Source: Bacteroidetes bacterium HGW-Bacteroidetes-5 (GTDB lineage Bacteria > Bacteroidota > Bacteroidia > Bacteroidales > UBA932). From it: a DNA stretch of 64,000 bases. The notes under the pieces are model-generated. The model was not told the origin of the DNA and did no database searches. It worked only from the letters and a program-made list of their open reading frames with translations. The translations under genes were made by a program, and so were the position numbers. Location: contig PHDC01000001.1 of NCBI GenBank assembly GCA_002842515.1, forward strand, positions 62,001 through 126,000. The letters are read 5' to 3'. Below, one piece after another: positions 1 to 64,000 of the stretch (position 1 is its first letter; every line of letters begins with the position of its first letter).

Positions 1-45
1 ATCAAGAGAGCGTATTAATTTAATATCTGCCTTCGACGGAATCAT
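1..45 (-). CDS. TrmH/SpoU-family RNA 2'-O-methyltransferase, N-terminal fragment (cut by window edge)
   Basis: Only the first 15 codons lie in the window. They read M-I-P-S-K-A-D-I-K-L-I-R-S-L-D, which resembles the usual N-terminus of Bacteroidota TrmH-family RNA methyltransferases (S-K-x-x-I-K-x-I-x-S-L). The ATG shares one base with the TGA stop of the decarboxylase gene upstream, so the two are probably translationally coupled in one minus-strand transcript. The SAM-binding SPOUT domain is outside the window, so the family call rests on a short N-terminal match and stays tentative. Confidence 0.5.
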   Translation of the reverse strand, partial: MIPSKADIKLIRSLD

Positions 46-1436
46 CAATATCCCAAAATTTTAAGCATTGACTTATATGTCTGCTCTTTACTAAATAGTT
101 TGGTGAAATACTCACCATTCTCATCTAGGTCTATTGTGATGTGCTTTGGCGCAGGTTGAAGGCAGTGTTGTATGCCTCCGAAACCAGCGATAGATTCCTG
201 GTATGCTCCTGTATGAAAAAAGCCCAAATATAGCGGTTCTTCACCGTTAATTGTAGGAAGAAATATTGCATTTGCATGAGCTTCAGCATTATAATAATCC
301 TGACTATCACAAGTGAGTCCTCCCAGAAAAACTCTCTGGTATTCACTATTCCATTTATTGATAGGGAGCAGAATAAATCTCTGTTTAATTCCCCAAGTGT
401 CGGGAAGTGTGGTCATAAACGAGCTGTCCACCATATACCATCTCTCACGGTCGTTCTGCTGTTTCTGGTCTAAAACCTGATATATAACGGCTCCGCTCTC
501 TCCGACAGTAAAACTGCCAAACTCCGTAAAGATATTTGGCTCAGGAATCCCTCTTTGAGAGCAGATGCTCTTAACCTGAGCAATAACCTCTTCTGCCATA
601 TATTCGTAATCGTAATCAAATGCCAGTGAGTTTTTTATCGGGAACCCTCCGCCAATGTTTAGGCTCTCCAGCTCCGGGCAGATAGTTTTTAAATCACAAT
701 ATACAGAAACACATTTAGATAGCTCATTCCAGTAATATGCATTATCTCTAATACCGGTATTGATGAAAAAATGGAGCATCTTTAATGAAAACTTCTTGTT
801 GTGTTTAACCTTATTCTCATAAAAAGGGATTACATCACTATATCTTATTCCAAGCCTGGATGTATAGAATTCAAATTTTGGCTCCTCCTCTGCCGCAATT
901 CTTAAACCAATGGTACACGGCTCTTTAATGCATAGATCAAGTTCATCAAACTCCTGCATATTATCCATTACAGGAATAGTATTTTTCCATCCGTTATTGA
1001 TAAGATTGGCTATATTCTCGATATAGATATCCTTTTTAAACCCGTTGCATATTATGTAAAGCTCTTTAGTTACAGTTCCCTGTTCGTGTAGTGATTCAAT
1101 AAGATTTAGATCAAATGCACTGGAGGTCTCAAGATGAATGTCGTTCTTTAAGGCCTCCTCAATTACAAATGAAAAGTGAGAGCTTTTTGTGCAGTAACAG
1201 TAGTGATAATCTCCTTTATAATCCACTTTAGCCATTGCTACATTGAACATTCGCTTGGCTCTTTGAATTTGGGAAGATATTTTAGGCAGATATGTTATTT
1301 TCAAAGGAGTTCCGTATTGTTCGATAATATCCATAATCGGGATTTCGTGAAAGTAGAGCTCTCCGTCTTCTACTGTAAATTCATCTTGTGGAAAGTCAAA
1401 TGACTGTTCTACCAGATCTATGTACTTATTCTTCAT
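45..1436 (-). CDS. PLP-dependent arginine decarboxylase-like protein (alanine racemase-fold group III)
   Basis: 463 aa, soluble. Probably decarboxylates arginine to agmatine in polyamine synthesis; diaminopimelate/ornithine decarboxylase relatives share the fold. Visible signs: a Y-x-Y-x-x-K segment near residue 80 (HYCYCTKSSHF) providing the PLP lysine, a glycine-rich phosphate-binding stretch (LNIGGGFPI) near residue 262, and a C-terminal CDSQDYYNAE segment where this fold carries the Cys-Asp of the second active-site half. The length matches the short decarboxylase seen in flavobacteria rather than the about 630-aa SpeA. A TATATTTG promoter element lies about 70 bp upstream on the minus strand, shared back-to-back with tamL. 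Substrate specificity cannot be read from sequence alone. Confidence 0.72.
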   Translation of the reverse strand: MKNKYIDLVEQSFDFPQDEFTVEDGELYFHEIPIMDIIEQYGTPLKITYLPKISSQIQRAKRMFNVAMAKVDYKGDYHYCYCTKSSHFSFVIEEALKNDIHLETSSAFDLNLIESLHEQGTVTKELYIICNGFKKDIYIENIANLINNGWKNTIPVMDNMQEFDELDLCIKEPCTIGLRIAAEEEPKFEFYTSRLGIRYSDVIPFYENKVKHNKKFSLKMLHFFINTGIRDNAYYWNELSKCVSVYCDLKTICPELESLNIGGGFPIKNSLAFDYDYEYMAEEVIAQVKSICSQRGIPEPNIFTEFGSFTVGESGAVIYQVLDQKQQNDRERWYMVDSSFMTTLPDTWGIKQRFILLPINKWNSEYQRVFLGGLTCDSQDYYNAEAHANAIFLPTINGEEPLYLGFFHTGAYQESIAGFGGIQHCLQPAPKHITIDLDENGEYFTKLFSKEQTYKSMLKILGY

Positions 1437-1506
1437 TTTTGGAATGTAAGTGAGTTAGATTAAAAAAAAAGTGATAAAGTAAGCGTGTTACATTTATTTC
1501 AGGGTA

Positions 1507-1514
1507 CAAATATA
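1507..1514 (-). promoter_or_regulatory. Promoter -7 element (TATATTTG) for the decarboxylase gene
   Basis: On the minus strand this reads TATATTTG, a full match to the Bacteroidota TAnnTTTG element. The start would fall near 1500, giving a leader of about 60 nt before the ATG at 1436. Confidence 0.5.
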
Positions 1515-1555
1515 TCTTTTTTTATTTTTCGAAAAAAACAAATCATTATAATTAC

Positions 1556-1563
1556 TATTTTTG
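1556..1563 (+). promoter_or_regulatory. Promoter -7 element (TATTTTTG) for tamL
   Basis: Plus-strand match to TAnnTTTG, 17 bp before the ATG at 1581. It lies downstream of the more distal in-frame ATG at 1485, so that upstream ATG would not be on the transcript, which supports the start at 1581. Confidence 0.5.
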
Positions 1564-1580
1564 TGCAAAATAATAGCTTA

Positions 1581-3857
1581 ATGAATAGACTCCCAATCAT
1601 AAAATTCACCTGTTTTCTAACTCTTATTCTCACTTTTATTCTCATCTCTTGTAGCACTGTCAGAGTTGTACCTCAGGGTGAGAGTCTGCTCAAAGAGAAT
1701 AGAATAGTGGTACTAAACAGCGATGAAGTTGAACCGGGAGATCTTAATCAATATATCAGACAACAACCTAACAGATCTCTGGTCTACGGATGGAATCCCT
1801 TTCTGATGATCTATAACTGGAGTAACGGAAAGGGTGATGGATGGGACAGATTTGTAAAAAGAGTGGGACAACCTCCTGTTATTTTGGACTCATCACTGGT
1901 TAAAAGAAGCAGTGAAAACCTGGTTAATCATTTGACATCAATAGGATATTATAACTCAACGGTTCACGATTCAATAATTATCAAAAAGAAGCGGGGGAGG
2001 GTTAGTTACTTTGTTAATGTTGGTAAAAGCTTTGAGGTTAGGGAGATTCACTATAACATCAAAGATACTGCAATAGAGAGGGTAGTGATGAATAACAATT
2101 CACAATCTTTACTAAAACAGGGGGTTAGACTTTCGGAAAAAAGCTTAGATATGGAGAGTGAGAGAATCACGAACATTTTAAGAGAGAGTGGATACTACAA
2201 CTTTACAAAGAATTTTTTCTTCTTCGAGGCTGATACCCTTAGTGGGGAAGATGTTGCAGATCTTTATGTTAGAATTGACAACTATACCAGAAACGAAACA
2301 CAGAAAGATTCACGTCCTCACGAAAAATTCAGAATCAGAAAAATTTCACTATTTCCGGATTATGATCCAATGAGAAGAGATGACTCTTTGAGTATGTTCA
2401 ATGTTCATAAGATGAAAAATATGACCATTTATCATAGAGGTGAGAGAACTATAAGACCGGAAGTTCTGGAGAGGTTGAACATTTTAAAGCCTGGTGACCT
2501 ATACAGTGAAAGAGATGCATCTACAACATATAACAGATTTGTCTCTCTCAGATTTTTTTCTGGAGTTAACCTCCAATATGATGAAGTCCCAGCAGACTCT
2601 TCCGGAAAGTTTAGAGAAGTAGATTGTATTATCAGATTAACTCCTTCTAAAAGTCAAGGATACAAACTAAATTTGGAGGCTTCAAGTAACTCAAATAATC
2701 TTCTGGGTGTTTCTCCTGCAGCATCCTATTATCACAAAAATCTATTTCGCGGAGGAGAGTGGTTTACTCTTGGATTTATGGGGAATTTTCAATTTAAACT
2801 TGATGACCCTATAAAATCTTCAGAGCTTGGAATTTCGGCAGGTATATCATTTCCAAGCTTTTTATTACTTCCGGACTCCCTTTTTCGCACCAATATTCCA
2901 AGAACAGATATGAATATTGGGTACAACTATCAAAGTCGTCCGGAATTTACCAGAAACCTCTTATCATTTAATTACGGATATAACTGGAGAGTGGGAGAGA
3001 GGCTCTTTTATATTGTTAACCCTGTGCAGCTCAGTATTGTGAAACTAAACAATATGAATCCGCAATTCTATGAATCATTACAGGATCCTTTCCTGAAAAA
3101 CTCATATAAGAATCACTTCGACTTGGGAATGGGCGGGACAATTTTTTATACCACCGACGCATCAACAAATCCGAAGAAATCTTATTTCTACGTAAGATGG
3201 ACAAATGATATTGCCGGAAATCTTATAAGCCTGTTTAACTCTAAACTTTCAAGCGATTCAACCGGTGCAAAAACTATTTGGAACACTCCCTATGCCCAGT
3301 ATTTTCGGAGTGATCTTACAGTCGGTTATACCTGGAGGGTAGATAAAGATCAATCTATTGCAACCAGATTCAATATTGGAACCGGGCACGCTTACGGTAA
3401 CTCCAGAATTCTTCCGTTTGAAAAGCTATTTTACGCAGGTGGTGCAAATAGTTTAAGAGGATGGCAGGCAAGATCTGTCGGTCCTGGATTTGCTGCTATT
3501 GATACTACATTCTCAATTCCTAACCAGACAGGAGACATTAAATTGGAGTTAAATGCTGAGTATAGATTCAATATGTTCTGGAATATAGAGGGGGCGATTT
3601 TTGCAGATGCAGGAAATATATGGACATTTAGAAGTGAGTCAGGGCAGGAGAGTGGTCAGTTCCGTATTAAGGACTTTTACAAGAGTGTTGCAATAAACTG
3701 GGGTTTTGGAGCCAGATTGGATCTGGATTTTGTAATATTACGCCTGGATCTGGGAATCAAAGCACACGACCCTTCAAGAAAAATATGGGTAGGCCCTGGT
3801 GACTGGTTTAAAACAGATAACTACGCTCTTCAGTTTGGGGTGGGTTATCCTTTTTAG
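1581..3857 (+). CDS. tamL: TamL-like outer-membrane assembly lipoprotein (BamA/Omp85 superfamily)
   Basis: 758 aa from the chosen ATG. The N-terminus is a lipoprotein signal with lipobox LISC followed by STVRVVPQGESLL, the typical opening of Bacteroidota TamL. POTRA-like segments follow (residues about 40-340), then a C-terminal beta-barrel with the Omp85 hallmark LRGW (FYAGGANSLRGWQARSVGPG) and a terminal strand ending in aromatic residues (ALQFGVGYPF). TamL is thought to pair with TamB to move lipids or proteins to the outer membrane; no tamB lies next to it here. An in-frame ATG at 1485 would add 32 residues with no signal character and lies upstream of the promoter, so it was not used. 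Confidence 0.85.
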   Translation: MNRLPIIKFTCFLTLILTFILISCSTVRVVPQGESLLKENRIVVLNSDEVEPGDLNQYIRQQPNRSLVYGWNPFLMIYNWSNGKGDGWDRFVKRVGQPPVILDSSLVKRSSENLVNHLTSIGYYNSTVHDSIIIKKKRGRVSYFVNVGKSFEVREIHYNIKDTAIERVVMNNNSQSLLKQGVRLSEKSLDMESERITNILRESGYYNFTKNFFFFEADTLSGEDVADLYVRIDNYTRNETQKDSRPHEKFRIRKISLFPDYDPMRRDDSLSMFNVHKMKNMTIYHRGERTIRPEVLERLNILKPGDLYSERDASTTYNRFVSLRFFSGVNLQYDEVPADSSGKFREVDCIIRLTPSKSQGYKLNLEASSNSNNLLGVSPAASYYHKNLFRGGEWFTLGFMGNFQFKLDDPIKSSELGISAGISFPSFLLLPDSLFRTNIPRTDMNIGYNYQSRPEFTRNLLSFNYGYNWRVGERLFYIVNPVQLSIVKLNNMNPQFYESLQDPFLKNSYKNHFDLGMGGTIFYTTDASTNPKKSYFYVRWTNDIAGNLISLFNSKLSSDSTGAKTIWNTPYAQYFRSDLTVGYTWRVDKDQSIATRFNIGTGHAYGNSRILPFEKLFYAGGANSLRGWQARSVGPGFAAIDTTFSIPNQTGDIKLELNAEYRFNMFWNIEGAIFADAGNIWTFRSESGQESGQFRIKDFYKSVAINWGFGARLDLDFVILRLDLGIKAHDPSRKIWVGPGDWFKTDNYALQFGVGYPF

Positions 3858-3871
3858 CAGTCTCTTTTAGT

Positions 3872-4615
3872 TTACCTCTCAAAGAGAAGAGTTCCAAAAA
3901 ATTCAGGCCTGTGAAAATCGGGCTTTTCTGTTTTAATTGGGCTCCACGAAAGATAGTGCTTAAGAGGGAGTTCATCACCGCACTTGTAAAAGTTTGCCTT
4001 TAATTCTCTTCCTGCAAGCGACTCTTTTTTCCCGGAATAGAGCAGTTCGATTGGAATTGCAATTGTGATACTCCAGTTGAAGTCCCCCTCTTGTGTCTCA
4101 AATCCCTCTCTCCCCAATGTTGAAACTCGTCTTATTTTTGAAGTTGTGCTTTTATCAAACCGGGTTCTATCTCTTCTTTGGGTGCCGTAGGCAAAGGTAC
4201 CTACACCTATACAATTAAGCTCCAGGTTATAGTATGTAGAGTCGTCATTAGGGAGAATAAAAAACTCCACACAAGAGTCCTTATAGGGTGCAGAACCCTC
4301 ATCAACAGTATATAATGCTCTGATAAATCTCTCGATAACATTATACTGTAGAAAAATCTCATCCTTTGAGTATGCAATTCTGAATTTTACATCAGGAGCG
4401 TAAGGGTATTCGTCCCAATTGAGTTGATCAATTTTATGATAGGGAACAGCCATACTATCCATCATCTTTTGAACCAGTATCATAGGAGGAAGCAGACAGG
4501 GGAAAGAAATTTTCTTTACTGTAATCATTTGTTCTTTAATTAAAGGCTCCTCCTGAGCCATAGTCTCTATTGAGAAGGGAATCAGGAGGAGCAATAATGA
4601 TAAAATCCGAACCAT
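3872..4615 (-). CDS. Exported CBM9/DOMON-like carbohydrate-binding family protein
   Basis: 247 aa with a signal peptide (MVRILSLLLLLIPFSIETMA, cleavage before QEEP). The body follows the pattern of Bacteroidota 'carbohydrate-binding family 9-like' proteins: WDEYPYAPDVKFRIAYS, then RALYTVDEGSAPYKDSCVEFF and YNLELNCIGVGTF. No catalytic motif is seen, so it is probably a periplasmic or surface beta-sandwich of unknown ligand. It ends a minus-strand run behind the sugar MFS transporter (8 bp gap) and the NagB-LmbE fusion, which suggests a role in amino-sugar or oligosaccharide use. It converges with tamL at 14 bp with no visible terminator. Confidence 0.65.
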   Translation of the reverse strand: MVRILSLLLLLIPFSIETMAQEEPLIKEQMITVKKISFPCLLPPMILVQKMMDSMAVPYHKIDQLNWDEYPYAPDVKFRIAYSKDEIFLQYNVIERFIRALYTVDEGSAPYKDSCVEFFILPNDDSTYYNLELNCIGVGTFAYGTQRRDRTRFDKSTTSKIRRVSTLGREGFETQEGDFNWSITIAIPIELLYSGKKESLAGRELKANFYKCGDELPLKHYLSWSPIKTEKPDFHRPEFFGTLLFER

Positions 4616-4623
4616 TCCGGTAC

Positions 4624-5835
4624 TTAATTCACGGTGTTTCTACGTATCTTATAACCGGATACTCCATAATAGAGGATAAAAATATAAATTGGCAGTGCTA
4701 TCCAGTATGAGTTTTGAGCACCAACTGAGTCTTTCAGGAACCCGTAGATGGTTGGGATAACTGCACCTCCTGCTATAGCCATTACTAAAAAAGAGGATCC
4801 TACTTTGGTGAATTTTCCAAGATCTGCAATAGCCAAAGGCCATAGAGCCGGCCACATTAGTGAACAACCAAGTGCCATAAGAGCAATAAACCAGATTGAG
4901 ATGGCAGCCGGGGTAAGAACAACCAGTAATGCGCCTGCAATTCCAAGCAATGAACATATAATCAAGGCATTTGATTGACTAAGGTATTTTGGGATAAATA
5001 CAATACCGCAGATATAACCGATAACCATCCCTACCGGAGAGATCCAGGCGTAAGAGGATGCGTTAGGAAGATTCAATGAGGTTGCATAATCTACAAGAGT
5101 ACCAAGTGCGACAGTCTCCACTCCCACATAGAAGAAGAGAGTCAAGGCGCCAAGCAGAAGGTGTGGAAACTGCCAGATTGAGGTTTTATTTGCGGCATAA
5201 GGGCAATCATCTGCATTTTCGGAATCTTCCCCAACAGCTTTTACCTCAGGAAGAGGTGCGAGTAATGATAAAAGACCAAGAAGTATGAACACCCCAATTA
5301 TTATGTAGAATGGGAGATATAGGTCTGAAATGAGGGTGTCGGTGGTGTTTTTACCTATAACAAATGCCAGAAAAACGGGAGCTACAGGCCAGGCAAGTTT
5401 GTTGCAGATACCCATTATTGACATCCTCTTTGCAGCACTCTCAATTGGCCCCAGAATTGTAATATAGGGGTTAACTGAGGCCTGAAGGAAAGTGTTTGCG
5501 ATACCACTCACAAATGAAGCAATCAGAAAGTAGATAAAATTTCCGCTGCTTGCAGAGGGTATAAATAGGGCAAAAGCAATTGCAAAAAGAAGAAAGGAGA
5601 GTGACATTGTCTTTTTGTAACCAATTTTTGCAATAGTCAGTGCTGCCGGGTAGCCAAAAATTATAAATGTAGAGAATGTGGCTGCAAGAATCAGGTATGA
5701 CGCTCCGGAAGATATATCCAGTGTTCCTTTAAGAACCGGTATAAGAAATGAGTTAATACCCAATGCAAAACCAATTGCAAAGAACATCATTCCAATAAAG
5801 GCTATAGGAATGATAAAGTTACTTTTGTTATTCAT
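4624..5835 (-). CDS. Sugar MFS transporter (FucP/GluP/NagP-like)
   Basis: 403 aa, strongly hydrophobic throughout with about 12 predicted membrane segments; inner-membrane proton symporter type. The opening (FIGMMFFAIGFALGINSFLIPVLKG) and the internal ISPVGMVIGYICG and LMWPALWPLAIADLGKFTK segments are typical of the FHS family, which carries fucose, glucose/galactose or N-acetylglucosamine. It lies 28 bp downstream of the NagB-LmbE gene and 8 bp upstream of the CBM9-like gene, so an amino sugar is the likely cargo (inference). A cytoplasmic loop near residues 195-215 (ENADDCPYAANK) is the longest polar insertion. Confidence 0.82.
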   Translation of the reverse strand: MNNKSNFIIPIAFIGMMFFAIGFALGINSFLIPVLKGTLDISSGASYLILAATFSTFIIFGYPAALTIAKIGYKKTMSLSFLLFAIAFALFIPSASSGNFIYFLIASFVSGIANTFLQASVNPYITILGPIESAAKRMSIMGICNKLAWPVAPVFLAFVIGKNTTDTLISDLYLPFYIIIGVFILLGLLSLLAPLPEVKAVGEDSENADDCPYAANKTSIWQFPHLLLGALTLFFYVGVETVALGTLVDYATSLNLPNASSYAWISPVGMVIGYICGIVFIPKYLSQSNALIICSLLGIAGALLVVLTPAAISIWFIALMALGCSLMWPALWPLAIADLGKFTKVGSSFLVMAIAGGAVIPTIYGFLKDSVGAQNSYWIALPIYIFILYYGVSGYKIRRNTVN

Positions 5836-5863
5836 TTTTCAATCTGGTTAAGTTATTTATAAT

Positions 5864-7762
5864 TTAAATATAGTATCTTACAAAAAGTTCAATTGCTTGA
5901 TACTCTGCCATTCCAAGCTTATCAAACAAAAGTGCGGTATTATGATTACGCTCCTCTGCCCTCTGCCAGAACTCTCGTTTATCCGATCCCGGGAAAAGAG
6001 GCCTATCCTTTTGTGATTGGTGCTTAAAAATAGCCTCCCTCTTTATATTAACCTCTTCCGGACTAAGTGGAACCGCCATATCTGCATCTGCAACATCCCA
6101 CTCCTGCCAGGCTCCTCTGTATAACCAAACCCTGCAATCCTTTATCCAATCTTCATTCTTTAATTCATTTAACGCAGATAGAATCGCCTGCAGACAAACC
6201 CTGTGAGTTCCGTGAGGGTCGCTGAGGTCTCCGGCAGCATATACCTGATGTGGTTTGACCTTCTGGAGCAACTCCTTAACAATTGCTATATCTGCCTCAC
6301 CTATAGGTTTCTTTTTAACACCACCTGTTTCGTAGAACGGCATATCCAGAAAATGAACCCTCTCTTCCGGTATCTTCAGATAACGACAAGCTGCTTTTGC
6401 TTCTCCTCTGCGAATTGCTCCTTTTACTTCACGAATACTTTGAGAATCTGGCTCTCCAGGGTGTTTAGTGCTAAGTTCTAATAGTGCATTTCTATAAATA
6501 GCGTCAGCAGATTTGAGCTCAGAGTTGTATATCTTTGCACTATCTCTTAAGAAATCCAGGAATCTTATGGCATCGTGGTCAAAAACTGCAATATTCCCGG
6601 ATACCTGATATGCAAGATGCACTTCGTGACCGTGCTCTGATAGTCTGGCAAGGGTACCACCCATAGAGATTACATCGTCATCCGGGTGAGGGGAGAAGAT
6701 AATTACCCTTTTTGGATAAGGAGTTGCCCTCTCCGGTCTGGTTGAGTCATCTGAATTTGGTTTTCCTCCCGGCCATCCTGTTATTGTGTGCTGAAGATCG
6801 TTGAAGACCTTAATATTTATTTTACTGGCGGGACCCTGCTCTGTTATAAGGTCACTCATACCGTTGTCGTTGTAGTCTCGATCTGTTAGTTTAAGAATCG
6901 GTTTGTCCAATTTTTTACACAACCAGAAGACAGATTTTCTGGTTAATTGATCTGTCCATTCGCAAGGTCCAGTTAGCCAAGGTGTTTTTATTCTGGTAAG
7001 CTCGGCTGCAGCGGCGTAATCCAACAGAACTTCAAGGTTTTCGTGTCTCTGCAGATATGAAGTAGGGTTTTGTTCGTTAATGTTACCCTCGACCAGCTTT
7101 GCAATAGACTGAGCCTTACCCTCACCCCAGGAGAGAAAATATATTTTTTTAGATTTTAGAATTGTCTCAATACCCATTGTGAGAGCGTGAAAAGGGACAT
7201 ACTCTACTCCAAAGAACTCAGATGCTGCAGATACTCTTGTATTGAAGTTTAATGTAATTAGACGGGTTCTGGAGTTATAGTAAGAACCTGGTTCATTAAA
7301 ACCCATATTTCCGATTACCATTATGTCAATACCGCCAAGTGTGGCTATAGTCTGCTCATATTCCTCGCAATAGTTGTGAACTTTATTCTTTGGGACATCT
7401 CCGTCCAGACAGTGAATATTTTCCGACGGGATATCAATAAAATCCAGAAGGTACTCCTTCATAAAACGGTAGTGAGACTGGAGCTCGTTTTTGTTCAATC
7501 CCCAATACTCGTCAAGAGTAAATATGTGGACATTTTTAAAGCTTATTTCCCTCTTGTTGTACATTGAGACCAGCTCTTCATACACTTTTATTGCTACAGA
7601 GGATGCACTCAAGCCAAGTACACAAGGTAATCCTTTGATCGTTTTCTGCTTAACGGCATCTGAAATGTTCTCGGCCACTCCTTTGCAGGCAATGTCAGAC
7701 TCCTCAAAGATATTGACCGGAATCTTCTCATACCTTTTTGTAAAATCTGTATTTAATATCAT
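5864..7762 (-). CDS. NagB-like domain fused to LmbE/PIG-L deacetylase
   Basis: 632 aa, cytosolic, two domains. Residues 1-270 follow glucosamine-6-phosphate deaminase (NagB): LDEYWGL at 83-89 keeps the catalytic Asp, and GFNEPGS at 154-160 keeps the Glu. Two active-site loops look damaged. The phosphate-binding loop usually TGGTP/TGSSP reads SASSVA (residues 52-57), and the DGHI tetrad that carries Asp141 and His143 in E. coli NagB is shortened to NM (152-153). Residues about 345-600 are an LmbE-type Zn deacetylase with intact PHPDDD and DPHGTHR metal motifs. Large NagB-LmbE fusions are common in Bacteroidales; here the deacetylase half may be the working part (inference). It begins the transporter/CBM9 run. 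Confidence 0.8.
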   Translation of the reverse strand: MILNTDFTKRYEKIPVNIFEESDIACKGVAENISDAVKQKTIKGLPCVLGLSASSVAIKVYEELVSMYNKREISFKNVHIFTLDEYWGLNKNELQSHYRFMKEYLLDFIDIPSENIHCLDGDVPKNKVHNYCEEYEQTIATLGGIDIMVIGNMGFNEPGSYYNSRTRLITLNFNTRVSAASEFFGVEYVPFHALTMGIETILKSKKIYFLSWGEGKAQSIAKLVEGNINEQNPTSYLQRHENLEVLLDYAAAAELTRIKTPWLTGPCEWTDQLTRKSVFWLCKKLDKPILKLTDRDYNDNGMSDLITEQGPASKINIKVFNDLQHTITGWPGGKPNSDDSTRPERATPYPKRVIIFSPHPDDDVISMGGTLARLSEHGHEVHLAYQVSGNIAVFDHDAIRFLDFLRDSAKIYNSELKSADAIYRNALLELSTKHPGEPDSQSIREVKGAIRRGEAKAACRYLKIPEERVHFLDMPFYETGGVKKKPIGEADIAIVKELLQKVKPHQVYAAGDLSDPHGTHRVCLQAILSALNELKNEDWIKDCRVWLYRGAWQEWDVADADMAVPLSPEEVNIKREAIFKHQSQKDRPLFPGSDKREFWQRAEERNHNTALLFDKLGMAEYQAIELFVRYYI

Positions 7763-7808
7763 ATTATTTCTAATTATAAATTTGTAATTCAGTTTTCTGT
7801 TTTAAATT

Positions 7809-8630
7809 TTAAATATTGGCTGCCCTCCATATAGGAATTAGAGACTTCATCAATGAATCCAAAGCATCCAGCTTAAGCATATTTGCTCCATCTGAAAGTG
7901 CTTTTGAAGGTTCCGGGTGAGTCTCTATAAAAAGTCCGTCTGCTCCAACAGCAATACCTGCTTTGGCTAATGTTGAGATCATATCCGGTCTGCCCCCTGA
8001 TACACCACTACTTTGGTTTGGTTGTTGAAGACTATGTGTAACATCCAAAACAACAGGATATCCAAAAGCTTTCATTAGAGGAAAGGACCTAAAGTCTACA
8101 ATAAGATCTGTATAACCGAATTGTGAACCTCGTTCGGTGAGCATAATATTGTTGTTTCCTGCTCCGGCAACCTTCTCTGCTGCAAATTTCATAGATTCAG
8201 GGGAGAGAAACTGCCCTTTTTTAATATTAACAAACTTTCCGGTTAGTGCAGCAGCCTCCAAAAGATCTGTTTGTCTGCAGAGAAAGGCAGGAATTTGAAG
8301 GACATCAATATCAAATGAGGCTGCAAGTTTTGCTTCATTTGCGTTGTGTATATCCGTTACTATTGGAATCTCTAACTTATTACGGATTTTTTGCAGAATT
8401 TCAAGTGCTTTTTCATCACCGAGTCCTGTAAAAGAATCTGCTTTCGATCTGTTAGCCTTTCTGTAAGATGCTTTAAAAATGAATGGAATTGATAGTTTTT
8501 GAGTGATAGATTTAATTTCTGAGGCAATCCTAAATGTAATCTCTTCATTCTCAACTACACAAGGACCGGCAATAAGAAAGAAAAGGCCCTTTTCAACATC
8601 TTTTATATACTCTATTTTGTCTATTATCAT
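7809..8630 (-). CDS. kdsA: 3-deoxy-8-phosphooctulonate synthase (KDO-8-P synthase)
   Basis: 273 aa, usual family length. Condenses arabinose-5-phosphate with phosphoenolpyruvate to KDO-8-P, the first KDO step of lipopolysaccharide core synthesis. Recognised from IAGPCVVEN near residue 18, FKASYRKANRSKADSFTG (53-70), TDIHNANEA, LTERGSQFGYTDLIVDFRS and DVTHSLQQPN, all in the right order for the TIM-barrel. It lies 28 bp behind rarA and about 46 bp before the NagB-LmbE gene, so it could be co-transcribed with either. No catalytic residue appears altered. Confidence 0.95.
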   Translation of the reverse strand: MIIDKIEYIKDVEKGLFFLIAGPCVVENEEITFRIASEIKSITQKLSIPFIFKASYRKANRSKADSFTGLGDEKALEILQKIRNKLEIPIVTDIHNANEAKLAASFDIDVLQIPAFLCRQTDLLEAAALTGKFVNIKKGQFLSPESMKFAAEKVAGAGNNNIMLTERGSQFGYTDLIVDFRSFPLMKAFGYPVVLDVTHSLQQPNQSSGVSGGRPDMISTLAKAGIAVGADGLFIETHPEPSKALSDGANMLKLDALDSLMKSLIPIWRAANI

Positions 8631-8657
8631 AACAGGACAAAATTAGGCAAAAATCAA

Positions 8658-9947
8658 TTAATTATTATATTTTTTCCAAAGGGTGTTCAATCTTTTTTTA
8701 ATCTCCTCCTCTTTACTGTTTGATCCCGGCTCATAAAACTTGCTGTTTGACAAACCATCCGGCAAAAACTGCTGTTCTGTAAAGTTCCCGGGGTAGGAGT
8801 GAGCATATTTGTAATCCTTTCCATAGTTAAGCTCTTTCATCAGCTTAGTAGGAGCATTTCTTAGATGAAGAGGTACCGGAAGGTCTCCGCTTTTTATAAC
8901 CTCTTCCATTGCTGCATCAATTGCCAGGTATGCAGAGTTGCTTTTTGGAGAGGTCGCAAGGTATATTGCTGCTTGAGATAGTATGATTCTTGCTTCTGGC
9001 ATTCCGATTTTATGAACAGATTCAAAGCAGGCCTGAGCAATTAAAAGTGCGTTTGGATTAGCCAGCCCAATATCTTCACAGGAGAGAACTATCATCCTTC
9101 TGGCAATAAATAGGGGATCTTCTCCTCCCGCCAGCATTCTTGCCATCCAGTAAATTGCAGCATCGGGGTCTGAACCTCTTAAGCTTTTAATAAAAGCAGA
9201 GATAATGTCGTAGTGTTGCTCTCCACTTTTGTCATAGAGTGCAATATTCTCCTGAAGCCTATCTGTAACAATATTGTTGTTTATAACTATTTTCTCGTTA
9301 ACCCCGAAACTGGATGTGATTATTTCAATGATATTAAGTAATTTACGAGCATCACCACCTGAGAATCTATATAATGCCTCCCGCTCCTCAACTATTATTT
9401 CACGTTTACTCAAAATAGGGTCTCTCTCTATAGTTCTCTCTATCAGAGAGTCCATATGCGTTGTTTCCAGATGACGGAGAACATAAATTTGACATCTGGA
9501 GAGCAGGGGAGTGATAACTTCAAAAGAGGGGTTTTCCGTGGTTGCGCCAATAAGAGTAATTGTACCATCCTCTACAGCGCCCAAAAGAGCATCTTGCTGA
9601 GATTTACTGAAGCGGTGTATCTCATCTATAAAAAGAATCGGACGCTTTGAGTGAAAAATTGAGTTTGATCTGGATTTTTCAATAATCTCCCTAAGATCTT
9701 TAACCCCCGAATTAATGGCGGAGAGAGCATAGAATTGTCTGTCCAGTCTATTGGCAATTATTCTTGCCAAAGTAGTTTTTCCTACACCCGGAGGTCCCCA
9801 AAGAATAAAAGAGGTAAGAGCTCCGGATTCTATCATCTTTCGAAGAACGGATCCCTCTCCAATCAAATGTTCCTGCCCGACAAAATCCTCGAGGCTCTTG
9901 GGACGCATTCTTTCGGGCAGTGGAGTTGATTCAGGAGAGTTCAACAT
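8658..9947 (-). CDS. rarA: Replication-associated recombination protein A (RarA/MgsA AAA+ ATPase)
   Basis: 429 aa AAA+ clamp-loader-like ATPase acting at stalled replication forks. Walker A GPPGVGKTTLA (residues about 51-61), Walker B FIDEIHRF, sensor 1 GATTENPSF, and the C-terminal tetramerisation region with RMLAGGEDPLFIARRM and LRNAPTKLMKELNYGKDYKYAH are all in family order. The start MLNSPESTPLPERMRP matches the usual N-terminus that precedes the FVGQEHL box. Next gene downstream is kdsA at 28 bp. Confidence 0.95.
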   Translation of the reverse strand: MLNSPESTPLPERMRPKSLEDFVGQEHLIGEGSVLRKMIESGALTSFILWGPPGVGKTTLARIIANRLDRQFYALSAINSGVKDLREIIEKSRSNSIFHSKRPILFIDEIHRFSKSQQDALLGAVEDGTITLIGATTENPSFEVITPLLSRCQIYVLRHLETTHMDSLIERTIERDPILSKREIIVEEREALYRFSGGDARKLLNIIEIITSSFGVNEKIVINNNIVTDRLQENIALYDKSGEQHYDIISAFIKSLRGSDPDAAIYWMARMLAGGEDPLFIARRMIVLSCEDIGLANPNALLIAQACFESVHKIGMPEARIILSQAAIYLATSPKSNSAYLAIDAAMEEVIKSGDLPVPLHLRNAPTKLMKELNYGKDYKYAHSYPGNFTEQQFLPDGLSNSKFYEPGSNSKEEEIKKRLNTLWKKYNN

Positions 9948-9976
9948 TTCTATTTAACATAATATAAATTGTGTTC

Positions 9977-11209
9977 TTATTCTCGTCTTCTGAGTTGTCT
10001 TATAATTCTGGCAATAACATTCTCAATTGATTCATCAGGCTCAATTATGTTATACTCCTCCCAGAAGTTGTCATCTGTATAATCACTAACCTTAGCCGAC
10101 ATAATATCTCTTGGACGCACCCTGCTTTGCTCCTCAATTTTTCTCTCTTTGTCGGAAATGTCGGTAACAGCTATTTCGGATTGTATTGTATAAATATTTC
10201 TAAACCATTTGCGATCCCACTTGGCATTAAACTTAACCTCTGTTCTGGAGTAGTCGAAATACCATAAACCTTCAATAGGTTTATAGTTTACCACATAATT
10301 TGCCGTAAGAACATCCATTTTTAATGAGGCAGGTTTTTTTCTTACAAAATATGAGTTGGCGTATTCACGACCCTCAACATTCATAGCAAACTCAACTCTT
10401 CCTATAGCCATAGATTCGGAGTCAATATAGAGTTTTCCCCGGAAGTAGATCTCATCCAATTTTACTCTCTCATCAAACTCTATAACATAAAAAAACCTGT
10501 TATCAATTGTGGTGGGTTCTGTAAACCTGAATGTGTAAATCTGTTCCAACAAAAGAACATCTGCACCTAAAAATGGGTCTTTGACGATATCCAGATTCAG
10601 TGCGGAGTTGGCACCTCCCTGAAACTTTACTATAAGTGTGTCTACTCTGGCGATATCGTAGCTTCCTCTGGCCTTATAGATGCCTATCTGGTCTTGCCTG
10701 TAGCCAAGATAGGATGCCTTATTGATGTCTAAAACAGCCTCATTTATAGAGACATAATTATTGCCTTTTTTTATCATCTCCCTGTAGAATGCAGTCATCT
10801 GTACAGGTTTCTGGCTATAGTTCTTCTCAATTCTGGCCAGAGCCATTTTTACCATAGAGGGAGCGTCCTGAGGCCTAATAGTTATAGGGTTAAGAGCAAT
10901 ATCAGACTGTTCAAGACGGATTGTAAGCTCCCCTTGCCTGAAATCACTAAGCCCAAATTTTTGTGATTTGTACCCCAGGTATGAAATAATTACAGAATCT
11001 GCTTTAGATTCCGATGGGATTTTAAGCGTAAATATGCCGTCAGAGTTGGTAACATTGCTGATGTTGGTAGAAAGAAGTTGTATGGATGCAAAATTTAGTG
11101 CTTTTTTAGTTGCGGCGTCTTGAACCTTACCCGTTATAGATATGAAATCCTGAGCAGATGACATAAGAGCCACAAGCATCAAAGAGAGTATTGTTATATA
11201 TCTTTTCAT
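9977..11209 (-). CDS. Exported CarboxypepD-reg-like domain protein, function unknown
   Basis: 410 aa with a clear signal peptide (MKRYITILSLMLVALMSSAQ). Residues about 24-105 form a CarboxypepD_reg-like beta-sandwich (ITGKVQDAATKKALNFASIQL ... VISYLGYKSQ), as also seen at the N-terminus of TonB-dependent receptors. The rest is a beta-rich domain ending in NFWEEYNIIEPDESIENVI, a tail shared by a Bacteroidota-specific family of unknown role. No plug or receptor barrel follows, so this is not a SusC-type receptor. It is probably periplasmic or attached to the outer membrane. Transcribed divergently from rlmD. Confidence 0.65.
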   Translation of the reverse strand: MKRYITILSLMLVALMSSAQDFISITGKVQDAATKKALNFASIQLLSTNISNVTNSDGIFTLKIPSESKADSVIISYLGYKSQKFGLSDFRQGELTIRLEQSDIALNPITIRPQDAPSMVKMALARIEKNYSQKPVQMTAFYREMIKKGNNYVSINEAVLDINKASYLGYRQDQIGIYKARGSYDIARVDTLIVKFQGGANSALNLDIVKDPFLGADVLLLEQIYTFRFTEPTTIDNRFFYVIEFDERVKLDEIYFRGKLYIDSESMAIGRVEFAMNVEGREYANSYFVRKKPASLKMDVLTANYVVNYKPIEGLWYFDYSRTEVKFNAKWDRKWFRNIYTIQSEIAVTDISDKERKIEEQSRVRPRDIMSAKVSDYTDDNFWEEYNIIEPDESIENVIARIIRQLRRRE

Positions 11210-11325
11210 TGGTGTGTAATTTATTAAATAAATGGTCCGCCTGTAGTGCGAATTTACTATTTTTAAACATAATATTAACGTTTAAGTATAAAAAAAGTTA
11301 ATTTCGCACTCCAATAACATACAAG

Positions 11326-12732
11326 ATGGGAAGAAGAGATAAAGAGCTATTAGAAAATATTGAAATTGAAGCAATTGCTGCAGAAGGCAAATCTTTGGCA
11401 CACATTAACGGTAAGGTAATTTTTATACCTTTTACCGTACCCGGAGACATTGTAGATGTGCAGGTGAAAAATAAGAGAAAGGATTATATGGAGGGAGTGG
11501 TTGCCAGAATGGTGCAGCCCTCCCCTTCCAGAATTGACCCTTTTTGCAGCCATTATGGGCTCTGTGGAGGGTGTAAATGGCAAGCCCTCCCCTACTCTGT
11601 TCAACTTCAAAACAAGCAGCAGCAGGTAGTAGATCAATTGACTAGAATCGGTCATCTGAAACTACCTGACATCACCCCGATATTGGGATCAGAGAGAGTC
11701 ACCGAATACAGAAATAAGCTGGAGTATACCTTTTCGGCAAAAAGATGGCTTGAAAGTGCTTTGGAAGCAGATAACCTTACAGATAATGACAAAGCCGGAC
11801 TTGGATTCCACATAGCCGGTATGTTTGATAAGGTACTGGATATTGAGAGATGCTATCTCCAACCATCTCCATCTAATGAGATACGCCTGTTTATCAAAGA
11901 GTTTACTATCAATAACAGCTACACTTATTTTGATCTTCGAAAGCAGACCGGTCTTATGAGAACTTTGGTAGTTAGAACCACAACTATAGGCGAAACTATG
12001 GTGATAATAGTTTTTGCTTACGAAGATAAGGATCTAAGAATAAAGCTACTGGAGGCAGTTCAAACTCAATTTCCACAAATAACCTCACTCAATTGGATGA
12101 TAAACGACAAAAAGAATGACTCAATTTCAGATGTTGAGTGTTTTCTCTACAGTGGATCGGAGTTTATCAGTGAGAAGATGGAGGAGCTTAGCTTTAGAAT
12201 CGGTCCCAAATCATTCTATCAGACAAATTCTGAGCAGGCATACAGACTCTATTGCGTAGTAAGAGATTTTGCGGCACTTACAGGAGATGAGATAGTGTAT
12301 GATCTCTATACAGGAACCGGTACAATTGCCCTTTTTTTGTCAAAAAACGCATCTAAGGTGATTGGAATCGAATATGTAGAAGAGGCGATTGAAGATGCCA
12401 AAGCCAATTCGGTTAACAATAATATTAAGAACTGCAGCTTTTTCGCCGGAGATATGAAGGATATGCTTTGCAGATCATTCTTTGATATTAACGGTACCCC
12501 GGATGTAATTATTCTTGATCCTCCAAGAGCCGGAATTCATCCCGATGTTGCGAAGGTCATATCTGAGGCGGCTCCGAAAAAAATTGTATATGTTAGTTGT
12601 AACCCTGCAACTCAGGCAAGGGATATAGCTCTGATTGGAGATAATTATAAGATTACAAAGGTTCAACCGGTAGATATGTTTCCTCATACCCATCATTTGG
12701 AAAATGTTGTTTTGATGGTTAAAAAAGATTAA
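11326..12732 (+). CDS. rlmD: 23S rRNA (uracil-C5)-methyltransferase, RlmD/RumA family
   Basis: 468 aa. Adds a methyl group to C5 of a 23S rRNA uridine (U1939 in E. coli) using SAM and a catalytic Cys. An N-terminal TRAM domain (residues 8-60) is followed by Fe-S cluster cysteines CSHYGLCGGC (about 73-82) and ERCYLQP. The Rossmann methyltransferase part has YDLYTGTGTIALFLS, ILDPPRAG and the catalytic VSCNPATQARD. mnmE follows 28 bp later on the same strand, so the two RNA-modification genes probably share a transcript. Confidence 0.92.
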   Translation: MGRRDKELLENIEIEAIAAEGKSLAHINGKVIFIPFTVPGDIVDVQVKNKRKDYMEGVVARMVQPSPSRIDPFCSHYGLCGGCKWQALPYSVQLQNKQQQVVDQLTRIGHLKLPDITPILGSERVTEYRNKLEYTFSAKRWLESALEADNLTDNDKAGLGFHIAGMFDKVLDIERCYLQPSPSNEIRLFIKEFTINNSYTYFDLRKQTGLMRTLVVRTTTIGETMVIIVFAYEDKDLRIKLLEAVQTQFPQITSLNWMINDKKNDSISDVECFLYSGSEFISEKMEELSFRIGPKSFYQTNSEQAYRLYCVVRDFAALTGDEIVYDLYTGTGTIALFLSKNASKVIGIEYVEEAIEDAKANSVNNNIKNCSFFAGDMKDMLCRSFFDINGTPDVIILDPPRAGIHPDVAKVISEAAPKKIVYVSCNPATQARDIALIGDNYKITKVQPVDMFPHTHHLENVVLMVKKD

Positions 12733-12760
12733 ATTTGGATATATTAATCGGTACTTTGTA

Positions 12761-14203
12761 ATGGAGGGTCAAAACACAAACACAATCTGCGCACTCTCTA
12801 CCGTTCAAGGAAAAGGTGCAATAGCCGTTATAAGGATGAGCGGTTTGAATTCTATAAAAATTGCTGACCAAATTTTTAGACCAGCAAAAGGAGGCCCACT
12901 CTCGCAAACACCGGGGCAGAGACTTAGATTTGGTACAATAAATTCCGAAGAGAGAATACTGGATGAGGTTCTGATCTCCATTTTCAGATCTCCCCATTCG
13001 TATACCGGTGAAGATATGGTGGAGATATCCTGTCACGGTTCAAATTATATACAACAGGAGATTTTAATGCTTCTTATTTCCAAAGGGGCAAAGCTTGCCA
13101 AGCCAGGTGAGTTCTCTCAAAGATCTTTCCTAAACGGCAAAATGGATTTAGCACAGGCAGAGGCAGTTGCAGATCTTATAATCTCCGAAACAGAGGCTTC
13201 TCACAGAGTGGCATTTCAACAGATGAAGGGGGGATTCTCTAAAGAGCTCTCAGGGATGCGTCTGTCACTTCTTGAGATAGTTTCGCTAATGGAACTTGAG
13301 CTGGATTTTAGCGACGAGGATGTAGAGTTTGCAGATAGAGCTAAGCTTAAAGCTCTTATTGATAAGGTAAACGATCATATATCAATGCTTATTGACTCCT
13401 TCCGGCTGGGCAATGTTATTAAGAACGGTATTCCGGTAGCTATTGCTGGTGCAACAAATACCGGTAAAAGCACCCTACTAAACTCTCTTCTTGATGAAGA
13501 GCGTGCAATTGTATCCGAGATACACGGCACCACAAGAGATTTCATTGAAGGTTTTCTCAATATAGAGGGGGTTGGGTTTCGTTTTATCGATACTGCAGGA
13601 ATAAGAGAGACCCAAGAGAAGATAGAGATTATTGGAATTGAGAGAAGTTACGATAAAATACGAGGTGCATCTGTTGTTCTACTTATGTTGGATGCAGAAC
13701 GCGAAGAGTATTTTAGTTTGGGAATAAAACAGTTATCATCTGTTATTGATACAGAAAATCAAAAGATTATAATTCTGCTCAATAAAACTGACACAATAGA
13801 GAACATAGGTGCTAAAAACTATAAAAGGAGCATAGAATACTATTTAAAAAACATCTCTTTACTATGTTCCGAATACAATTTAGAGCCTGTTGAAATACTT
13901 CCGCTCTCAGCAAAAGAGCAGACAGGAATTGAGAATTTGAATAGAGCCCTATTGAAATGCCGTTATACAGATGTAAGTAACTCCTACCCTACTTTGGTAA
14001 CAAATGTTAGGCACTTTGAAGCTCTTAAAGAGACAAAAGAGGCACTTCTAAGAGCCTCTGCAGGTATGGATAGCTCTTTACCTACAGATTTATTGTCTCA
14101 AGATATTCGGGAGGCACTTTTTCACATTGGGGAGATTGTCGGTGAAATAAGCACCGATGAGATTCTTGGTAATATCTTTGGTAAATTCTGTATCGGCAAA
14201 TAG
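12761..14203 (+). CDS. mnmE: tRNA modification GTPase MnmE
   Basis: 480 aa. Works with MnmG to place the 5-carboxymethylaminomethyl group on U34 of tRNAs. N-terminal folate-binding domain opens NTICALSTVQGKGAIAVIRMSG. The embedded G domain has G1 AGATNTGKST (about 228-237), G2 GTTRD, G3 DTAG and G4 NKTD. It ends in the diagnostic FGKFCIGK, whose Cys is needed for modification. All motifs intact. Converges with the TPR-HTH regulator at a 12-bp gap. Confidence 0.95.
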   Translation: MEGQNTNTICALSTVQGKGAIAVIRMSGLNSIKIADQIFRPAKGGPLSQTPGQRLRFGTINSEERILDEVLISIFRSPHSYTGEDMVEISCHGSNYIQQEILMLLISKGAKLAKPGEFSQRSFLNGKMDLAQAEAVADLIISETEASHRVAFQQMKGGFSKELSGMRLSLLEIVSLMELELDFSDEDVEFADRAKLKALIDKVNDHISMLIDSFRLGNVIKNGIPVAIAGATNTGKSTLLNSLLDEERAIVSEIHGTTRDFIEGFLNIEGVGFRFIDTAGIRETQEKIEIIGIERSYDKIRGASVVLLMLDAEREEYFSLGIKQLSSVIDTENQKIIILLNKTDTIENIGAKNYKRSIEYYLKNISLLCSEYNLEPVEILPLSAKEQTGIENLNRALLKCRYTDVSNSYPTLVTNVRHFEALKETKEALLRASAGMDSSLPTDLLSQDIREALFHIGEIVGEISTDEILGNIFGKFCIGK

Positions 14204-14215
14204 CACCTAAATACA

Positions 14216-15862
14216 CTAATCATACTTATCTTTAAGTCTGGTCTTAACCGCTCTGATGGTTGAAGGTGATACGGAGAAGAAATATGCGATCTCCTTGGCA
14301 TCGTATCCAAGGTTAAAGAGGGCATAGATGATTTTTTCGTAATGAGAGAGCTCGGTTTTATTGAAAATTTCAGGAAAATTATTCTCAAAAGTTTTATTTT
14401 TAACTATTTCTGAGATCATCTCTCTGGATTCCTGCCGTGCATCATCCAGCAGAAGATTGAGATTATCATAAGTTTCTTTTGACTCTTTCCTGCATTTAGC
14501 AGCCTCTTTCTGAACATCCTTGATTAAATCCGGGTACTTACCGGCACTTGTTTTTAATACCTCGTTTGTTAACCACAATCTTTTTACAGCCTCTTCCTGA
14601 AATTCAATGTGTTTCTTTAGCTCCTCCAACTCTTTATCCAAACTAGTACTACTCTTACTATGAGCTGTTTTAAAATATATTATGGTTAAGATTAATCCTA
14701 AAAAGAGGGTAATTAAGGCGACAAATAATACATTTGACAAGTTTTTTTCTCTCCTCAACTCTTTTGTGAGCAACTCGCTTTTTGAATTGTTTTGTAATGT
14801 TCTCTCCTTCAATTCACCATTATATAATTTGGAAGCAAATGAAGAGTGTTTTTTTTGAAAGTCCAGAGCATTATAATAGTCTCCGACACTTTCATAAACA
14901 CTTGAAAGATGCAGATAACCGATATGAGAATTTTTGAGATCTTTCAACATTAAATCTTTGTATAATATTGCATATTTAATTGCACTGTCCGGTTTATTCT
15001 CTTGCTTATACATAAGAGAAAGTTCTTTAATTATATCAGATTTTTTAATTTTAGAGTTTACACCAGAAAGTGAATCGCTAAGAGTATATTTTAAATATTG
15101 GATTGATTTATCAAATTCGCCTTTTTTATGATATAAATATGCAAATCTTCTATTTAGGATTGGTTTTATATCCTGCTCTAAATTTTGAAACCCTGCAATT
15201 TTATTTAAAATTTCCAACTCTTTATCGTACTCATATACACCAATTACGATTTGAGAAAGGTACAAATTGGCAAGTTGCATCTCTCGTCTGTTTCCCAATT
15301 TCATAAAGAGTCTCTCCGCTCTCTCGATATACTCCTCTGCTTTAAGAGTTGAGGGTAAAAGATCAGATTTTTTGGTTATGAACGAGTGAACAGCTTTTTT
15401 TGCAAGATATTTATTCAGAAAAGCTTCTGTAACTGCATCATCAATTTTGTTTTGGGTAAAAAAATCTTCGGCCTCTTTTAAATTTTCAAATTTTAAAGAG
15501 TCGCTTAGAGAGAGAGAGTTTTTATACTCAGCACCTGAGCTATAAACCAGAGCGCGGCATAAATTAAAGTAATCAGATTTTGACCTATACCACTCTATTG
15601 TTTTGATTATTAATGAGTCATCTTTTATTTTAATCTCATTCATACAACACCCTATAGTTGAGAGTAGGTTGAAGTAGGCAAAATTTGATTCAGACAATTT
15701 TTTCGGGTTAAAATTTTGAAGAGAATCCATTACTGAAACCGGGTTCATAAATAGTAACGAGTCCCATTTTTTAAGCCTGTCAAAATGAGAATTTTGTTCG
15801 CTGTAGCTTGATGTACAGGAAAAAAGCAATAAAGAAAAAATGATAGAATAAAATTTGCACAT
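14216..15862 (-). CDS. Membrane-anchored TPR regulator with C-terminal HTH
   Basis: 548 aa. Begins with a lipoprotein-like signal (IIFSLLLFSC, Cys16). Residues about 30-350 are helical TPR-like repeats, predicted periplasmic. A single membrane segment sits at 378-397 (VLFVALITLFLGLILTIIYF), followed by a cytoplasmic coiled coil (405-490) and a LuxR-like HTH at 504-548 (GYDAKEIAYFFSVSPSTIRAVKTRL). This sensor-TM-HTH layout is frequent in Bacteroidales and suggests a one-component regulator that binds DNA from the membrane. It sits 63 bp behind the ferredoxin-like gene, probably in its transcript. It is the nearest candidate to bind the CGCAAC-type operators found upstream (inference). Confidence 0.7.
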   Translation of the reverse strand: MCKFYSIIFSLLLFSCTSSYSEQNSHFDRLKKWDSLLFMNPVSVMDSLQNFNPKKLSESNFAYFNLLSTIGCCMNEIKIKDDSLIIKTIEWYRSKSDYFNLCRALVYSSGAEYKNSLSLSDSLKFENLKEAEDFFTQNKIDDAVTEAFLNKYLAKKAVHSFITKKSDLLPSTLKAEEYIERAERLFMKLGNRREMQLANLYLSQIVIGVYEYDKELEILNKIAGFQNLEQDIKPILNRRFAYLYHKKGEFDKSIQYLKYTLSDSLSGVNSKIKKSDIIKELSLMYKQENKPDSAIKYAILYKDLMLKDLKNSHIGYLHLSSVYESVGDYYNALDFQKKHSSFASKLYNGELKERTLQNNSKSELLTKELRREKNLSNVLFVALITLFLGLILTIIYFKTAHSKSSTSLDKELEELKKHIEFQEEAVKRLWLTNEVLKTSAGKYPDLIKDVQKEAAKCRKESKETYDNLNLLLDDARQESREMISEIVKNKTFENNFPEIFNKTELSHYEKIIYALFNLGYDAKEIAYFFSVSPSTIRAVKTRLKDKYD

Positions 15863-15925
15863 TCACAAATATAAAGAAATATTGAATGTGAAGCGTTTGG
15901 AAAAGAAAAAATATCTGTTACAATT

Positions 15926-16303
15926 TTACTTTCTCTTTTGGTGTATGCTTTTAGAAATACACTCCATCGGGCACCCCGCTATAGCCTCGTCCAAATCTTC
16001 CAGATATCCTTGAGGCGGATTTATTAAAATTCGGTAGTTTGAGTAAACTGATCCATTAATAAAGTATGGGAATTCATCATCATAAACATCTACAGAGTGA
16101 TATGCAACTCTTTGGCAATTATAACATTTAATGCAATTTGTTACATCAATTGAATATACAGTTGATGTTGATGAAGATGCCATTAACTTATGACTGTAAA
16201 GCACAAAAGATGTCATAATCAAAATTGAGAAAAGTATATAACAAAATCCAGCTTTTTCTTGAATGATCGAAATGATCAAACAACTTTTTTTAGGTTTTTG
16301 CAT
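15926..16303 (-). CDS. Membrane-anchored ferredoxin-like protein with C-x2-C-x2-C ... C-P motif
   Basis: 125 aa. A basic N-terminus (KPKK) precedes one hydrophobic segment at about 21-39, so the C-terminal part is predicted outside the cytoplasm. It carries Cys57-x2-Cys60-x2-Cys63 and a later Cys111-Pro...Cys115, the cysteine plan of a single [4Fe-4S] ferredoxin, but with about 47 residues between the two parts. An Fe-S protein exported unfolded would be unusual, so the cysteines may instead form disulfides or bind another metal. I do not recognise the family. The gene lies behind a leader hairpin whose 3' arm ends 18 nt before the ATG. It probably shares a transcript with the TPR-HTH regulator. 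Confidence 0.6.
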   Translation of the reverse strand: MQKPKKSCLIISIIQEKAGFCYILFSILIMTSFVLYSHKLMASSSTSTVYSIDVTNCIKCYNCQRVAYHSVDVYDDEFPYFINGSVYSNYRILINPPQGYLEDLDEAIAGCPMECISKSIHQKRK

Positions 16304-16321
16304 AAGATTAAAATTAAGGAA

Positions 16322-16415
16322 TTGTGGAGATCAACACAGATCTTATTTAATGGCGACTAACCTCAAAACAATTTGCATAAAAATATTATCACATTAACTG
16401 TATTGACCTCCACGA
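16322..16415 (-). promoter_or_regulatory. Leader hairpin 1 with conserved 12-nt loop motif
   Basis: Arms of 18 nt at 16322-16339 and 16398-16415 pair at 15 Watson-Crick positions plus one G-U, with two mismatches; the loop is 58 nt. In the minus-strand transcript the loop carries GGTTAGTCGCCA (16350-16361) on its 3' side. It starts about 20 nt after the TACATTTG element and ends 18 nt before the ferredoxin-like ATG, so it would fill the whole 5' leader. The twin structure at 19067-19158 has unrelated arms but the same loop motif, arm length and position. No U-tract follows, so it is not an obvious terminator. Confidence 0.6.
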
Positions 16416-16435
16416 CACCGGAAACAATGTTATTG

Positions 16436-16443
16436 CAAATGTA
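16436..16443 (-). promoter_or_regulatory. Promoter -7 element (TACATTTG), module copy 1
   Basis: Minus-strand TACATTTG, full match to TAnnTTTG, directing transcription into hairpin 1 and the ferredoxin-like gene. The distance to the proximal operator (37 bp) and to the hairpin (20 bp) are the same, within 1 bp, as in copy 2. Confidence 0.6.
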
Positions 16444-16480
16444 ATGTCGGGATATGAAGAAAAAAAGCTTTTATAAACAG

Positions 16481-16496
16481 GCAGCGCAAAGTTGCG
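16481..16496 (-). promoter_or_regulatory. Proximal operator, module copy 1 (CGCAACTTTGCGCTGC)
   Basis: On the minus strand it reads CGCAAC-TTTG-CGCTGC, two hexamers in direct orientation 10 bp apart (one helical turn). With one more base it also forms the 14-bp palindrome GCGCAACTTTGCGC. It lies 37 bp upstream of the promoter element, about -52 to -67 from the presumed start, a place suited to an activator. Confidence 0.55.
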
Positions 16497-16545
16497 CAAT
16501 TTATCTACATATCTACCTAAAATATAGAAATATAAAGATTGTTAT

Positions 16546-16561
16546 GCAGCGCAAAGTTGCG
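16546..16561 (-). promoter_or_regulatory. Distal operator, module copy 1 (CGCAACTTTGCGCTGC)
   Basis: Identical 16-mer to the proximal site, its start exactly 65 bp further upstream (about six helical turns). It sits just past the stop codon of the histidine-kinase homologue. Confidence 0.55.
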
Positions 16562-16569
16562 CAGAAAAA

Positions 16570-18738
16570 TCAAGAAAGATATCTCTGAGGGAGTGTGAAA
16601 TAAAATTTACTCCCTTTCCCACTTTCACTTTGTGCAAAAATTTTACCTCCCAATCGCTCAATAAACTCTCTGCATAAAAGTAGTCCCAATCCTGCTCCCT
16701 GTTCGTTTTCGGTTCCTGCTGATGCAATCTTTTCTGTAATCTGAAACAGTTTAGATACTCTTTCATCGTCAATACCCACTCCGTTGTCTGTGACAGTAAT
16801 TAAAAGTTCATTCTCATCTGATGATGCGGTTACATTTACACTTCCACCTCTGTAACTATATTTGACTGCATTACTTATTAAATTTCTTAACACAGTATTA
16901 ATCATATGCTTATCCACATAAAGATCTATGTTTTTATCAAATGAGAAATTGAGTTTTATCTCCTTGTTGTTGGCAATACGCTCAATGGAGTCGTTGGCAA
17001 GAATAAAGATGTTTTTTATAGTAGTTCTGTCACTCTCAGCTTCAAGTTTGTTTGTTTGTGACTTAGCCCACTCTGTTAGATTTCCCAGCAACTCATTTGC
17101 AAAGTTTGCAGATTTATTAATTGATTTTAGAAAATCAGACAGAACATCGGGATCAAGTTCTGCCGTCTCTCTTGCCATTAAGCTTGATAGATTTGTTATA
17201 TTATTGAAGGGATCCTGCAAATCGTTTACAATTATTGAAAATAACTTATCTTTTGTTGCGTTTGAGGTGATAAGCTCATTGGATTTTTTCTCAATCTCTC
17301 TCTTCTGCCGTACAAGTTCAATATTGGTTTTACGTTTGTCATAATATGAGTATAATGAGCCTAAAAACAATATAACCAATAAAATAAGACCTGCAATAGT
17401 GAAGTATAAAATGACTTTCATACGCTTCTGTTGCTCTGCCTTAATAATATCCTCTTCATACCTTGCCAAAGCCTGCGCCTGTTTCTCTTTTTCGTACTTA
17501 TACTTGTATTCAAGACTCACTACCTCTTTTATGTTCTCCTCATTAAAAATACTGTCATTCAATTTCTTAAATTGAATATGACTTTCGAAAGCCTTTCTGT
17601 AATTGTTTTTTGCTGAGTGAATTTTTGAGAGCTGCCCGTAACCAACCATCTGATGTTCAAGGATTCCCATCTCGTTTGAAATTGAAAGACTATTTTCAGT
17701 CAACTCAAGAGCTCTCTCTAATTTGCCCAGATCAAAGTAGATATCACCCATTTTTAGGTAAATCTCACTCATAATGTTTTTGCTGCCGGTCTCTTTAGAA
17801 AGTATTAGAGACTGCTCATAGTAATTAAGTGCATCCGGAAATTTGTTCTGTTTTTTGTATAGTGAACCAAAATTATTCATCGAGAGCATCTTTCCAAATT
17901 TGTTTCCCTCTTGTTCCTCTATTTTTAATGCCTTTGAATAGAGATCTGCAGCTTTTAACAGATCATTCTCATCTTCATATATTTTCCCAAGATTATTATA
18001 TAGAGAACCAAGTTTTTTGTTGCTTTTTTGCTCTTCGTAAATTGTCTGAGCTTTTTGATATGAGTCAATTGCAAGCAAATTGTTATTTTGTTTCATATAT
18101 ACTATTCCAAGATTGGTATATATATCTGCAATGAAATTTCTGTCATTAATCTCTTCAGCTATAAGAAGAGCATTTTGCAAATCTTCAGTAGATTTTGGAT
18201 AGTTACCCTGCATTTGATATATTACTCCCATCATTTGGAGACACTCTATCACGTGTCTCTTATCATTGAATTCCAACGCTATATTTCTGCTGTCATAGAA
18301 GAACTCGATAGCTTTTGGGTAGTTACCCATTTGGAAATAGACATAGGCCATATCGCTCCTACAAAAACAGATTCCTCTTTTATCACCAATGTTTTGATAT
18401 ACATTGAGAGATCTCTTATAATAGTCCAGAGACAGGTTGTATTCGAATTTTTCACGAAAATATCTTCCGGTTAATTTCAAGCTGTTTGCCATCCCTTTTT
18501 GGTAGCCGAGGCTATCGCTTAACTGTGAAGATTCCAGTGTGTATTTAAGTGCCATTTCCGGGTTTGTGAGAACCAACTCAGATGCGATCCTATTCATTAA
18601 ATTTACTCTTATTGTGTCTACAGCAGAGTGTGTTTTTAATATTGCTATCAGAGAGTCTGCCTTGTTGTTCTGTCCGAATGACAATATTTGAGTAAAAAGC
18701 AGAAGAATTGCGAAAGATGTTTTTCTAACCATTATCAA
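16570..18738 (-). CDS. TPR histidine-kinase homologue lacking the phospho-accepting histidine
   Basis: 722 aa. Signal peptide (MIMVRKTSFAILLLFTQILSFG), about nine TPR-type repeats over residues 30-400 (predicted periplasmic), a coiled coil, one membrane segment at about 441-462, then a DHp-like and a HATPase domain. Where this group has F-S-I-I-A-H-D-L, this protein reads FSIIVNDLQDPF: Asn505 (AAC, complement of 17224-17226) replaces the His. The ATP-binding domain keeps its N box (NTVLRNLISNAVKYS), DNGVGI, GAGLGL and GGKI. It may therefore bind ATP and act as an allosteric pseudokinase or modulator. No response regulator is nearby. A TATATTTG element lies 64 bp upstream. Confidence 0.85.
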   Translation of the reverse strand: MIMVRKTSFAILLLFTQILSFGQNNKADSLIAILKTHSAVDTIRVNLMNRIASELVLTNPEMALKYTLESSQLSDSLGYQKGMANSLKLTGRYFREKFEYNLSLDYYKRSLNVYQNIGDKRGICFCRSDMAYVYFQMGNYPKAIEFFYDSRNIALEFNDKRHVIECLQMMGVIYQMQGNYPKSTEDLQNALLIAEEINDRNFIADIYTNLGIVYMKQNNNLLAIDSYQKAQTIYEEQKSNKKLGSLYNNLGKIYEDENDLLKAADLYSKALKIEEQEGNKFGKMLSMNNFGSLYKKQNKFPDALNYYEQSLILSKETGSKNIMSEIYLKMGDIYFDLGKLERALELTENSLSISNEMGILEHQMVGYGQLSKIHSAKNNYRKAFESHIQFKKLNDSIFNEENIKEVVSLEYKYKYEKEKQAQALARYEEDIIKAEQQKRMKVILYFTIAGLILLVILFLGSLYSYYDKRKTNIELVRQKREIEKKSNELITSNATKDKLFSIIVNDLQDPFNNITNLSSLMARETAELDPDVLSDFLKSINKSANFANELLGNLTEWAKSQTNKLEAESDRTTIKNIFILANDSIERIANNKEIKLNFSFDKNIDLYVDKHMINTVLRNLISNAVKYSYRGGSVNVTASSDENELLITVTDNGVGIDDERVSKLFQITEKIASAGTENEQGAGLGLLLCREFIERLGGKIFAQSESGKGSKFYFTLPQRYLS

Positions 18739-18801
18739 TCTTTGAAATTAGCTTACTTTGGCCCTATTAAGGCATATTATATGGATATTAGGCCTTATAT
18801 G

Positions 18802-18809
18802 CAAATATA
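18802..18809 (-). promoter_or_regulatory. Promoter -7 element (TATATTTG) for the kinase homologue
   Basis: Minus-strand TATATTTG, 64 bp before the ATG at 18738. It would allow the kinase homologue to be expressed apart from the upstream 45-aa ORF. The leader has a short TAAGGC/GCCTTA repeat of doubtful meaning. Confidence 0.45.
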
Positions 18810-18890
18810 AAGATTTATTCATTGCAGACTGCACTAGGAAACCTGCAAAGATTAATTGTGTTTGAGAGCTTTTTTTCTAATGGGAAAGTA

Positions 18891-19028
18891 TTACCTGGAT
18901 TGGTTGGTAATAGTATTAGGTTGGCATTTTGTAAAATAGACATTCATTCTGTATGTGATAAAAGAGATAACTGCAACCAAGCCTAATATGAGTAATAAGA
19001 GCCGGGGATTGAATTTTACTTTTAACAT
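18891..19028 (-). CDS. 45-aa single-pass membrane peptide (unrecognised small ORF)
   Basis: ATG at 19028, stop TAA at 18891. The peptide starts MLKVKFNPR, has one hydrophobic helix at about residues 9-24 (LLLLILGLVAVISFIT), then a short polar tail with one Cys (YFTKCQPNTITNQSR). The basic N-terminus predicts N-in, C-out. It is the first ORF behind leader hairpin 2, starting 38 nt after the 3' arm, just as the ferredoxin-like gene follows hairpin 1. The kinase homologue starts 152 bp downstream. I do not recognise a family. Support comes from position and composition only. Confidence 0.45.
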   Translation of the reverse strand: MLKVKFNPRLLLLILGLVAVISFITYRMNVYFTKCQPNTITNQSR

Positions 19029-19066
19029 AATTGTGAAAGTTAATTACAACAAATAATCATAGAAAC

Positions 19067-19158
19067 AGAAATCATTATAACACTTGGTGGCCATTGGCGA
19101 CTAACCTTTAAAACTGCTGAATTAATATTTTATTACTACCAGTGTTATAATGATTTCT
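19067..19158 (-). promoter_or_regulatory. Leader hairpin 2, perfect 18-bp arms, conserved 12-nt loop motif
   Basis: AGAAATCATTATAACACT at 19067-19084 is exactly complementary to 19141-19158, around a 56-nt loop. In transcript sense the loop holds GGTTAGTCGCCA (19094-19105), identical to the motif of hairpin 1. It begins 21 nt after TAAATTTG and ends 38 nt before the 45-aa ORF. The arms share no sequence with those of hairpin 1, yet length, loop size and motif are kept, as expected if the fold is selected. Confidence 0.65.
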
Positions 19159-19179
19159 ATCTTTTCATTATCATCGATG

Positions 19180-19187
19180 CAAATTTA
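19180..19187 (-). promoter_or_regulatory. Promoter -7 element (TAAATTTG), module copy 2
   Basis: Minus-strand TAAATTTG, full TAnnTTTG match, with a TTGAC about 22 bp upstream as a loose -33 element. It drives hairpin 2 and the 45-aa ORF. Confidence 0.6.
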
Positions 19188-19224
19188 GTCAAGAATCGCT
19201 TAGATATGTCAAGACAACTATATT

Positions 19225-19240
19225 GTTGCGAAAAGTTGCG
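19225..19240 (-). promoter_or_regulatory. Proximal operator, module copy 2 (CGCAACTTTTCGCAAC)
   Basis: Minus strand CGCAAC-TTTT-CGCAAC: two perfect direct hexamers 10 bp apart. It sits 37 bp upstream of the promoter element, the same as in copy 1. Because the second hexamer repeats rather than inverts the first, this site favours direct-repeat recognition over a simple palindrome. Confidence 0.55.
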
Positions 19241-19289
19241 CTTTTTTAAAAGTTAATATACTATTAATATAGTGATTACAATTATAAAT

Positions 19290-19305
19290 GCAGCGTTTTG
19301 TTGCG
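19290..19305 (-). promoter_or_regulatory. Distal operator, module copy 2 (CGCAACAAAACGCTGC)
   Basis: Minus strand CGCAAC-AAAA-CGCTGC. Starts exactly 65 bp upstream of the proximal site, as in copy 1. The central four bases vary among sites (TTTG, TTTT, AAAA) while the hexamers are kept, consistent with protein contacts in the hexamers. Confidence 0.55.
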
Positions 19306-19389
19306 TTTTTTTAAATAATCAAAAGGTATTATTTTACGATTTGGAGATTTAATTAAACAATAAAAAAGAGACTAACAAACTTTTTACTA

Positions 19390-20244
19390 TTATCTCTTTG
19401 ATGACGGGCCTTGACTCTCACCCATCTTATAAACCATAGATCTTACAATTTGTGCCCACTCAAAATGAGAGTGTGTTTTGTCAAAATATTTGTACGAAAT
19501 AGGCTTTCCTATTGTAACCTTAATGGTTTTGCCTCGTTTGAGAAACATCTCTCTGGGCAATAACATAAGTTCAATATTTACCTTAATTCCAAGAAACTCT
19601 CTTATGGAATTTATTAAATAGAACAGTCGGGAGTTTGTACCGTGAAAAAAAATTGGTACAACATCTCTTTGATTTGAAATTGCCTTAGTAATGAAGCTCT
19701 TTTGCCAGGGAAGATCTTGTATTTTTCCATCCCGTCTTCTGGATACTATTCCTGCAGGGAAATGGGTTATTGCAATATCTTCACGGTATGTTTGCTCAAG
19801 CGCCCGCAGATAATCTTTAGAGGAGCCCTCAAATACATTGACAGCAACGATAAAAGGGTGTAGTTGAGGTACAAACATAAATGCATCATTAGCGATTGCT
19901 TTAAGTTCTCCGTACCTCCTGCTCACAAGATAGGTTATTATCAGTCCATCTGCAAAACCAAAAGGGTGGTTTGCAGTAAAAAAACACTTTCTGTTCTGTG
20001 GCAGATTCTCAAGCCCCTCAATCTCAAGTTTAATATTGAACTCCTTGATTACATTCTCAAGAAATTCAGCCCCAACTGAATTTGAATATTTATTTAACAG
20101 TTGGTTGGTCTCTTGTTGGTATACTATTTTTGATATAATTCGGATAACAAACTTAGGGAGCTTATTGAGAAGCCCTGCATTTCTTTCGCTGATAATTTTT
20201 TCTATATCAATGTATTTATGCTCTTTATTGCTTGGTTCTGCCAT
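19390..20244 (-). CDS. PlsC-like lysophospholipid/glycerol acyltransferase family protein
   Basis: 284 aa, probably membrane-associated at the cytoplasmic face. The acyltransferase block I is NHPFGFAD (N-H-x4-D, residues about 91-98) and block III resembles THFPAGIVSRR. The sequence around them (FFTANHPFGFADGLIITYL, FVPQLHPFIVAVNVFEG) fits the Bacteroidota branch of 1-acyl-glycerol-3-phosphate acyltransferase-like proteins. Some of these acylate lipids other than lysophosphatidate, including ornithine or glycine lipids, so the acceptor is uncertain. A TACATTTG element 19 bp upstream gives it its own promoter, separate from the ilv operon. Confidence 0.72.
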   Translation of the reverse strand: MAEPSNKEHKYIDIEKIISERNAGLLNKLPKFVIRIISKIVYQQETNQLLNKYSNSVGAEFLENVIKEFNIKLEIEGLENLPQNRKCFFTANHPFGFADGLIITYLVSRRYGELKAIANDAFMFVPQLHPFIVAVNVFEGSSKDYLRALEQTYREDIAITHFPAGIVSRRRDGKIQDLPWQKSFITKAISNQRDVVPIFFHGTNSRLFYLINSIREFLGIKVNIELMLLPREMFLKRGKTIKVTIGKPISYKYFDKTHSHFEWAQIVRSMVYKMGESQGPSSKR

Positions 20245-20263
20245 TTTGCTTTCAAATTTTGTG

Positions 20264-20271
20264 CAAATGTA
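20264..20271 (-). promoter_or_regulatory. Promoter -7 element (TACATTTG) for the acyltransferase gene
   Basis: Full TAnnTTTG match on the minus strand, just past the ilvE stop, 19 bp before the acyltransferase ATG. Confidence 0.5.
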
Positions 20272-20289
20272 CAGAATTTAGTCTGATTT

Positions 20290-21303
20290 TCACTTTTCTA
20301 CTGCCAAACACCAGTTGTGTATATCCTTCTCCTCTCCGAATTGTATACCGGTTAGTTTTTTGTAAAGAAATAGGCACATCTTCCCGGTTGTAACGGGATC
20401 TCCTATCATATAACTCTTATTGTTCAACTTGTCATCAATTCTAGATACCGGTAGAATAACAATTGCTGTTCCACAAGCTCCAACCTCTTCAAATGTTTCT
20501 AACTCTTCAAGTTTAATTCGTCTTCTTTCAATAGACATTCCATCATCTTTTGCTAATTGCATTAATGAATTGTTCGTTATTGAGGGTAAAACAGATTCGG
20601 AATCTGGAGTTATATAACTATTCCCCTTAATTGCAAAGAAGTTAGAAGAGGAGAACTCATCAATATATTCGCGTTTGGAAGAGTCAAGATAAAGAACAGA
20701 TGAGTATCCCTCTTTTTTTGCATTTACACCTGCAACAATCGCTGCTGCATAGTTACCTCCAAGTTTGTAGGAGCCTGTTCCCATTGGGGCAGCTCTGTCG
20801 TGATCCTGAGCCAGTAAAACCTTAGCCGGTCTGTTTATTGATCCGGTAAATGATCCGATAGGTATTGCCGCTACAATAAAAAGCACCTCATTAGGAGAGA
20901 CAAGATCAATTTGTGCTCCAACACCAATGACAAACGGTCTTATGTACATAGATGCCCTATATTCATATGGGGGTAGAAATTCTATGTTTTCAAGGACTAC
21001 TCTCTTACAGGCCTCTACAAACATATCTTGGTCAGGAGATGCTATACCGAGATAATCTGCAGATCTTCTAAGTCTTTTTGCATTCTCATAAGGCCTAAAC
21101 AATCTTATTTTTTCATCTTTACCTCTGTAGGCCTTTAGACCTTCAAATGCCTGAATTCCGTAGTGTAATGATGCAGAAAGTGCGCTAATAGAGATGTTGT
21201 CATCTCTTCTACTCTCCAATGGACCCCACTCTCCATTTTTGTAATGAGAGAGTATAATAGTGTTTGTTTTAGTATAACTAAATGTAAGTTTTTCCCAGTT
21301 CAT
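20290..21303 (-). CDS. ilvE: Branched-chain amino acid aminotransferase
   Basis: 337 aa, PLP fold type IV. Transfers the amino group from glutamate to the 2-oxo acids of Val, Ile and Leu, the last step of the pathway. Visible: YGIQAFEGLKAYRG near residue 50, YIRPFVIGVG, PLP lysine in GSYKLGGNYA (about 196), and EVGACGTAIVILPV near 280. Last gene of the six-gene ilv operon, 6 bp behind ilvA. The length fits the about 340-aa branch of the family rather than the about 300-aa one. Confidence 0.93.
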   Translation of the reverse strand: MNWEKLTFSYTKTNTIILSHYKNGEWGPLESRRDDNISISALSASLHYGIQAFEGLKAYRGKDEKIRLFRPYENAKRLRRSADYLGIASPDQDMFVEACKRVVLENIEFLPPYEYRASMYIRPFVIGVGAQIDLVSPNEVLFIVAAIPIGSFTGSINRPAKVLLAQDHDRAAPMGTGSYKLGGNYAAAIVAGVNAKKEGYSSVLYLDSSKREYIDEFSSSNFFAIKGNSYITPDSESVLPSITNNSLMQLAKDDGMSIERRRIKLEELETFEEVGACGTAIVILPVSRIDDKLNNKSYMIGDPVTTGKMCLFLYKKLTGIQFGEEKDIHNWCLAVEK

Positions 21304-21309
21304 AATTAT

Positions 21310-22560
21310 TTAGATAAGAAACCCAAAAAGGTCCTGTTTATTGTTAATATATTCATAAACAACATTGTGTTGTTCCATCCTTTTAATTAGGGAGTTAAAA
21401 TCAGAGGCATCGGCGAGCTCCACTCCAATCACAGCAGGTCCCTGCTCTCTATTTGTCTTTTTTGAATAACTGAAGTGAGTAATGTCATCTTTTGGTCCCA
21501 GAATGTTTCTCACAAAAGAGAGTAATGCTCCCGAGCGTTGCGGAAACCTAATAATAAAGTAGTGTTTCAGACCCTCATATAGCAGAGATCTCTCTCTAAT
21601 CTCTTCGGTCCTACCGATATCATTATTGCTGCCACTAACAATGCAAACAACATTTTTACCCATTATCTGATCTGAAAAGAGAGGTAAGGCAGATATCGAG
21701 AGGGCTCCTGCTGGTTCCACAACTATTGCATTCCTGTTGTAAAGTTCAAGAATTGTGCTACATACTGAGCCTTCAGAAACAGCAACTATATGGTCCAGCA
21801 CATCTTTACAGATGTTAAATGTATGTTCGCCTACTCTTTTAACCGCTGCCCCATCAACAAACCGGTCTATCTCTTTTAATTCACAAATGAATCCATTCTC
21901 AAGAGAGAGTTTCATACTTTGTGCTCCCAAAGGTTCTACCCCCACTATCTTTGTTTCCGGGCTTAAATATTTAAAGACGGAACCAACTCCGGATGCAAGA
22001 CCCCCTCCCCCGACAGGAATAAACAAAAAATCAATCTTCTCTTTACTCTCATTAAATATCTCTAGCCCAACAGTTGCCTGTCCCTCAATAATTTTAGGGT
22101 CGTCAAATGGATGAATAAAGCTGATGTTTTTTTCAACAGAGTATTTTTGAGCTTCACTATTTGCGTCGTCAAAGGAATCTCCTACTAAAACTACCTCAAT
22201 GTAATCTTTACCAAACATCTTTACCTGCTCAATTTTTTGTTTTGGAGTAGTTTCGGGCATAAAGATAATACCTTGAATCTTTAGTAGATTGCAGGAGTAT
22301 GCAACTCCTTGGGCGTGATTCCCTGCGCTTGCACATACAACTCCTCTTTCAATATTCTCTCTCTCGAGAGAAGATATTTTGTTGAAGGCTCCCCTTATTT
22401 TATATGATCTTACTATCTGAAGGTCTTCTCGTTTGAGCATAATATTGGCACTATACTTTTCTGATAGTCCAAGATTTTTCTGGAGTGGTGTAGGGCAAAA
22501 GAGCTCTCCAATAACTTCTGATGCCTTGGATATATCTTCTATTTTGGGATAGTATGACAT
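21310..22560 (-). CDS. ilvA: Threonine dehydratase, biosynthetic type
   Basis: 416 aa. PLP enzyme making 2-oxobutanoate from threonine, the entry step to isoleucine. PLP lysine in SYKIRGA (about 52), PVGGGGLASG glycine loop, and SGSNND near 305. The C-terminal part (about 335-416: HYFIIRFPQRSGALLSFVRNILG) is a single ACT-like regulatory domain, the shorter form of the enzyme, which would be expected to carry the isoleucine feedback site. Spaced 2 bp from ilvC and 6 bp from ilvE. Confidence 0.93.
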   Translation of the reverse strand: MSYYPKIEDISKASEVIGELFCPTPLQKNLGLSEKYSANIMLKREDLQIVRSYKIRGAFNKISSLERENIERGVVCASAGNHAQGVAYSCNLLKIQGIIFMPETTPKQKIEQVKMFGKDYIEVVLVGDSFDDANSEAQKYSVEKNISFIHPFDDPKIIEGQATVGLEIFNESKEKIDFLFIPVGGGGLASGVGSVFKYLSPETKIVGVEPLGAQSMKLSLENGFICELKEIDRFVDGAAVKRVGEHTFNICKDVLDHIVAVSEGSVCSTILELYNRNAIVVEPAGALSISALPLFSDQIMGKNVVCIVSGSNNDIGRTEEIRERSLLYEGLKHYFIIRFPQRSGALLSFVRNILGPKDDITHFSYSKKTNREQGPAVIGVELADASDFNSLIKRMEQHNVVYEYINNKQDLFGFLI

Positions 22561-22562
22561 AA

Positions 22563-23621
22563 TTAAAAGCTTTTATTATCCCTTTCTGGCCTTAAAGACC
22601 TTACACTCTCTCCTGTTTTCCACATTTCACTATCTCTTAGCTCTTCAAGCTCACAATCCAGTTTAGCTCTATAGTCTACTTTACTGTTTGAATCAATAGA
22701 GAGTTGCGCTTCATTTCCTTTAGAGACCTCCTCATAGAGAGACTTAAATATAGGAAGGGATGCATCTCTGAATCTTTTCCACCAGTCCAGGGCTCCTCTC
22801 TGTGCTGTGGTTGAGCAGTTGGCATACATCCAGTCCATTCCATTCTCTGCTACCAGAGGCATTAGACTCTGTGTTAGCTCCTCTACAGTTTCGTTAAAAG
22901 CTTCAGAGGGTGAGTGACCGTTATCTCTTAAAACTTGATACTGTGCTGCAAATATTCCCTGGATTGCTCCCATAAGTGTCCCTCTCTCTCCGGTTAAATC
23001 TGAGTAGACCTCTTTTTTAAAAGTTGTTTCAAACAGATAGCCCGAACCAACCCCAACACCCAATGAGACAACTTTCTCAAATGCTTTTCCTGTATAGTCC
23101 TGATGTATTGCATAACTTGAATTAAGCCCCCTATTTTCAAGAAACATACGCCTAAGAGATGTGCCTGACCCTTTTGGAGCAACCAAAATAACATCTACAT
23201 CTGCCGGTGGCACCACTCCTGTTCTCTCTTTGTATGTTACTGCAAACCCGTGAGAGAAGCAAAGAGTTTTTCCATTATTAAGATGCTTTTTAACTGTAGG
23301 CCATAATTGAATCTGACCAGCATCAGATAAAAGATAGAGAATCATACTCCCCTTTTTGCACGCATCCTCAATTTCAAAAAGAGATACACCGGGAATCCAT
23401 CCATCTTTAACAGCTTTTTCCCAGGTTTTTGAATCTTTTCTTTGCCCGACAATGACATTAAATCCGTTATCTCTTAAGTTCAACGCCTGCCCCGGTCCCT
23501 GAATTCCATAGCCGACTACTGCAATTGTTTCGTCTTTTAATGTTTCCAAAGCCTTTTTCAAAGGAAACTCACTACGGGTAACTACATTTTCCATTACCCC
23601 TCCAAAATTCATCTTTGCCAT
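22563..23621 (-). CDS. ilvC: Ketol-acid reductoisomerase
   Basis: 352 aa, class I length. Isomerises and reduces acetolactate/acetohydroxybutyrate. Rossmann motif VVGYGIQGPGQALNLRDNG (about 35-53) shows the cofactor loop with VGQRKDSKTW; the catalytic helical domain has SDLTGERGTLMGAIQG and ENGMDWMYANCSTTAQRGALDW. The ilvN reading frame runs 13 bp into its 5' end; an alternative ATG 9 bp downstream (MNFGG) would reduce but not abolish the overlap. Confidence 0.95.
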   Translation of the reverse strand: MAKMNFGGVMENVVTRSEFPLKKALETLKDETIAVVGYGIQGPGQALNLRDNGFNVIVGQRKDSKTWEKAVKDGWIPGVSLFEIEDACKKGSMILYLLSDAGQIQLWPTVKKHLNNGKTLCFSHGFAVTYKERTGVVPPADVDVILVAPKGSGTSLRRMFLENRGLNSSYAIHQDYTGKAFEKVVSLGVGVGSGYLFETTFKKEVYSDLTGERGTLMGAIQGIFAAQYQVLRDNGHSPSEAFNETVEELTQSLMPLVAENGMDWMYANCSTTAQRGALDWWKRFRDASLPIFKSLYEEVSKGNEAQLSIDSNSKVDYRAKLDCELEELRDSEMWKTGESVRSLRPERDNKSF

Positions 23622-24007
23622 TTTTGATTGGTTTTTAAATTTAATATTTTTGATTTTTTATAATAACTGCTGTTTAATCTTTTTAGGATGTACTCCGAGT
23701 CACACCTATCCGAAATAATATCTGCAGATATATTGTACATTGCCATCTCTTTAGATATTAAATCCTCTTGATGATAGTAATCCACTTGAAGTACATCAAT
23801 AACATTACCAAGTTGATTTACAATTCTCTCTATTGTATCTGCAGTTGTGATTGCAGATATTACAACGGTACTTATTCCCTTTACAAATGATTCTGAGACA
23901 TTTAGACTCTCAATATTTATCTCCCTTTTAAGGTATGCAGATGTTATCCTGTTAAGGACAGATATCTGATTATTTACAAATGCTACAACAATGTACTCTC
24001 TGTTCAT
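23609..24007 (-). CDS. ilvN: Acetolactate synthase small (regulatory) subunit, short form
   Basis: 132 aa from the ATG at 24007 (MNREYIVVAFVNNQISVLNRI). Residues 4-77 are the ACT domain that binds valine and controls IlvB. The C-terminal domain usual in the 160-190-aa subunits is reduced to about 45 residues ending KTNQKWQR, because ilvC begins 13 bp before the stop. No alternative frame continues it. The upstream in-frame ATG at 24115 lies inside ilvB and gives no ACT-like sequence, so it was rejected. Gap to ilvB is 16 bp. Confidence 0.88.
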   Translation of the reverse strand: MNREYIVVAFVNNQISVLNRITSAYLKREINIESLNVSESFVKGISTVVISAITTADTIERIVNQLGNVIDVLQVDYYHQEDLISKEMAMYNISADIISDRCDSEYILKRLNSSYYKKSKILNLKTNQKWQR

Positions 24008-24023
24008 AATTTCTACTCTTTTA

Positions 24024-25721
24024 TTAATACAATATTTCATTAAGTGAGGAGCCCGATGGTACCATTGGAAATACATTCTCTTCATTCCGGACAACAATCT
24101 CAAGAAGGTAAGCACCTCTAAAATCCAACATCTCCTTTACAGCACCATCCAGCTCTTTTCTTAAATCAACTCTTTTAGAAACAATACTATAGGCATTACT
24201 AATTTGAAGGAAATTGGGGTTATTCATCTCAGTAAAAGAGTATCTCCCCTTGAAAAAAAGCTCCTGCCACTGCCTTACCATTCCAAGGAATGAGTTGTTT
24301 AGAATAACCACCTTAAGATCAATATTTGATTGCATAATTGTACCAAGTTCCTGTATTGTCATCTGGAAACCTCCATCTCCAAGAATAGCCACTACCTCTC
24401 TGTTTGGGGCACCTAACTTAGCCCCTATTGCAGCCGGAAGTCCAAACCCCATCGTTCCTAACCCTCCTGAGGTAATCATACTCCTGCCGGAGTTAAATTT
24501 TGAGTATCTGGCACAAAACATCTGATGTTGACCGACATCGGTTACAATGACTACACTCCCTTTACCGATACGGGCAATTGAATCTACCGCCTGAGCCATA
24601 CTTATTGTCTCACTTAAACTATCTGAGAGAAGCTTATCTATTATTGACTCCCGCTCTTTTTTCCACCACTCCTTAATAAAGCTATCCCACTCAACATCAA
24701 AACTTCTCTTTACTCCGGGAATAAGTAATTTTACTACCTCTTTTGCATCACCTTGTATTTGCAGATAAGATTTAATTGTTTTGTTGAACTCTGCCTTATC
24801 TATATCTATATGAATAATTTTAGCGATTGGTGCATATTTGGAGGTATCTCCCGTAACCCTATCGCTAAATCTCATTCCGATTGCAACAATAAGGTCACTT
24901 CTCTGAGTCATCATATTTGGTGCAAGATTCCCGTGCATACCTACATTTCCGGCGAATAGAGGATGGTTATTGGGAACAGCAGAGAGCCCCATCAGAGTTG
25001 ATACAATGGGTATGTTTCCTCTCTCGGCCAACTCAATAACCTCATCCCCTGCTTCGGATAATGTTACCCCCTGCCCGACAATAATCATCGGTTTTCTTGA
25101 AGAGTTTATTAATTCAATAGCCTCATTTATTTTGGATTGAGAAATTTGCACTCTTCTAAGACACGGGATGTTAAAAATCGAATCACCTCTAGATCTATAA
25201 TTTGTCAACTCAATTTGGGAGTTTTTTGTAAGACTGATAAGTACCGGGCCAGGTCTTCCGTTGCGGGCAATATAGAACGCCTTTGCAATTATCATAGCAA
25301 CTTCATCTGCAGATGTAATCTGATAACTCCATTTGGTAACCGGAACTGTAATGCTTATTGTGTCTGCCTCCTGGAAGAAATTTGTACCCAATTTATCTGC
25401 AGATACCTGAGCTGTTATACACACCAAAGGAGTCGAATCCATAAGTGCATCTGCAATACCTGTTACTATATTTGTTGCACCCGGGCCTGCAGTGGCAATA
25501 CAAACTCCTACTTTTCCACTGACTCTGGAGTACCCCTGGGCAGCGTGTACAGCTCCCTGTTCGTGTCTTACCAATATGTGATTAATCTTATCTTTATAGT
25601 TAAACAGATCGTCGTAAAGAGGCATAATTGTCCCCCCTGGGTATCCGAATATTGTATCTACACCCTCCTCAATTAGAGATTTTAAAACGGCCTCAGACCC
25701 TTTTATGTAATTTATATCCAT
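24024..25721 (-). CDS. ilvB: Acetolactate synthase large (catalytic) subunit
   Basis: 565 aa from the ATG at 25721 (MDINYIKGSEAV). TPP/FAD enzyme joining two pyruvates, or pyruvate and 2-oxobutanoate. Catalytic Glu region GYPGGTIMPLYDDL followed by VRHEQGAVHAAQGY; C-terminal TPP motif ILGDGGFQMTIQELGTI ... VVILNNSFLGMVRQWQELFF. A GTG three codons further upstream overlaps the ilvD stop. I prefer the ATG because AGGTGA, which includes that stop, sits 6-8 nt before it as a plausible Shine-Dalgarno. Confidence 0.94.
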   Translation of the reverse strand: MDINYIKGSEAVLKSLIEEGVDTIFGYPGGTIMPLYDDLFNYKDKINHILVRHEQGAVHAAQGYSRVSGKVGVCIATAGPGATNIVTGIADALMDSTPLVCITAQVSADKLGTNFFQEADTISITVPVTKWSYQITSADEVAMIIAKAFYIARNGRPGPVLISLTKNSQIELTNYRSRGDSIFNIPCLRRVQISQSKINEAIELINSSRKPMIIVGQGVTLSEAGDEVIELAERGNIPIVSTLMGLSAVPNNHPLFAGNVGMHGNLAPNMMTQRSDLIVAIGMRFSDRVTGDTSKYAPIAKIIHIDIDKAEFNKTIKSYLQIQGDAKEVVKLLIPGVKRSFDVEWDSFIKEWWKKERESIIDKLLSDSLSETISMAQAVDSIARIGKGSVVIVTDVGQHQMFCARYSKFNSGRSMITSGGLGTMGFGLPAAIGAKLGAPNREVVAILGDGGFQMTIQELGTIMQSNIDLKVVILNNSFLGMVRQWQELFFKGRYSFTEMNNPNFLQISNAYSIVSKRVDLRKELDGAVKEMLDFRGAYLLEIVVRNEENVFPMVPSGSSLNEILY

Positions 25722-25726
25722 AACTA

Positions 25727-27559
25727 TCACCTATTATAAATTCGCCTTACTGCACCCTTGTCGGCAGATGTTACATTCATTGAATACACCTTGAGTGCAT
25801 TTGAAATATCTCTCTTCCTGTTTTTGGGAGTGAATGCATCCTCACCTTTAAGATTAAGAATTTCTCTTCGTTTTGATAGCTCTTCTGAGGAGATATTGGC
25901 CTCTATTAATCTCTCTCCTATATCGATAGTTATAATATCTCCATTTTGAATAAGAGCAATATTTCCACCACTGGCTGCTTCGGGTGATATATGGCCAACT
26001 GAGAGCCCCGAAGATCCTCCGGAAAAACGGCCATCTGTAATAAGTGCACATTTTTTATCAAGGTTCATAGATTTTAGATATGAGGTAGGGTATAGCATCT
26101 CTTGCATTCCTGGACCCCCTTTTGGACCCTCGTATCTGATAACCACTACATCACCCTCTTTAATATTTCCATCTAGTATTCCAACAGATGCCTCTTCCTG
26201 AGACTCAAAAACTACGGCTTTCCCGTTAAATTTAAGTAGTGATGAATCTACTCCGGCACTCTTTACAATGCACCCATCCGGTGCCAGATTCCCATAAAGT
26301 ACAGCTAAACCACCATCTTTGCTGTATGAATTTGTTGTATCTCTAATACAGCCTTTTTTAGAATCTATATCAAGGGTCTCAAAGTAATTATTCTGAGATC
26401 CAAGTACAGAACTTGCTATCATTCCGGGGGCAGATAAATATCGCTTAATTGCCTTCTTGGTGACTTTGTTGCTTAATATATCATTTAAAATTAGAGCCTC
26501 ATATAGTGAGTTGTAATCTACTCTCTTCACAGTTGTATCAATTAGGTCACACCTTGATAGTTCACCAAGAATTCTCATTATCCCCCCAGCCCTGTTAACA
26601 TCCTGAATGTGGTATGCAGAATTTGGAGAGACTTTACACAAGACAGGTACTCTTCTAGACAACTCATCAATATCCCTCATCCCAAAAGAGACTCCTGCCT
26701 CATTTGCTGCTGCTATCAGATGGAGTACAGTGTTAGTAGATCCTCCCATTGAAATATCCAAAGCCATTGAGTTCATAAATGCAGTGCGTGTAGCAATTGA
26801 CCTGGGAAGTACATCCTCATTTCCATTAAAATAGTACTCCTTGCAATTTTTAACAATGATTGATGCGGCATCCCTAAACAGTAACTTCCTGTTTTTGTGA
26901 GTGGCAACAAGTGTTCCGTTACCTGGGAGTGCCAATCCGAGTGCCTCTGTTATGCAGTTCATTGAGTTTGCCGTAAACATCCCGGAACAGCTGCCGCAAG
27001 TGGGACAGGCTCCTCTCTCGAGCTCTAAAAGCTCTTTATCATCGGTATGTTCATCTGCAGCTTTTACCATAACATCTACCAGATCATACTTCTTCCCTGA
27101 AACTATACCGGCCTCCATAGCTCCTCCGGAAACAAATATGGCCGGAATATTAAGCCTCAATGCTGCCATAAGCATTCCGGGGGTGATTTTGTCGCAGTTT
27201 GATATACATATCATACCATCCACCTTATGCGCATTACACATAAATTCAATGCTATCTGCAATCAAATCTCTGGAGGGAAGAGAGTAGAGCATTCCGTCGT
27301 GCCCCATTGCAATACCGTCATCTATGGCTATTGTGTTAAATTCGGCAGCAAAGCACCCCTGTTTTTGTATCTCTCTTTTAATAAACTGACCGATATTATG
27401 AAGGTGAGTGTGTCCGGGCACAAATTGAGTGAATGAATTAACTATTGCGATAATTGGCATTCCAAACTGGTTATCTTTCATACCGTTTGCTCTCCACAGT
27501 GAGCGTGCTCCTGCCATTTTTCTTCCAACTGTTGTTTGAGTGCTTCTGAGTGGTTTCAT
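25727..27559 (-). CDS. ilvD: Dihydroxy-acid dehydratase
   Basis: 610 aa, usual length. Fe-S dehydratase forming 2-oxo acids from dihydroxy acids in Val/Ile synthesis. Cluster cysteines in [10 protein letters not shown] and [29 protein letters not shown] and [22 protein letters not shown] are intact. First gene of the operon ilvD-B-N-C-A-E, preceded by the leader ORF and attenuator-like structure at 27603-27839. Confidence 0.95.
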
Positions 27560-27602
27560 ATTTGAGTCAATTATTTTTTGTTAATAGATAAAAGCTTCGC
27601 GA

Positions 27603-27664
27603 GCCCGCTTTTACAGGATCCTGTTAAAGCGAGCATAAGTTAAAAAGTGCTTAAACGGGATCCT
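27603..27664 (-). promoter_or_regulatory. Attenuator-like competing hairpins before ilvD
   Basis: Three segments in transcript sense. A (27664-27649, AGGATCCCGTTTAAGC) can pair with B (27630-27615, GCTTTAACAGGATCCT) at 14 of 16 positions. B also lies inside a second hairpin (27634-27603, 14-bp arms, one A-A mismatch and one T-G, loop GATC). The two folds exclude each other. A overlaps the leader ORF stop (27663-27665), so a ribosome finishing the leader covers A and lets the second hairpin form, while one stalled upstream frees A to pair with B. The T-tract after the second hairpin is weak (CTTTTATC, offset), so termination strength is uncertain. Confidence 0.65.
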
Positions 27665-27839
27665 AAATCAATCTAATAATAATGACTGAAATAATGATTG
27701 AAGAGACCACCAGTAGAAGTAGTCCCGAATTCAGGATATTTAGTGATAGATCATTTATGGACAATGATTTAACAGAGAAGTTAGAAAGGAGATATCCCCC
27801 TGCTGCAACCTCTTTTGGACTGTTAAACTCTTTGCTCAT
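27663..27839 (-). CDS. Ilv operon leader ORF with Leu/Val/Ile control codons
   Basis: 58 codons from the ATG at 27839 (MSKEFNSPK). The last 19 residues, LLLLVVSSIIISVIIIRLI, contain 15 Leu, Val or Ile, the end products of the operon, and stop right at the competing hairpins. This is the classic plan of ribosome-mediated attenuation. It is longer than the about 30-aa leaders of enterobacteria. The same stretch could be read as a membrane helix, so a small membrane protein is the alternative. An upstream TTG would add eight codons without gain. Confidence 0.62.
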   Translation of the reverse strand: MSKEFNSPKEVAAGGYLLSNFSVKSLSINDLSLNILNSGLLLLVVSSIIISVIIIRLI

Positions 27840-27877
27840 ATAATGAATTGTAATTGGATACAATATGAAATGTTATG

Positions 27878-27885
27878 CAAATGTA
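27878..27885 (-). promoter_or_regulatory. Ilv operon promoter (TACATTTG with upstream ATTG)
   Basis: Minus-strand TACATTTG with a TATTG about 18-19 bp upstream, close to the TTTG-N19-TAnnTTTG consensus. The start near 27871 gives about 32 nt before the leader ATG. Confidence 0.6.
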
Positions 27886-27939
27886 AAAATTAATTATATC
27901 TGACAATACTTTTTTTAAAATATTTTTTCAATAGTGTAA

Positions 27940-28536
27940 TTAAACGGTGTTAATATTGCGCCACTTTCTTAACCTTACCACCATTCCTGGAGTGGGTTTA
28001 AAACTTACTTGATCCATAAGCTCTTCTAATATTTCGTTTACAAAAAGCACCTTACTCTTTAGCATAATTAGTGTCTCAATTGACCACACCTGAACTGCAA
28101 CTCTCACTCTTTCATTAATTATCCACTCAATACAGGCCGAGGCAATTGCTTCGTATTGTTCATTGCTGCCTGTATATCTCCTGTTTTTAAGGATATCTGT
28201 CATTATCTTGGCGAAATGTCGCTTTGAACTCTCGTTTTGGACTTTTGGAAAGAGATTGAAAAAATGAGGGTAAAAATCATTGAAAAAATTGCAGTCGTAA
28301 AAGTAAACATATTCAAGAATATATGCAGATCTGAATTCAATCTTCTCTCTATGTTTTTTAAAGCTGCTTATTAATGTAAGGCTACTATTTTTATTAACAA
28401 TGTCTATCACTAAGGAGATTAAAACAGGCACAGACTCTCTGGAGATAAGAATATCCCGAATATTTTTTGCGAAATCTTTATAGAAATCACTTATAAGAAG
28501 ATCTACTATTTCGGTTTTTGAGAGTTGTCCCTGCAT
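27940..28536 (-). CDS. HEAT-like helical protein of unknown function
   Basis: 198 aa, no signal peptide, all-helical in appearance. The stretch FRSAYILEYVYFYDCNFFNDFYPHFFNLFPKV ... SSKRHFAKIMTDIL resembles small Bacteroidota HEAT-like proteins that are often misannotated as adenylosuccinate lyase; none of that enzyme's catalytic motifs are present. Soluble and probably a scaffold or binding protein. It stands alone between the ilv leader region and the divergent branched-chain dehydrogenase operon, with no functional link visible. Confidence 0.45.
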   Translation of the reverse strand: MQGQLSKTEIVDLLISDFYKDFAKNIRDILISRESVPVLISLVIDIVNKNSSLTLISSFKKHREKIEFRSAYILEYVYFYDCNFFNDFYPHFFNLFPKVQNESSKRHFAKIMTDILKNRRYTGSNEQYEAIASACIEWIINERVRVAVQVWSIETLIMLKSKVLFVNEILEELMDQVSFKPTPGMVVRLRKWRNINTV

Positions 28537-28706
28537 TAATTCCAGTGTGATTTTTTTGTTGTATGTATTTTATCAGGTTTTAAAGAGCACTGCTAATATA
28601 GTAATTTTTGAAATGGATGAGTGATAACAACTGCACTTTCAACAAAATCAATTATTGGATGTTATATAGTGTAATTATCTTATTATATAAACCAATTTTG
28701 TACAAG

Positions 28707-29798
28707 ATGTTTAATGAATATAATCCTTTAAAAAAGGCTATGTTTCAGGTGATTGATAACGACGGAAAGGTTATCAACGAGAAATGGATGCCCCAAATAA
28801 GCGACACTCGTCTGCTTAAAATATACAAAGATATGCTCTTTGCCAGAGTAGCTGACTTGCAGATAGTCTCATATCAGAGACAGGGTAGAATATTTACCTA
28901 TCCTCCCAATTATGGGCAGGAGGCAATAGCAGCAGCAGCAGGTGCACTCATTCAGGATAACGACTGGATGGTCCCCGCATTTCGAGAGATGGGGACTATG
29001 CTTGCCAAAGGTGTAACCCTTAAAGAGCTTTTTCTATACTTTATGGGCTACGAAGATGGCTCTAAGTTTGAGAATGCCAAGTTTACACTTCCTATTAGCG
29101 TTCCCATAGCATCGCAGCTCCTTCACGCTGTAGGAATAGGCTATGCTGTTAAATACAACAATGAGGATAAAGTAATTTATGCATTTGTAGGTGATGGCGG
29201 TACTTCTGAGGGAGATTTTCACGAAGCTGTAAATTTTGCTGGTGTTTGGAAGGTTCCTGTTATATTCATTATCCAGAACAACCAGTACGGGATATCTACC
29301 CCTACAAAGATGCAGACTGCATCTGACTCTTTGGCGATTAAAGCTGTAGCCTATGGTGTTAAAGGTATTCAGGTAGATGGTAATGACCTTTTTGCGATGT
29401 ATAAAGCAATAGAAGAATCTGTTAAAGTTTGTCGCAACGGCGAAGGTCCTGTTCTGATAGAGGCAGTAACCTACCGTAAGGGTGCACATACAACTTCGGA
29501 TGATCCGACAAAATATCGTACTAAAGAGGAGGAGCAGGAGTGGGATGAGAGAGATCCAATGAAAAGGTTAAAGTCCTATCTTATAACCAAAAAGCTTTGG
29601 AGTGAAAAGGAGGAGGAGAAGATTATTCCACAGTTCAAGGAGGAGGTAGACAGACAATTTATAGAGGCAGAGAATTATGGCCCCTACCCTAAGGAGGATA
29701 TTTTCAAATATCTTTACGCTGAGATGCCGGATGATCTTCACGATCAGGAGCGCCAGTATGACAGATTCCTTCAGTGGAAAGCGACTAAGGTTAAGTAA
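28707..29798 (+). CDS. Branched-chain 2-oxoacid dehydrogenase E1 alpha subunit
   Basis: 363 aa from the ATG at 28707 (MFNEYNPLKKAMFQV). Decarboxylates 2-oxo acids of Val, Leu and Ile with TPP, passing the acyl group to E2. TPP-Mg motif GDGGTSEGDFHEAVNFAGVWKVPVIFIIQNNQYG, and the phosphorylation-loop-like YRKGAHTTSDDPTKYR that favours branched-chain or acetoin E1 over pyruvate E1. An in-frame ATG 99 bp upstream would add a hydrophobic stretch foreign to the family, so it was not used. First gene of the E1a-E1b-E2-E3-lipoate ligase operon. Confidence 0.85.
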   Translation: MFNEYNPLKKAMFQVIDNDGKVINEKWMPQISDTRLLKIYKDMLFARVADLQIVSYQRQGRIFTYPPNYGQEAIAAAAGALIQDNDWMVPAFREMGTMLAKGVTLKELFLYFMGYEDGSKFENAKFTLPISVPIASQLLHAVGIGYAVKYNNEDKVIYAFVGDGGTSEGDFHEAVNFAGVWKVPVIFIIQNNQYGISTPTKMQTASDSLAIKAVAYGVKGIQVDGNDLFAMYKAIEESVKVCRNGEGPVLIEAVTYRKGAHTTSDDPTKYRTKEEEQEWDERDPMKRLKSYLITKKLWSEKEEEKIIPQFKEEVDRQFIEAENYGPYPKEDIFKYLYAEMPDDLHDQERQYDRFLQWKATKVK

Positions 29799-29820
29799 TT
29801 TACATTAATGGAGATTTAAG

Positions 29821-30798
29821 ATGAAAATAATGAATATGGTCAATGCAATAAATGATGCATTGGATATAAAGTTGGCAGAAGACAAAAGTGTTATTGTATA
29901 TGGTGAAGATGTAGGCGTTGAGGGGGGAGTATTCAGGGTGACAGAGGGGCTACAGTTAAAATATGGTGCCAATAGGGTTTTTGACAGCCCTCTTGCTGAA
30001 TCCGGAATCGTAGGAACAGCAATAGGGATGGCGGTAGCCGGACTAAGACCTGTAGTTGAAATGCAGTTTTGTGGTTTTATCTATCCGTCATTCAATCAGA
30101 TAATAAGCCACGCATCCAGAATGAGAAATCGTTCAAGAGGAAAATTTGAGACGCCGATGGTTATTAGAATGCCTTATGGTGGAGGGATAAACGCTTTGGA
30201 ACACCATAGTGAAAGTATGGAGACGATTTTTGGACACATACCGGGACTCAAGGTTGTGGTGCCATCCACTCCTCACGATGCTAAGGGTATGCTTATAGCT
30301 GCTATAGAGAGTAACGATACTATTCTTTTTATGGAGCCAAAACGAATATACAGGGCAATTAAACAGGAGGTTGAAGAGGGTAAGTTTACAATTCCTCTCG
30401 GAAAGGCAAATGTTCTTACTCAAGGCACAGATGTTACCGTTGTAGCCTATGGAGCTATGGTAAGAGAGGTACAAAAGGCGATGGTTATGGCAAAGGAGGC
30501 CGGAATAAGTGTAGAACTTATAGATTTACGATCTATATATCCTATTGACAGAGAGACAATAGCAAAATCCGTTAAAAAAACAGGGAGAATTATAACTGTA
30601 ACAGAGGGACCCCGTACATACGGAGTTGGATCTGAGATCAGTCAGATTGCAATTGAAGAGGCATTCCTCAATTTAGAGGCACCTCCTGCAAGAGTATCTG
30701 GCTTTGATGTAATTGTGCCTCTTCCAAAAGGTGAACATCACTTTATGCAGGATCCATATAAGATCTTTTATGAAATAGAGAGAATTGTAAAATATTAA
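29821..30798 (+). CDS. Branched-chain 2-oxoacid dehydrogenase E1 beta subunit
   Basis: 325 aa, usual length. Forms the alpha2-beta2 E1 with the product of the previous gene (22 bp gap). Visible motifs: YGEDVGVEGGVFRVTEGL near residue 28, FDSPLAESGIVGTAIGMA, and VTEGPRTYGVGSEI in the transketolase C-terminal domain. E1 beta completes the TPP site. Confidence 0.9.
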   Translation: MKIMNMVNAINDALDIKLAEDKSVIVYGEDVGVEGGVFRVTEGLQLKYGANRVFDSPLAESGIVGTAIGMAVAGLRPVVEMQFCGFIYPSFNQIISHASRMRNRSRGKFETPMVIRMPYGGGINALEHHSESMETIFGHIPGLKVVVPSTPHDAKGMLIAAIESNDTILFMEPKRIYRAIKQEVEEGKFTIPLGKANVLTQGTDVTVVAYGAMVREVQKAMVMAKEAGISVELIDLRSIYPIDRETIAKSVKKTGRIITVTEGPRTYGVGSEISQIAIEEAFLNLEAPPARVSGFDVIVPLPKGEHHFMQDPYKIFYEIERIVKY

Positions 30799-30803
30799 AA
30801 ATT

Positions 30804-32114
30804 ATGAGATATATATTTAAATTTCCGGATATTGGAGAGGGTCTCGAAGAGGGAACTATTGTAGAGTGGCACGTAGAGAAGGGGCAATCTGTAAAGATGG
30901 GAGATAGTCTTGTCACAATGGAGACCGATAAGGTTGTAACTGCAATACCCTCTCCCAGAGATGGTATAATAGCTGCAAAATTTGGTAAAGTTGGAGAGAT
31001 AATTCACGTAGGATCTGCATTGGTAGAGATTGATATAGCCGGGGTTGAAGGAGATGCAGCAATAGAAGAGGCAAGAAAACCCGAAGCAGAAAAAACAGTT
31101 GTTGAGGCCGTTGAAGAAGAGGGTGCAGGGGTGGTAGGTACTCTTGAAATAGCCGGTAACAGTATGGTATTATCTGCAAGCAGGGAGGGCGTTACTTCCG
31201 AAAAAGCAACCGCCACAAGAGAGAGAAAGATACTAGCCACACCTGTAGCACGTGCGGTTGCCAAAGAGATGTCAATTGACATTAATACGGTAAATGGTAC
31301 CGGACCCGGTGGAAGGGTGACTAAAGAGGATATTCTTAACTTTACAAAAGAGAGTTCAAAAGCAAAACCTCTTACATCCGGTTCTAATGAGAACTCTAAA
31401 CAGAGCTCACCACAAAGAAGAGTGGAAGTAGAACCACTGTCTCAAATACGAAAGACTATAGCAAAAAATATGTTGCAAAGCAAACACAATGCTGCTCATA
31501 TGACTGTATTTGAAGAGGTTGAAATATCTGAATTAGAGAGGATAAGAGGTAAGTATAAAGAGATAATGCAAAAAGAGGGGGTAAAACTCACCTATCTTGC
31601 TTTTATAGTTAAGGCAACAGCAATGGCACTTAAGAAATTCAAAGCACTTAACTCCGAAATGGATAACGAAGGAGGTAATCTTATTTATAAGAGGTATTAC
31701 AATATTGGTATTGCTGCAGATACAGAGAAGGGACTTGTCGTGCCTGTTATCAGGGATGCAGATAAACTCTCAGTTAAGGAGATAGCCAAAGAGATAATTG
31801 TGCTTTCAGATAAAGCCAGAGAGGGTAAGCTGACTCTGGATGATATGAAAGATGGTACTTTCACTATCACAAGCTATGGAAGTATTGGAGGTCTCTTTGC
31901 TGTACCGGTAATCAACTACCCACAGGCAGGAATTCTTGGAGTAGGAAGAATTAATAAAAAGCCGGTAGTTAAGGATGACTCAATAGTTCCTGGATTGGTT
32001 CTTCCTCTGTCATTGAGTGTAGATCACAGAATTGCAGACGGAGGTGAAACAGCCAGGTTTATTAATACGATAATGGGCTATCTTTCAGATCCTGTATCAT
32101 TACTTATGGACTAA
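30804..32114 (+). CDS. Dihydrolipoamide acyltransferase E2 of the branched-chain complex
   Basis: 436 aa. Lipoyl domain at residues 1-77 with the lipoyl lysine in METDKVV (about 43), an Ala/Glu-rich linker, a peripheral subunit-binding domain (ATPVARAVAKEMSIDINTVNG ... GRVTKEDI, about 145-180), and the catalytic domain with SVDHRIADGGETARF (H-x3-D-G). All parts intact. Five bp behind E1 beta. Forms the multimeric core that carries acyl groups to CoA. Confidence 0.9.
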   Translation: MRYIFKFPDIGEGLEEGTIVEWHVEKGQSVKMGDSLVTMETDKVVTAIPSPRDGIIAAKFGKVGEIIHVGSALVEIDIAGVEGDAAIEEARKPEAEKTVVEAVEEEGAGVVGTLEIAGNSMVLSASREGVTSEKATATRERKILATPVARAVAKEMSIDINTVNGTGPGGRVTKEDILNFTKESSKAKPLTSGSNENSKQSSPQRRVEVEPLSQIRKTIAKNMLQSKHNAAHMTVFEEVEISELERIRGKYKEIMQKEGVKLTYLAFIVKATAMALKKFKALNSEMDNEGGNLIYKRYYNIGIAADTEKGLVVPVIRDADKLSVKEIAKEIIVLSDKAREGKLTLDDMKDGTFTITSYGSIGGLFAVPVINYPQAGILGVGRINKKPVVKDDSIVPGLVLPLSLSVDHRIADGGETARFINTIMGYLSDPVSLLMD

Positions 32115-32133
32115 TAAAATGAGGTTATAAATT

Positions 32134-33486
32134 ATGTACGATTTAATTATAATAGGATCCGGTCCGGCAGGATATGTAGCAGCAATAAGAGCCGGTCAGG
32201 TTGGTTTAAAAACTGCAATTATTGAGAGAGATCATATCGGAGGTATGTGTCTCAATTGGGGATGTATTCCCTCAAAATCAATTATGGAGAGTGTTAAACT
32301 CTATCAGAGAATCTCTAAAGATGCCTCTCGTTTTGGAATCGACGGCATTGATAAAAAATTAATTTCATTCAACTGGAACAAAGCTGTTAAAAGATCCGAC
32401 ACAATTATCAAGAAGCTTACGACAGGAGTTGAATTTCTTTTGAAGAAGAATGGCGTGGAGATTATTTCCGCACAGGCAAAAATTATCTCCTCAAACTCTG
32501 TGCTTGCTGATAACAGACTTATAGAGGGTAAAAATATTATCATTGCAACCGGCTCAAGTACGCCAAAAATAGATACCACCCATCCTTCACTTATTGTTGA
32601 ACCCGGCACCCTTTTCACAGAGAGAGAGATTCCGGGCAATATTGTAGTTGTAGGCAAATCGCCAATAGCGGTAGAACTTGCTCAAATCTTCAGTATGATG
32701 GAGAGGAGCGTAACAGTTATTTCTGACAGTGACGGCATTATGCCCAAAGCAGACCCATACATAAGTAGTTTTATTCTTAACAAGCTAAAAAAAGAGAGGA
32801 TAAAATTTGTTTTTGGAAGAGAGATAACTACTACAGATGGTTTGTGGTCAGAGGGTAAATTGAATTTGGAGGGAGAGGAGATTGGGTGTGATCTTATTGT
32901 AAACGCCCGAGACAGAAAGGGGAACATTATAGATTCAGATATAGAGATAAAGAGAGATAATGGATATATAGCTGTAGACGAGAATTTTGAAACTTCTGTT
33001 AAAGGAATTTATGCTGTCGGGGATGTAAATGGAATGAGTATGTATGCTCACATTGGATCTGCACAGGGTCTGAATGTGGTAAACAGAATAAAAGGGATTG
33101 ACAAAAAGCTGGATATTCATAAACTACCTATGAATATGTACACAGTTCCCGAAGCTGCTCAAATAGGTCTCACAGAACAGCAGATAAAAGATGCCGGCTA
33201 CGACTATAAATCCAGTGAATTTCCTCTCTCTGCAAATGGAAAGGCGCAGACAGAGGGCTCTGCAGAGGGTTTTGTAAGGATTCTCTCCGAAACAAAATAT
33301 GGTGAGGTACTAGGTGTTCAAATCATAGCTCCTAATGCAACTGATATGATAAATGAAGCTAGTGCATATATGCAACTTGAGTCTACCGTTTACGATATAG
33401 CACAAACAGTACACACCCACCCTACTGTATCAGAAGTGTTTATGGAGGCCGGTTTTGAAGCTGTAGATATGGCAATTCATAAATAA
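32134..33486 (+). CDS. Dihydrolipoamide dehydrogenase E3 with eroded NAD-binding motifs
   Basis: 450 aa. The FAD motif IIIGSGPAGYVAAIRAG (6-21), redox-active Cys39-x4-Cys44 (GGMCLNWGCIPSK), and C-terminal HTHPTVSE base are intact. The NAD domain differs from the norm. Where GGGxIGxE is expected it reads GKSPIAVE (about 173-180), the acidic residue closing the second strand is Ser (VTVISDSDG), and the usual G-R-x-P-N segment reads ARDRKGN (about 255). It should still exchange electrons with dihydrolipoamide, but NAD+ use is doubtful on sequence. Position between E2 and a lipoate ligase supports the E3 role. Confidence 0.82.
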   Translation: MYDLIIIGSGPAGYVAAIRAGQVGLKTAIIERDHIGGMCLNWGCIPSKSIMESVKLYQRISKDASRFGIDGIDKKLISFNWNKAVKRSDTIIKKLTTGVEFLLKKNGVEIISAQAKIISSNSVLADNRLIEGKNIIIATGSSTPKIDTTHPSLIVEPGTLFTEREIPGNIVVVGKSPIAVELAQIFSMMERSVTVISDSDGIMPKADPYISSFILNKLKKERIKFVFGREITTTDGLWSEGKLNLEGEEIGCDLIVNARDRKGNIIDSDIEIKRDNGYIAVDENFETSVKGIYAVGDVNGMSMYAHIGSAQGLNVVNRIKGIDKKLDIHKLPMNMYTVPEAAQIGLTEQQIKDAGYDYKSSEFPLSANGKAQTEGSAEGFVRILSETKYGEVLGVQIIAPNATDMINEASAYMQLESTVYDIAQTVHTHPTVSEVFMEAGFEAVDMAIHK

Positions 33487-33493
33487 AAATTCA

Positions 33494-34141
33494 ATGTCTC
33501 AACTATCATCATCTCACATTGAATACAATCTTCCCGATATTCAGGTTATGAATTCGCGGCTTGATTTTGCTTTCCAGACCTGGCAACCTGATGCTGTTTA
33601 CATAGTTTTGGGTAGATCCAACAATGCAGATAAGGCAGTCTATACAGATTTAGCCGAAAAAGATGGAGTTAAGATAATAAAGCGGCCATCAGGGGGAGAG
33701 AGCGTTGTTCTATCTCCCTCTATGATGGTTTTTTCATCAAAATTCTTATTGAAAAAAGATAGTAGTCCGGCAACTCTTTTTAAGATGGTAAACAAAAGTT
33801 TGATAGACTCACTCTCTGGTGCCGGAATTAAAAATCTATCATCAAAAGGGATTTCGGATCTTACAATTAATGATAAAAAGATATTGGGTTCCTCTATGTA
33901 CTTAAAAAACAACTATCTCTTCTATCACGCAGTTTTAAACATTAGCGAAGATGTCTCCCTGATATCTAAATATCTTAAACACCCTTCAAAAGAGCCTGAC
34001 TACAGGCAGGGAAGAGTACATAAAGAGTTTATTACATCACTTCATAATGAGGGATATAACCTTGATTATCATATGTTAGAGCTTTATATTGAGAGAGCAT
34101 TTAAAAACCTTTATTCATTAATTAGTGCGAATATCAATTAA
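33494..34141 (+). CDS. Lipoate-protein ligase A-like protein, short form
   Basis: 215 aa. The BPL/LplA catalytic fold is recognised from VLGRSNNADKAVY, KRPSGGESVVL (about 58-68; usually R-R-x-G-G-G) and the lysine loop NDKKILGSSMY (about 131-141). The C-terminal lid domain of about 100 residues found in E. coli LplA is absent, as in two-piece ligases or LipM/LipL-type transferases. It starts 7 bp after E3, so its likely job is lipoylation of the E2 encoded upstream (inference). Whether it uses free lipoate or octanoyl/lipoyl carriers cannot be told. Confidence 0.72.
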   Translation: MSQLSSSHIEYNLPDIQVMNSRLDFAFQTWQPDAVYIVLGRSNNADKAVYTDLAEKDGVKIIKRPSGGESVVLSPSMMVFSSKFLLKKDSSPATLFKMVNKSLIDSLSGAGIKNLSSKGISDLTINDKKILGSSMYLKNNYLFYHAVLNISEDVSLISKYLKHPSKEPDYRQGRVHKEFITSLHNEGYNLDYHMLELYIERAFKNLYSLISANIN

Positions 34142-34176
34142 TTGACTTAACTTCGCCGGATATTTCTACAAAGTCG

Positions 34177-34208
34177 TTGTCTAAATCACATCGTTTTGTG
34201 AAAGACAA
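34177..34208 (+). other. Imperfect hairpin between the lipoate ligase and the DEAD-box gene
   Basis: TTGTCT-AAA-TCACA pairs with TGTGA-A-AGACAA around a short loop. It has no T-tract, so terminator use is doubtful. It could be a leader or operator element of the helicase gene, whose ATG is 35 bp downstream. Confidence 0.3.
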
Positions 34209-34243
34209 TTTAAACAACGCATCAATCATCGTAAATTTATTTA

Positions 34244-35581
34244 ATGACATTTAACGAACTACAGATTATCGAGCCCATCCTGAAGGCCCTGATAAATGAG
34301 GGTTATTCTATACCCACACCAATTCAGGAACAGGCAATACCAATCCTGCTTCAAGGCCGCGACATCTTAGGATGTGCCCAAACAGGAACAGGCAAGACAG
34401 CCGCTTTTTCAATCCCTATTATTCAGAAACTGTACGAAAACAGAGATGTTGCAGATGTGAATACAGGAAGAAACAGTAAAAAGCAGAGGAAAAACATAAA
34501 AGCACTGGTTTTAACACCAACAAGAGAGCTTGCAGCCCAAATCGGGGATAGTTTTTCCAGCTACGGAAAATTCACATCTCTTAAGCATACCGTAATTTAC
34601 GGTGGCGTAAGACAGCGCTCACAAACAGATGCAATAAGAAACGGAGTTGACATTTTGGTCGCTACTCCCGGAAGATTGCTGGATCTTGTCAATCAAGGTC
34701 ACGTTAACTTAAGACATATTGAGTTCTTTGTGCTTGATGAAGCAGACAGAATGTTAGATATGGGCTTTATTACAGATATAAAAAGGGTTATAGACCTCAT
34801 TCCTCAGAGCAGACAAACTCTGTTATTCTCTGCAACAATGCCGTCTGAAATCTCCAGCCTGGCTGAATCTCTTCTAAATAATCCTGTTAAGGTAGAAGTC
34901 ACTCCTGTTGAAGCAACTGTAGATCTTATAGATCAATATCTCTACTTCGCAGACAGAGGAAATAAGACACCACTTTTGATTGACCTTTTAAATGATGATG
35001 ATGTAGAATCTGCACTCATCTTTTCAAGGACAAAGCACGGAGCAGATAAATTATCTAAGAGTCTCACAAGAGCCGGTATTAACTGCGATGCAATTCACGG
35101 TAATAAATCTCAGAACGCCAGACAGAAAAGTCTTTCGGATTTCAAGAGAAAAAGAACCCGTGTATTGGTTGCTACAGATATAGCTGCCAGGGGAATAGAT
35201 ATCAATCAGATATCACACGTAATCAATTATGACCTTCCGGAGGCTGCAGAGACTTATGTACACAGAATTGGAAGGACGGGCAGAGCCGGATACAGCGGAG
35301 TTGCGCTCTCATTTTGTGATTCGGGTGAATTAGGAATGTTAAAGAGCATTCAAAAGCTTATTGGCAAGGATATCAACGTTATAGCCGGACACGAATTTGA
35401 GTGTGCAGTTTGTGTTGAAAAGATAGAGAGGCTTAAAAAGAGTGTTGCCAAAGGAAAAGAGAGAACAGGTTCAGGCTTGCAAACCGTGGCCGGAACTCAG
35501 GAGAAGAGCTCTTCTAACAGATACAAAGGAAAAAGAACAAAAGGAGAGTTTTGGCAGAAGGGCAGACGCAGAAGCGCTTAA
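34244..35581 (+). CDS. DEAD-box RNA helicase, RhlE-like
   Basis: 445 aa. Q motif TPIQEQAIP, motif I AQTGTGKTAA (about 48-57), motif Ib TPGR, motif II DEAD, motif III SAT, and motif VI HRIGRTGRAG are all intact. A basic, Lys/Arg-rich tail of about 70 residues (KERTGSGLQ ... YKGKRTKGEFWQKGRRRSA) is typical of RhlE-type helicases acting in ribosome assembly or RNA turnover. A short cysteine pair (EFECAVCVEK) lies before the tail. Single gene followed by an intrinsic terminator. Confidence 0.9.
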   Translation: MTFNELQIIEPILKALINEGYSIPTPIQEQAIPILLQGRDILGCAQTGTGKTAAFSIPIIQKLYENRDVADVNTGRNSKKQRKNIKALVLTPTRELAAQIGDSFSSYGKFTSLKHTVIYGGVRQRSQTDAIRNGVDILVATPGRLLDLVNQGHVNLRHIEFFVLDEADRMLDMGFITDIKRVIDLIPQSRQTLLFSATMPSEISSLAESLLNNPVKVEVTPVEATVDLIDQYLYFADRGNKTPLLIDLLNDDDVESALIFSRTKHGADKLSKSLTRAGINCDAIHGNKSQNARQKSLSDFKRKRTRVLVATDIAARGIDINQISHVINYDLPEAAETYVHRIGRTGRAGYSGVALSFCDSGELGMLKSIQKLIGKDINVIAGHEFECAVCVEKIERLKKSVAKGKERTGSGLQTVAGTQEKSSSNRYKGKRTKGEFWQKGRRRSA

Positions 35582-35601
35582 TAACTGTAAAACAATAAGA
35601 T

Positions 35602-35637
35602 AAAGGGGAGTTCTGGAGACAGTCTCCCTTTTTTTAT
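35602..35637 (+). terminator. Intrinsic terminator after the DEAD-box helicase gene
   Basis: AAAGGGGAG ... CTCCCTTTTTTT: GC-rich stem with an alternative inner stem GGAGA-CAG-TCTCC, followed by a seven-T tract. Starts 20 bp past the stop. Confidence 0.75.
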
Positions 35638-35653
35638 TTAGTATTAAAAATGC

Positions 35654-35661
35654 TATTTTTG
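35654..35661 (+). promoter_or_regulatory. Promoter -7 element (TATTTTTG) for the glycosyltransferase gene
   Basis: Full TAnnTTTG match between the terminator above and the ATG at 35687, 25 bp upstream of the start. Confidence 0.5.
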
Positions 35662-35686
35662 TTATCTAAAACTTAACACTTGGGGA

Positions 35687-37411
35687 ATGAATTTCATACA
35701 GAATCATCTAAAACTTCCTGATGGAAAAAAAGGTGTAAAGAGCATATTTATAGCAATTCTTATAGTTTGGTTTCTTATAAATCTCATACAATCTGTAACA
35801 ACAGATGTGATTAGGGATGAAGCGTACTATCATTTCTATTCTCAGAATCTCTCCTGGGGCTATTTTGATCACCCGCCTGCCGTTGCTTTAATGATTAAAA
35901 TAAGCTCTCTGTTGTTTAATAATGAACTTAGCGTAAGGTTTATAACTCTATTACTCCAGATTATCACTCTATCATTGATTTGGAAGATAATTGAAGATAA
36001 AAACGCCTCAAAATCGGATGTACTTTCATTTTTCGGAATATCTGCCGCAGTTGTAATGTTTGTGGTGTATGGATTCATAACAACACCAGACTCCCCTCTA
36101 CTGCTCTTTACTGCCCTCTTCCTTCTATCTTATAAAAGATTTCTGGAAAAAGACGGCTTTGTAAATTGCCTTTTACTGACAATATCAATGGCCGCTCTAA
36201 TCTACAGTAAATACCAGGGTGGGCTGATTATTCTGCTGGTAATTATTTCAAATCCAAAACTTCTTCTTAACTACCGTTTTTGGCTGAGCGGGATTGCAGC
36301 ACTGCTTCTTTTAGCCCCGCACATTTTTTGGCAGTTGGATAATGACTTTCCTTCCCTAAAATACCACACAACCGGAAGGTCTAAACCTTTTAAAATAGGC
36401 TATTTTTTAGAGTATCTACCTAACCAATTGGCAAATTTTAATCCATTTATACTCGGAGTGATATCATATATAATATTTAAGTTTAAGCCGGAAGGAGATT
36501 TTAGAAGAGGACTCTATTTTATAATTGTGGGGATGATTCTCTTTTTCTGGGGGACAACCTTTAGGGGACACGTAGAGCCTCAGTGGACTATAGCTGCCTC
36601 CATTCCTATGATTATTCTTATTTATGAGTTCTCCAGAAAGAGTTTGAAGATTCAAAAATATTTAAGAAGATTTGTATATCCCTCCATAATTCTACTTCTT
36701 ATCTTCAGAGTAATTCTCACCCAGGACTCCCTCCCGATTAAGCTTGAGTTTTACAATCAACAGAGATGGGCTCAGGAACTAAAGGAGATTGTAGGAGAGA
36801 GGGCAGTTATTTTCAGTGACGGTTACCAGAGGCCATCTGTTTATAAATTTTATGCAAAATCTGATGCATTTACTGTAAACTCTCTCTATTACAGACAAAA
36901 CCAGTACGATTTAAACGGGTATAAAAATAATTTTTTTGATAGGGATATTGCAATTGTCACGGATAGATATGATTCTCTATCACAAGCTTATCCAATTCTT
37001 GATAAAGATACTATCTGGCTTAGATTCTCCAATTACCTTGTATTGACATCAGATATAGATATTATATTTAATATACCTAAACACTCAATTTTTTCTCAAT
37101 CAAAAGAGTATGTTTCTGAAATTTCTCTAATTAACAAAAACGAGAGAGATATCCCTTTTAATGACAAGAATTTTCCCGTCTCTCTCCACCTGGTTCTGAT
37201 AGAAAAGGGGAAAAAGTACTCTGTCCAAGCTTTTTTTGATAAAGAGATAACAGGAATAAAAAGAAGAGAATCAATTAATTGTACAATTAATTTCTCAATT
37301 CCGGAAGATATTCCTTCCGGAACATACCATATGTTGTTCTCGCTAAAAACAGAACCTTTCAGAGAGGGATTTAATAGTAAGAGTGAGAAAGTGCTAATAG
37401 AGAGAAGATAG
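35687..37411 (+). CDS. GT39/ArnT-like integral membrane glycosyltransferase
   Basis: 574 aa. About 9-10 hydrophobic segments over residues 18-350, then a soluble C-terminal domain of about 220 residues. The first loop has RDEAYYHFYSQNLSWGYFDHPP (about 44-65), the acidic D-E pair and G-Y-F-D-H-P-P signature of GT-C fold polyprenyl-phosphate sugar transferases (PMT/ArnT group). It probably moves a sugar from a lipid carrier to an envelope acceptor on the periplasmic side; donor and acceptor unknown. Has its own promoter element and is followed 23 bp later by the SRAP gene. Confidence 0.75.
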   Translation: MNFIQNHLKLPDGKKGVKSIFIAILIVWFLINLIQSVTTDVIRDEAYYHFYSQNLSWGYFDHPPAVALMIKISSLLFNNELSVRFITLLLQIITLSLIWKIIEDKNASKSDVLSFFGISAAVVMFVVYGFITTPDSPLLLFTALFLLSYKRFLEKDGFVNCLLLTISMAALIYSKYQGGLIILLVIISNPKLLLNYRFWLSGIAALLLLAPHIFWQLDNDFPSLKYHTTGRSKPFKIGYFLEYLPNQLANFNPFILGVISYIIFKFKPEGDFRRGLYFIIVGMILFFWGTTFRGHVEPQWTIAASIPMIILIYEFSRKSLKIQKYLRRFVYPSIILLLIFRVILTQDSLPIKLEFYNQQRWAQELKEIVGERAVIFSDGYQRPSVYKFYAKSDAFTVNSLYYRQNQYDLNGYKNNFFDRDIAIVTDRYDSLSQAYPILDKDTIWLRFSNYLVLTSDIDIIFNIPKHSIFSQSKEYVSEISLINKNERDIPFNDKNFPVSLHLVLIEKGKKYSVQAFFDKEITGIKRRESINCTINFSIPEDIPSGTYHMLFSLKTEPFREGFNSKSEKVLIERR

Positions 37412-37434
37412 ATTTAAGGCTAAAAATAACCAAT

Positions 37435-38094
37435 ATGTGTTTTTACTTCCGACAGTCTAAAGAGGCACTGGCAGTTGCTAACCGCTTTAAAGTCAAATTT
37501 AAAGAGAGAGATTCCATGTCGAGCTCCCAAACAATAAATGGATTTTCTCATCCAAAATGTGCAGTTATAATTGACAGAGATCCAAGTGAAATCAATTTTT
37601 ATAACTGGGGCTTAATACCTGCAGGATCAGATGAATCTATTCAGAAATATACCTTAAATGCAAGAATTGAGACTCTTGAACAGAAGTGGTCATATAAAAG
37701 TGTTATCAATAACAGATGCCTTGTAATTGCAGATGGATTCTACGAGTGGAAAGATAGAACAGCTAATGGGAGGAATTATAAGGATAGATATCTTATAACA
37801 TTGGAAGATGATAATCTTTTCGCTTTTGCTGGACTCTACTCAAGCTGGATAAAAATGAACGGAGCTGTCTCATACGAAAGTTTCACAATATTAACTACTC
37901 AGGCAAATGATGTGGTTGCTCAGATTCACTCAAAAAAAAGGATGCCTGTCATACTTAGTAGAGATGACGAGTTGAGATGGCTAAATGGGTTGCCTTATAA
38001 AGAGGTTGAATACCCATATAGTGTTAATCTTAAGGCAAGACCATCAATCGAAGTTAGAAATATAAAAGAGGAGCTTTTCGGCTCCTCTCTATAG
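37435..38094 (+). CDS. SRAP (HMCES/YedK) abasic-site crosslinking protein
   Basis: 219 aa. The mature N-terminus is Cys2 (M-C-F-Y-F), the residue that forms the covalent bond with abasic sites in single-stranded DNA. The other SRAP signatures are present: LNARIETL (Asn-Ala-Arg with Glu), GFYEW, and IHSKKRMPVIL with the catalytic His. Protects abasic sites during replication and is often SOS-linked, here 6.5 kb from umuDC. The last codons encode a perfect 8-bp hairpin (38067-38088). Confidence 0.92.
   Translation: MCFYFRQSKEALAVANRFKVKFKERDSMSSSQTINGFSHPKCAVIIDRDPSEINFYNWGLIPAGSDESIQKYTLNARIETLEQKWSYKSVINNRCLVIADGFYEWKDRTANGRNYKDRYLITLEDDNLFAFAGLYSSWIKMNGAVSYESFTILTTQANDVVAQIHSKKRMPVILSRDDELRWLNGLPYKEVEYPYSVNLKARPSIEVRNIKEELFGSSL
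38067..38088. other. 8-bp hairpin at the 3' end of the SRAP gene
   Basis: AGAGGAGC-TTTTCG-GCTCCTCT, perfect stem with a 6-nt loop, inside the last codons of the SRAP gene and between convergent genes. It lacks a T-tract on either strand, so it may stabilise 3' ends rather than terminate alone. Confidence 0.4.
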
Positions 38095-38122
38095 GCTAGA
38101 TCAAACTCCTTAAATTATTGGA

Positions 38123-38569
38123 TTATTCAATATCAATCATCCTTACAGGTTTAGGCTTTGCCTCTTCTCTTTTTGGAAGATTTACCTTTAGTATGCCATT
38201 CTCATATTTTGCAGCAATTTTATCACTGTTAACAGTGGTAGGCAGAGAAAATGATCTGCAAAAAGATTGATAACTGAACTCTTTTTTTGAATAGCGACTT
38301 TCATCCGAGTTCTCTCTCTCTGTACTTTTTTCTGATGAAATAGAGAGTATCCCCTGGTTTACTTCAATTTTAAAGTCACTCTTCTCCATTCCGGGAGCAG
38401 CCATCTCAACTTCAAAACTTTCATCTGTCTCTTTTATATTTACAGATGGTAGTGTTGTATTGGTCATAGAAAAATTTCTTAAAGACCAGTCACTCCAGTC
38501 ATTTGCTAAAAAATCATTAAATAGATTTGTCCAGACTGGAAGATTCTCGCTTCTCTTAATTAGTGTCAT
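38123..38569 (-). CDS. Small heat-shock protein, Hsp20/alpha-crystallin family
   Basis: 148 aa from the ATG at 38569, which has GGAGG 5-6 nt upstream, one of the few strong Shine-Dalgarno sites in the window. Alpha-crystallin domain from about residue 40: PSVNIKETDESFEVEMAAPGMEKSDFKIEV ... YENGILKVNLPK, ending in KPVRMIDIE with an I-x-I-like tail used in oligomer assembly. ATP-independent holdase chaperone. An in-frame ATG 51 bp upstream adds no domain and would hide the Shine-Dalgarno inside the coding region. Confidence 0.9.
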   Translation of the reverse strand: MTLIKRSENLPVWTNLFNDFLANDWSDWSLRNFSMTNTTLPSVNIKETDESFEVEMAAPGMEKSDFKIEVNQGILSISSEKSTERENSDESRYSKKEFSYQSFCRSFSLPTTVNSDKIAAKYENGILKVNLPKREEAKPKPVRMIDIE

Positions 38570-38683
38570 ATTAACCTCCATTTTAAAGTTTAAACAATAA
38601 TTATCCCTCTGAAATTCCATTTCAATAGGACTTCAATTATCTATTTTCAAAATGAATACCACACGATTTTATAGCAAGAATTA

Positions 38684-38696
38684 TGACAATTTGTCA
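38684..38696. promoter_or_regulatory. 13-bp palindrome upstream of hsp20 (TGACAATTTGTCA)
   Basis: Perfect 6-bp arms around one base, just past the DUF190 stop and 115 bp before the Hsp20 ATG. On the minus strand the following bases, TGTCATAATTCTTGCT, loosely resemble a sigma-54 site but lack the GG at -24. A candidate operator only. Confidence 0.3.
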
Positions 38697-38702
38697 GATT
38701 AT

Positions 38703-39056
38703 CTATCGCTTCTCTCCCCGCTTAAGCAGCGCGATTGTAGCCTCCTGGATAGTAATAAGGCACCCTTTTTCTGACTCTTCAATGTAGGGCTTAATATGCT
38801 CTACAAAACCTGCAATCTTATCACTGGACTCAACAAATTCGATTACAATTGGAATTTTATCGTTTATCTCAAGAAGTTTTTGACTGTGAACCTTGCTACT
38901 TGAACCGAAACCCATTATACCCCTGATAACGGTAGCTCCTGTAAGCCCATACTCTTTTGCTGCATATACGATTACCTCATACAGAGATGAATTTTTATAC
39001 TTATCTGTAGAGCTGATATAGATCTTTAGCGACCTAACTGTTTCTGATGTTTTCAT
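38703..39056 (-). CDS. DUF190 family protein
   Basis: 117 aa, soluble, ferredoxin-like fold expected for DUF190 (PII-related). Recognised from KIYISSTDKYKNSSLYEVIVYAAKEYGLTGATVIRGIMGFG and the conserved DKIPIVIEFVESSDKI. DUF190 genes commonly sit beside fluC/crcB, as here with a 15-bp gap, and are presumed to modulate fluoride export. Exact role unknown. Confidence 0.85.
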   Translation of the reverse strand: MKTSETVRSLKIYISSTDKYKNSSLYEVIVYAAKEYGLTGATVIRGIMGFGSSSKVHSQKLLEINDKIPIVIEFVESSDKIAGFVEHIKPYIEESEKGCLITIQEATIALLKRGEKR

Positions 39057-39071
39057 CTGTAAGATTATTAA

Positions 39072-39449
39072 TCATAAAAGCTTTGTGAATATGTTTCCGA
39101 TATAGAGAGCTATTAGTCCCACAAAAAGGCTTAATCCGGCGTAAAGTGCAGATTGAAGGAAGTTTCCATCTTTCAAAAGAGATGCGTTCTCATAGACAAA
39201 TGTAGAGAAGGTTGTAAAGCCACCACAAAAGCCTACTGTCAAAAAAAGTCTCATCTCATTTGAGAGTAGCTCTCCCCTATCCAATAAACCATATATTACA
39301 CCAAGCAAAAGACTACCCAAAATGTTTACAACTAGAGTTCCAATTGGAAAAGAGAATGGAAACAGTTGCTGTATATATTTTGATGTAAAGAATCTTGCAA
39401 CACTTCCAAGGAAACCTCCTGTGCCTATTATCAATATAATTCTGAGCAT
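39072..39449 (-). CDS. crcB: Fluoride channel FluC/CrcB
   Basis: 125 aa, four membrane segments. Dual-topology dimeric channel exporting fluoride. Signature GGFLGSVARFF near the N-terminus, VNILGSLLLGVIYG, and the fluoride-path GFCGGFTTFSTF (about 76-87). Single-copy CrcB with a DUF190 partner. I looked for a crcB-motif fluoride riboswitch in the 55 bp upstream and saw none. Confidence 0.93.
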   Translation of the reverse strand: MLRIILIIGTGGFLGSVARFFTSKYIQQLFPFSFPIGTLVVNILGSLLLGVIYGLLDRGELLSNEMRLFLTVGFCGGFTTFSTFVYENASLLKDGNFLQSALYAGLSLFVGLIALYIGNIFTKLL

Positions 39450-39504
39450 TATTATTTTTACTTTAAATTCTACACTAATTTCATTTTCTTCTGGAAATCA
39501 ACAA

Positions 39505-40911
39505 TTATCTTGATGTGATTTCATTAATCCACTCTAAAATACTCTTTAAAACAGAAGGATTCATAGTCTCTTCAATTGTTGAATACTCTTTTGGGTGTCC
39601 AGTAGGTGCGGTCTGAAAAAGATGATTAAGGCCTTCAAATTCAATAGATGTAACATTATTATTACTATGAGTAACAACCGTGTTATTTGGTCTTTTTTCA
39701 CCTGTAAGAGCCATATATATGGCATCAAGATTTGTTTTAGAAATTACTTGAAGGTCTTTATTACCATTTATTGAAAGTACAGGGCATTCTGTTTTTTTGA
39801 GTGCATCAATCGGGTCATAACTAAGATAAAATATCATCCAGGGTGTGAGCAATGAAGCTAGTTGTTGATTTATTGCACTCTGGGGAATCTCTCCATTACT
39901 CTCCTTAACCAAAGTTTGAGAGATGATCTTCTTAAGAGATGTTATATCCCCTTTGTGTATCTCAATCAGGTCAAATAGTTTGTTGTTCAAATTTTGGTAA
40001 GCATCAATATCTTCTTCTGTGGAGCCGGATGCCTGTGATATCGCTGCCTGCTGAGCTATTATTATATCTCTTCCCTTCAATCCTGGAGCAGCCATAAGAA
40101 CAATAAATGAAATATCTTCATATTCTGATGCCACAATTGGTGCTATAATCCCCCCCTCACTGTGCCCTATGAGACCAATTTTTCCAATATCCCCTCTGTT
40201 GCGTAGAAACTTATAAGCCCATTTTACATCTTCGGCAAAATCTAAAGTATTTGCGAGAGCAAATTTTCCTCCGGAGCTTCCCACTCCCCTTTCGTCATAT
40301 CTTAAAACAGCTATTCCGTTTTTGGTCAAAAAATCAGAAAGTAAAAGAAATGGTTTATGACCCATAATCTCCTCATTTCGGTTCTGTGGTCCGCTACCAC
40401 TTATAAGTATTACGGCATTGTGAACATTTCCATCCCTTGGAAGAGTAAGAGTTCCGGCAAGAACTATACTATCTCTCTTATTTGGAATGAACACCTCTTC
40501 TGATATGTACGGAAATGGCTCCTTCGGCTCCTGAGGTCTGGCAGATCCTTCTGGCACTCTTTTAGATAGATTAAGTTGAATAGTTTGACCAGCTTGACGG
40601 AGAGTCCCTATTACTTTATCTCCCATATAAACTCCATTATACTCCATCATAATTGAAGAGTGTTTAATGTTGAGAATTGATTTAGAGAAGGTTACAGAAT
40701 CCATCACAATACCCGTTGCACCCTGATCCGGACTATCCATTGTTCCTGTATAGAGAGAATCACTTCGCTTAATATCAAAAACAATTCTTAACTCTATGTT
40801 TTGAATTTTTAGCTTGCCATACCATTTACCCTCAATTGACTGAGCATAGGTATTAGGTGTTAAGATGAGGCAGGCAAACAGAAAAATGAAAAAGTATCTC
40901 ATATTTCTCAT
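39505..40911 (-). CDS. Secreted alpha/beta hydrolase (serine esterase/peptidase type)
   Basis: 468 aa from the ATG at 40911, with a signal peptide (MRNMRYFFIFLFACLILTPNTYAQ). An N-terminal beta domain of about 100 residues (IEGKWYGKLKIQNIELRIVFDIKR) precedes an alpha/beta hydrolase with nucleophile GHSEGG (G-x-S-x-G), acid loop INGNKDLQV, and His in EFEGLNHLFQ. Likely periplasmic; substrate unknown. A longer start at 40956 lies upstream of the TATATTTG promoter element and is not used; a second ATG at 40902 is also possible. Confidence 0.8.
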   Translation of the reverse strand: MRNMRYFFIFLFACLILTPNTYAQSIEGKWYGKLKIQNIELRIVFDIKRSDSLYTGTMDSPDQGATGIVMDSVTFSKSILNIKHSSIMMEYNGVYMGDKVIGTLRQAGQTIQLNLSKRVPEGSARPQEPKEPFPYISEEVFIPNKRDSIVLAGTLTLPRDGNVHNAVILISGSGPQNRNEEIMGHKPFLLLSDFLTKNGIAVLRYDERGVGSSGGKFALANTLDFAEDVKWAYKFLRNRGDIGKIGLIGHSEGGIIAPIVASEYEDISFIVLMAAPGLKGRDIIIAQQAAISQASGSTEEDIDAYQNLNNKLFDLIEIHKGDITSLKKIISQTLVKESNGEIPQSAINQQLASLLTPWMIFYLSYDPIDALKKTECPVLSINGNKDLQVISKTNLDAIYMALTGEKRPNNTVVTHSNNNVTSIEFEGLNHLFQTAPTGHPKEYSTIEETMNPSVLKSILEWINEITSR

Positions 40912-40931
40912 AACAAAAATATTAGTGATGA

Positions 40932-40939
40932 CAAATATA
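40932..40939 (-). promoter_or_regulatory. Promoter -7 element (TATATTTG) for the secreted hydrolase
   Basis: Minus-strand full match 21 bp before the ATG at 40911. It sits just behind the YjbH-like gene, separating the hydrolase from the envelope locus upstream. Confidence 0.5.
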
Positions 40940-40960
40940 GGAAAATGGTTTAACAAAAAA

Positions 40961-41698
40961 CTAAAGTATAGAGAACTGTGCCTGTGCCCCGAATGAGAGG
41001 TATTTTAGGTCTTGAACAAAGAGTTGAAGATAGAGGTATTTGAAGATTAAAATATTGCCCCCAAGATTAAAGTTTCTGGTGTCGTATTCGGCAATAAGGT
41101 TGAGCCCCTTGTAGAAATTTGGAGAGAATGAGATACCTCCGGAAAGTGGGAAGTTAATGGTCTGTTTGGTGCTCGATAACATATTGTAGGCCGCGTGAAC
41201 ACCTATTTTATTTCCTGAAATATCAATATGCTTACTTATAGCTAGGTAATGAGTGCCAAAATACTTATTACCTCTTCCAGGATCAAAAAGATTTGAAGTA
41301 TTAGAAGTAAGTACATCATTTGACCCAATTACAACAGATGGTAAATATTTTCTCTCTTTTAAAAGTCTAAATTTTAGACATATAGCTCTATCAACATTGG
41401 TGAACTTCCCCTCGTCATAGAGATCAAATGCGGTATTAGTTATTGCAACTTCAAGAAAAGGCAGGAATGTAATATTTAGAAAGAAATTGAAGGTGTTATA
41501 ATCCCAGGTGTCAGGGGTCATATTTGTGTTTAGAAAGTTCCCTCCAATCTTAACAGTTCCATCTTTAGACATAACGGCAGATGGGCTGTTTAACAATCCG
41601 CTAACACCCATTGAGCTCTGTGGATACAAATAAACAGAGGAGGCGACGAGCAACAGTGTTGCACATAGCCTCCTCATATTTAAAACAATTAACCTCAT
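40961..41698 (-). CDS. YjbH/GfcD-like outer-membrane barrel, small subunit
   Basis: 245 aa with a signal peptide (MRRLCATLLLVASSVYLYPQ from the second Met). The start of the mature part, GVSGLLNSPSAVMSKDGTVKIGGNFLN, matches the YjbH domain opening (G-L-x-x-x-P-S/T-A). The rest alternates in beta strands with aromatic girdles, ending in a terminal-strand-like AQAQFSIL. GfcD/YjbH proteins (about 700 aa) serve exopolysaccharide export; here only one barrel-sized piece is present. Third gene of a three-gene envelope operon. Confidence 0.6.
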   Translation of the reverse strand: MRLIVLNMRRLCATLLLVASSVYLYPQSSMGVSGLLNSPSAVMSKDGTVKIGGNFLNTNMTPDTWDYNTFNFFLNITFLPFLEVAITNTAFDLYDEGKFTNVDRAICLKFRLLKERKYLPSVVIGSNDVLTSNTSNLFDPGRGNKYFGTHYLAISKHIDISGNKIGVHAAYNMLSSTKQTINFPLSGGISFSPNFYKGLNLIAEYDTRNFNLGGNILIFKYLYLQLFVQDLKYLSFGAQAQFSIL

Positions 41699-41717
41699 AA
41701 CAGGTTAATGAGTAGTA

Positions 41718-43016
41718 TTAATTAGTTCCACCGCCACCGCCGCCGTGAGTACCGTGTGTGTAGTGCATATCCTCGTGTGTGAGGGTTACTGCTCCGGCAG
41801 ATTTTACGATAATGTCTATTACAATAGTTACGCCTGCAGGTGTGGTAACGCTAACTACATACTTATTACCGTCAATCGCCTGTACACCTGTTGTAACTAG
41901 CTTATTATCAGGAACAATAACTCTATTAACACCTATATTATCATTTACAATTGCAAAATCTGCAAGTGCACTATTGTTGCCATAATATGGTTTTATTGAT
42001 TCTTCAATCCAACTCTTTAGAGCTGTAGCGTCTGCGCCTGTAATCCCTTTTGCTGTTAATGCAGTGGTAATGGCAGGATCAAACTTGTAACCGTTTTTAC
42101 GCTGGATTTGTATAGAGGTGATTGTAACCGGTAGCAACGATCTGTTCTCTATGCTGTTGTTTACGACAGTTACATTCTCTAATGTTGCGCCCAAATATGT
42201 TCTCGGAATGTCTGAAGCCAGTTTGTAAACAGAGAAGTGGTTGATTGTAGTCCCATATTTGTTTGTGGAGGAGTTAAAGGTAACAGGCTGTGTTTTAATC
42301 TCCCACTGACCGAGTGTTTCGTTAAAGTATTCCAGACGGATGTTTGTGAAGCGATATCCTGTAAGAGGGTTATTCACCACAAGAGGGAGCGGATTGCTGA
42401 ATTGTAAGCCTGATGGCTCAAAACGGAATACAGCAACACCCGGGTTATTAACTGTTCCAGATACAATGTCCGGTGTTTTAACGGCAGTTATGTTTATAGA
42501 GCCTGTAACAGCTACTCCGTTTTTATCGGTGACAGTTGTGCCGGCAGGAATGCTTAGTGAGGCAGGAGTTGTTCCGGTGATATTAATTGTACCTCCGCTG
42601 GCAGGGGTTATTGGTGTCACCCCGGGCACATATGGTACCATAGTAACACTTATGTTGTAAGTAATTGTGCTATTAAGAGGCGCAGACTGAAACTCTAAAC
42701 TATAGTTTGCGTTAAAAAAATCTGTTTTGGTAAAGGCAAGAGTATATTTACCTGCAGTTGTAAGATCTTTGAATTCAAAGCTACCGGTTGCATTTGTTGT
42801 TTGGTTTAAGATACCCATTGACACAAGAACACCGGCAAGAGGGGCGTTTGTCTGCTGATTGAGAACTTGTCCTTTGATTGTGTACTTTGCCGGTTGTGGT
42901 TCGGGAGTAGGAGTAGGTTCTTTCTTCTCGCAAGATGTAAGACCTGCGAATGAAACAATCAGTAATGCGTAGAGCACTGTTCTGATTAACATAGTTATTT
43001 TTCTTCTTGCATTCAT
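41718..43016 (-). CDS. CarboxypepD-reg lipoprotein with His/Gly-rich tail
   Basis: 432 aa. Lipoprotein signal with lipobox GLTSC, a Pro-rich linker (EPTPTPEPQP), then a CarboxypepD_reg-like domain at about 47-125 (YTIKGQVLNQQTNAPLAGVLV). The long middle region has beta-sandwich features (PAGTTVTDKNGVAVTGSINI) and ends in HYTHGTHGGGGGGTN. The His/Gly tail could bind metal. Function unknown. It lies between two YjbH-like genes (19 and 33 bp gaps), so it probably works with them at the outer membrane. ATG at codon 9 is an equally good start. Confidence 0.6.
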   Translation of the reverse strand: MNARRKITMLIRTVLYALLIVSFAGLTSCEKKEPTPTPEPQPAKYTIKGQVLNQQTNAPLAGVLVSMGILNQTTNATGSFEFKDLTTAGKYTLAFTKTDFFNANYSLEFQSAPLNSTITYNISVTMVPYVPGVTPITPASGGTINITGTTPASLSIPAGTTVTDKNGVAVTGSINITAVKTPDIVSGTVNNPGVAVFRFEPSGLQFSNPLPLVVNNPLTGYRFTNIRLEYFNETLGQWEIKTQPVTFNSSTNKYGTTINHFSVYKLASDIPRTYLGATLENVTVVNNSIENRSLLPVTITSIQIQRKNGYKFDPAITTALTAKGITGADATALKSWIEESIKPYYGNNSALADFAIVNDNIGVNRVIVPDNKLVTTGVQAIDGNKYVVSVTTPAGVTIVIDIIVKSAGAVTLTHEDMHYTHGTHGGGGGGTN

Positions 43017-43049
43017 AATATTAAGTTTGTAGATATTATTTTCTATTTA

Positions 43050-44264
43050 TTAGTTATTTATTAAAATTCTGTTAAAAAAATTAAAGCTACTGCTCTCATC
43101 GGGAGATGTAAAGTACATTCTGCCCCTTTGAGGGTATGGTCTTGCTATATATTCAATAGAGAAATGATCTGCAGTTGTTACTCTTACCCTTTTATTGCGA
43201 TTGTGCTTATAAGGCGGAAGAGAGATTGAAAAAAAGAAGCCTCCGTTTATAAGATAATCTTCAAATTGAAGTGATTGGACATAAAACCCAATCGCTGCAT
43301 TTTTGAAGTATCTGATAATCTCGCCCCTTACAGCAATATCATTCTCCAGGTATTGTGTCAAATTAAGGTTAAACAATATGTTTTTTGAAGGAAGACTATA
43401 GTTGGTCCCAAATCTCCAACTTATCTGACCAAAATCGTAGAATAGCCATTTGTCAAAAAGTGGTAGCGACCATCCTGTCACTCCTATTTGCCCGTATATC
43501 CCGACAGACTTCGAAATTGGTTTGAAAATTTTGAGGTCCGCCCCTGTACGAAACATATTGAAATTGCCAACAGTTGCCAGTAAATGGATGTTACCAGGAA
43601 TTCTTAGCTGCTGGCTAAATGTGAAAAAACCCGGCCTCACCCTACTCTCTTCATTAGAATATTCGTCATAAACGGGAAGAATTATTTGAGCTGTCAACAA
43701 TGCTCCTCTCCACATAGAGAGTTCCAATGTAGGATTGAGATTAAGTTGAAGCACATACATTCTGTCCAGACGTGAATTCTTGAATCGAAATTGCGGGTAG
43801 AATTTAAGATCTGCCTTCCATTTGCTTTCATTATAAAATTGACTTCTCTTACCATCAATATTTGAAAGAACGTTTCTTTTATCGGTTATAAAGGGATCTA
43901 AGTTCCATTTAATCTGTCCGTCACCCGTTATATTCTGTTTTGGAGAGTAATATTTATATGCAGGAATACCTCTCTCTAAAAAAACAATCTCTATTTTGTC
44001 ATTATTAAAATCTTTGCTATGTATTTGGAAAATGTCCCGAACAGCTTTTAAAGCCCTCTCTTTTGTAACAAATGCCGTTCCTTCCAGATAAAATAGCTCT
44101 TCCCCTTGTTTACTTATCTCTCTTACATTTTCAAAACCTGCTTTAACCAGTGCTTTTTCTATAACAGTCTGACTATTTGCAGTAGAGGCTAAAAAGGTAG
44201 AAAAAATAACAGCAGCTACTATTTTAATACTAAATGGAAGCTTTTTAATTTTATGTCTCAACAT
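43050..44264 (-). CDS. YjbH/GfcD-like envelope protein, large subunit
   Basis: 404 aa with a signal-like segment (FSIKIVAAVIFSTFLASTANS). Residues about 32-110 form a small alpha/beta part (LVKAGFENVREISKQGEELFYLEGTAF ... ALKAVRDIFQIHSKDF) like the periplasmic domains of YjbH. After about 150, beta-barrel strands follow (LDRMYVLQLNLNPTLELSMWRGALLTAQIILPVYDEY). First gene of the three-gene operon, with a TACATTTG element about 70 bp upstream. The assignment rests on architecture and neighbours more than on sharp motifs. Confidence 0.5.
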   Translation of the reverse strand: MLRHKIKKLPFSIKIVAAVIFSTFLASTANSQTVIEKALVKAGFENVREISKQGEELFYLEGTAFVTKERALKAVRDIFQIHSKDFNNDKIEIVFLERGIPAYKYYSPKQNITGDGQIKWNLDPFITDKRNVLSNIDGKRSQFYNESKWKADLKFYPQFRFKNSRLDRMYVLQLNLNPTLELSMWRGALLTAQIILPVYDEYSNEESRVRPGFFTFSQQLRIPGNIHLLATVGNFNMFRTGADLKIFKPISKSVGIYGQIGVTGWSLPLFDKWLFYDFGQISWRFGTNYSLPSKNILFNLNLTQYLENDIAVRGEIIRYFKNAAIGFYVQSLQFEDYLINGGFFFSISLPPYKHNRNKRVRVTTADHFSIEYIARPYPQRGRMYFTSPDESSSFNFFNRILINN

Positions 44265-44333
44265 ACCGTTATATTCGAATACCTTTTAATAGTATGATAA
44301 ACTGAATATTAAACTACTAAAAATAGTCTCTTA

Positions 44334-44341
44334 CAAATGTA
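44334..44341 (-). promoter_or_regulatory. Promoter -7 element (TACATTTG) for the YjbH-like operon
   Basis: Full TAnnTTTG match on the minus strand, leader of about 64 nt. The rest of the 44265-44552 interval is AT-rich with nothing further I can name, apart from the umuD promoter. Confidence 0.5.
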
Positions 44342-44503
44342 AGTTTTTTTCTTGATTATTCAAATATTTTTTAAAATATTAACAATTATTTAATATGTTA
44401 TGAGTTGGTACTTCAGTTACAGCATCTAATTGTTTGGAATTAAGAGTTCTCAATCAAAATATTAACTTAGTTGCAAAATCTCTGTTCTCTCGTATTAAAC
44501 ATA

Positions 44504-44534
44504 ATTGAATTTGGAGAGCAATAGTTTATCTTTG
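44504..44534 (+). promoter_or_regulatory. umuD promoter (ATTG-N19-TATCTTTG)
   Basis: ATTG at 44504-44507, exactly 19 bp, then TATCTTTG at 44527-44534. This is the best full consensus promoter in the window. It excludes the in-frame ATG at 44505 as a start. I could not identify a LexA box. Confidence 0.65.
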
Positions 44535-44552
44535 CATAAAATAGAAATTGAA

Positions 44553-44981
44553 ATGGGAAGTAAAATCAAAATATATTCTCCGGAAACCTCTCAAACTCTT
44601 TATATAACTTTAACAGAGAGCACTGTTAAGGCCGGGTTTCCATCACCTGCCGAAGATCACTCGGAGCTTAAACTGGATCTTAACAAAGAGCTGATTAAAA
44701 ATCCATCCTCCACTTTTTTTGCGCGTGTTAGCGGAGAGAGTATGATTGACGATGGCGTAGACAATGGAGACCTTCTGGTTATCGATAAATCTGTTCTCCC
44801 TTACGATGGTGCAATGGCAGTCTGCTATATCGACGGTGAGTTTACCCTAAAGCGTGTAAAGATTGAAAAAGAGTCTGTGACCCTAATTCCGGCAAATTCA
44901 AAATTTAGCCCGGTAAAAATAGACAAAGGGAGTGATTTCCAGATATGGGGAGTCGTGCGTTATTTAATAAAAAAAATGTAA
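44553..44981 (+). CDS. umuD: UmuD-like S24 self-cleaving mutagenesis protein
   Basis: 142 aa from the ATG at 44553, the usual UmuD length. Cleavage site Ala-Gly in VKAGFPSPAEDH (about residue 25). Catalytic Ser in RVSGESMIDDG (about 63) and Lys in DGEFTLKRV (about 100) form the dyad. After RecA-induced self-cleavage UmuD' activates UmuC in translesion synthesis. It lacks the HTH of LexA. The vanZ-like gene follows at 19 bp, then umuC. Confidence 0.9.
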   Translation: MGSKIKIYSPETSQTLYITLTESTVKAGFPSPAEDHSELKLDLNKELIKNPSSTFFARVSGESMIDDGVDNGDLLVIDKSVLPYDGAMAVCYIDGEFTLKRVKIEKESVTLIPANSKFSPVKIDKGSDFQIWGVVRYLIKKM

Positions 44982-45000
44982 TTCATTGAAATGATCTGTT

Positions 45001-45414
45001 ATGAACTTTATTAAATACACATTTCGGTCTCTTTTTCTAATCTATATATTCACAGTAATATTCGCATCTCTCTACTCCTTTAAAAACACCTCTGTTGACC
45101 TCTCTGGGTTTATATTTGGAATAAGAGCAGATAGGCTAATTCACTTTATAATGTTTCTCCCCTTTCCCTTTTTTGCCTGGCTTGCATTCGGAACTGGGAT
45201 TAAGAGACATACAATCAGGTTTTCTATGTCTGTTCTTGCCCTTTCGGGTTTGCTAATTTCTACTTTAACAGAGACTCTTCAGACTCTTAATCCGAACAGA
45301 GACTTTGACTATGTTGATCTTATAGCCAATTATACAGCTATAATTATGGGAACAATCTTGGTTGCACTAATTGAAAAATACGCAAAGAATGTTTGGCCTA
45401 GCAGACTGCAATAA
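45001..45414 (+). CDS. VanZ-like membrane protein inside the umuDC operon
   Basis: 137 aa, four predicted membrane segments. VanZ signature positions are visible: RADRLIHFIMFLPFPFFAWLAFG near residue 42 and STLTETLQTLNPNRDFDYVDLIANYTA near 95, with the conserved D-x-x-x-N. VanZ-family proteins of this size are of unknown biochemical function; the prototype confers low-level teicoplanin resistance. Its end overlaps the umuC start by 26 bp, so it is probably co-translated with the SOS mutasome genes. Confidence 0.8.
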   Translation: MNFIKYTFRSLFLIYIFTVIFASLYSFKNTSVDLSGFIFGIRADRLIHFIMFLPFPFFAWLAFGTGIKRHTIRFSMSVLALSGLLISTLTETLQTLNPNRDFDYVDLIANYTAIIMGTILVALIEKYAKNVWPSRLQ

Positions 45415-46648
45415 CTTTTATGTAAGTTGTGAAAGGGTTTTCAATCCCTCATTATGCGGCAAACCTGTTGTTGTATTAAGTAATAACGATGGTTGTGTAA
45501 TATCCAGATCTCAGGAGGCTAAAAATCTGGGTATTAAAATGGGAGAACCTTTGTTTAAAATAAAAAAAATAGTTGAAAAAGATAGAGTTCACATTTTCTC
45601 TTCGAATTTTGCCCTGTATGGAGATATATCCTGGAGAATAATGGAGCGAATCAGGCAGATGGTACCGGCAATTGAGGTCTATTCAATAGACGAAGCATTT
45701 ATTGATTTTCGCGGGATCTCGTGCGAACAAGCATCCATAATAGCCAGAGAGATCTCTTCAATATTGCTCAGGGATGTGGGAATCCCTGTCAGTGTGGGAG
45801 TATCAACCACAAAAACATTAGCAAAGGTAGCCGCAAGGCTTTGCAAGAGATATCCAAAGCTCAATAACTGTTGCATTATGAATAATTCGACAGATATTGA
45901 AAAAGTTCTGAGCAAATTTCCGGTTGAAGATATTTGGGGAGTAGGAAGAAGGTATTCAAAAATGCTTTATAGCGAGGGAGTAGATACCGCAAAAAAATTT
46001 ACTGAGTGTAATCCTGTCTGGGTTAGGAATAAAATGAGCGTTGTGGGTCTTAGAACCTGGAAGGAGCTAAATGGGGAACCAAGCATAGGATTTGAAGAAA
46101 AGTTAAATGACAAACAACAGATTTGTACAAGCAGAAGTTTTTCAAGTGATCTTTATGACCACGAGAAGGTTATTATGGCCATTGCAAAATTTGCCTCATC
46201 AGGAGCAGAGAAGCTGAGAAAACAGAGCGGAGTGACATCTCAGATACAAGTTTTTATACTTACAAACCCATTCAAGGAGGGTGTTAAGGAAGATTACCGA
46301 AGCATTGTTGTCCCGTTAGATTACCCGACAGATAGTACCTTTGAAATTGTAAAATACAGCTGCAGCGCAGCTTTGTCAATTCTAAAAAGGGGTTATGGCT
46401 ATAAAAAAGCCGGAGTTATAATTACAGATATTTCTAAAAAAAACGAGACTACAGGCTCTCTGTTTTGTGAAAAAGATCTCGAAAAAGAGAGTGAATTAAT
46501 GAGAAGTCTGGATGAGATTAACTTAAAGTATGGCAGAGACACTTTGGTAACGGCTGCTCAGGGTGTAGATAAAATAAGATATAATATGAACAATCTTTCA
46601 AGAAGATATACAACATCATGGGAGGATATAATTAAAGTGAAAATTTAA
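45389..46648 (+). CDS. umuC: UmuC-like Y-family DNA polymerase V catalytic subunit
   Basis: 419 aa. Starts MFGLADCNNFYVSCERVFNP, the standard UmuC opening with metal-binding Asp; YSIDEAFIDF carries the second acidic pair. Finger/thumb region GVSTTKTLAKVAARLCKRYP and HhH segment DIWGVGRRYSKML follow, then the little-finger domain with SRSFSSDLYD. The upstream ATG at 45371 was rejected because residues before M-F-G-L have no homologous counterpart. The 3' end overlaps the convergent amylase gene by 17 bp. Confidence 0.93.
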   Translation: MFGLADCNNFYVSCERVFNPSLCGKPVVVLSNNDGCVISRSQEAKNLGIKMGEPLFKIKKIVEKDRVHIFSSNFALYGDISWRIMERIRQMVPAIEVYSIDEAFIDFRGISCEQASIIAREISSILLRDVGIPVSVGVSTTKTLAKVAARLCKRYPKLNNCCIMNNSTDIEKVLSKFPVEDIWGVGRRYSKMLYSEGVDTAKKFTECNPVWVRNKMSVVGLRTWKELNGEPSIGFEEKLNDKQQICTSRSFSSDLYDHEKVIMAIAKFASSGAEKLRKQSGVTSQIQVFILTNPFKEGVKEDYRSIVVPLDYPTDSTFEIVKYSCSAALSILKRGYGYKKAGVIITDISKKNETTGSLFCEKDLEKESELMRSLDEINLKYGRDTLVTAAQGVDKIRYNMNNLSRRYTTSWEDIIKVKI

Positions 46649-48290
46649 GTAAATAGACTCCATATTCCCCAATTTCAACTTCAATATCTTTATCGGATGA
46701 GAGGAAAAATTCTCCCTTTTCGTGGCTTAGAAGATTTTCTGTTTTGTAAAGAAAATTATCCGGTAAATTAAGATATGTTAAAGCCTGGTATGGTATCTTA
46801 ACCCCTGCTTTATAGTAGTTGTTTGAGAAATTAACTACTACAAGGACAAATGAATCTTTACCTCTTCTGATAAATGAAAAAAGATGGTCTGGATTGTAAA
46901 CGGAGGTGGCTGGATTGGCGTATTGAAGGTCATACTTTTCGCCACTGTGAACAGATTCCTCCGTTAGAGCTATATTCAAGAGTTTTTTGTATATGTCTCT
47001 AATCTCAGGATTAGACTCACCTAACAGCCACTCTCGGACTGATTTGAGAGACCAAAAATCAAAAATTGAGCTTCTACCGTCAACTTCACTATAACCCTCA
47101 GCATCCATCCCTCTCTCTCCAAGCTCCTGTCCGAAATATATCATAAACGCAGAGCGATTTAGCATAAGTGAAACCACCAGAGCCGGTATTGCTTTTAAAG
47201 GGTCTCCTGCAAAAAAATCTGATGCAACTCTCTGTTCATCGTGATTTTCCAGAAAATTAAGCATCCTATCTTCGTTCTTTCCCAACTGTTGCCAACATCG
47301 AGATATTGCCCCCGCTCCTATCTCCTCCCGGATAACTGCTTTAAGAGTATCATATAGGCCAACCTTATCGTATAGGTAGTCAAAACCGGCTCTGTCTAAA
47401 TATTCGCAATATCTCTCAGGATCATATATCTCTCCTATAAACAGAGTTTCCGGAAATTGCTCTCTTACACGTACAGTAACCCAATTCCAGAATTCAACCG
47501 GAACCATTCCCGCCATATCACAGCGAAAGCCATCAACACCTGTTTTTAACCAGTAAATAAGAATCTCCTCCATCTTAATCCAAGTATCGGGAATAGGATA
47601 GAAATGCTTTTTTTCTCTATCAAAATAATCTACACCATAATTAAGTTTAACTGTTTCAAACCAGTCATTTAACGAAGGATTAGGTACAAAACAGTCATTT
47701 CCTGTTGCCTTAGCAGGCATCTCGATAAATTTTTCTCTGGTGCTATCTTCTGCAGGCGATATAAAAACAGTGTTTTCCAGATAGTAGAAATTATTCATCG
47801 GGTGAAATGCGTAATTTTTAAGGTCTCTCTCCCCAAAATCCACTACACCTTTTGGTTTTGCATCAGAACTATACTCTCTAGATAGGTGATTAGGTACAAA
47901 ATCAATTATAACTTTCAGGTTGCTTTCGTGTGATCTTGAAACAAGGGACTTGAATTCATTAACCCTTCCGAGAATATCTAGTGATAGTGTAGGTGAGATA
48001 TCATAATAATCTGTAATAGAATAAGGAGAACCTGCATTTCCCTTAACAACAGAATGGTGATTTGCAGGTATTGAGTATTGAGGAAATGAGCACTTGGTAG
48101 CGTGCTCGATAACACCTGTATACCAGATATGAGTACACCCAAGAGAGCGGATATTCTCAAGAACCTCTTTAGAAAAAAACTCTAACTTTCCGGATCCGTT
48201 TATCTCAAATGAAGAATTGGGAATACAATTTTTGTTTGTATTCCCAAATAATCTAGGCAGAACCTGGTATATAACAATCTTTTTCCTCAA
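46632..48290 (-). CDS. Cytosolic GH13 alpha-amylase family protein
   Basis: 552 aa, no signal peptide. GH13 barrel motifs: region I IIDFVPNH, region II GFRCDMAG (nucleophile Asp), region III FIGEIYDP (acid Glu), region IV ENHDEQR (Asp). Domain B opens YSIPANHHSVVKGNAGSPYSITDYYDISP. A C-terminal beta domain ends the protein. Acts on internal maltodextrin or glycogen-type glucans, hydrolysing or transferring. It follows the phosphofructokinase gene by 3 bp, which links glucan breakdown to glycolysis. Confidence 0.88.
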   Translation of the reverse strand: MRKKIVIYQVLPRLFGNTNKNCIPNSSFEINGSGKLEFFSKEVLENIRSLGCTHIWYTGVIEHATKCSFPQYSIPANHHSVVKGNAGSPYSITDYYDISPTLSLDILGRVNEFKSLVSRSHESNLKVIIDFVPNHLSREYSSDAKPKGVVDFGERDLKNYAFHPMNNFYYLENTVFISPAEDSTREKFIEMPAKATGNDCFVPNPSLNDWFETVKLNYGVDYFDREKKHFYPIPDTWIKMEEILIYWLKTGVDGFRCDMAGMVPVEFWNWVTVRVREQFPETLFIGEIYDPERYCEYLDRAGFDYLYDKVGLYDTLKAVIREEIGAGAISRCWQQLGKNEDRMLNFLENHDEQRVASDFFAGDPLKAIPALVVSLMLNRSAFMIYFGQELGERGMDAEGYSEVDGRSSIFDFWSLKSVREWLLGESNPEIRDIYKKLLNIALTEESVHSGEKYDLQYANPATSVYNPDHLFSFIRRGKDSFVLVVVNFSNNYYKAGVKIPYQALTYLNLPDNFLYKTENLLSHEKGEFFLSSDKDIEVEIGEYGVYLLKFSL

Positions 48291-48293
48291 TTT

Positions 48294-49529
48294 TTACCAG
48301 TTCAGAATTTTCTTGAAATCGTACTCTTCAGGTGCAGAAATAAATTTTGACGCATCTTTATAATCACTTTCGTTAATATAATGCATTATATTGCTGATTA
48401 TAGCTTTAACTCTGTCAGAATCTAAACTGACCCCTCTAGGCAAGATCTTTCCGGTCTCAACATCTTGGATATCTTTTAAATAGAGAGGTTTTACCTTTCC
48501 GAGGTGATCTATGTATACCATACATCCCGATTTTCCCTCTTCAAAAAGCTGATGAACACCTATTCCAAGTTCGGTACAGTAAACCAGATCATAAGCACTT
48601 GGCGACTGACATCTTAGTTCATAGCCGAGCTCAACCGGCCTGGATTTCGTCTTTAATCCCAGAGATCTCAGTCTCTCCTCTAACAGTTCATTGAAAATAT
48701 GAGCTTTTGAGACCTTTCCAAGTTCTGGATGACCGTGATCGTCATAAGAGAATGTTACCCCGGATTTTTTTAACTCCTCTTCGCTCAGTTCGTGAAAAAC
48801 TCCTTCTGAGATCATAACTGCTCCATAATTAATACCTAGTGTTAATCGTTTAACTATTGAAGAAACAGCAAGTTTAACAATCTTATCTATAGTTATTGTA
48901 GTCTTATTAAACATCTCAGGAATAACGATCATTGGATAGTGTGCAGCTGAACCAATACCGAAAGCCAAGTGACCTGCTGACCTTCCCATAGCGCAAACTA
49001 CAAACCAATTATTGCTGGTTCTTGCATCTTCATAGATTGTAGTCGCAAGCCTGGCTCCCTCAGATTTTGCCGACTCATAGCCAAATGTAGGCCTTTGAAG
49101 AGGTAGGGGCAGGTCATTGTCAATAGTTTTTGGAACGTGGATGTTTGAGACCTGATGATTATGCTCAACAAGAAATTTGGCCACTCTGTTTGCAGTAGAG
49201 GCTGTATCGTCTCCCCCAATTGTAACTAAAAGCTGGATGTTGTTATCTTTAAAAAAGTTAAGGTTAAAGTTTTTTTCAAAATCCTCTTTTGTAGGTTTAT
49301 ATCTGCTCATTACCAGAAATGAGCCTCCTCTGTTGAATATTGAGTCAGCAAGCAAAAAGTCCATTTCTGTATATTTCGGCTCTTCTGAGAATATTCCTTT
49401 GTAACCACCGTGAAGCCCTAAAACACGATAACCATTTGAGATAAAAGTTTTTGTAATACTGCCGACAACCGTATTCATACCCGGTGCCGGTCCTCCTCCT
49501 GTTAAGATAACAATTGATTTTTTCATCAT
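48294..49529 (-). CDS. 6-phosphofructokinase, PPi-dependent type
   Basis: 411 aa. Motifs: ILTGGGPAPGMN at the N-terminus, VTIGGDDTAST (about 100-110) and VPKTIDND (catalytic Asp). The second Asp in GGDD, in place of the Gly of ATP-type GGDG, is the accepted mark of pyrophosphate-using enzymes. AMGRSAGHLAFG and YELRCQSPSAYD complete the site. Phosphorylates fructose-6-phosphate, reversibly if PPi is used. Next downstream is the GH13 amylase. M1 or M2 (49526) may start it. Confidence 0.87.
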   Translation of the reverse strand: MMKKSIVILTGGGPAPGMNTVVGSITKTFISNGYRVLGLHGGYKGIFSEEPKYTEMDFLLADSIFNRGGSFLVMSRYKPTKEDFEKNFNLNFFKDNNIQLLVTIGGDDTASTANRVAKFLVEHNHQVSNIHVPKTIDNDLPLPLQRPTFGYESAKSEGARLATTIYEDARTSNNWFVVCAMGRSAGHLAFGIGSAAHYPMIVIPEMFNKTTITIDKIVKLAVSSIVKRLTLGINYGAVMISEGVFHELSEEELKKSGVTFSYDDHGHPELGKVSKAHIFNELLEERLRSLGLKTKSRPVELGYELRCQSPSAYDLVYCTELGIGVHQLFEEGKSGCMVYIDHLGKVKPLYLKDIQDVETGKILPRGVSLDSDRVKAIISNIMHYINESDYKDASKFISAPEEYDFKKILNW

Positions 49530-49546
49530 AATACATATTGAGTCGG

Positions 49547-49554
49547 CAAAGGTA
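49547..49554 (-). promoter_or_regulatory. Promoter -7 element (TACCTTTG) for pfk-amylase
   Basis: Minus-strand TAnnTTTG match, 18 bp before the phosphofructokinase ATG; back-to-back with the ligA promoter. Confidence 0.5.
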
Positions 49555-49573
49555 ATAATAATTAAAAAAAATG

Positions 49574-49581
49574 TAAATTTG
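49574..49581 (+). promoter_or_regulatory. Promoter -7 element (TAAATTTG) for ligA
   Basis: Plus-strand match 11 bp before the ligA ATG, implying a very short leader. Confidence 0.5.
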
Positions 49582-49592
49582 TAGATATAAAA

Positions 49593-51674
49593 ATGAAAAT
49601 TTCTAAAGAGCAGGCCAAATACAGAATCTCATTTCTAAGAGATGAGATCAATAAACATAACAGACGCTATTACATAGATAATCAGCCGTCAGTATCTGAT
49701 TTTGAGTTTGACCTCCTTATGCAGGAGCTTCAAACTCTGGAGTTAAAATTTCCACAGTTCTCGTGTGAAGAGTCACCAACAAAAAAAGTTGGAAGTGACT
49801 TAGCATTAAAATCTGAGAGGGGAACTTCAGAAAAGAGTGTAACAACCGATGCATATAGTGCTGGAGATGGAATTTCTGCTCCCAATATGTTTCGTCAAAT
49901 ACCACACAAGTACCCTATGTTATCTTTGAGTAATACTTATGATAAGGAGGAGTTGATATCTTTTAATGAGAGAGTTGAACGAGCATTAGGAGTAAAAACA
50001 GAGTATGTTTGTGAATTAAAAATTGACGGAACGGCTATCTCCCTCTCTTACCATAATTTCAGGCTAGTAAGTGCTGTAACAAGAGGAGACGGGAGCGTCG
50101 GAGATGATGTAACCGAAAATGTTAAAAAGATTGGAGCTGTTCCAACGGAAATACCAATAACCTCACCAATAGGGAATTTTGAAATACGCGGAGAGATCTT
50201 TATGCCGTGGGATTCTTTTGATCTCATTAATCAAAGAAGAGAGGCCAATGAGGAGCAACTTTTTGCAAATCCAAGAAACGCAGCGGCAGGCTCATTAAAA
50301 CTTCTTGATTCTTCGGAGGTTGCCTCAAGAGGATTAAAACTAATCCTATATAACATAATAACAGATGTGCCATTTTTCCAGAGCCATTTAGCCTCTTTAC
50401 AATGGGCTAAAGAGTGTGGTTTTCCAGTTTCTGAGCACACTTCTGTTTGCAGTAGTATTACAGATGTAATCGAGTATCTGGATAAGTGGAACCTTAAAAG
50501 GAAAGAGCTTAACTACCCTACAGATGGTGTTGTAATCAAAGTTAATAATATTGATTATCAGAATGCACTGGGCATTACTTCAAAATTTCCCAGATGGGCT
50601 ACCGCGTTTAAATTTAAAGCGGAACAGGCTCTAACCAGGTTAATCTCTATAGATTATCAGGTGGGTAGAACCGGAGCAATAACACCTGTTGCAAATTTGG
50701 AACCCGTAACCCTCTCTGGAAGTATGGTAAAGAGAGCCTCTCTTCATAACTCAGAACAGATGAAAATTCTTGATATTCATATAGGAGATATGGTTTATGT
50801 CGAGAAAGGAGGAGAGATTATCCCAAAAATCACAGGTGTAGAGATATCTCAAAGAGATAATAGTGCTAAGATTCCTCAATTTCCAGAAAATTGTCCGGAT
50901 TGTGGTACACTGCTTATTAAAGATAGTGAAGAAGCAAAGCACTTTTGTCCAAATATTGAGCAGTGTCCAACTCAGATAAAAGGAAGATTCCTTCACTTTT
51001 CCGGAAGAAAAGCTATGAATATTCTAATTGGAGAGGCGACAATTGACCAGATGTACAGGATGGGCTATCTTAAGAGACTTCCAGACCTTTATAAGATTGA
51101 TAAAGAGCAACTTCTTAAATTGGATGGATGGAAGGAGCGTTCTGCCGTGCGTTTTGCCCAGAGTCTTCAGGACTCTTTGAAAACTCCGTTTTATAAAGTT
51201 TTGTACGCATTAGGAATCAGATATGTAGGAGAGACAACAGCCAAAATTCTGGTAAACCATTTTGGGAATATAGACAATATTAGAAGAGCCTCAAAAGATG
51301 AGTTGCTATCTGTAGGTGATATTGGAGATATTGTAGCTGACTCAATATTGAACTACTTTAGTAAAGATGTAAATATTAATGTTATAGAAGAGTTTAGAGA
51401 GATAGGAGTAAAGATGAGTAATGAGAGTATTCAAAACTTGGTATCTGAGAAGTTAAAAGGTATGAGTTTTGTTGTGTCTGGGAACTTCTCCGTCTCAAGA
51501 GAAGAGCTTAAACATTTGATTGAGATAAATTCAGGAAAGAACATTAGCTCTGTATCTTCAATAACCACTTATTTAATTTCCGGTGATAGGATGGGACCTT
51601 CAAAACTAGAAAAGGCTAAAAAGTTAGGAGTTACCATTATAACTGAGGAGGAATTTTTTAAATTAATAAAATAA
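49593..51674 (+). CDS. ligA: NAD+-dependent DNA ligase
   Basis: 693 aa, slightly long for the family (about 665-680). Adenylation lysine in CELKIDGTAISL (about 150), RGDGSVGDDVTENV, EIRGEIFMPW; OB fold; zinc finger CPDCGTLL ... HFCPNIEQCPTQ; HhH repeats (GIRYVGETTAKILVNHFG); C-terminal BRCT (GMSFVVSGNFSVSREELKHLIE). An extra stretch near residues 72-95 (KSERGTSEKSVTTDAYSAG) before MLSLSNTY accounts for the length. Seals nicks in replication and repair. Confidence 0.95.
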   Translation: MKISKEQAKYRISFLRDEINKHNRRYYIDNQPSVSDFEFDLLMQELQTLELKFPQFSCEESPTKKVGSDLALKSERGTSEKSVTTDAYSAGDGISAPNMFRQIPHKYPMLSLSNTYDKEELISFNERVERALGVKTEYVCELKIDGTAISLSYHNFRLVSAVTRGDGSVGDDVTENVKKIGAVPTEIPITSPIGNFEIRGEIFMPWDSFDLINQRREANEEQLFANPRNAAAGSLKLLDSSEVASRGLKLILYNIITDVPFFQSHLASLQWAKECGFPVSEHTSVCSSITDVIEYLDKWNLKRKELNYPTDGVVIKVNNIDYQNALGITSKFPRWATAFKFKAEQALTRLISIDYQVGRTGAITPVANLEPVTLSGSMVKRASLHNSEQMKILDIHIGDMVYVEKGGEIIPKITGVEISQRDNSAKIPQFPENCPDCGTLLIKDSEEAKHFCPNIEQCPTQIKGRFLHFSGRKAMNILIGEATIDQMYRMGYLKRLPDLYKIDKEQLLKLDGWKERSAVRFAQSLQDSLKTPFYKVLYALGIRYVGETTAKILVNHFGNIDNIRRASKDELLSVGDIGDIVADSILNYFSKDVNINVIEEFREIGVKMSNESIQNLVSEKLKGMSFVVSGNFSVSREELKHLIEINSGKNISSVSSITTYLISGDRMGPSKLEKAKKLGVTIITEEEFFKLIK

Positions 51675-51730
51675 ATAACTAACTTTACATTTTATATAAT
51701 GTTTAATTAAAATTAGCTAAATATAAGTAG

Positions 51731-52906
51731 ATGAAAAAGATAGTTGTAAGCAACGGGGTATATTATATTGGCACAAACGACAGGAAAAAATCTCTTTTTG
51801 AGAACAATTGGCCCCTACCATTTGGAGTCTCCTATAATTCATATTTAATAGCAGATCAAAAAAGTGCTCTTATTGATACTCTAGAGTTTGGATCAAAAGA
51901 TGACTACCTTGATGTAATAGAGTCTATTCTTGAAGGTAGAGTTCTTGATTATTTGATAGTTAACCATATGGAGCCAGATCATTCAAGTATGATAGGCTGG
52001 ATCCAAAAAAGATACCCTTCGGTTAAAATTGTAACAAACAATAAAGCTTTCAAGATGCTTAACGCATTTTACGGTGTAACTAGTGAGTCAATATATGAGG
52101 TGAAAGATGGTGATGTGCTTGATTTAGGATTACATAAGCTCAAATTTGTGATGACTCCCTGGGTTCACTGGCCGGAGACTATGATGACCTATGATACTAC
52201 AGACGGAATTCTTTTTTCGTGTGATGCATTTGGCTCATTTGGTACCCTCGATGGAGGAATATTTGACGATGAGATTAACTTCTCTTTTTACGAAGATGAG
52301 ATGAGAAGATACTACTCAAATATTGTTGGCAAATATAGCCATATGGTACAAAAAGCTTTTGCCAAGCTATCCGGTACAGATATCAGATGTATTGCGCCAT
52401 CTCACGGTCCTATCTGGAGGAGCAATCCCTCTAAGGCAATAGAGTTGTACAATAAGTGGAGTTTGCACCAGTCCGAAGATGGCGTTGTTATTGTTTTTGC
52501 ATCTATGTACGGCAATACTGAGAGAATGGCAGACTATGTTGCCCGTTTAATCTCAGAAAAAGGGGTAAAGAATATTCGTATTTACGATGTGTCAAAAACA
52601 CACGTCTCATTTATTTTAAACGACATTTGGAAGTATAACTCTGTTATACTGGGCTCAAGTGCTTACAACTCCGGGATGCATCCTATGATGTTACACCTGT
52701 GTAATGAACTTGAAGTCCTAAATCCAAAATTTAAAAAATATGCACTCTTTGGCTCATTTAGCTGGAGCGGAGGAGGGCTGAAATCCCTTGAATCATTCGC
52801 AGCAAATATGGAGTGGACGCAGGTAGCACCTCCCGTTGAACTGATGGGGTCTCCTGATGAATCTAAGATGGCCGGATTTGCTGAAATTGCATCAAACATT
52901 ATTTGA
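51731..52906 (+). CDS. Flavodiiron protein (FprA/A-type flavoprotein)
   Basis: 391 aa. N-terminal metallo-beta-lactamase-like diiron domain with HMEPDHSS (H-x-E-x-D-H, about 78-85), WVHWPETM, SCDAFGSFG and APSHGPIWR. C-terminal flavodoxin domain from about 253 (VIVFASMYGNTERMADYVA) binds FMN. Reduces O2 to water or NO to N2O, protecting anaerobes from oxygen and nitrosative stress. Standard two-domain form without a rubredoxin tail. Followed at 49 bp by a thioesterase. Confidence 0.92.
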   Translation: MKKIVVSNGVYYIGTNDRKKSLFENNWPLPFGVSYNSYLIADQKSALIDTLEFGSKDDYLDVIESILEGRVLDYLIVNHMEPDHSSMIGWIQKRYPSVKIVTNNKAFKMLNAFYGVTSESIYEVKDGDVLDLGLHKLKFVMTPWVHWPETMMTYDTTDGILFSCDAFGSFGTLDGGIFDDEINFSFYEDEMRRYYSNIVGKYSHMVQKAFAKLSGTDIRCIAPSHGPIWRSNPSKAIELYNKWSLHQSEDGVVIVFASMYGNTERMADYVARLISEKGVKNIRIYDVSKTHVSFILNDIWKYNSVILGSSAYNSGMHPMMLHLCNELEVLNPKFKKYALFGSFSWSGGGLKSLESFAANMEWTQVAPPVELMGSPDESKMAGFAEIASNII

Positions 52907-52955
52907 ATGCAGGTGTAAAATTTTCTGACTTCGTAATATTTTAAAAAAATGTAGT

Positions 52956-53327
52956 ATGGAGATTGGCAAAAAACTGATAATTGAAAAGCTGGTAACGGAG
53001 AGTGACACAGCTGCTTATTATGGCTCCGGTCTACTTCACGTATTTGCTACTCCCGGGATGATAGCACTTATGGAAAAATCTGCACACCTATTGGCTAAAT
53101 TTTCTCTTCCGGAAAATCAGGACACTGTAGGTATTGAGGTCAATGTAAAACATATAAGGGCAACTCCTCTCGGTGCAAAGGTTTATGCAGAGGCCGAACT
53201 CGTTGAAATTGACGGGAAAAAACTAACTTTTAAAGTTATGGCCTTTGATGATTCAGGAGAGATAGGCAGCGGAACTCACATCAGATATATTATTAACCCT
53301 TCCAAATATATGGGGAAGTTCTCTTGA
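52956..53327 (+). CDS. Hotdog-fold thioesterase (FlK-like)
   Basis: 123 aa. The opening TESDTAAYYGSGLLHVFATPGMIALMEKSA matches the fluoroacetyl-CoA thioesterase-like branch of hotdog proteins, and GTHIRYIIN supplies the conserved His. Hydrolyses an acyl-CoA in the cytosol; substrate unknown. Its TGA overlaps the TTG start of yihY, suggesting coupled translation. Confidence 0.8.
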   Translation: MEIGKKLIIEKLVTESDTAAYYGSGLLHVFATPGMIALMEKSAHLLAKFSLPENQDTVGIEVNVKHIRATPLGAKVYAEAELVEIDGKKLTFKVMAFDDSGEIGSGTHIRYIINPSKYMGKFS

Positions 53328-54253
53328 AGAAGTATGAAAAGATAGCACACACTTATCAGAGGGTGTTAAAGTTCCTGATTACAGATATCTGGCACCTTGA
53401 TATGTCTGAGCTGAGCATTTTGCGGGCCCGGATGGTTAAGTATTTGAAAGTCTTAATAATCACAATAAAAGGGTTTTCTAACGACAAAATTGACCTTCAG
53501 GCAACATCGTTAAGCTTTTTCTCCGCAATGTCCGTAGTCCCTTTTGTATCATTGATGTTTGCCATTACCAATGGTTTTGGAATAGGAAAAAAGCTGGAGG
53601 AGTTACTTTATAAATACTTTGAAGGAAATGAAGATATAATATCATACATTGTCACTTTTGCCAATAATATCATATCCACAAGCCAGAATGGCGTGTTTGG
53701 GATATTAAGTTTTATTTTTTTATTATCCACAGTAGTTTTTTTAATGCTCAGCATAGAGAAATCATTTAATGGGATATGGAAGATATCCTCAGGCAGATCT
53801 TTAAGAAAAAGGATGGCATATTATTTTTTGCTCTTGTTTGTCTCCCCTTTGATTATTTTTATTTTTCTTACTATGGGGCTACTTTACTCAAATGCACTGC
53901 AATCTCTTGGCCTTGAGATAGACCGTTTCATTCCGGTCACCTCAATTTTCACTTGGATTGTCTCATATGTGTTTGTAACAGGGGTTTTTACTTTAATGTA
54001 CAAATTTATTCCTAATACAAAAGTTAAACTGTCCGCTGCATTTAATAGTGCCTTAATTCTTGCCTTTGCATTTATTGTGGTACAATTTTTCTATTTAGAG
54101 ACACAATTGCTGGTCTCAGGGTTGAGTGCAGTATATGGAGTTTTTGCCGCAATACCGCTTTTTCTTGTATGGATGAACATTAGTTGGACAGTTATACTCT
54201 TTGGTGCAGAGCTTTCTCACGCATTTCAGAATGTAGATAACTATAAATATTAA
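53324..54253 (+). CDS. YihY/BrkB-family membrane protein
   Basis: 309 aa, six predicted membrane segments. Family markers: LQATSLSFFSAMSVVPFVSLMFAI (about 55-78), SFNGIWKI, LMYKFIPNTKVKLSAAFNSALI, and the last-helix LVWMNISWTVILFGAELSHAFQN. Function of the family is not settled; it was once misnamed ribonuclease BN. The start is TTG within the thioesterase stop. An ATG at 53402 would lose the FLITDIWHL segment that homologues keep, so TTG (or the internal GTG) is preferred. Confidence 0.85.
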   Translation: MKKYEKIAHTYQRVLKFLITDIWHLDMSELSILRARMVKYLKVLIITIKGFSNDKIDLQATSLSFFSAMSVVPFVSLMFAITNGFGIGKKLEELLYKYFEGNEDIISYIVTFANNIISTSQNGVFGILSFIFLLSTVVFLMLSIEKSFNGIWKISSGRSLRKRMAYYFLLLFVSPLIIFIFLTMGLLYSNALQSLGLEIDRFIPVTSIFTWIVSYVFVTGVFTLMYKFIPNTKVKLSAAFNSALILAFAFIVVQFFYLETQLLVSGLSAVYGVFAAIPLFLVWMNISWTVILFGAELSHAFQNVDNYKY

Positions 54254-54325
54254 ATATTAGCTTAACTTACACAGATGTTAAAGTCGGACAGTGGGGGAAA
54301 AAGGGAAATGCTTTACTAGAGTACT

Positions 54326-56656
54326 ATGTTTACAGAAAAGGATAATCAGTTAATAGATAAAGAATTTGAGATTCTAAGGCTAGCAAGTTTAAAGAGGTGT
54401 GCAAACCAGGGTGAGTATGAGATCGTACTTAAAGCTTTCGAATTTGCAAAAGCGGCTCATAATGGAGTTCGAAGAAGATCCGGAGAGCCATATATACTAC
54501 ATCCTATTTCTGTAGCACAAATTGTAGTTCAAGAGATTGGGCTTGGATATAAATCCATTGTATCTGCTTTAATACACGATGTTGTAGAGGACACAGAGTA
54601 TACAATAGAGGACATTGAAAGGCTGTTTGGACCTAAAATTGCGTCACTTGTTGATGGTCTTACAAAAATAAAAAGTGCTTTTGATTCAAAGACTTCAGGT
54701 CAGGCAGAGAACTTCAAAAGAATCCTTTTGACTCTTAATGATGATGTTAGGGTAATTCTAATTAAGCTTGCAGACAGACTCCATAATATGCGAACTCTGG
54801 ACTTTATTCCGGAGTATAAAAAGTCAAAGATTTTAAGTGAGACAATGTATATTTTTATACCGCTGGCTCACAGATTGGGTCTCTACAGTATAAAATCTGA
54901 ATTTGAGAATATTTGGCTATATCATACAATACCCTCTGAATACGAAAACATTCAGTCTCGGATTGCAAAAACAGTTGCCGAGAGAGGTTGTGCAATGGAT
55001 GAGTTCATTGAACCAATAGCCGAGAGTCTTAAGCAGGCAGGATATAAGTTCAACATAACCAAAAGAACCAAAACCCCCTACTCTATCTGGAGAAAGATGG
55101 AGACTAAGTCAATCCCGTTTGAACAGATATATGATTTATACGCTGTGAGGATAATCTTTGATTCAAAAGACGATCAACCGGAGAGGATTCAGTGTTGGCA
55201 TATATATTCACTCATTACAGAACTCTATTTATCAAAGACTGACCGAATAAGAGACTGGGTGAGTACTCCCAAAATAAATGGATATGAAGCCCTTCACTGC
55301 ACAGTTATGGGTCCTCAGGGTAATTGGGTAGAGATCCAGATTAGGTCAAGCCGGATGAATGAACTTGCAGAGAGAGGTGTTGCAGCTCACTGGAGTTACA
55401 AAGGTGTGGGCTCTCCCAGTGAGAATGATATGGACAAATGGCTTAATATGGTTCGCGAAGTGCTTGAAAATCCGGATTCCAATGCACTTGAATTTCTGGA
55501 CCGCTTCCACTCAGACCTTCTCTCCTCCGAAATTTATGTTTTCACTCCCAAAGGAGAGTCTAAAACCTTGACTAAAGGATCTACAGCGCTTGATTTAGCA
55601 TATTCAATACACTCAGAGATAGGTAGCAAAGCAATTGCAGCCAAGGCAAATTTCAAACTTGTCCCTCTCTCATACGAACTTAGAAACGGCGATCAGATTG
55701 AAATAATTACTGCAGAACTCCAGAAGCCACAAAGAGAGTGGCTGGATTTCGTAAAAACGCCTAAAGCAAAAGGGTTTATAATGGATGCCCTTAAATCTGA
55801 AATTAAGGACCACCTAAAGCAGGGGCAATCTATCCTTGACGAAAAACTCATCGGATTTGGAATTAAACCTCAGGCCAGAGTATACAGGAAACTTACAGCT
55901 GCCTACGGATTAAATAACAGAGAGGAGCTATTTAGTAAGGTGGGTGCGGGGATTGTGGACCTGTCAGATCTTTCAAAGATGCTTAAGAAAAATTCTAAAA
56001 GTAAATTTGTGAGATACTGGAATATTCAGTTCTCTAAAATTACCGGAGGAGAGGTAAGTGACTCTGATTCTGATGAAGAGTACACAGATGAGAGCGACGA
56101 AACTGATAACGATAATTATGAAAACTTAAAGAGTGAATCATCAGAAAATGAATCACCTTCTGCTCCCGTTAAATCTCATATAGACAAAAGAAAAGATTTT
56201 CTGCTTAAAGAGAATCCTTTGGAAAAAACCCTTTCATACAATGTTGCCCGTTGTTGTAAACCTATCCCTGGAGACAAGGTAATCGGCTTCATCGATGACA
56301 ACGACGAAGTAGTAGTGCATAAGAGCAGTTGTCCGGAAGCAATTCAACAGGCAGCAAGGTATGGTGAAAGGATAGTAAAGGCAAAATGGAGCAAACACAC
56401 AGTGCTCTCGTTTCTGGCCAGAATAAGTATGAGAGGAATTGACAGAATAGGAATTCTGAATGAGTTAACTCAATATATTACTTTGGTTCTGAGCGTCAAT
56501 ATTCGTAAAATATTTATTGAAACCCACGACGGAATTTTTGAGGGTTATATAGATTTATATGTTCACAGTACAGAAGATCTGGATAAACTCATCAAACAGA
56601 TATCCCACGTAAAGGGAGTTGAAAGCGTAATTCGTACAGAGATAAAAGAAGATTAA
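54326..56656 (+). CDS. Bifunctional (p)ppGpp synthetase/hydrolase, RelA/SpoT
   Basis: 776 aa. HD hydrolase domain (HPISVAQIV, ALIHDVVEDTEYT with His-Asp near residue 90, ADRLHNMRTL), synthetase domain (TPYSIWRKM, YDLYAVRIIF, TPKINGYEALH), TGS domain (EIYVFTPKGESKTL), a Cys-containing zinc-finger-like part (VARCCKPIPGDKVIGF) and C-terminal ACT (ISMRGIDRIGILNELTQYI). Both catalytic motifs look intact. A strongly acidic Ser/Asp/Glu linker at about 578-618 is longer than usual. Controls the stringent response. First gene of a run that ends with ispG (gaps 10, 17 and 3 bp). Confidence 0.93.
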   Translation: MFTEKDNQLIDKEFEILRLASLKRCANQGEYEIVLKAFEFAKAAHNGVRRRSGEPYILHPISVAQIVVQEIGLGYKSIVSALIHDVVEDTEYTIEDIERLFGPKIASLVDGLTKIKSAFDSKTSGQAENFKRILLTLNDDVRVILIKLADRLHNMRTLDFIPEYKKSKILSETMYIFIPLAHRLGLYSIKSEFENIWLYHTIPSEYENIQSRIAKTVAERGCAMDEFIEPIAESLKQAGYKFNITKRTKTPYSIWRKMETKSIPFEQIYDLYAVRIIFDSKDDQPERIQCWHIYSLITELYLSKTDRIRDWVSTPKINGYEALHCTVMGPQGNWVEIQIRSSRMNELAERGVAAHWSYKGVGSPSENDMDKWLNMVREVLENPDSNALEFLDRFHSDLLSSEIYVFTPKGESKTLTKGSTALDLAYSIHSEIGSKAIAAKANFKLVPLSYELRNGDQIEIITAELQKPQREWLDFVKTPKAKGFIMDALKSEIKDHLKQGQSILDEKLIGFGIKPQARVYRKLTAAYGLNNREELFSKVGAGIVDLSDLSKMLKKNSKSKFVRYWNIQFSKITGGEVSDSDSDEEYTDESDETDNDNYENLKSESSENESPSAPVKSHIDKRKDFLLKENPLEKTLSYNVARCCKPIPGDKVIGFIDDNDEVVVHKSSCPEAIQQAARYGERIVKAKWSKHTVLSFLARISMRGIDRIGILNELTQYITLVLSVNIRKIFIETHDGIFEGYIDLYVHSTEDLDKLIKQISHVKGVESVIRTEIKED

Positions 56657-56666
56657 AAACTAACAG

Positions 56667-58475
56667 ATGAAGTTCTACAACCTAATTTACGCATTTGTAA
56701 TAGTCATAATAGCCTATCTGCTCGGCTCTTGCGCAAATACTACCACCCCTCCGATGGGTGGCGCAAAAGATACAATTCCTCCTTCATTGATTAAAGTTTT
56801 TCCAGATTCTGGATCTGTAAACTATCCTTTAAAAGGTGGTCAAATAGAACTTCGGTTTAATGAGTATGTGGTTTTGAAAGAGCCTCAAAAATCAATTTTT
56901 CTCTCACCACCACTTAACAAAAGGGTTGAGGCAAAAATTAAAGGTAAAAGTATTCTGATTACATTTCCTTCACAGCTTGATTCCGGAGTTACCTACACAC
57001 TGAATTTCGGAAAATCTATTGTGGATAATAATGAGGGAAATCAATTCAGCTCCTATGTATATCCTTTCTCTACAGGGAGTTACTTAGACTCAATGATGTG
57101 CTCAGGAACAATATTTAATGCTGCCACACTTTTACCAAAAGAGGATATCTCTGTTGCGTTTTATAAAGATATCTCAGATTCAGTTCTATATAATAAATTT
57201 CCCTCTGCATTTTCTAAAAGTGATAAGTTCGGTTACTTTGTGGTGAGAAATTTAGAACCCGGACCATATAAAGTTTATGCATTTAACGATATCAATAGCA
57301 ACAACAAGTATGATCCTGAAAACGAAGAGGTTGCTTTTTTAGATAGTCTGTTTATCCCTGGCGTTGTTCTTAGAAAAAACAGATCAGAACTTATCCACGT
57401 AGATGAGAAAGATACGCTGACCGCACTTGGAAGGCCAAGTGAGATTAACCTCTATTTATTCCGGGAAGATCCTGCAAAACAGTTTATTAAAGAGAGCAAA
57501 CGACTTCAAGCAAAATTGATTTATGTAAAATTCTCTGCACCCGATGCAGATCTGTTTTCAGTTAAACTACGAGGAGTTGACACTACATTTTTACTGAAGG
57601 AGTTTAACCAGAGAAGAGATAGCTTGTTGATTTGGCTGATGGATACAACCAAGAGTTATACAGACTCTCTCTATCTAACAATTGGCTATCTCAAGAGTGA
57701 TTCACTGAACAACCTTTCTCCTTTTAGTGAAGATTTCCGCCTCGCTGCACCAAAACCTGCAAAGGTTGACAATAGTGAAACTCTGGAGAGAGGCAAGCCT
57801 ACAAAAGAGCGGCAGAAAAGGTCAAATCTTATCGATTTTGAAATATTGGCAGAACCGGCTCTTTTTGAACAGCAGGGATTTATTATAAATTTTCCTGCTC
57901 CAATTGTTAAAATTGAGAAGGACTCAATTGAAGTAAAATTCAAAACTCCCAAAGGAGAGACAGGTAATCTAAGTTACTCAATATTAAAAGATTCTCTCTT
58001 TAGCAGATTGCTTAAGGTAATACCGTCGGGTAGAATTTTGCCTGGATACGAATATTCTCTAAAACTAAAGGATAACGCTTTTAAAGATATTTATAAATTT
58101 ACTAACGACTCAATCGTAAAAACCATCTCGCTCCCTTCGGATGATAAATTATCTAAGTTAGTCTTGGATTTGTCTGGAGTTGACGGCTCTTATATTGTAG
58201 AACTTACAAACATTACACGAGACAAAGTATACCGAAGTTACAAGATAACTCGAGACGGAAAGCTAAACTTTCCATACCTTCAACCCGGTAAGTATTCAGT
58301 TAAAATTACTCAAGATCTTAACGGCAATGGAATAATTGATACTGGTAGTATATTAGACAAAAGACAACCCGAAAAAGTCAGGTTGTTTACCCTATCAAAT
58401 GGTTCATCAATAATTACGATACCCGAGTCTGCCGAGCTTAATCAAAACATTAATCTTCAAACAATATTCAACTGA
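56667..58475 (+). CDS. Ig-like domain surface lipoprotein
   Basis: 602 aa. Lipobox LLGSC followed by ANTTTPPMGGAKDTIPPSLIKVFPDSG, the typical N-terminus of Bacteroidota lipoproteins with an SbsA-type Ig-like domain (about 40-135: FNEYVVLKEPQKSIFLSPPL). The middle part has a prealbumin-like segment (KVYAFNDINSNNKYDPENEE, repeated as KITQDLNGNGIIDTG near the end) resembling Ca-binding D-x-N-x-N loops. Structural or surface role; no enzyme motif seen. Lies in the relA-to-ispG run. Confidence 0.65.
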   Translation: MKFYNLIYAFVIVIIAYLLGSCANTTTPPMGGAKDTIPPSLIKVFPDSGSVNYPLKGGQIELRFNEYVVLKEPQKSIFLSPPLNKRVEAKIKGKSILITFPSQLDSGVTYTLNFGKSIVDNNEGNQFSSYVYPFSTGSYLDSMMCSGTIFNAATLLPKEDISVAFYKDISDSVLYNKFPSAFSKSDKFGYFVVRNLEPGPYKVYAFNDINSNNKYDPENEEVAFLDSLFIPGVVLRKNRSELIHVDEKDTLTALGRPSEINLYLFREDPAKQFIKESKRLQAKLIYVKFSAPDADLFSVKLRGVDTTFLLKEFNQRRDSLLIWLMDTTKSYTDSLYLTIGYLKSDSLNNLSPFSEDFRLAAPKPAKVDNSETLERGKPTKERQKRSNLIDFEILAEPALFEQQGFIINFPAPIVKIEKDSIEVKFKTPKGETGNLSYSILKDSLFSRLLKVIPSGRILPGYEYSLKLKDNAFKDIYKFTNDSIVKTISLPSDDKLSKLVLDLSGVDGSYIVELTNITRDKVYRSYKITRDGKLNFPYLQPGKYSVKITQDLNGNGIIDTGSILDKRQPEKVRLFTLSNGSSIITIPESAELNQNINLQTIFN

Positions 58476-58492
58476 TTAAAAAATATTGACCT

Positions 58493-59104
58493 GTGAAAAA
58501 AATCCTATTGATTGCTCTGTTAATTACATTGGTATGCAGTGTTTATGCCCAAAAAAGAGAACACCTTGTAGGAGTCAGGGCCGGGTATAATATCAGCTCT
58601 ATGGACACTAGGCCGGATCTTGGTGCAAAAGGTATTACCACATATCAAAATTTCTCTCTTATATATACTCTCTATCACGATCTTTGGGGAACGATAAATC
58701 TTTTCGGCTTTCAGGCAGGAATTTCGAAAAGTGAACAAGGCTATAAGCTTGGCGAAGATATTTATCGTTACGATGTTATAACTATACCACTAATCTCTCA
58801 GTTTCATTTTGATTTTTGGAAGATGCGACTTTTAATTAATGCAGGTGGTTTCACAGGATACAGAATCAATAAAATAAATGCAGACGGCTCCGGATTTGAT
58901 GAATTTGACAATCGGTTTGACTCTGGTTTTATCGCCGGAGGCGGGTTGGCCTTTATCTTAAAACCTTTTGAAATTCATCTGGAGGGAAATTACAACTACT
59001 CTCTCTCCTACCTGCACAATCCTAAAAAATATAGTGAAACTGACTACCTGTTTACATATCCACACCAGCTCATTTTTAGTCTTACTCTTAATTTCCACTT
59101 ATAG
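58493..59104 (+). CDS. Small outer-membrane beta-barrel (PorT-like family)
   Basis: 203 aa, GTG start, signal peptide (KKILLIALLITLVCSVYAQ). Mature part opens REHLVGVRAGYNISSM, the usual opening of eight-stranded PorT/OmpA-like barrels in Bacteroidota, and ends in HQLIFSLTLNFHL. PorT proper belongs to type IX secretion; this family is broad, and no other T9SS gene lies nearby, so that role is not claimed. Confidence 0.65.
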   Translation: MKKILLIALLITLVCSVYAQKREHLVGVRAGYNISSMDTRPDLGAKGITTYQNFSLIYTLYHDLWGTINLFGFQAGISKSEQGYKLGEDIYRYDVITIPLISQFHFDFWKMRLLINAGGFTGYRINKINADGSGFDEFDNRFDSGFIAGGGLAFILKPFEIHLEGNYNYSLSYLHNPKKYSETDYLFTYPHQLIFSLTLNFHL

Positions 59105-59107
59105 GTA

Positions 59108-60496
59108 ATGAAAAAAATTATTGTAAAAGTCGGAGATGTTATTGTTGGAGGTGAAGTGAGGGCAGTTGTTCAGAGTATGTGTAATACATCAACTCTGGAC
59201 ATTGAGGGTTCTGTTAGACAGTGCGTTGAATTATTTGAGGCGGGTGCAGAGATTATCCGTCTTACGACTCAAGGGCTAAAAGAGGTTGAAGCCCTGAGGG
59301 TTATTAAAGATCAACTGAGAAACAGAGGTGTAATAACACCATTGGTTGCAGATGTTCATTTCTCTTACGAAGTTGCCGTAGCAGCTGCTTCTGTAGCAGA
59401 TAAAGTAAGAATTAACCCCGGTAACTTTGCCAAAGATCACGATGTTGCAAAAAGAGAGTTTGCCAGATTAATATCCGTATGCAAAAAGAGCGGGTGTGCT
59501 CTCAGAGTGGGAATCAATCACGGCTCTCTCGGAGATAGGATTGTGTATAAATACGGAGACACGCCTCAGGGGATGGTAGCGGCCGCAGTTGAGTGGATTG
59601 AAATGGCAGAAGAGAACGACTTTGACCAAATTATTATCTCCCTTAAATCCAGCAATACATTGGTAATGACTAAAGCTTACCGACTCCTGTATAACCAGAT
59701 GAGCAGTCGGGGTACACTCTATCCTCTGCATTTGGGAGTTACCGAAGCCGGAAACGGAGACGAAGGGAGAATAAAATCTGCGGTGGCTCTCTCTGCTTTA
59801 CTTAAGGAGGGTATAGGAGATACTATCAGAGTCTCTCTTACTGAGAACCCTGTCAATGAGATTCCCGTTGCTCTTTTTATCGCAAATTATTGCAAAAAAG
59901 CCACTACAGGTAGTGAAAATAGTGAGATAAATGTACTCCCTTTAACGGATGATAAAGGTAACAACAAAGAGAGCAGAAGGTCTGTAATAGTAAAAGATTA
60001 TAACACTAATAGCTACCAGGAGTTTATTCTTCAAGCCTCTTGTGACCTGGGTCCTCTACTTCTTGACAACCTTGTCGATGATGTTAAGCTGAATGTGAAA
60101 ATATCCTCACAACCAATGCATTCAGACGAAATTCTTAAATTCAGAGATAATCTGCTTCAGGCAACCAGAAGAAAATTTTCAAAACCGGAATATATTGCCT
60201 GCCCGGGTTGCGGGAGAACCCTTTTTGATTTGGAGAATGTATTTGAGGAGGTCAAAAGAAGAACATCTCATCTTGTCGGCTATAATATAGCGGTGATGGG
60301 TTGTATTGTAAATGGCCCGGGTGAGATGGCCGATGCAGATTATGGATATATAGGCGAGGGAAAAAACCGTGTAAGTATATACAGGGGAAAAGAGGCTGTA
60401 TATAGATCTGTCCCTCAGGAATATGCAATTGATAAACTTCTGGAACTTATCGAGGAAGATTCTCGCAATAAACTCTTCCGCCCCCGACTCGGGTAA
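59108..60496 (+). CDS. ispG: 4-hydroxy-3-methylbut-2-enyl diphosphate synthase (IspG), shortened large form
   Basis: 462 aa. Fe-S enzyme of the MEP isoprenoid pathway converting MEcPP to HMBPP. N-terminal TIM barrel: VQSMCNTSTLD, VADVHFSYEVA, KVRINPGNFA, LRVGINHGSLGDR, LGVTEAGNGDEGRIKS. C-terminal cluster domain: CPGCGRTLFDLE (about 364) and MGCIVNGPGE (about 397). Plant and Bacteroidota enzymes usually insert about 250 residues between these; here only about 100 remain (270-360), between the E. coli (about 370 aa) and Bacteroidota (over 600 aa) lengths. Frame is open throughout. Its end overlaps the convergent NfeD gene by 50 bp. Confidence 0.9.
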   Translation: MKKIIVKVGDVIVGGEVRAVVQSMCNTSTLDIEGSVRQCVELFEAGAEIIRLTTQGLKEVEALRVIKDQLRNRGVITPLVADVHFSYEVAVAAASVADKVRINPGNFAKDHDVAKREFARLISVCKKSGCALRVGINHGSLGDRIVYKYGDTPQGMVAAAVEWIEMAEENDFDQIIISLKSSNTLVMTKAYRLLYNQMSSRGTLYPLHLGVTEAGNGDEGRIKSAVALSALLKEGIGDTIRVSLTENPVNEIPVALFIANYCKKATTGSENSEINVLPLTDDKGNNKESRRSVIVKDYNTNSYQEFILQASCDLGPLLLDNLVDDVKLNVKISSQPMHSDEILKFRDNLLQATRRKFSKPEYIACPGCGRTLFDLENVFEEVKRRTSHLVGYNIAVMGCIVNGPGEMADADYGYIGEGKNRVSIYRGKEAVYRSVPQEYAIDKLLELIEEDSRNKLFRPRLG

Positions 60497-61784
60497 TCTT
60501 TACAATCTCTCCTTTGTCTGCTGTTCCGGAGTCCATTACTCCCTCATACCACCTTCCTTCAACTTCAACTTTTCCGCAAGGTCTCATATGTGACATAACA
60601 ACGGCCTCTTTACCTGTTAGGAAACCAAGATCACTCTCTACTCCGACAAATCCATCACTGTCATTCAAAACCGTCTTTAGAGAGAAGCCAGGCAGAGAAG
60701 AGCTTTTAAAAAGACGACCGGCAAGATAGATAGAGCTCACCAGAGATATAAACGAGGAGAGCATTACAATTGAGATTGGTTTAATAAGAACTATAAAGTC
60801 AAACTCACCTCTGTTGTAGAATAGTTTATTTTCTATCATTGCAAAGGCAAGCCCGGTTACCATAAGGACTATGCCGGAGACCCCTGCAATACCGAACCCG
60901 GGAATAACAAAGATCTCGGCCAGTAAGAGTAAAACTCCGATTCCAAAAATTATAATTTCCCAACTCTCTGCAACTCCCTCTATGTAGAGTGGCGAAAAGT
61001 ACAGAATTGCGCCCATTATGGCTACAATAGATGGGAATCCCAATCCCGGACTCTGAAGCTCAAAATAGATACCACCTATAATCATCATAAGAAAAATACC
61101 TTGAACAACAGGAGTAAGAAAGAATAGTAATAGTCTATCCACAAAGGTAAGTTTCTGATTTTCTACTATGTAATCACTTGATCCTGTAATTCTTGTAGCG
61201 ATCTCATCAATATTTTCGGTTATACCCTCGCAGTAGTTGTTTTTTATTGCCTCTTCGGGAGTAAAACTTAGGACTTTTGTACTGTCAATAATACCTTCAA
61301 TATATATAGAGGGATCTACCATAGCCTCTGCAATTTTTGGATCTCTTCCGTTTACCTCTGCTGTGGCCCTCATCATAGCCCTCATAAATGATTGGTACTT
61401 ATCCGGCATTGCCTCACCTGTCTGGTTTACTACTGTAGCAGCACCTATGCTTCCACCCCTCCTCATATAGATACTGTCACAGGCTATTGATATAAGCGCA
61501 CCTGCAGATGCGGCCTGATTATCTATAAATGCTATTACCGGTATTCGGTAGTTTAACAGGGCTGTTCTCATACTATCTGCAGCATCTACTGCTCCGCCAT
61601 AAGTATTTATATGAATTATTACCCAATCTGCATCCTTTTCCAGGGCGTTTTGGAGCCCTTTTGAGAGCCTTTTGGCAGATGAAGCATTAATATCTTCTCT
61701 AATCTCCACAACATAAAAAAGAGGCTCTTTTGCAAATGTTGTGAGAGAGATTATCAATGAAAGCAATAACGAAAATGTTCTCAT
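60447..61784 (-). CDS. NfeD/ClpP-type membrane serine protease
   Basis: 445 aa. Signal peptide, then a ClpP-like protease domain: INTYGGAVDAAD and the nucleophile Ser93 in NQAASAGALISIACDSIYM, with a later Lys of the Ser-Lys dyad near 135 (PDKYQ). Four to five membrane segments follow (about 225-345), and a C-terminal NfeD OB-fold (GKVEVEGRWYEGVMDSGTADKGEIVKITRVGGGRVYCENL). NfeD1b proteins cleave stomatin-like partners in membrane quality control; no stomatin gene is adjacent. The last 50 bp are antisense to ispG. Confidence 0.88.
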   Translation of the reverse strand: MRTFSLLLSLIISLTTFAKEPLFYVVEIREDINASSAKRLSKGLQNALEKDADWVIIHINTYGGAVDAADSMRTALLNYRIPVIAFIDNQAASAGALISIACDSIYMRRGGSIGAATVVNQTGEAMPDKYQSFMRAMMRATAEVNGRDPKIAEAMVDPSIYIEGIIDSTKVLSFTPEEAIKNNYCEGITENIDEIATRITGSSDYIVENQKLTFVDRLLLFFLTPVVQGIFLMMIIGGIYFELQSPGLGFPSIVAIMGAILYFSPLYIEGVAESWEIIIFGIGVLLLLAEIFVIPGFGIAGVSGIVLMVTGLAFAMIENKLFYNRGEFDFIVLIKPISIVMLSSFISLVSSIYLAGRLFKSSSLPGFSLKTVLNDSDGFVGVESDLGFLTGKEAVVMSHMRPCGKVEVEGRWYEGVMDSGTADKGEIVKITRVGGGRVYCENLPR

Positions 61785-61830
61785 TTTATTTCATTTATTA
61801 ACAGTAGCGTAAAGATACTCTGTTTTTTTG

Positions 61831-61838
61831 TATTTTTG
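61831..61838 (+). promoter_or_regulatory. Promoter -7 element (TATTTTTG) for the C69 dipeptidase
   Basis: Plus-strand TAnnTTTG match, 44 bp before the ATG at 61883, in the divergent interval with the NfeD gene. Confidence 0.5.
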
Positions 61839-61882
61839 TTAAACAGTAAAACACATATTTATAACTAAACTATTGTAAACAG

Positions 61883-63490
61883 ATGATAATCAAACGACTA
61901 ATTCTAGCCGCTCTCTTTTTGTTGACCATTAACTATGCATCAGCTCAGGCTCCATACATTTTTATAAACCCGGATGATTCCGATTTTACCGAGAGTTGCA
62001 CATCAATTGTGGTGGGAAAAGGTGCAAGTATAGATGGTTCTGTTATGACAGCCCATACTTGTGACTCAAATTACAGAACCTGGCTTGAGATTTTTGGAAG
62101 GAAACAGTTCAAAATTGGAGAGACCGAGCCTGTATTCTGGGGAAGACTACACAATGAAGAGCCCTTTGATACACGCAATGTTATAGAAAAGGGAAGGATT
62201 CCCGTAGTGGAGGAGACATTTGCTTTTCTAAATACTGCTTATCCTTGCCTTAATGAAAAACAGCTTGCAATTGGAGAGACCACAATTGTGGGAAGAAAAG
62301 AGCTGGTTAATGAAAACGGCCTTTTTTTAATAGAGGAGCTTGAGAGGATAGCACTTCAAAGGTGCTCTACTGCTAAAGATGCTGTCCTTTTAATCGGCAA
62401 ACTGGCTCAGGAGTATGGCTATGGAGATTCCGGAGAGTGTTTGACAATTGCAGATAAAAAAGAGGTTTGGCAATTGGAGATATTCGGTTCAGGATCTGGA
62501 AAACCAAGCTCTATTTGGGTCGCACAAAGAATTCCCGATGATCACGTAGGAATTTCTGCAAACATTCCAAGAATATCAAAAGTAAATTTTAGTGACCCGA
62601 AGAATTTCTTATACAGCAAAAATATAAAAGAGAGAAGCAAAGAGCTTGGATTTTGGGATGGCAAGGAAGATTTTATATTTTGGAAGGTCAACAATGGAAG
62701 CAAACCATTTGCAATTAGAGACTATTTTGTTTTAAGTACACTAGCCCCCTCTCTAAATCTTCAATTTGATGCCGAGGAGCTTCCATTTTCCGTAAAACCG
62801 GACAAAAAAGTATCTGTTCGTGATATTATCGCACTCTACAGACAGACATACGAAGGAACTGAGTGGGATCAAACTAAGAATCTCTCCGTTGAAATTACCC
62901 GAAGAGATAGAGTAAAAGGTGAATATAAAGAGGTTGTAAAACCAATTTCAAACTTTATGTCAAATGATATGAGGTCCCTTTTAAACCAGTTAAAGCCCGG
63001 GGTATCCGAAAGAGTGAGAGGAATTGCAGTTATTCAATGTTCATACTCTCACATAATCCAGCTTCGGGATTGGCTTCCGGATGAGATTGGCGGAGTGGCA
63101 TACTTCTCATTTGACAACCCTGCCCAAAGTCCGAGAATTCCAATATACTCGGGAACAATATCACTGCCAAAGAGTTTTGAAATCTGCGGTCAACACAGAT
63201 ACAGGGAGGATGCTGCAATTTGGGCCTTTCGTGAAACTAATAGAATTGCTACCATAAATTGGGACAGAACTCGTAAAATAATTGAACCTCAGATTATGAG
63301 ATTTGAGAATATGCTTTTTGAGATGGCTCCTGAAATTGAAAAAAAGGCAAAAGATATGATTGATGCGGGAAATATTGATCTAGCTAAACAGATTTTAACC
63401 AACCATACTCACGATTTTGCATCAATGACAATGAAAAGGTGGCAAGAGCTCAAAGCAGATCTTTGGAACATTTTTGCAAGGAGTATGTAG
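61883..63490 (+). CDS. Secreted C69-family dipeptidase
   Basis: 535 aa with a signal peptide (MIIKRLILAALFLLTINYASAQ). Peptidase family C69 Ntn-hydrolase: the nucleophile Cys is in ESCTSIVVGKGASIDGSVM (about 39). In family members the chain is cut before this Cys to free the N-terminal nucleophile. Further family stretches: MTAHTCDSNYRTW, WVAQRIPDDHVGISAN and YFSFDNPAQSPRIPIYSG. Hydrolyses dipeptides in the periplasm, fitting an amino-acid-fermenting lifestyle (inference). Followed by a strong terminator. Confidence 0.88.
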   Translation: MIIKRLILAALFLLTINYASAQAPYIFINPDDSDFTESCTSIVVGKGASIDGSVMTAHTCDSNYRTWLEIFGRKQFKIGETEPVFWGRLHNEEPFDTRNVIEKGRIPVVEETFAFLNTAYPCLNEKQLAIGETTIVGRKELVNENGLFLIEELERIALQRCSTAKDAVLLIGKLAQEYGYGDSGECLTIADKKEVWQLEIFGSGSGKPSSIWVAQRIPDDHVGISANIPRISKVNFSDPKNFLYSKNIKERSKELGFWDGKEDFIFWKVNNGSKPFAIRDYFVLSTLAPSLNLQFDAEELPFSVKPDKKVSVRDIIALYRQTYEGTEWDQTKNLSVEITRRDRVKGEYKEVVKPISNFMSNDMRSLLNQLKPGVSERVRGIAVIQCSYSHIIQLRDWLPDEIGGVAYFSFDNPAQSPRIPIYSGTISLPKSFEICGQHRYREDAAIWAFRETNRIATINWDRTRKIIEPQIMRFENMLFEMAPEIEKKAKDMIDAGNIDLAKQILTNHTHDFASMTMKRWQELKADLWNIFARSM

Positions 63491-63536
63491 TTTATTGATT
63501 ATTTGTTATTTGGAACTAACCATAAAGTACTGTTTT

Positions 63537-63564
63537 AAAAAAGGGGCTTCTCGCCCTTTTTTTT
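63537..63564 (+). terminator. Intrinsic terminator after the dipeptidase gene
   Basis: AAAAGGG ... CCCTTTT stem with loop GCTTCTCG and an eight-T tract. The GGGC-TTCTC-GCCC shape with flanking A and T runs is common in Bacteroidota and can work in both directions. Confidence 0.8.
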
Positions 63565-63578
63565 ATTCATATAATAAT

Positions 63579-63586
63579 TAACTTTG
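63579..63586 (+). promoter_or_regulatory. Promoter -7 element (TAACTTTG) for carA
   Basis: Full TAnnTTTG match, 35 bp before the carA ATG. Confidence 0.5.
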
Positions 63587-63621
63587 CCGAGTTTATTAAA
63601 TATCAAAACAGGAAAATAAAA

Positions 63622-64000
63622 ATGCATATTCACAAACCTGCAACCCTTCACCTTGAGAATGGTGATGAATTTAGGGGATTCTCTTTTGGATACGACCAAT
63701 CCGTTGACGGAGAGGTCGTTTTTTCTACTGCTATGGTAGGATATCCAGAGAGTCTTACAGATCCATCCTATTCTGGACAAATTCTTTGTGTTACATATCC
63801 ACTTGTTGGTAATTATGGAGTACCGGAAGATATTTACAAAAATAATCTTTCACAATGCTTTGAATCTGAGAAGATTCACGTTAGAGGACTGGTGATTTCT
63901 GACTACTCCTTTCGTTACAGCCATTGGAATGCAGTAAAGAGTCTTGATCAATGGCTCAAAGAGCATAAGGTACCGGGAATTTTTGGAATTGATACAAGAG
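63622..64000 (+). CDS. carA: Carbamoyl-phosphate synthase small subunit, N-terminal part (cut by window edge)
   Basis: First 126 codons of carA, open to the window end. Starts M-H-I-H-K-P-A-T-L-H-L-E-N-G and continues with EVVFSTAMVGYPESLTDPSYSGQI and TYPLVGNYGVPED, all diagnostic of the CarA N-terminal domain; PGIFGIDTR at the edge is the start of the T-R segment before the glutaminase domain. Supplies ammonia from glutamine to CarB for pyrimidines and arginine. Own promoter element and upstream terminator separate it from the dipeptidase. Confidence 0.95.
   Translation, partial: MHIHKPATLHLENGDEFRGFSFGYDQSVDGEVVFSTAMVGYPESLTDPSYSGQILCVTYPLVGNYGVPEDIYKNNLSQCFESEKIHVRGLVISDYSFRYSHWNAVKSLDQWLKEHKVPGIFGIDTR

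Follow-up and report, generated by a model that had tools for sequence, protein, structure and literature searches.

The window, by which we mean the whole 64-kb stretch of DNA analysed, carries on its minus strand two predicted promoters that each lead into a long hairpin (A and B; Table 1). Hairpin A precedes a gene for a ferredoxin-like protein and, adjoining it, one for a putative regulator of the lipoprotein-TPR-transmembrane-HTH type. Between hairpin B and the gene for a sensor histidine kinase lies a 45-aa ORF (18891-19028), and element B is without a regulator gene of its own.

Table 1 Features of the two hairpin loci
Feature	Position	Strand	Remarks
Lipoprotein-TPR-TM-HTH regulator, 548 aa	14216..15862	minus	adjoins ferredoxin gene; arrangement conserved
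Ferredoxin-like protein, 125 aa	15926..16303	minus	N-terminal signal or anchor (by eye)
Hairpin A, long-stem RNA	16322..16415	minus	5′ arm 16398-16413, 3′ arm 16324-16339
GGTTAGTC core, loop of A	16355..16362	minus	common to all 11 aligned elements
Element A promoter, -7 element TACATTTG	16436..16443	minus	matches TAnnTTTG; predicted from sequence
Element A proximal operator CGCAACTTTGCGCTGC	16481..16496	minus	53 bp upstream of promoter element
Element A distal operator CGCAACTTTGCGCTGC	16546..16561	minus	same sequence as proximal; 65 bp start-to-start
TPR sensor histidine kinase, 720 aa	16570..18732	minus	HATPase and TPR domains
Small protein, 45 aa	18891..19028	minus	single TM (by eye); first ORF past hairpin B
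Hairpin B, long-stem RNA	19063..19162	minus	perfect 18-pair core 19067-19084/19141-19158
GGTTAGTC core, loop of B	19099..19106	minus	common to all 11 aligned elements
Element B promoter, -7 element TAAATTTG	19180..19187	minus	lies 53 bp past start of proximal operator
Element B proximal operator CGCAACTTTTCGCAAC	19225..19240	minus	65 bp from distal operator
Element B distal operator CGCAACAAAACGCTGC	19290..19305	minus	partner 65 bp away

The ferredoxin-like protein has orthologues in G016 and G008 (65%) and is more remotely related to proteins from G009 and the C-group genomes; five cysteines are invariant across eight sequences. Two of the relatives in group C score above the Pfam cut-off for Fer4_13, and the D relative above that for Fer4_15; the window protein lies below both. 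Among 23 members of the regulator family, matches at E 0.01 include TPR_12 (18), Sigma70_r4_2 (5), and GerE (4), while the window regulator alone gives a weak TPR_12 match (E 0.0085) and no HTH match. The 45-aa ORF has equal-length counterparts in two other species (G016 and G008), and the N-terminus of its product is similar, by eye, to that of the G009 ferredoxin-like protein. The kinase gene, preceded by a promoter-like TATATTTG (by eye), has 86% orthologues only in G008 and G016 among 25 genomes of the genus.

Both hairpins, placed by the sequence-only reading at 16322-16415 and 19067-19158, are real, lie on the minus strand, and exceed chance: their folding z-scores are -5.7 (A) and -6.0 (B), and none of 200 shuffles folded as well as either. 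These values, together with the control loci described below, all argue against a chance origin. The arms of B are perfect as described, 18 nt around 56 nt, and extend to 22 pairs when G-U is counted; those of A, also given as 18 nt, contain a 16-pair core with two G-U pairs but a mismatch at either end. Matches to TAnnTTTG, the B. fragilis promoter consensus as quoted in PMC7366714, lie 20 and 21 nt upstream of the hairpins, in agreement with the distances first reported. The 12-nt motif GGTTAGTCGCCA does occur exactly in both loops, and at no other site in the 2.8-Mb assembly, but only eight of its nucleotides, GGTTAGTC, are kept in all 11 copies of the element.

The key to the identity of the hairpins is a feature absent from the earlier reading, namely the pair of operators upstream of each promoter. 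In 11/11 elements, paired 16-bp putative operators are spaced 65 bp apart and the stem lies 3′ of the promoter, which in ten elements stands 53 bp past the second operator; the eleventh (G023) has TAATTTAG at the promoter position, which the pattern does not catch. The proximal operator of B is conserved at 59% only.

The 11 copies of the GGTTAGTC type, recovered by covariance, protein, and pattern searches, are found in 8 of the 25 genus genomes. A covariance model of A and B, the search that had been proposed as a test with a lack of further, compensating copies as its refutation, matched 4/99 genomes including the window's own, all within the genus; the fold passed because five further copies were found and the enlarged set covaries. 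A pattern of operators 65 bp apart with TTAGTC at the right distance also gave 11 elements in 8/25 genus genomes, against one match for the reversed control, and in a sample of 393 genomes of the order the operator pattern with GGTTAGTC matched the window's own genome only (control matches, 1). Over all GTDB contigs the composite pattern matched ten, seven of them from the genus. Outside it, only three foreign contigs were found, and these are without the stem (stems of 8-10, vs 15-20 in three genus contigs scored alongside). The operator pattern has no match in viral contigs, which speaks against a viral origin; 24 looser viral matches were used as control sequence.

When the 11 copies (groups A to D) are aligned, 92.5% of cells are paired and 13/17 pairs are altered on both sides with pairing kept, compared with 0-5 in slid controls; the alignment of group F, described below, has 20 pairs, nine of them changed on both sides. 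Such compensatory changes are those sought in a structured cis-regulatory or small RNA, and they uphold the selected RNA fold proposed earlier. RNAalifold, unprompted, gives the same stem for the 11 rows. The count of pair types is unexceptional (matched by 93/500 shuffles), and the stems of A_G016 (11) and C_G001 (15) are no better than the best of 150 shuffles. Within groups the leaders are 83-95% identical, vs 52-74% for spacers and 53-61% just past the hairpin. To call the arms unrelated was too strong, since 6/16 aligned A-B pairs are identical and, with 11 copies aligned, B, C, and D have a GAAATCA/TGRTTTC-like sequence in common in their outer arms, which look homologous. A coding leader was rejected on 1-nt indels between close relatives in the A and F loops. 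The only long invariant stretch of the A-D loops is 8 nt, little for a riboswitch aptamer core, and a conserved partner of GGTTAGTC within the transcript was also rejected, no position being common to all 11 copies and single positions recurring, at most, in two copies from the same group.

Long-stem RNAs also adjoin the paralogous regulators. Across the genus, 21 of 28 full-length lipoprotein-TPR-membrane-HTH regulators have one alongside, mostly with operators at 64/65 bp, and the window's own genome holds a second long-stem RNA beside a TPR-HTH regulator. A scan of 39 loci added nine, beside paralogous regulators, at which operators and promoter accompany a stem score of at least 13 (matches below that stem score being left out), vs 0.33 in shuffled sets. 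The composite scan was negative on 76 control loci (384 kb) and found only A and B in the window; it overlooks three of nine known elements in the scanned loci (B_G016, B_G008, and C_G023). Within a range of 40-120 bp the best operator lag is 64/65 in 14/17 loci, most of which were first noticed through that lag; the 14 include all four F loci (G000, G016, G009, and G019), which were chosen independently of lag and of which some have small margins (13 v 12, 12 v 11). For group H, 64 is the best lag in one of four.

Homology of the GGTTAGTC RNAs with groups E to H is suggested by this layout and by short similarities, GATTAGTC in G018 and GGTTAGTT in E; the F core sits elsewhere in the loop. 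At 11/13 E, F, and H loci the next ORF of at least 60 codons is convergent, so that none follows the RNA on the same strand, and the RNA itself is therefore likely the product. The RNA of F_G002 is overlapped by a same-strand frame of 82 aa. Four regulators (G017:C4, G000:C4, G010:2508074, and G006:C14) have operators and promoter without a long stem, which indicates that the regulator can do without the RNA; at G010:2508074 and G006:C14 a ferredoxin gene directly follows the promoter. Nothing was found alongside 3/28 regulators, and a G011 locus (L218) with a stem of 24 and a poor operator match (10/16) was left out of the counts.

The stem and its covariation, the sense preference, the rigid geometry, the regulator linkage, and the gene-less copies can all be read from the DNA, and they suggest that the hairpin probably functions as a regulatory RNA controlled by its own dedicated membrane regulator, doubling in the window as a 5′ UTR. 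The earlier label of leader element is probably only part of the matter, given the paralogous units with no gene behind. That the hairpins are structured RNA products of promoters run by this TPR-HTH regulator we rate at about even odds. The regulator would expose a lipoprotein TPR sensor outside, span the membrane by a helix, and carry a GerE/sigma-4-type HTH inside; it would sense something in the envelope and bind a head-to-tail operator pair with 64/65-bp spacing, located at a near-fixed distance before the -7 element. The transcript would begin shortly ahead of a 13-24 bp stem closing a loop of 22-80 nt. We infer transcription, operator binding, and action of the RNA in trans on targets of its own. 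Where gene-less (E, F, and H) it would act alone as a regulatory RNA, and elsewhere it would form the 5′ part of an mRNA, for the ferredoxin-like protein in A, C, and D, the 45-aa protein in B, and a peroxiredoxin in G, from which processing may also free it.

A purely cis-acting leader, whose stem and loop would set how well the ferredoxin-like mRNA is translated or how stable it is by binding a protein, an sRNA, or a ligand, with the gene-less copies being separate or decayed, is the strongest alternative, although we consider it unlikely. The A, C, and D copies lie upstream of the ferredoxin-like and regulator genes, with stems ending 18-72 nt before the ferredoxin-like ATG, and all eight genus genomes with a strong ferredoxin match (E below 1e-10) carry the element; three weaker matches (L081, L083, and L084) have no stem above 13 within the stretch scanned. 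On folding, several copies, though not all, place the core in a hairpin loop or in a GGU-UAGUC-RCC ministem. Yet the 11/13 loci with no same-strand gene behind keep operators, promoter, and, in F, the covarying stem, and the G010 and G006 ferredoxins lack a stem.

Less probable still is an attenuator or terminator that halts transcription before the gene unless prevented. T-rich runs do stand, by eye, behind the stems of C (e.g., TTTTATTTTTTT in G023), F_G002 (TTTTTATTTTT), and E (CTATTTTT), but A, B, and D have none, the loops are long for the intrinsic type, a terminator scan (loops of 3-8 only) flags neither window hairpin, and in H an ordinary stem-loop with a T run lies past the long stem. 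An element acting as DNA, be it a site of protein binding or cruciform formation or a repeat of the mobile or attC-like kind, would fit the rigid, DNA-like operator spacing, the few places per genome, and the two of 11 stems that pair better in antisense, but it is highly improbable, for the stem is longer in sense in 9/11 copies, the promoter-to-core distance ranges over 80-83 while operator distances are constant, and neither a third copy in the window's own genome (covariance model R1) nor a viral one by operator pattern was found. The strand comparison, unbiased as to length, likewise counts against a DNA-only palindrome; the 20 G-U vs 1 A-C in the stems is a biased count, because the stem finder permitted G-U. 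An attC-like site was considered and set aside.

Under the preferred reading of an RNA made by a regulator-controlled promoter, it is conceivable, if somewhat less than evenly likely, that the genus has expanded private sensor-RNA pairs, each TPR-HTH sensor having its own trans-acting long-stem RNA with fast-diverging paired arms and repeated joining to redox genes (ferredoxin, peroxiredoxin) as their 5′ part. The apparent production of the hairpins from fixed-layout promoters near membrane sensor genes hints that RNAs under signal control may form a new set here. A structured RNA family that seems not to have been described, and for which a probable regulator and operator code are already available, would thereby be added to a phylum, Bacteroidota, whose RNA biology is thinly known. 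The rigid layout of 64/65 and 53 bp makes copies easy to find, and one layout with and without a gene behind would show a regulatory RNA becoming, or stemming from, an mRNA leader.

In agreement with the earlier statement that no described RNA of this plan was known, Rfam 15 gave no match in the window above the gathering threshold, two tRNAs and nothing else on 13 related loci, and, in permissive scans of both hairpins, only matches far below the cut-offs (best E 0.042). The search for the family in print was limited to open-access literature, where it was not found; by title there was no bacterial-RNA paper for GGUUAGUC, and nothing related to a TPR/HTH/RNA link in Bacteroidetes was evident. 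The hairpins appear to belong to an undescribed structured-RNA family in one uncultured Bacteroidales genus, candidates being compared by description. HMP2_4205, a palindromic human-microbiome candidate of 132 bp, is mostly from Bacteroidetes and commonly near TPR genes, and is called a predicted Rho-independent terminator; the section devoted to it mentions no operators, promoter, or regulator (PMC8040213). The Bacteroidetes candidates Bacteroidales-1, Bacteroides-1, Bacteroid-trp, and 6S-flavo (PMC2864571) come from the same phylum and are structured like A and B, and no Rfam model matches the window. FopS and GibS, Bacteroides sRNAs of which FopS is multicopy, act with the RRM protein RbpB (PMC11697453) and resemble the hairpins, by description, as Bacteroidales RNAs. 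Unlike that pairing, RRM_1 presence does not track the element: 23/25 genus genomes have RRM_1, and in two of the eight carriers, both incomplete, none was seen, so an RRM protein was rejected as partner for want of a positive association. In sensor-controlled sRNAs, such as those regulated by two-component systems, an envelope signal leads to transcription of an RNA. Here, by comparison, a single membrane regulator encoded beside its RNA is proposed to play that part through two operators 64/65 bp apart.

The 12-nt motif that the sequence-only reading had placed in the loops of both minus-strand long hairpins of the window (A and B) proved specific to them, as the 12-mer GGTTAGTCGCCA is confined to these two loops across the whole assembly. 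The assembly holds 81 sites within two mismatches of GGTTAGTCGCCA; among the 30 inspected for stems, none besides A and B themselves carries a comparable one (best 10). The same reading had taken the paired arms of the two copies as a sign of a selected fold, and a covariance search of 99 genomes built from A and B recovered both and five further copies in three congeneric genomes: A/B pairs in G008 and G016 and a single copy (D) in G009. Four more (group C; G001, G014, G015, and G023) were reached with a profile built on the ferredoxin-like protein encoded downstream. Their arms differ in sequence and their core, GGTTAGTC, is identical to that of the other groups. The covariance model R2 scores them at 20–25 bits, no higher than some scores it gives to A, B, and D in antisense (19–33), so it is layout, core, and stem, and not the model, that place these four copies in the family.

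Long-stem RNAs of the source genome (window coordinates unless a contig is named)
Feature	Position	Strand	Remarks
Hairpin A	16322-16415	minus	fold z -5.7, far better than shuffles
Hairpin B	19067-19158	minus	fold z -6.0, far better than shuffles
Second long-stem RNA of the genome, group F	G000:C1:741437-741557 (L197:4814-4934)		outside the window; between TPR-HTH gene and convergent tricorn-type peptidase gene

In an 11-row MAFFT alignment of these copies, which was not structure-guided and in which kinship among rows inflates pairing and covariation counts, 92.5% of 187 cells are paired (reached by 0/500 shuffles) and 13 of 17 pairs show changes on both sides (equalled by 1/500). Shifting the partner by 1–3 columns lowers pairing to 36–48%, and RNAalifold recovers the same stem, with 18 pairs; the number of pair types is unexceptional (reached by 93/500 shuffles). 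Nine of the eleven stems lie above all 150 of their shuffles, the exceptions being A in G016 (11) and C in G001 (15), and sense pairing exceeds antisense pairing in nine, with the reverse in A of G016 and C of G015. Leader identity (83–95%) is about equal to that of the operators (85–97%; only 59% for the proximal operator of B), and the spacers and the stretch behind the leader are less conserved than the leader.

Each copy follows a pair of operators, composed of CGCAAC and a second half-site ~10 bp further, that are spaced 65 bp apart in 11/11 cases. The -7 promoter element lies 53 bp after the second operator in ten copies, in which the promoter-to-core distance is 80–83; the exception, TAATTTAG in G023, falls outside the pattern. 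A pattern of operators plus TTAGTC returned exactly these 11 copies, in 8 of the 25 genus genomes, and the operator pair alone added, genus-wide, one site in G017 immediately after the gene of a paralogous regulator, with none in the control. Operators plus GGTTAGTC matched the source genome alone in an order-level sample of 393 genomes, nothing in viral contigs, and ten of all GTDB contigs: seven matching the other seven carrier genomes of this genus (HGW-Bacteroidetes-7 and -8, UBA5548, Rikenellaceae UBA12406, and three Bacteroidales MAGs) and three foreign contigs, in which the long stem is absent.

Downstream of groups A, C, and D come first a ferredoxin-like gene and next the gene of a regulator that has a lipoprotein-like N-terminus and a membrane helix (by eye), TPR matches, and, in some members, HTH matches; the G009 regulator is broken by contig ends. 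The ferredoxin-like proteins of A and D (window 15926-16303; L102:8338-8688) appear by eye to have a signal or membrane anchor at the N-terminus, which is unusual for an iron-sulphur protein, and the C-group homologues appear to have none. Behind B lie a 45-aa protein and a TPR kinase, 86% orthologues of which are confined, among the 25 genus genomes, to the two other A/B genomes. The 45-aa protein (window 18891-19028) has equal length in three species and resembles what the G009 ferredoxin-like gene encodes at its N-terminal end, minus the ferredoxin domain; element B may have arisen by duplication of the promoter, leader, and N-terminus of the ferredoxin gene. The A/B loci adjoin ilv-like genes, and in the neighbourhood of three C-group loci (L096, L097, and L099) are a leuB-like gene and divergent AraC-like regulators that bear a Cys motif at the N-terminus (by eye).

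A scan around paralogues found similar operator-promoter-stem units beside many paralogous regulators. Composite matches with a stem of at least 13 numbered nine beyond A–D, leaving out one in G011, against 0.33 in shuffled sets and 0 in 76 control loci, in a scan that missed 3/9 known elements in covered loci. The omitted locus (L218, G011:C1) has a stem score of 24 after a promoter-like site, a poor 65-bp repeat, and a distant TPR protein nearby. The genus holds 28 full-length regulators of this type (E ≤1.3e-152; G035, from another genus, excluded), and long-stem RNAs adjoin 21 of them (three in group A, four in C, two in E, seven in F, one in G, and four in H), a count that includes F in G009 and A in G016 via alignment (stem score <13) and F in G005 with a 13-pair stem and no recognised promoter. 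Four others (G017:C4, G000:C4, G010, and G006) have operators and a promoter-like site and no long stem; no RNA, operators, or promoter were found beside the remaining three. With the operator lag left free over 40–120 bp, 64/65 was best in 14/17 loci, most of which had first been noticed through that lag; the F loci of G000, G016, G009, and G019 had not, and there 64 was best in 4/4. Group F shows covariation in nine of 20 pairs, and five of its six aligned rows share the loop GTCATGATAA; both cores are joined in G018 (GATTAGTCATGATAA). The common layout suggests, short of proof, that A–D and E–H form one homologous RNA family.

In groups E, F, and H the regulator gene precedes the RNA on the same strand, and at 11/13 such loci the next ORF of at least 60 codons is convergent, for example a tricorn-type S41 peptidase (G000) or a GDSL lipase-like protein (G020); of the other two, L195 and L191, the latter ends too soon. 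A same-strand 82-aa frame overlaps the G002 RNA, a stem-loop bearing a T run lies downstream of the long stem in H, and the G RNA (G017:C32) precedes an AhpC/TSA peroxiredoxin. Among loci with other arrangements, L167 (G017:C4, ~4420-4740) has an operator pair identical to that of A, followed by a short stretch that appears to be non-coding and contains both a different hairpin (GAGTTAGCC) and a strong terminator-like stem-loop. L203 and L204 (G010 and G006) carry another operator sequence (AACTTACCGCTCC), 65 bp apart, directly upstream of a ferredoxin ORF (Fer4_13 match in G010) without a long stem, and at L168 (G000:C4), the third TPR-HTH locus of the source genome, operators 64 bp apart precede an envelope-protein-like ORF (by eye), again with no long stem.

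This organization suggests a circuit in which an envelope signal would reach the membrane regulator, which would bind the two operators and activate its own RNA promoter; operator centres near -60 and -125, as calculated from the -7 element, would be compatible with an activator. The RNA itself would be the working product, acting on putative targets, and in A–D and G the transcript would continue from the RNA into the gene.

The sequence-only reading knew of no described RNA element of this plan, in agreement with Rfam, which gives no match. The closest published item found, compared by its description, is HMP2_4205, a palindromic Bacteroidetes candidate that is associated with TPR genes and classed in that study as a terminator (PMC8040213). 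We rate the long-stem RNA as a new form within an already known class, structured regulatory RNAs that have a sensor of their own.
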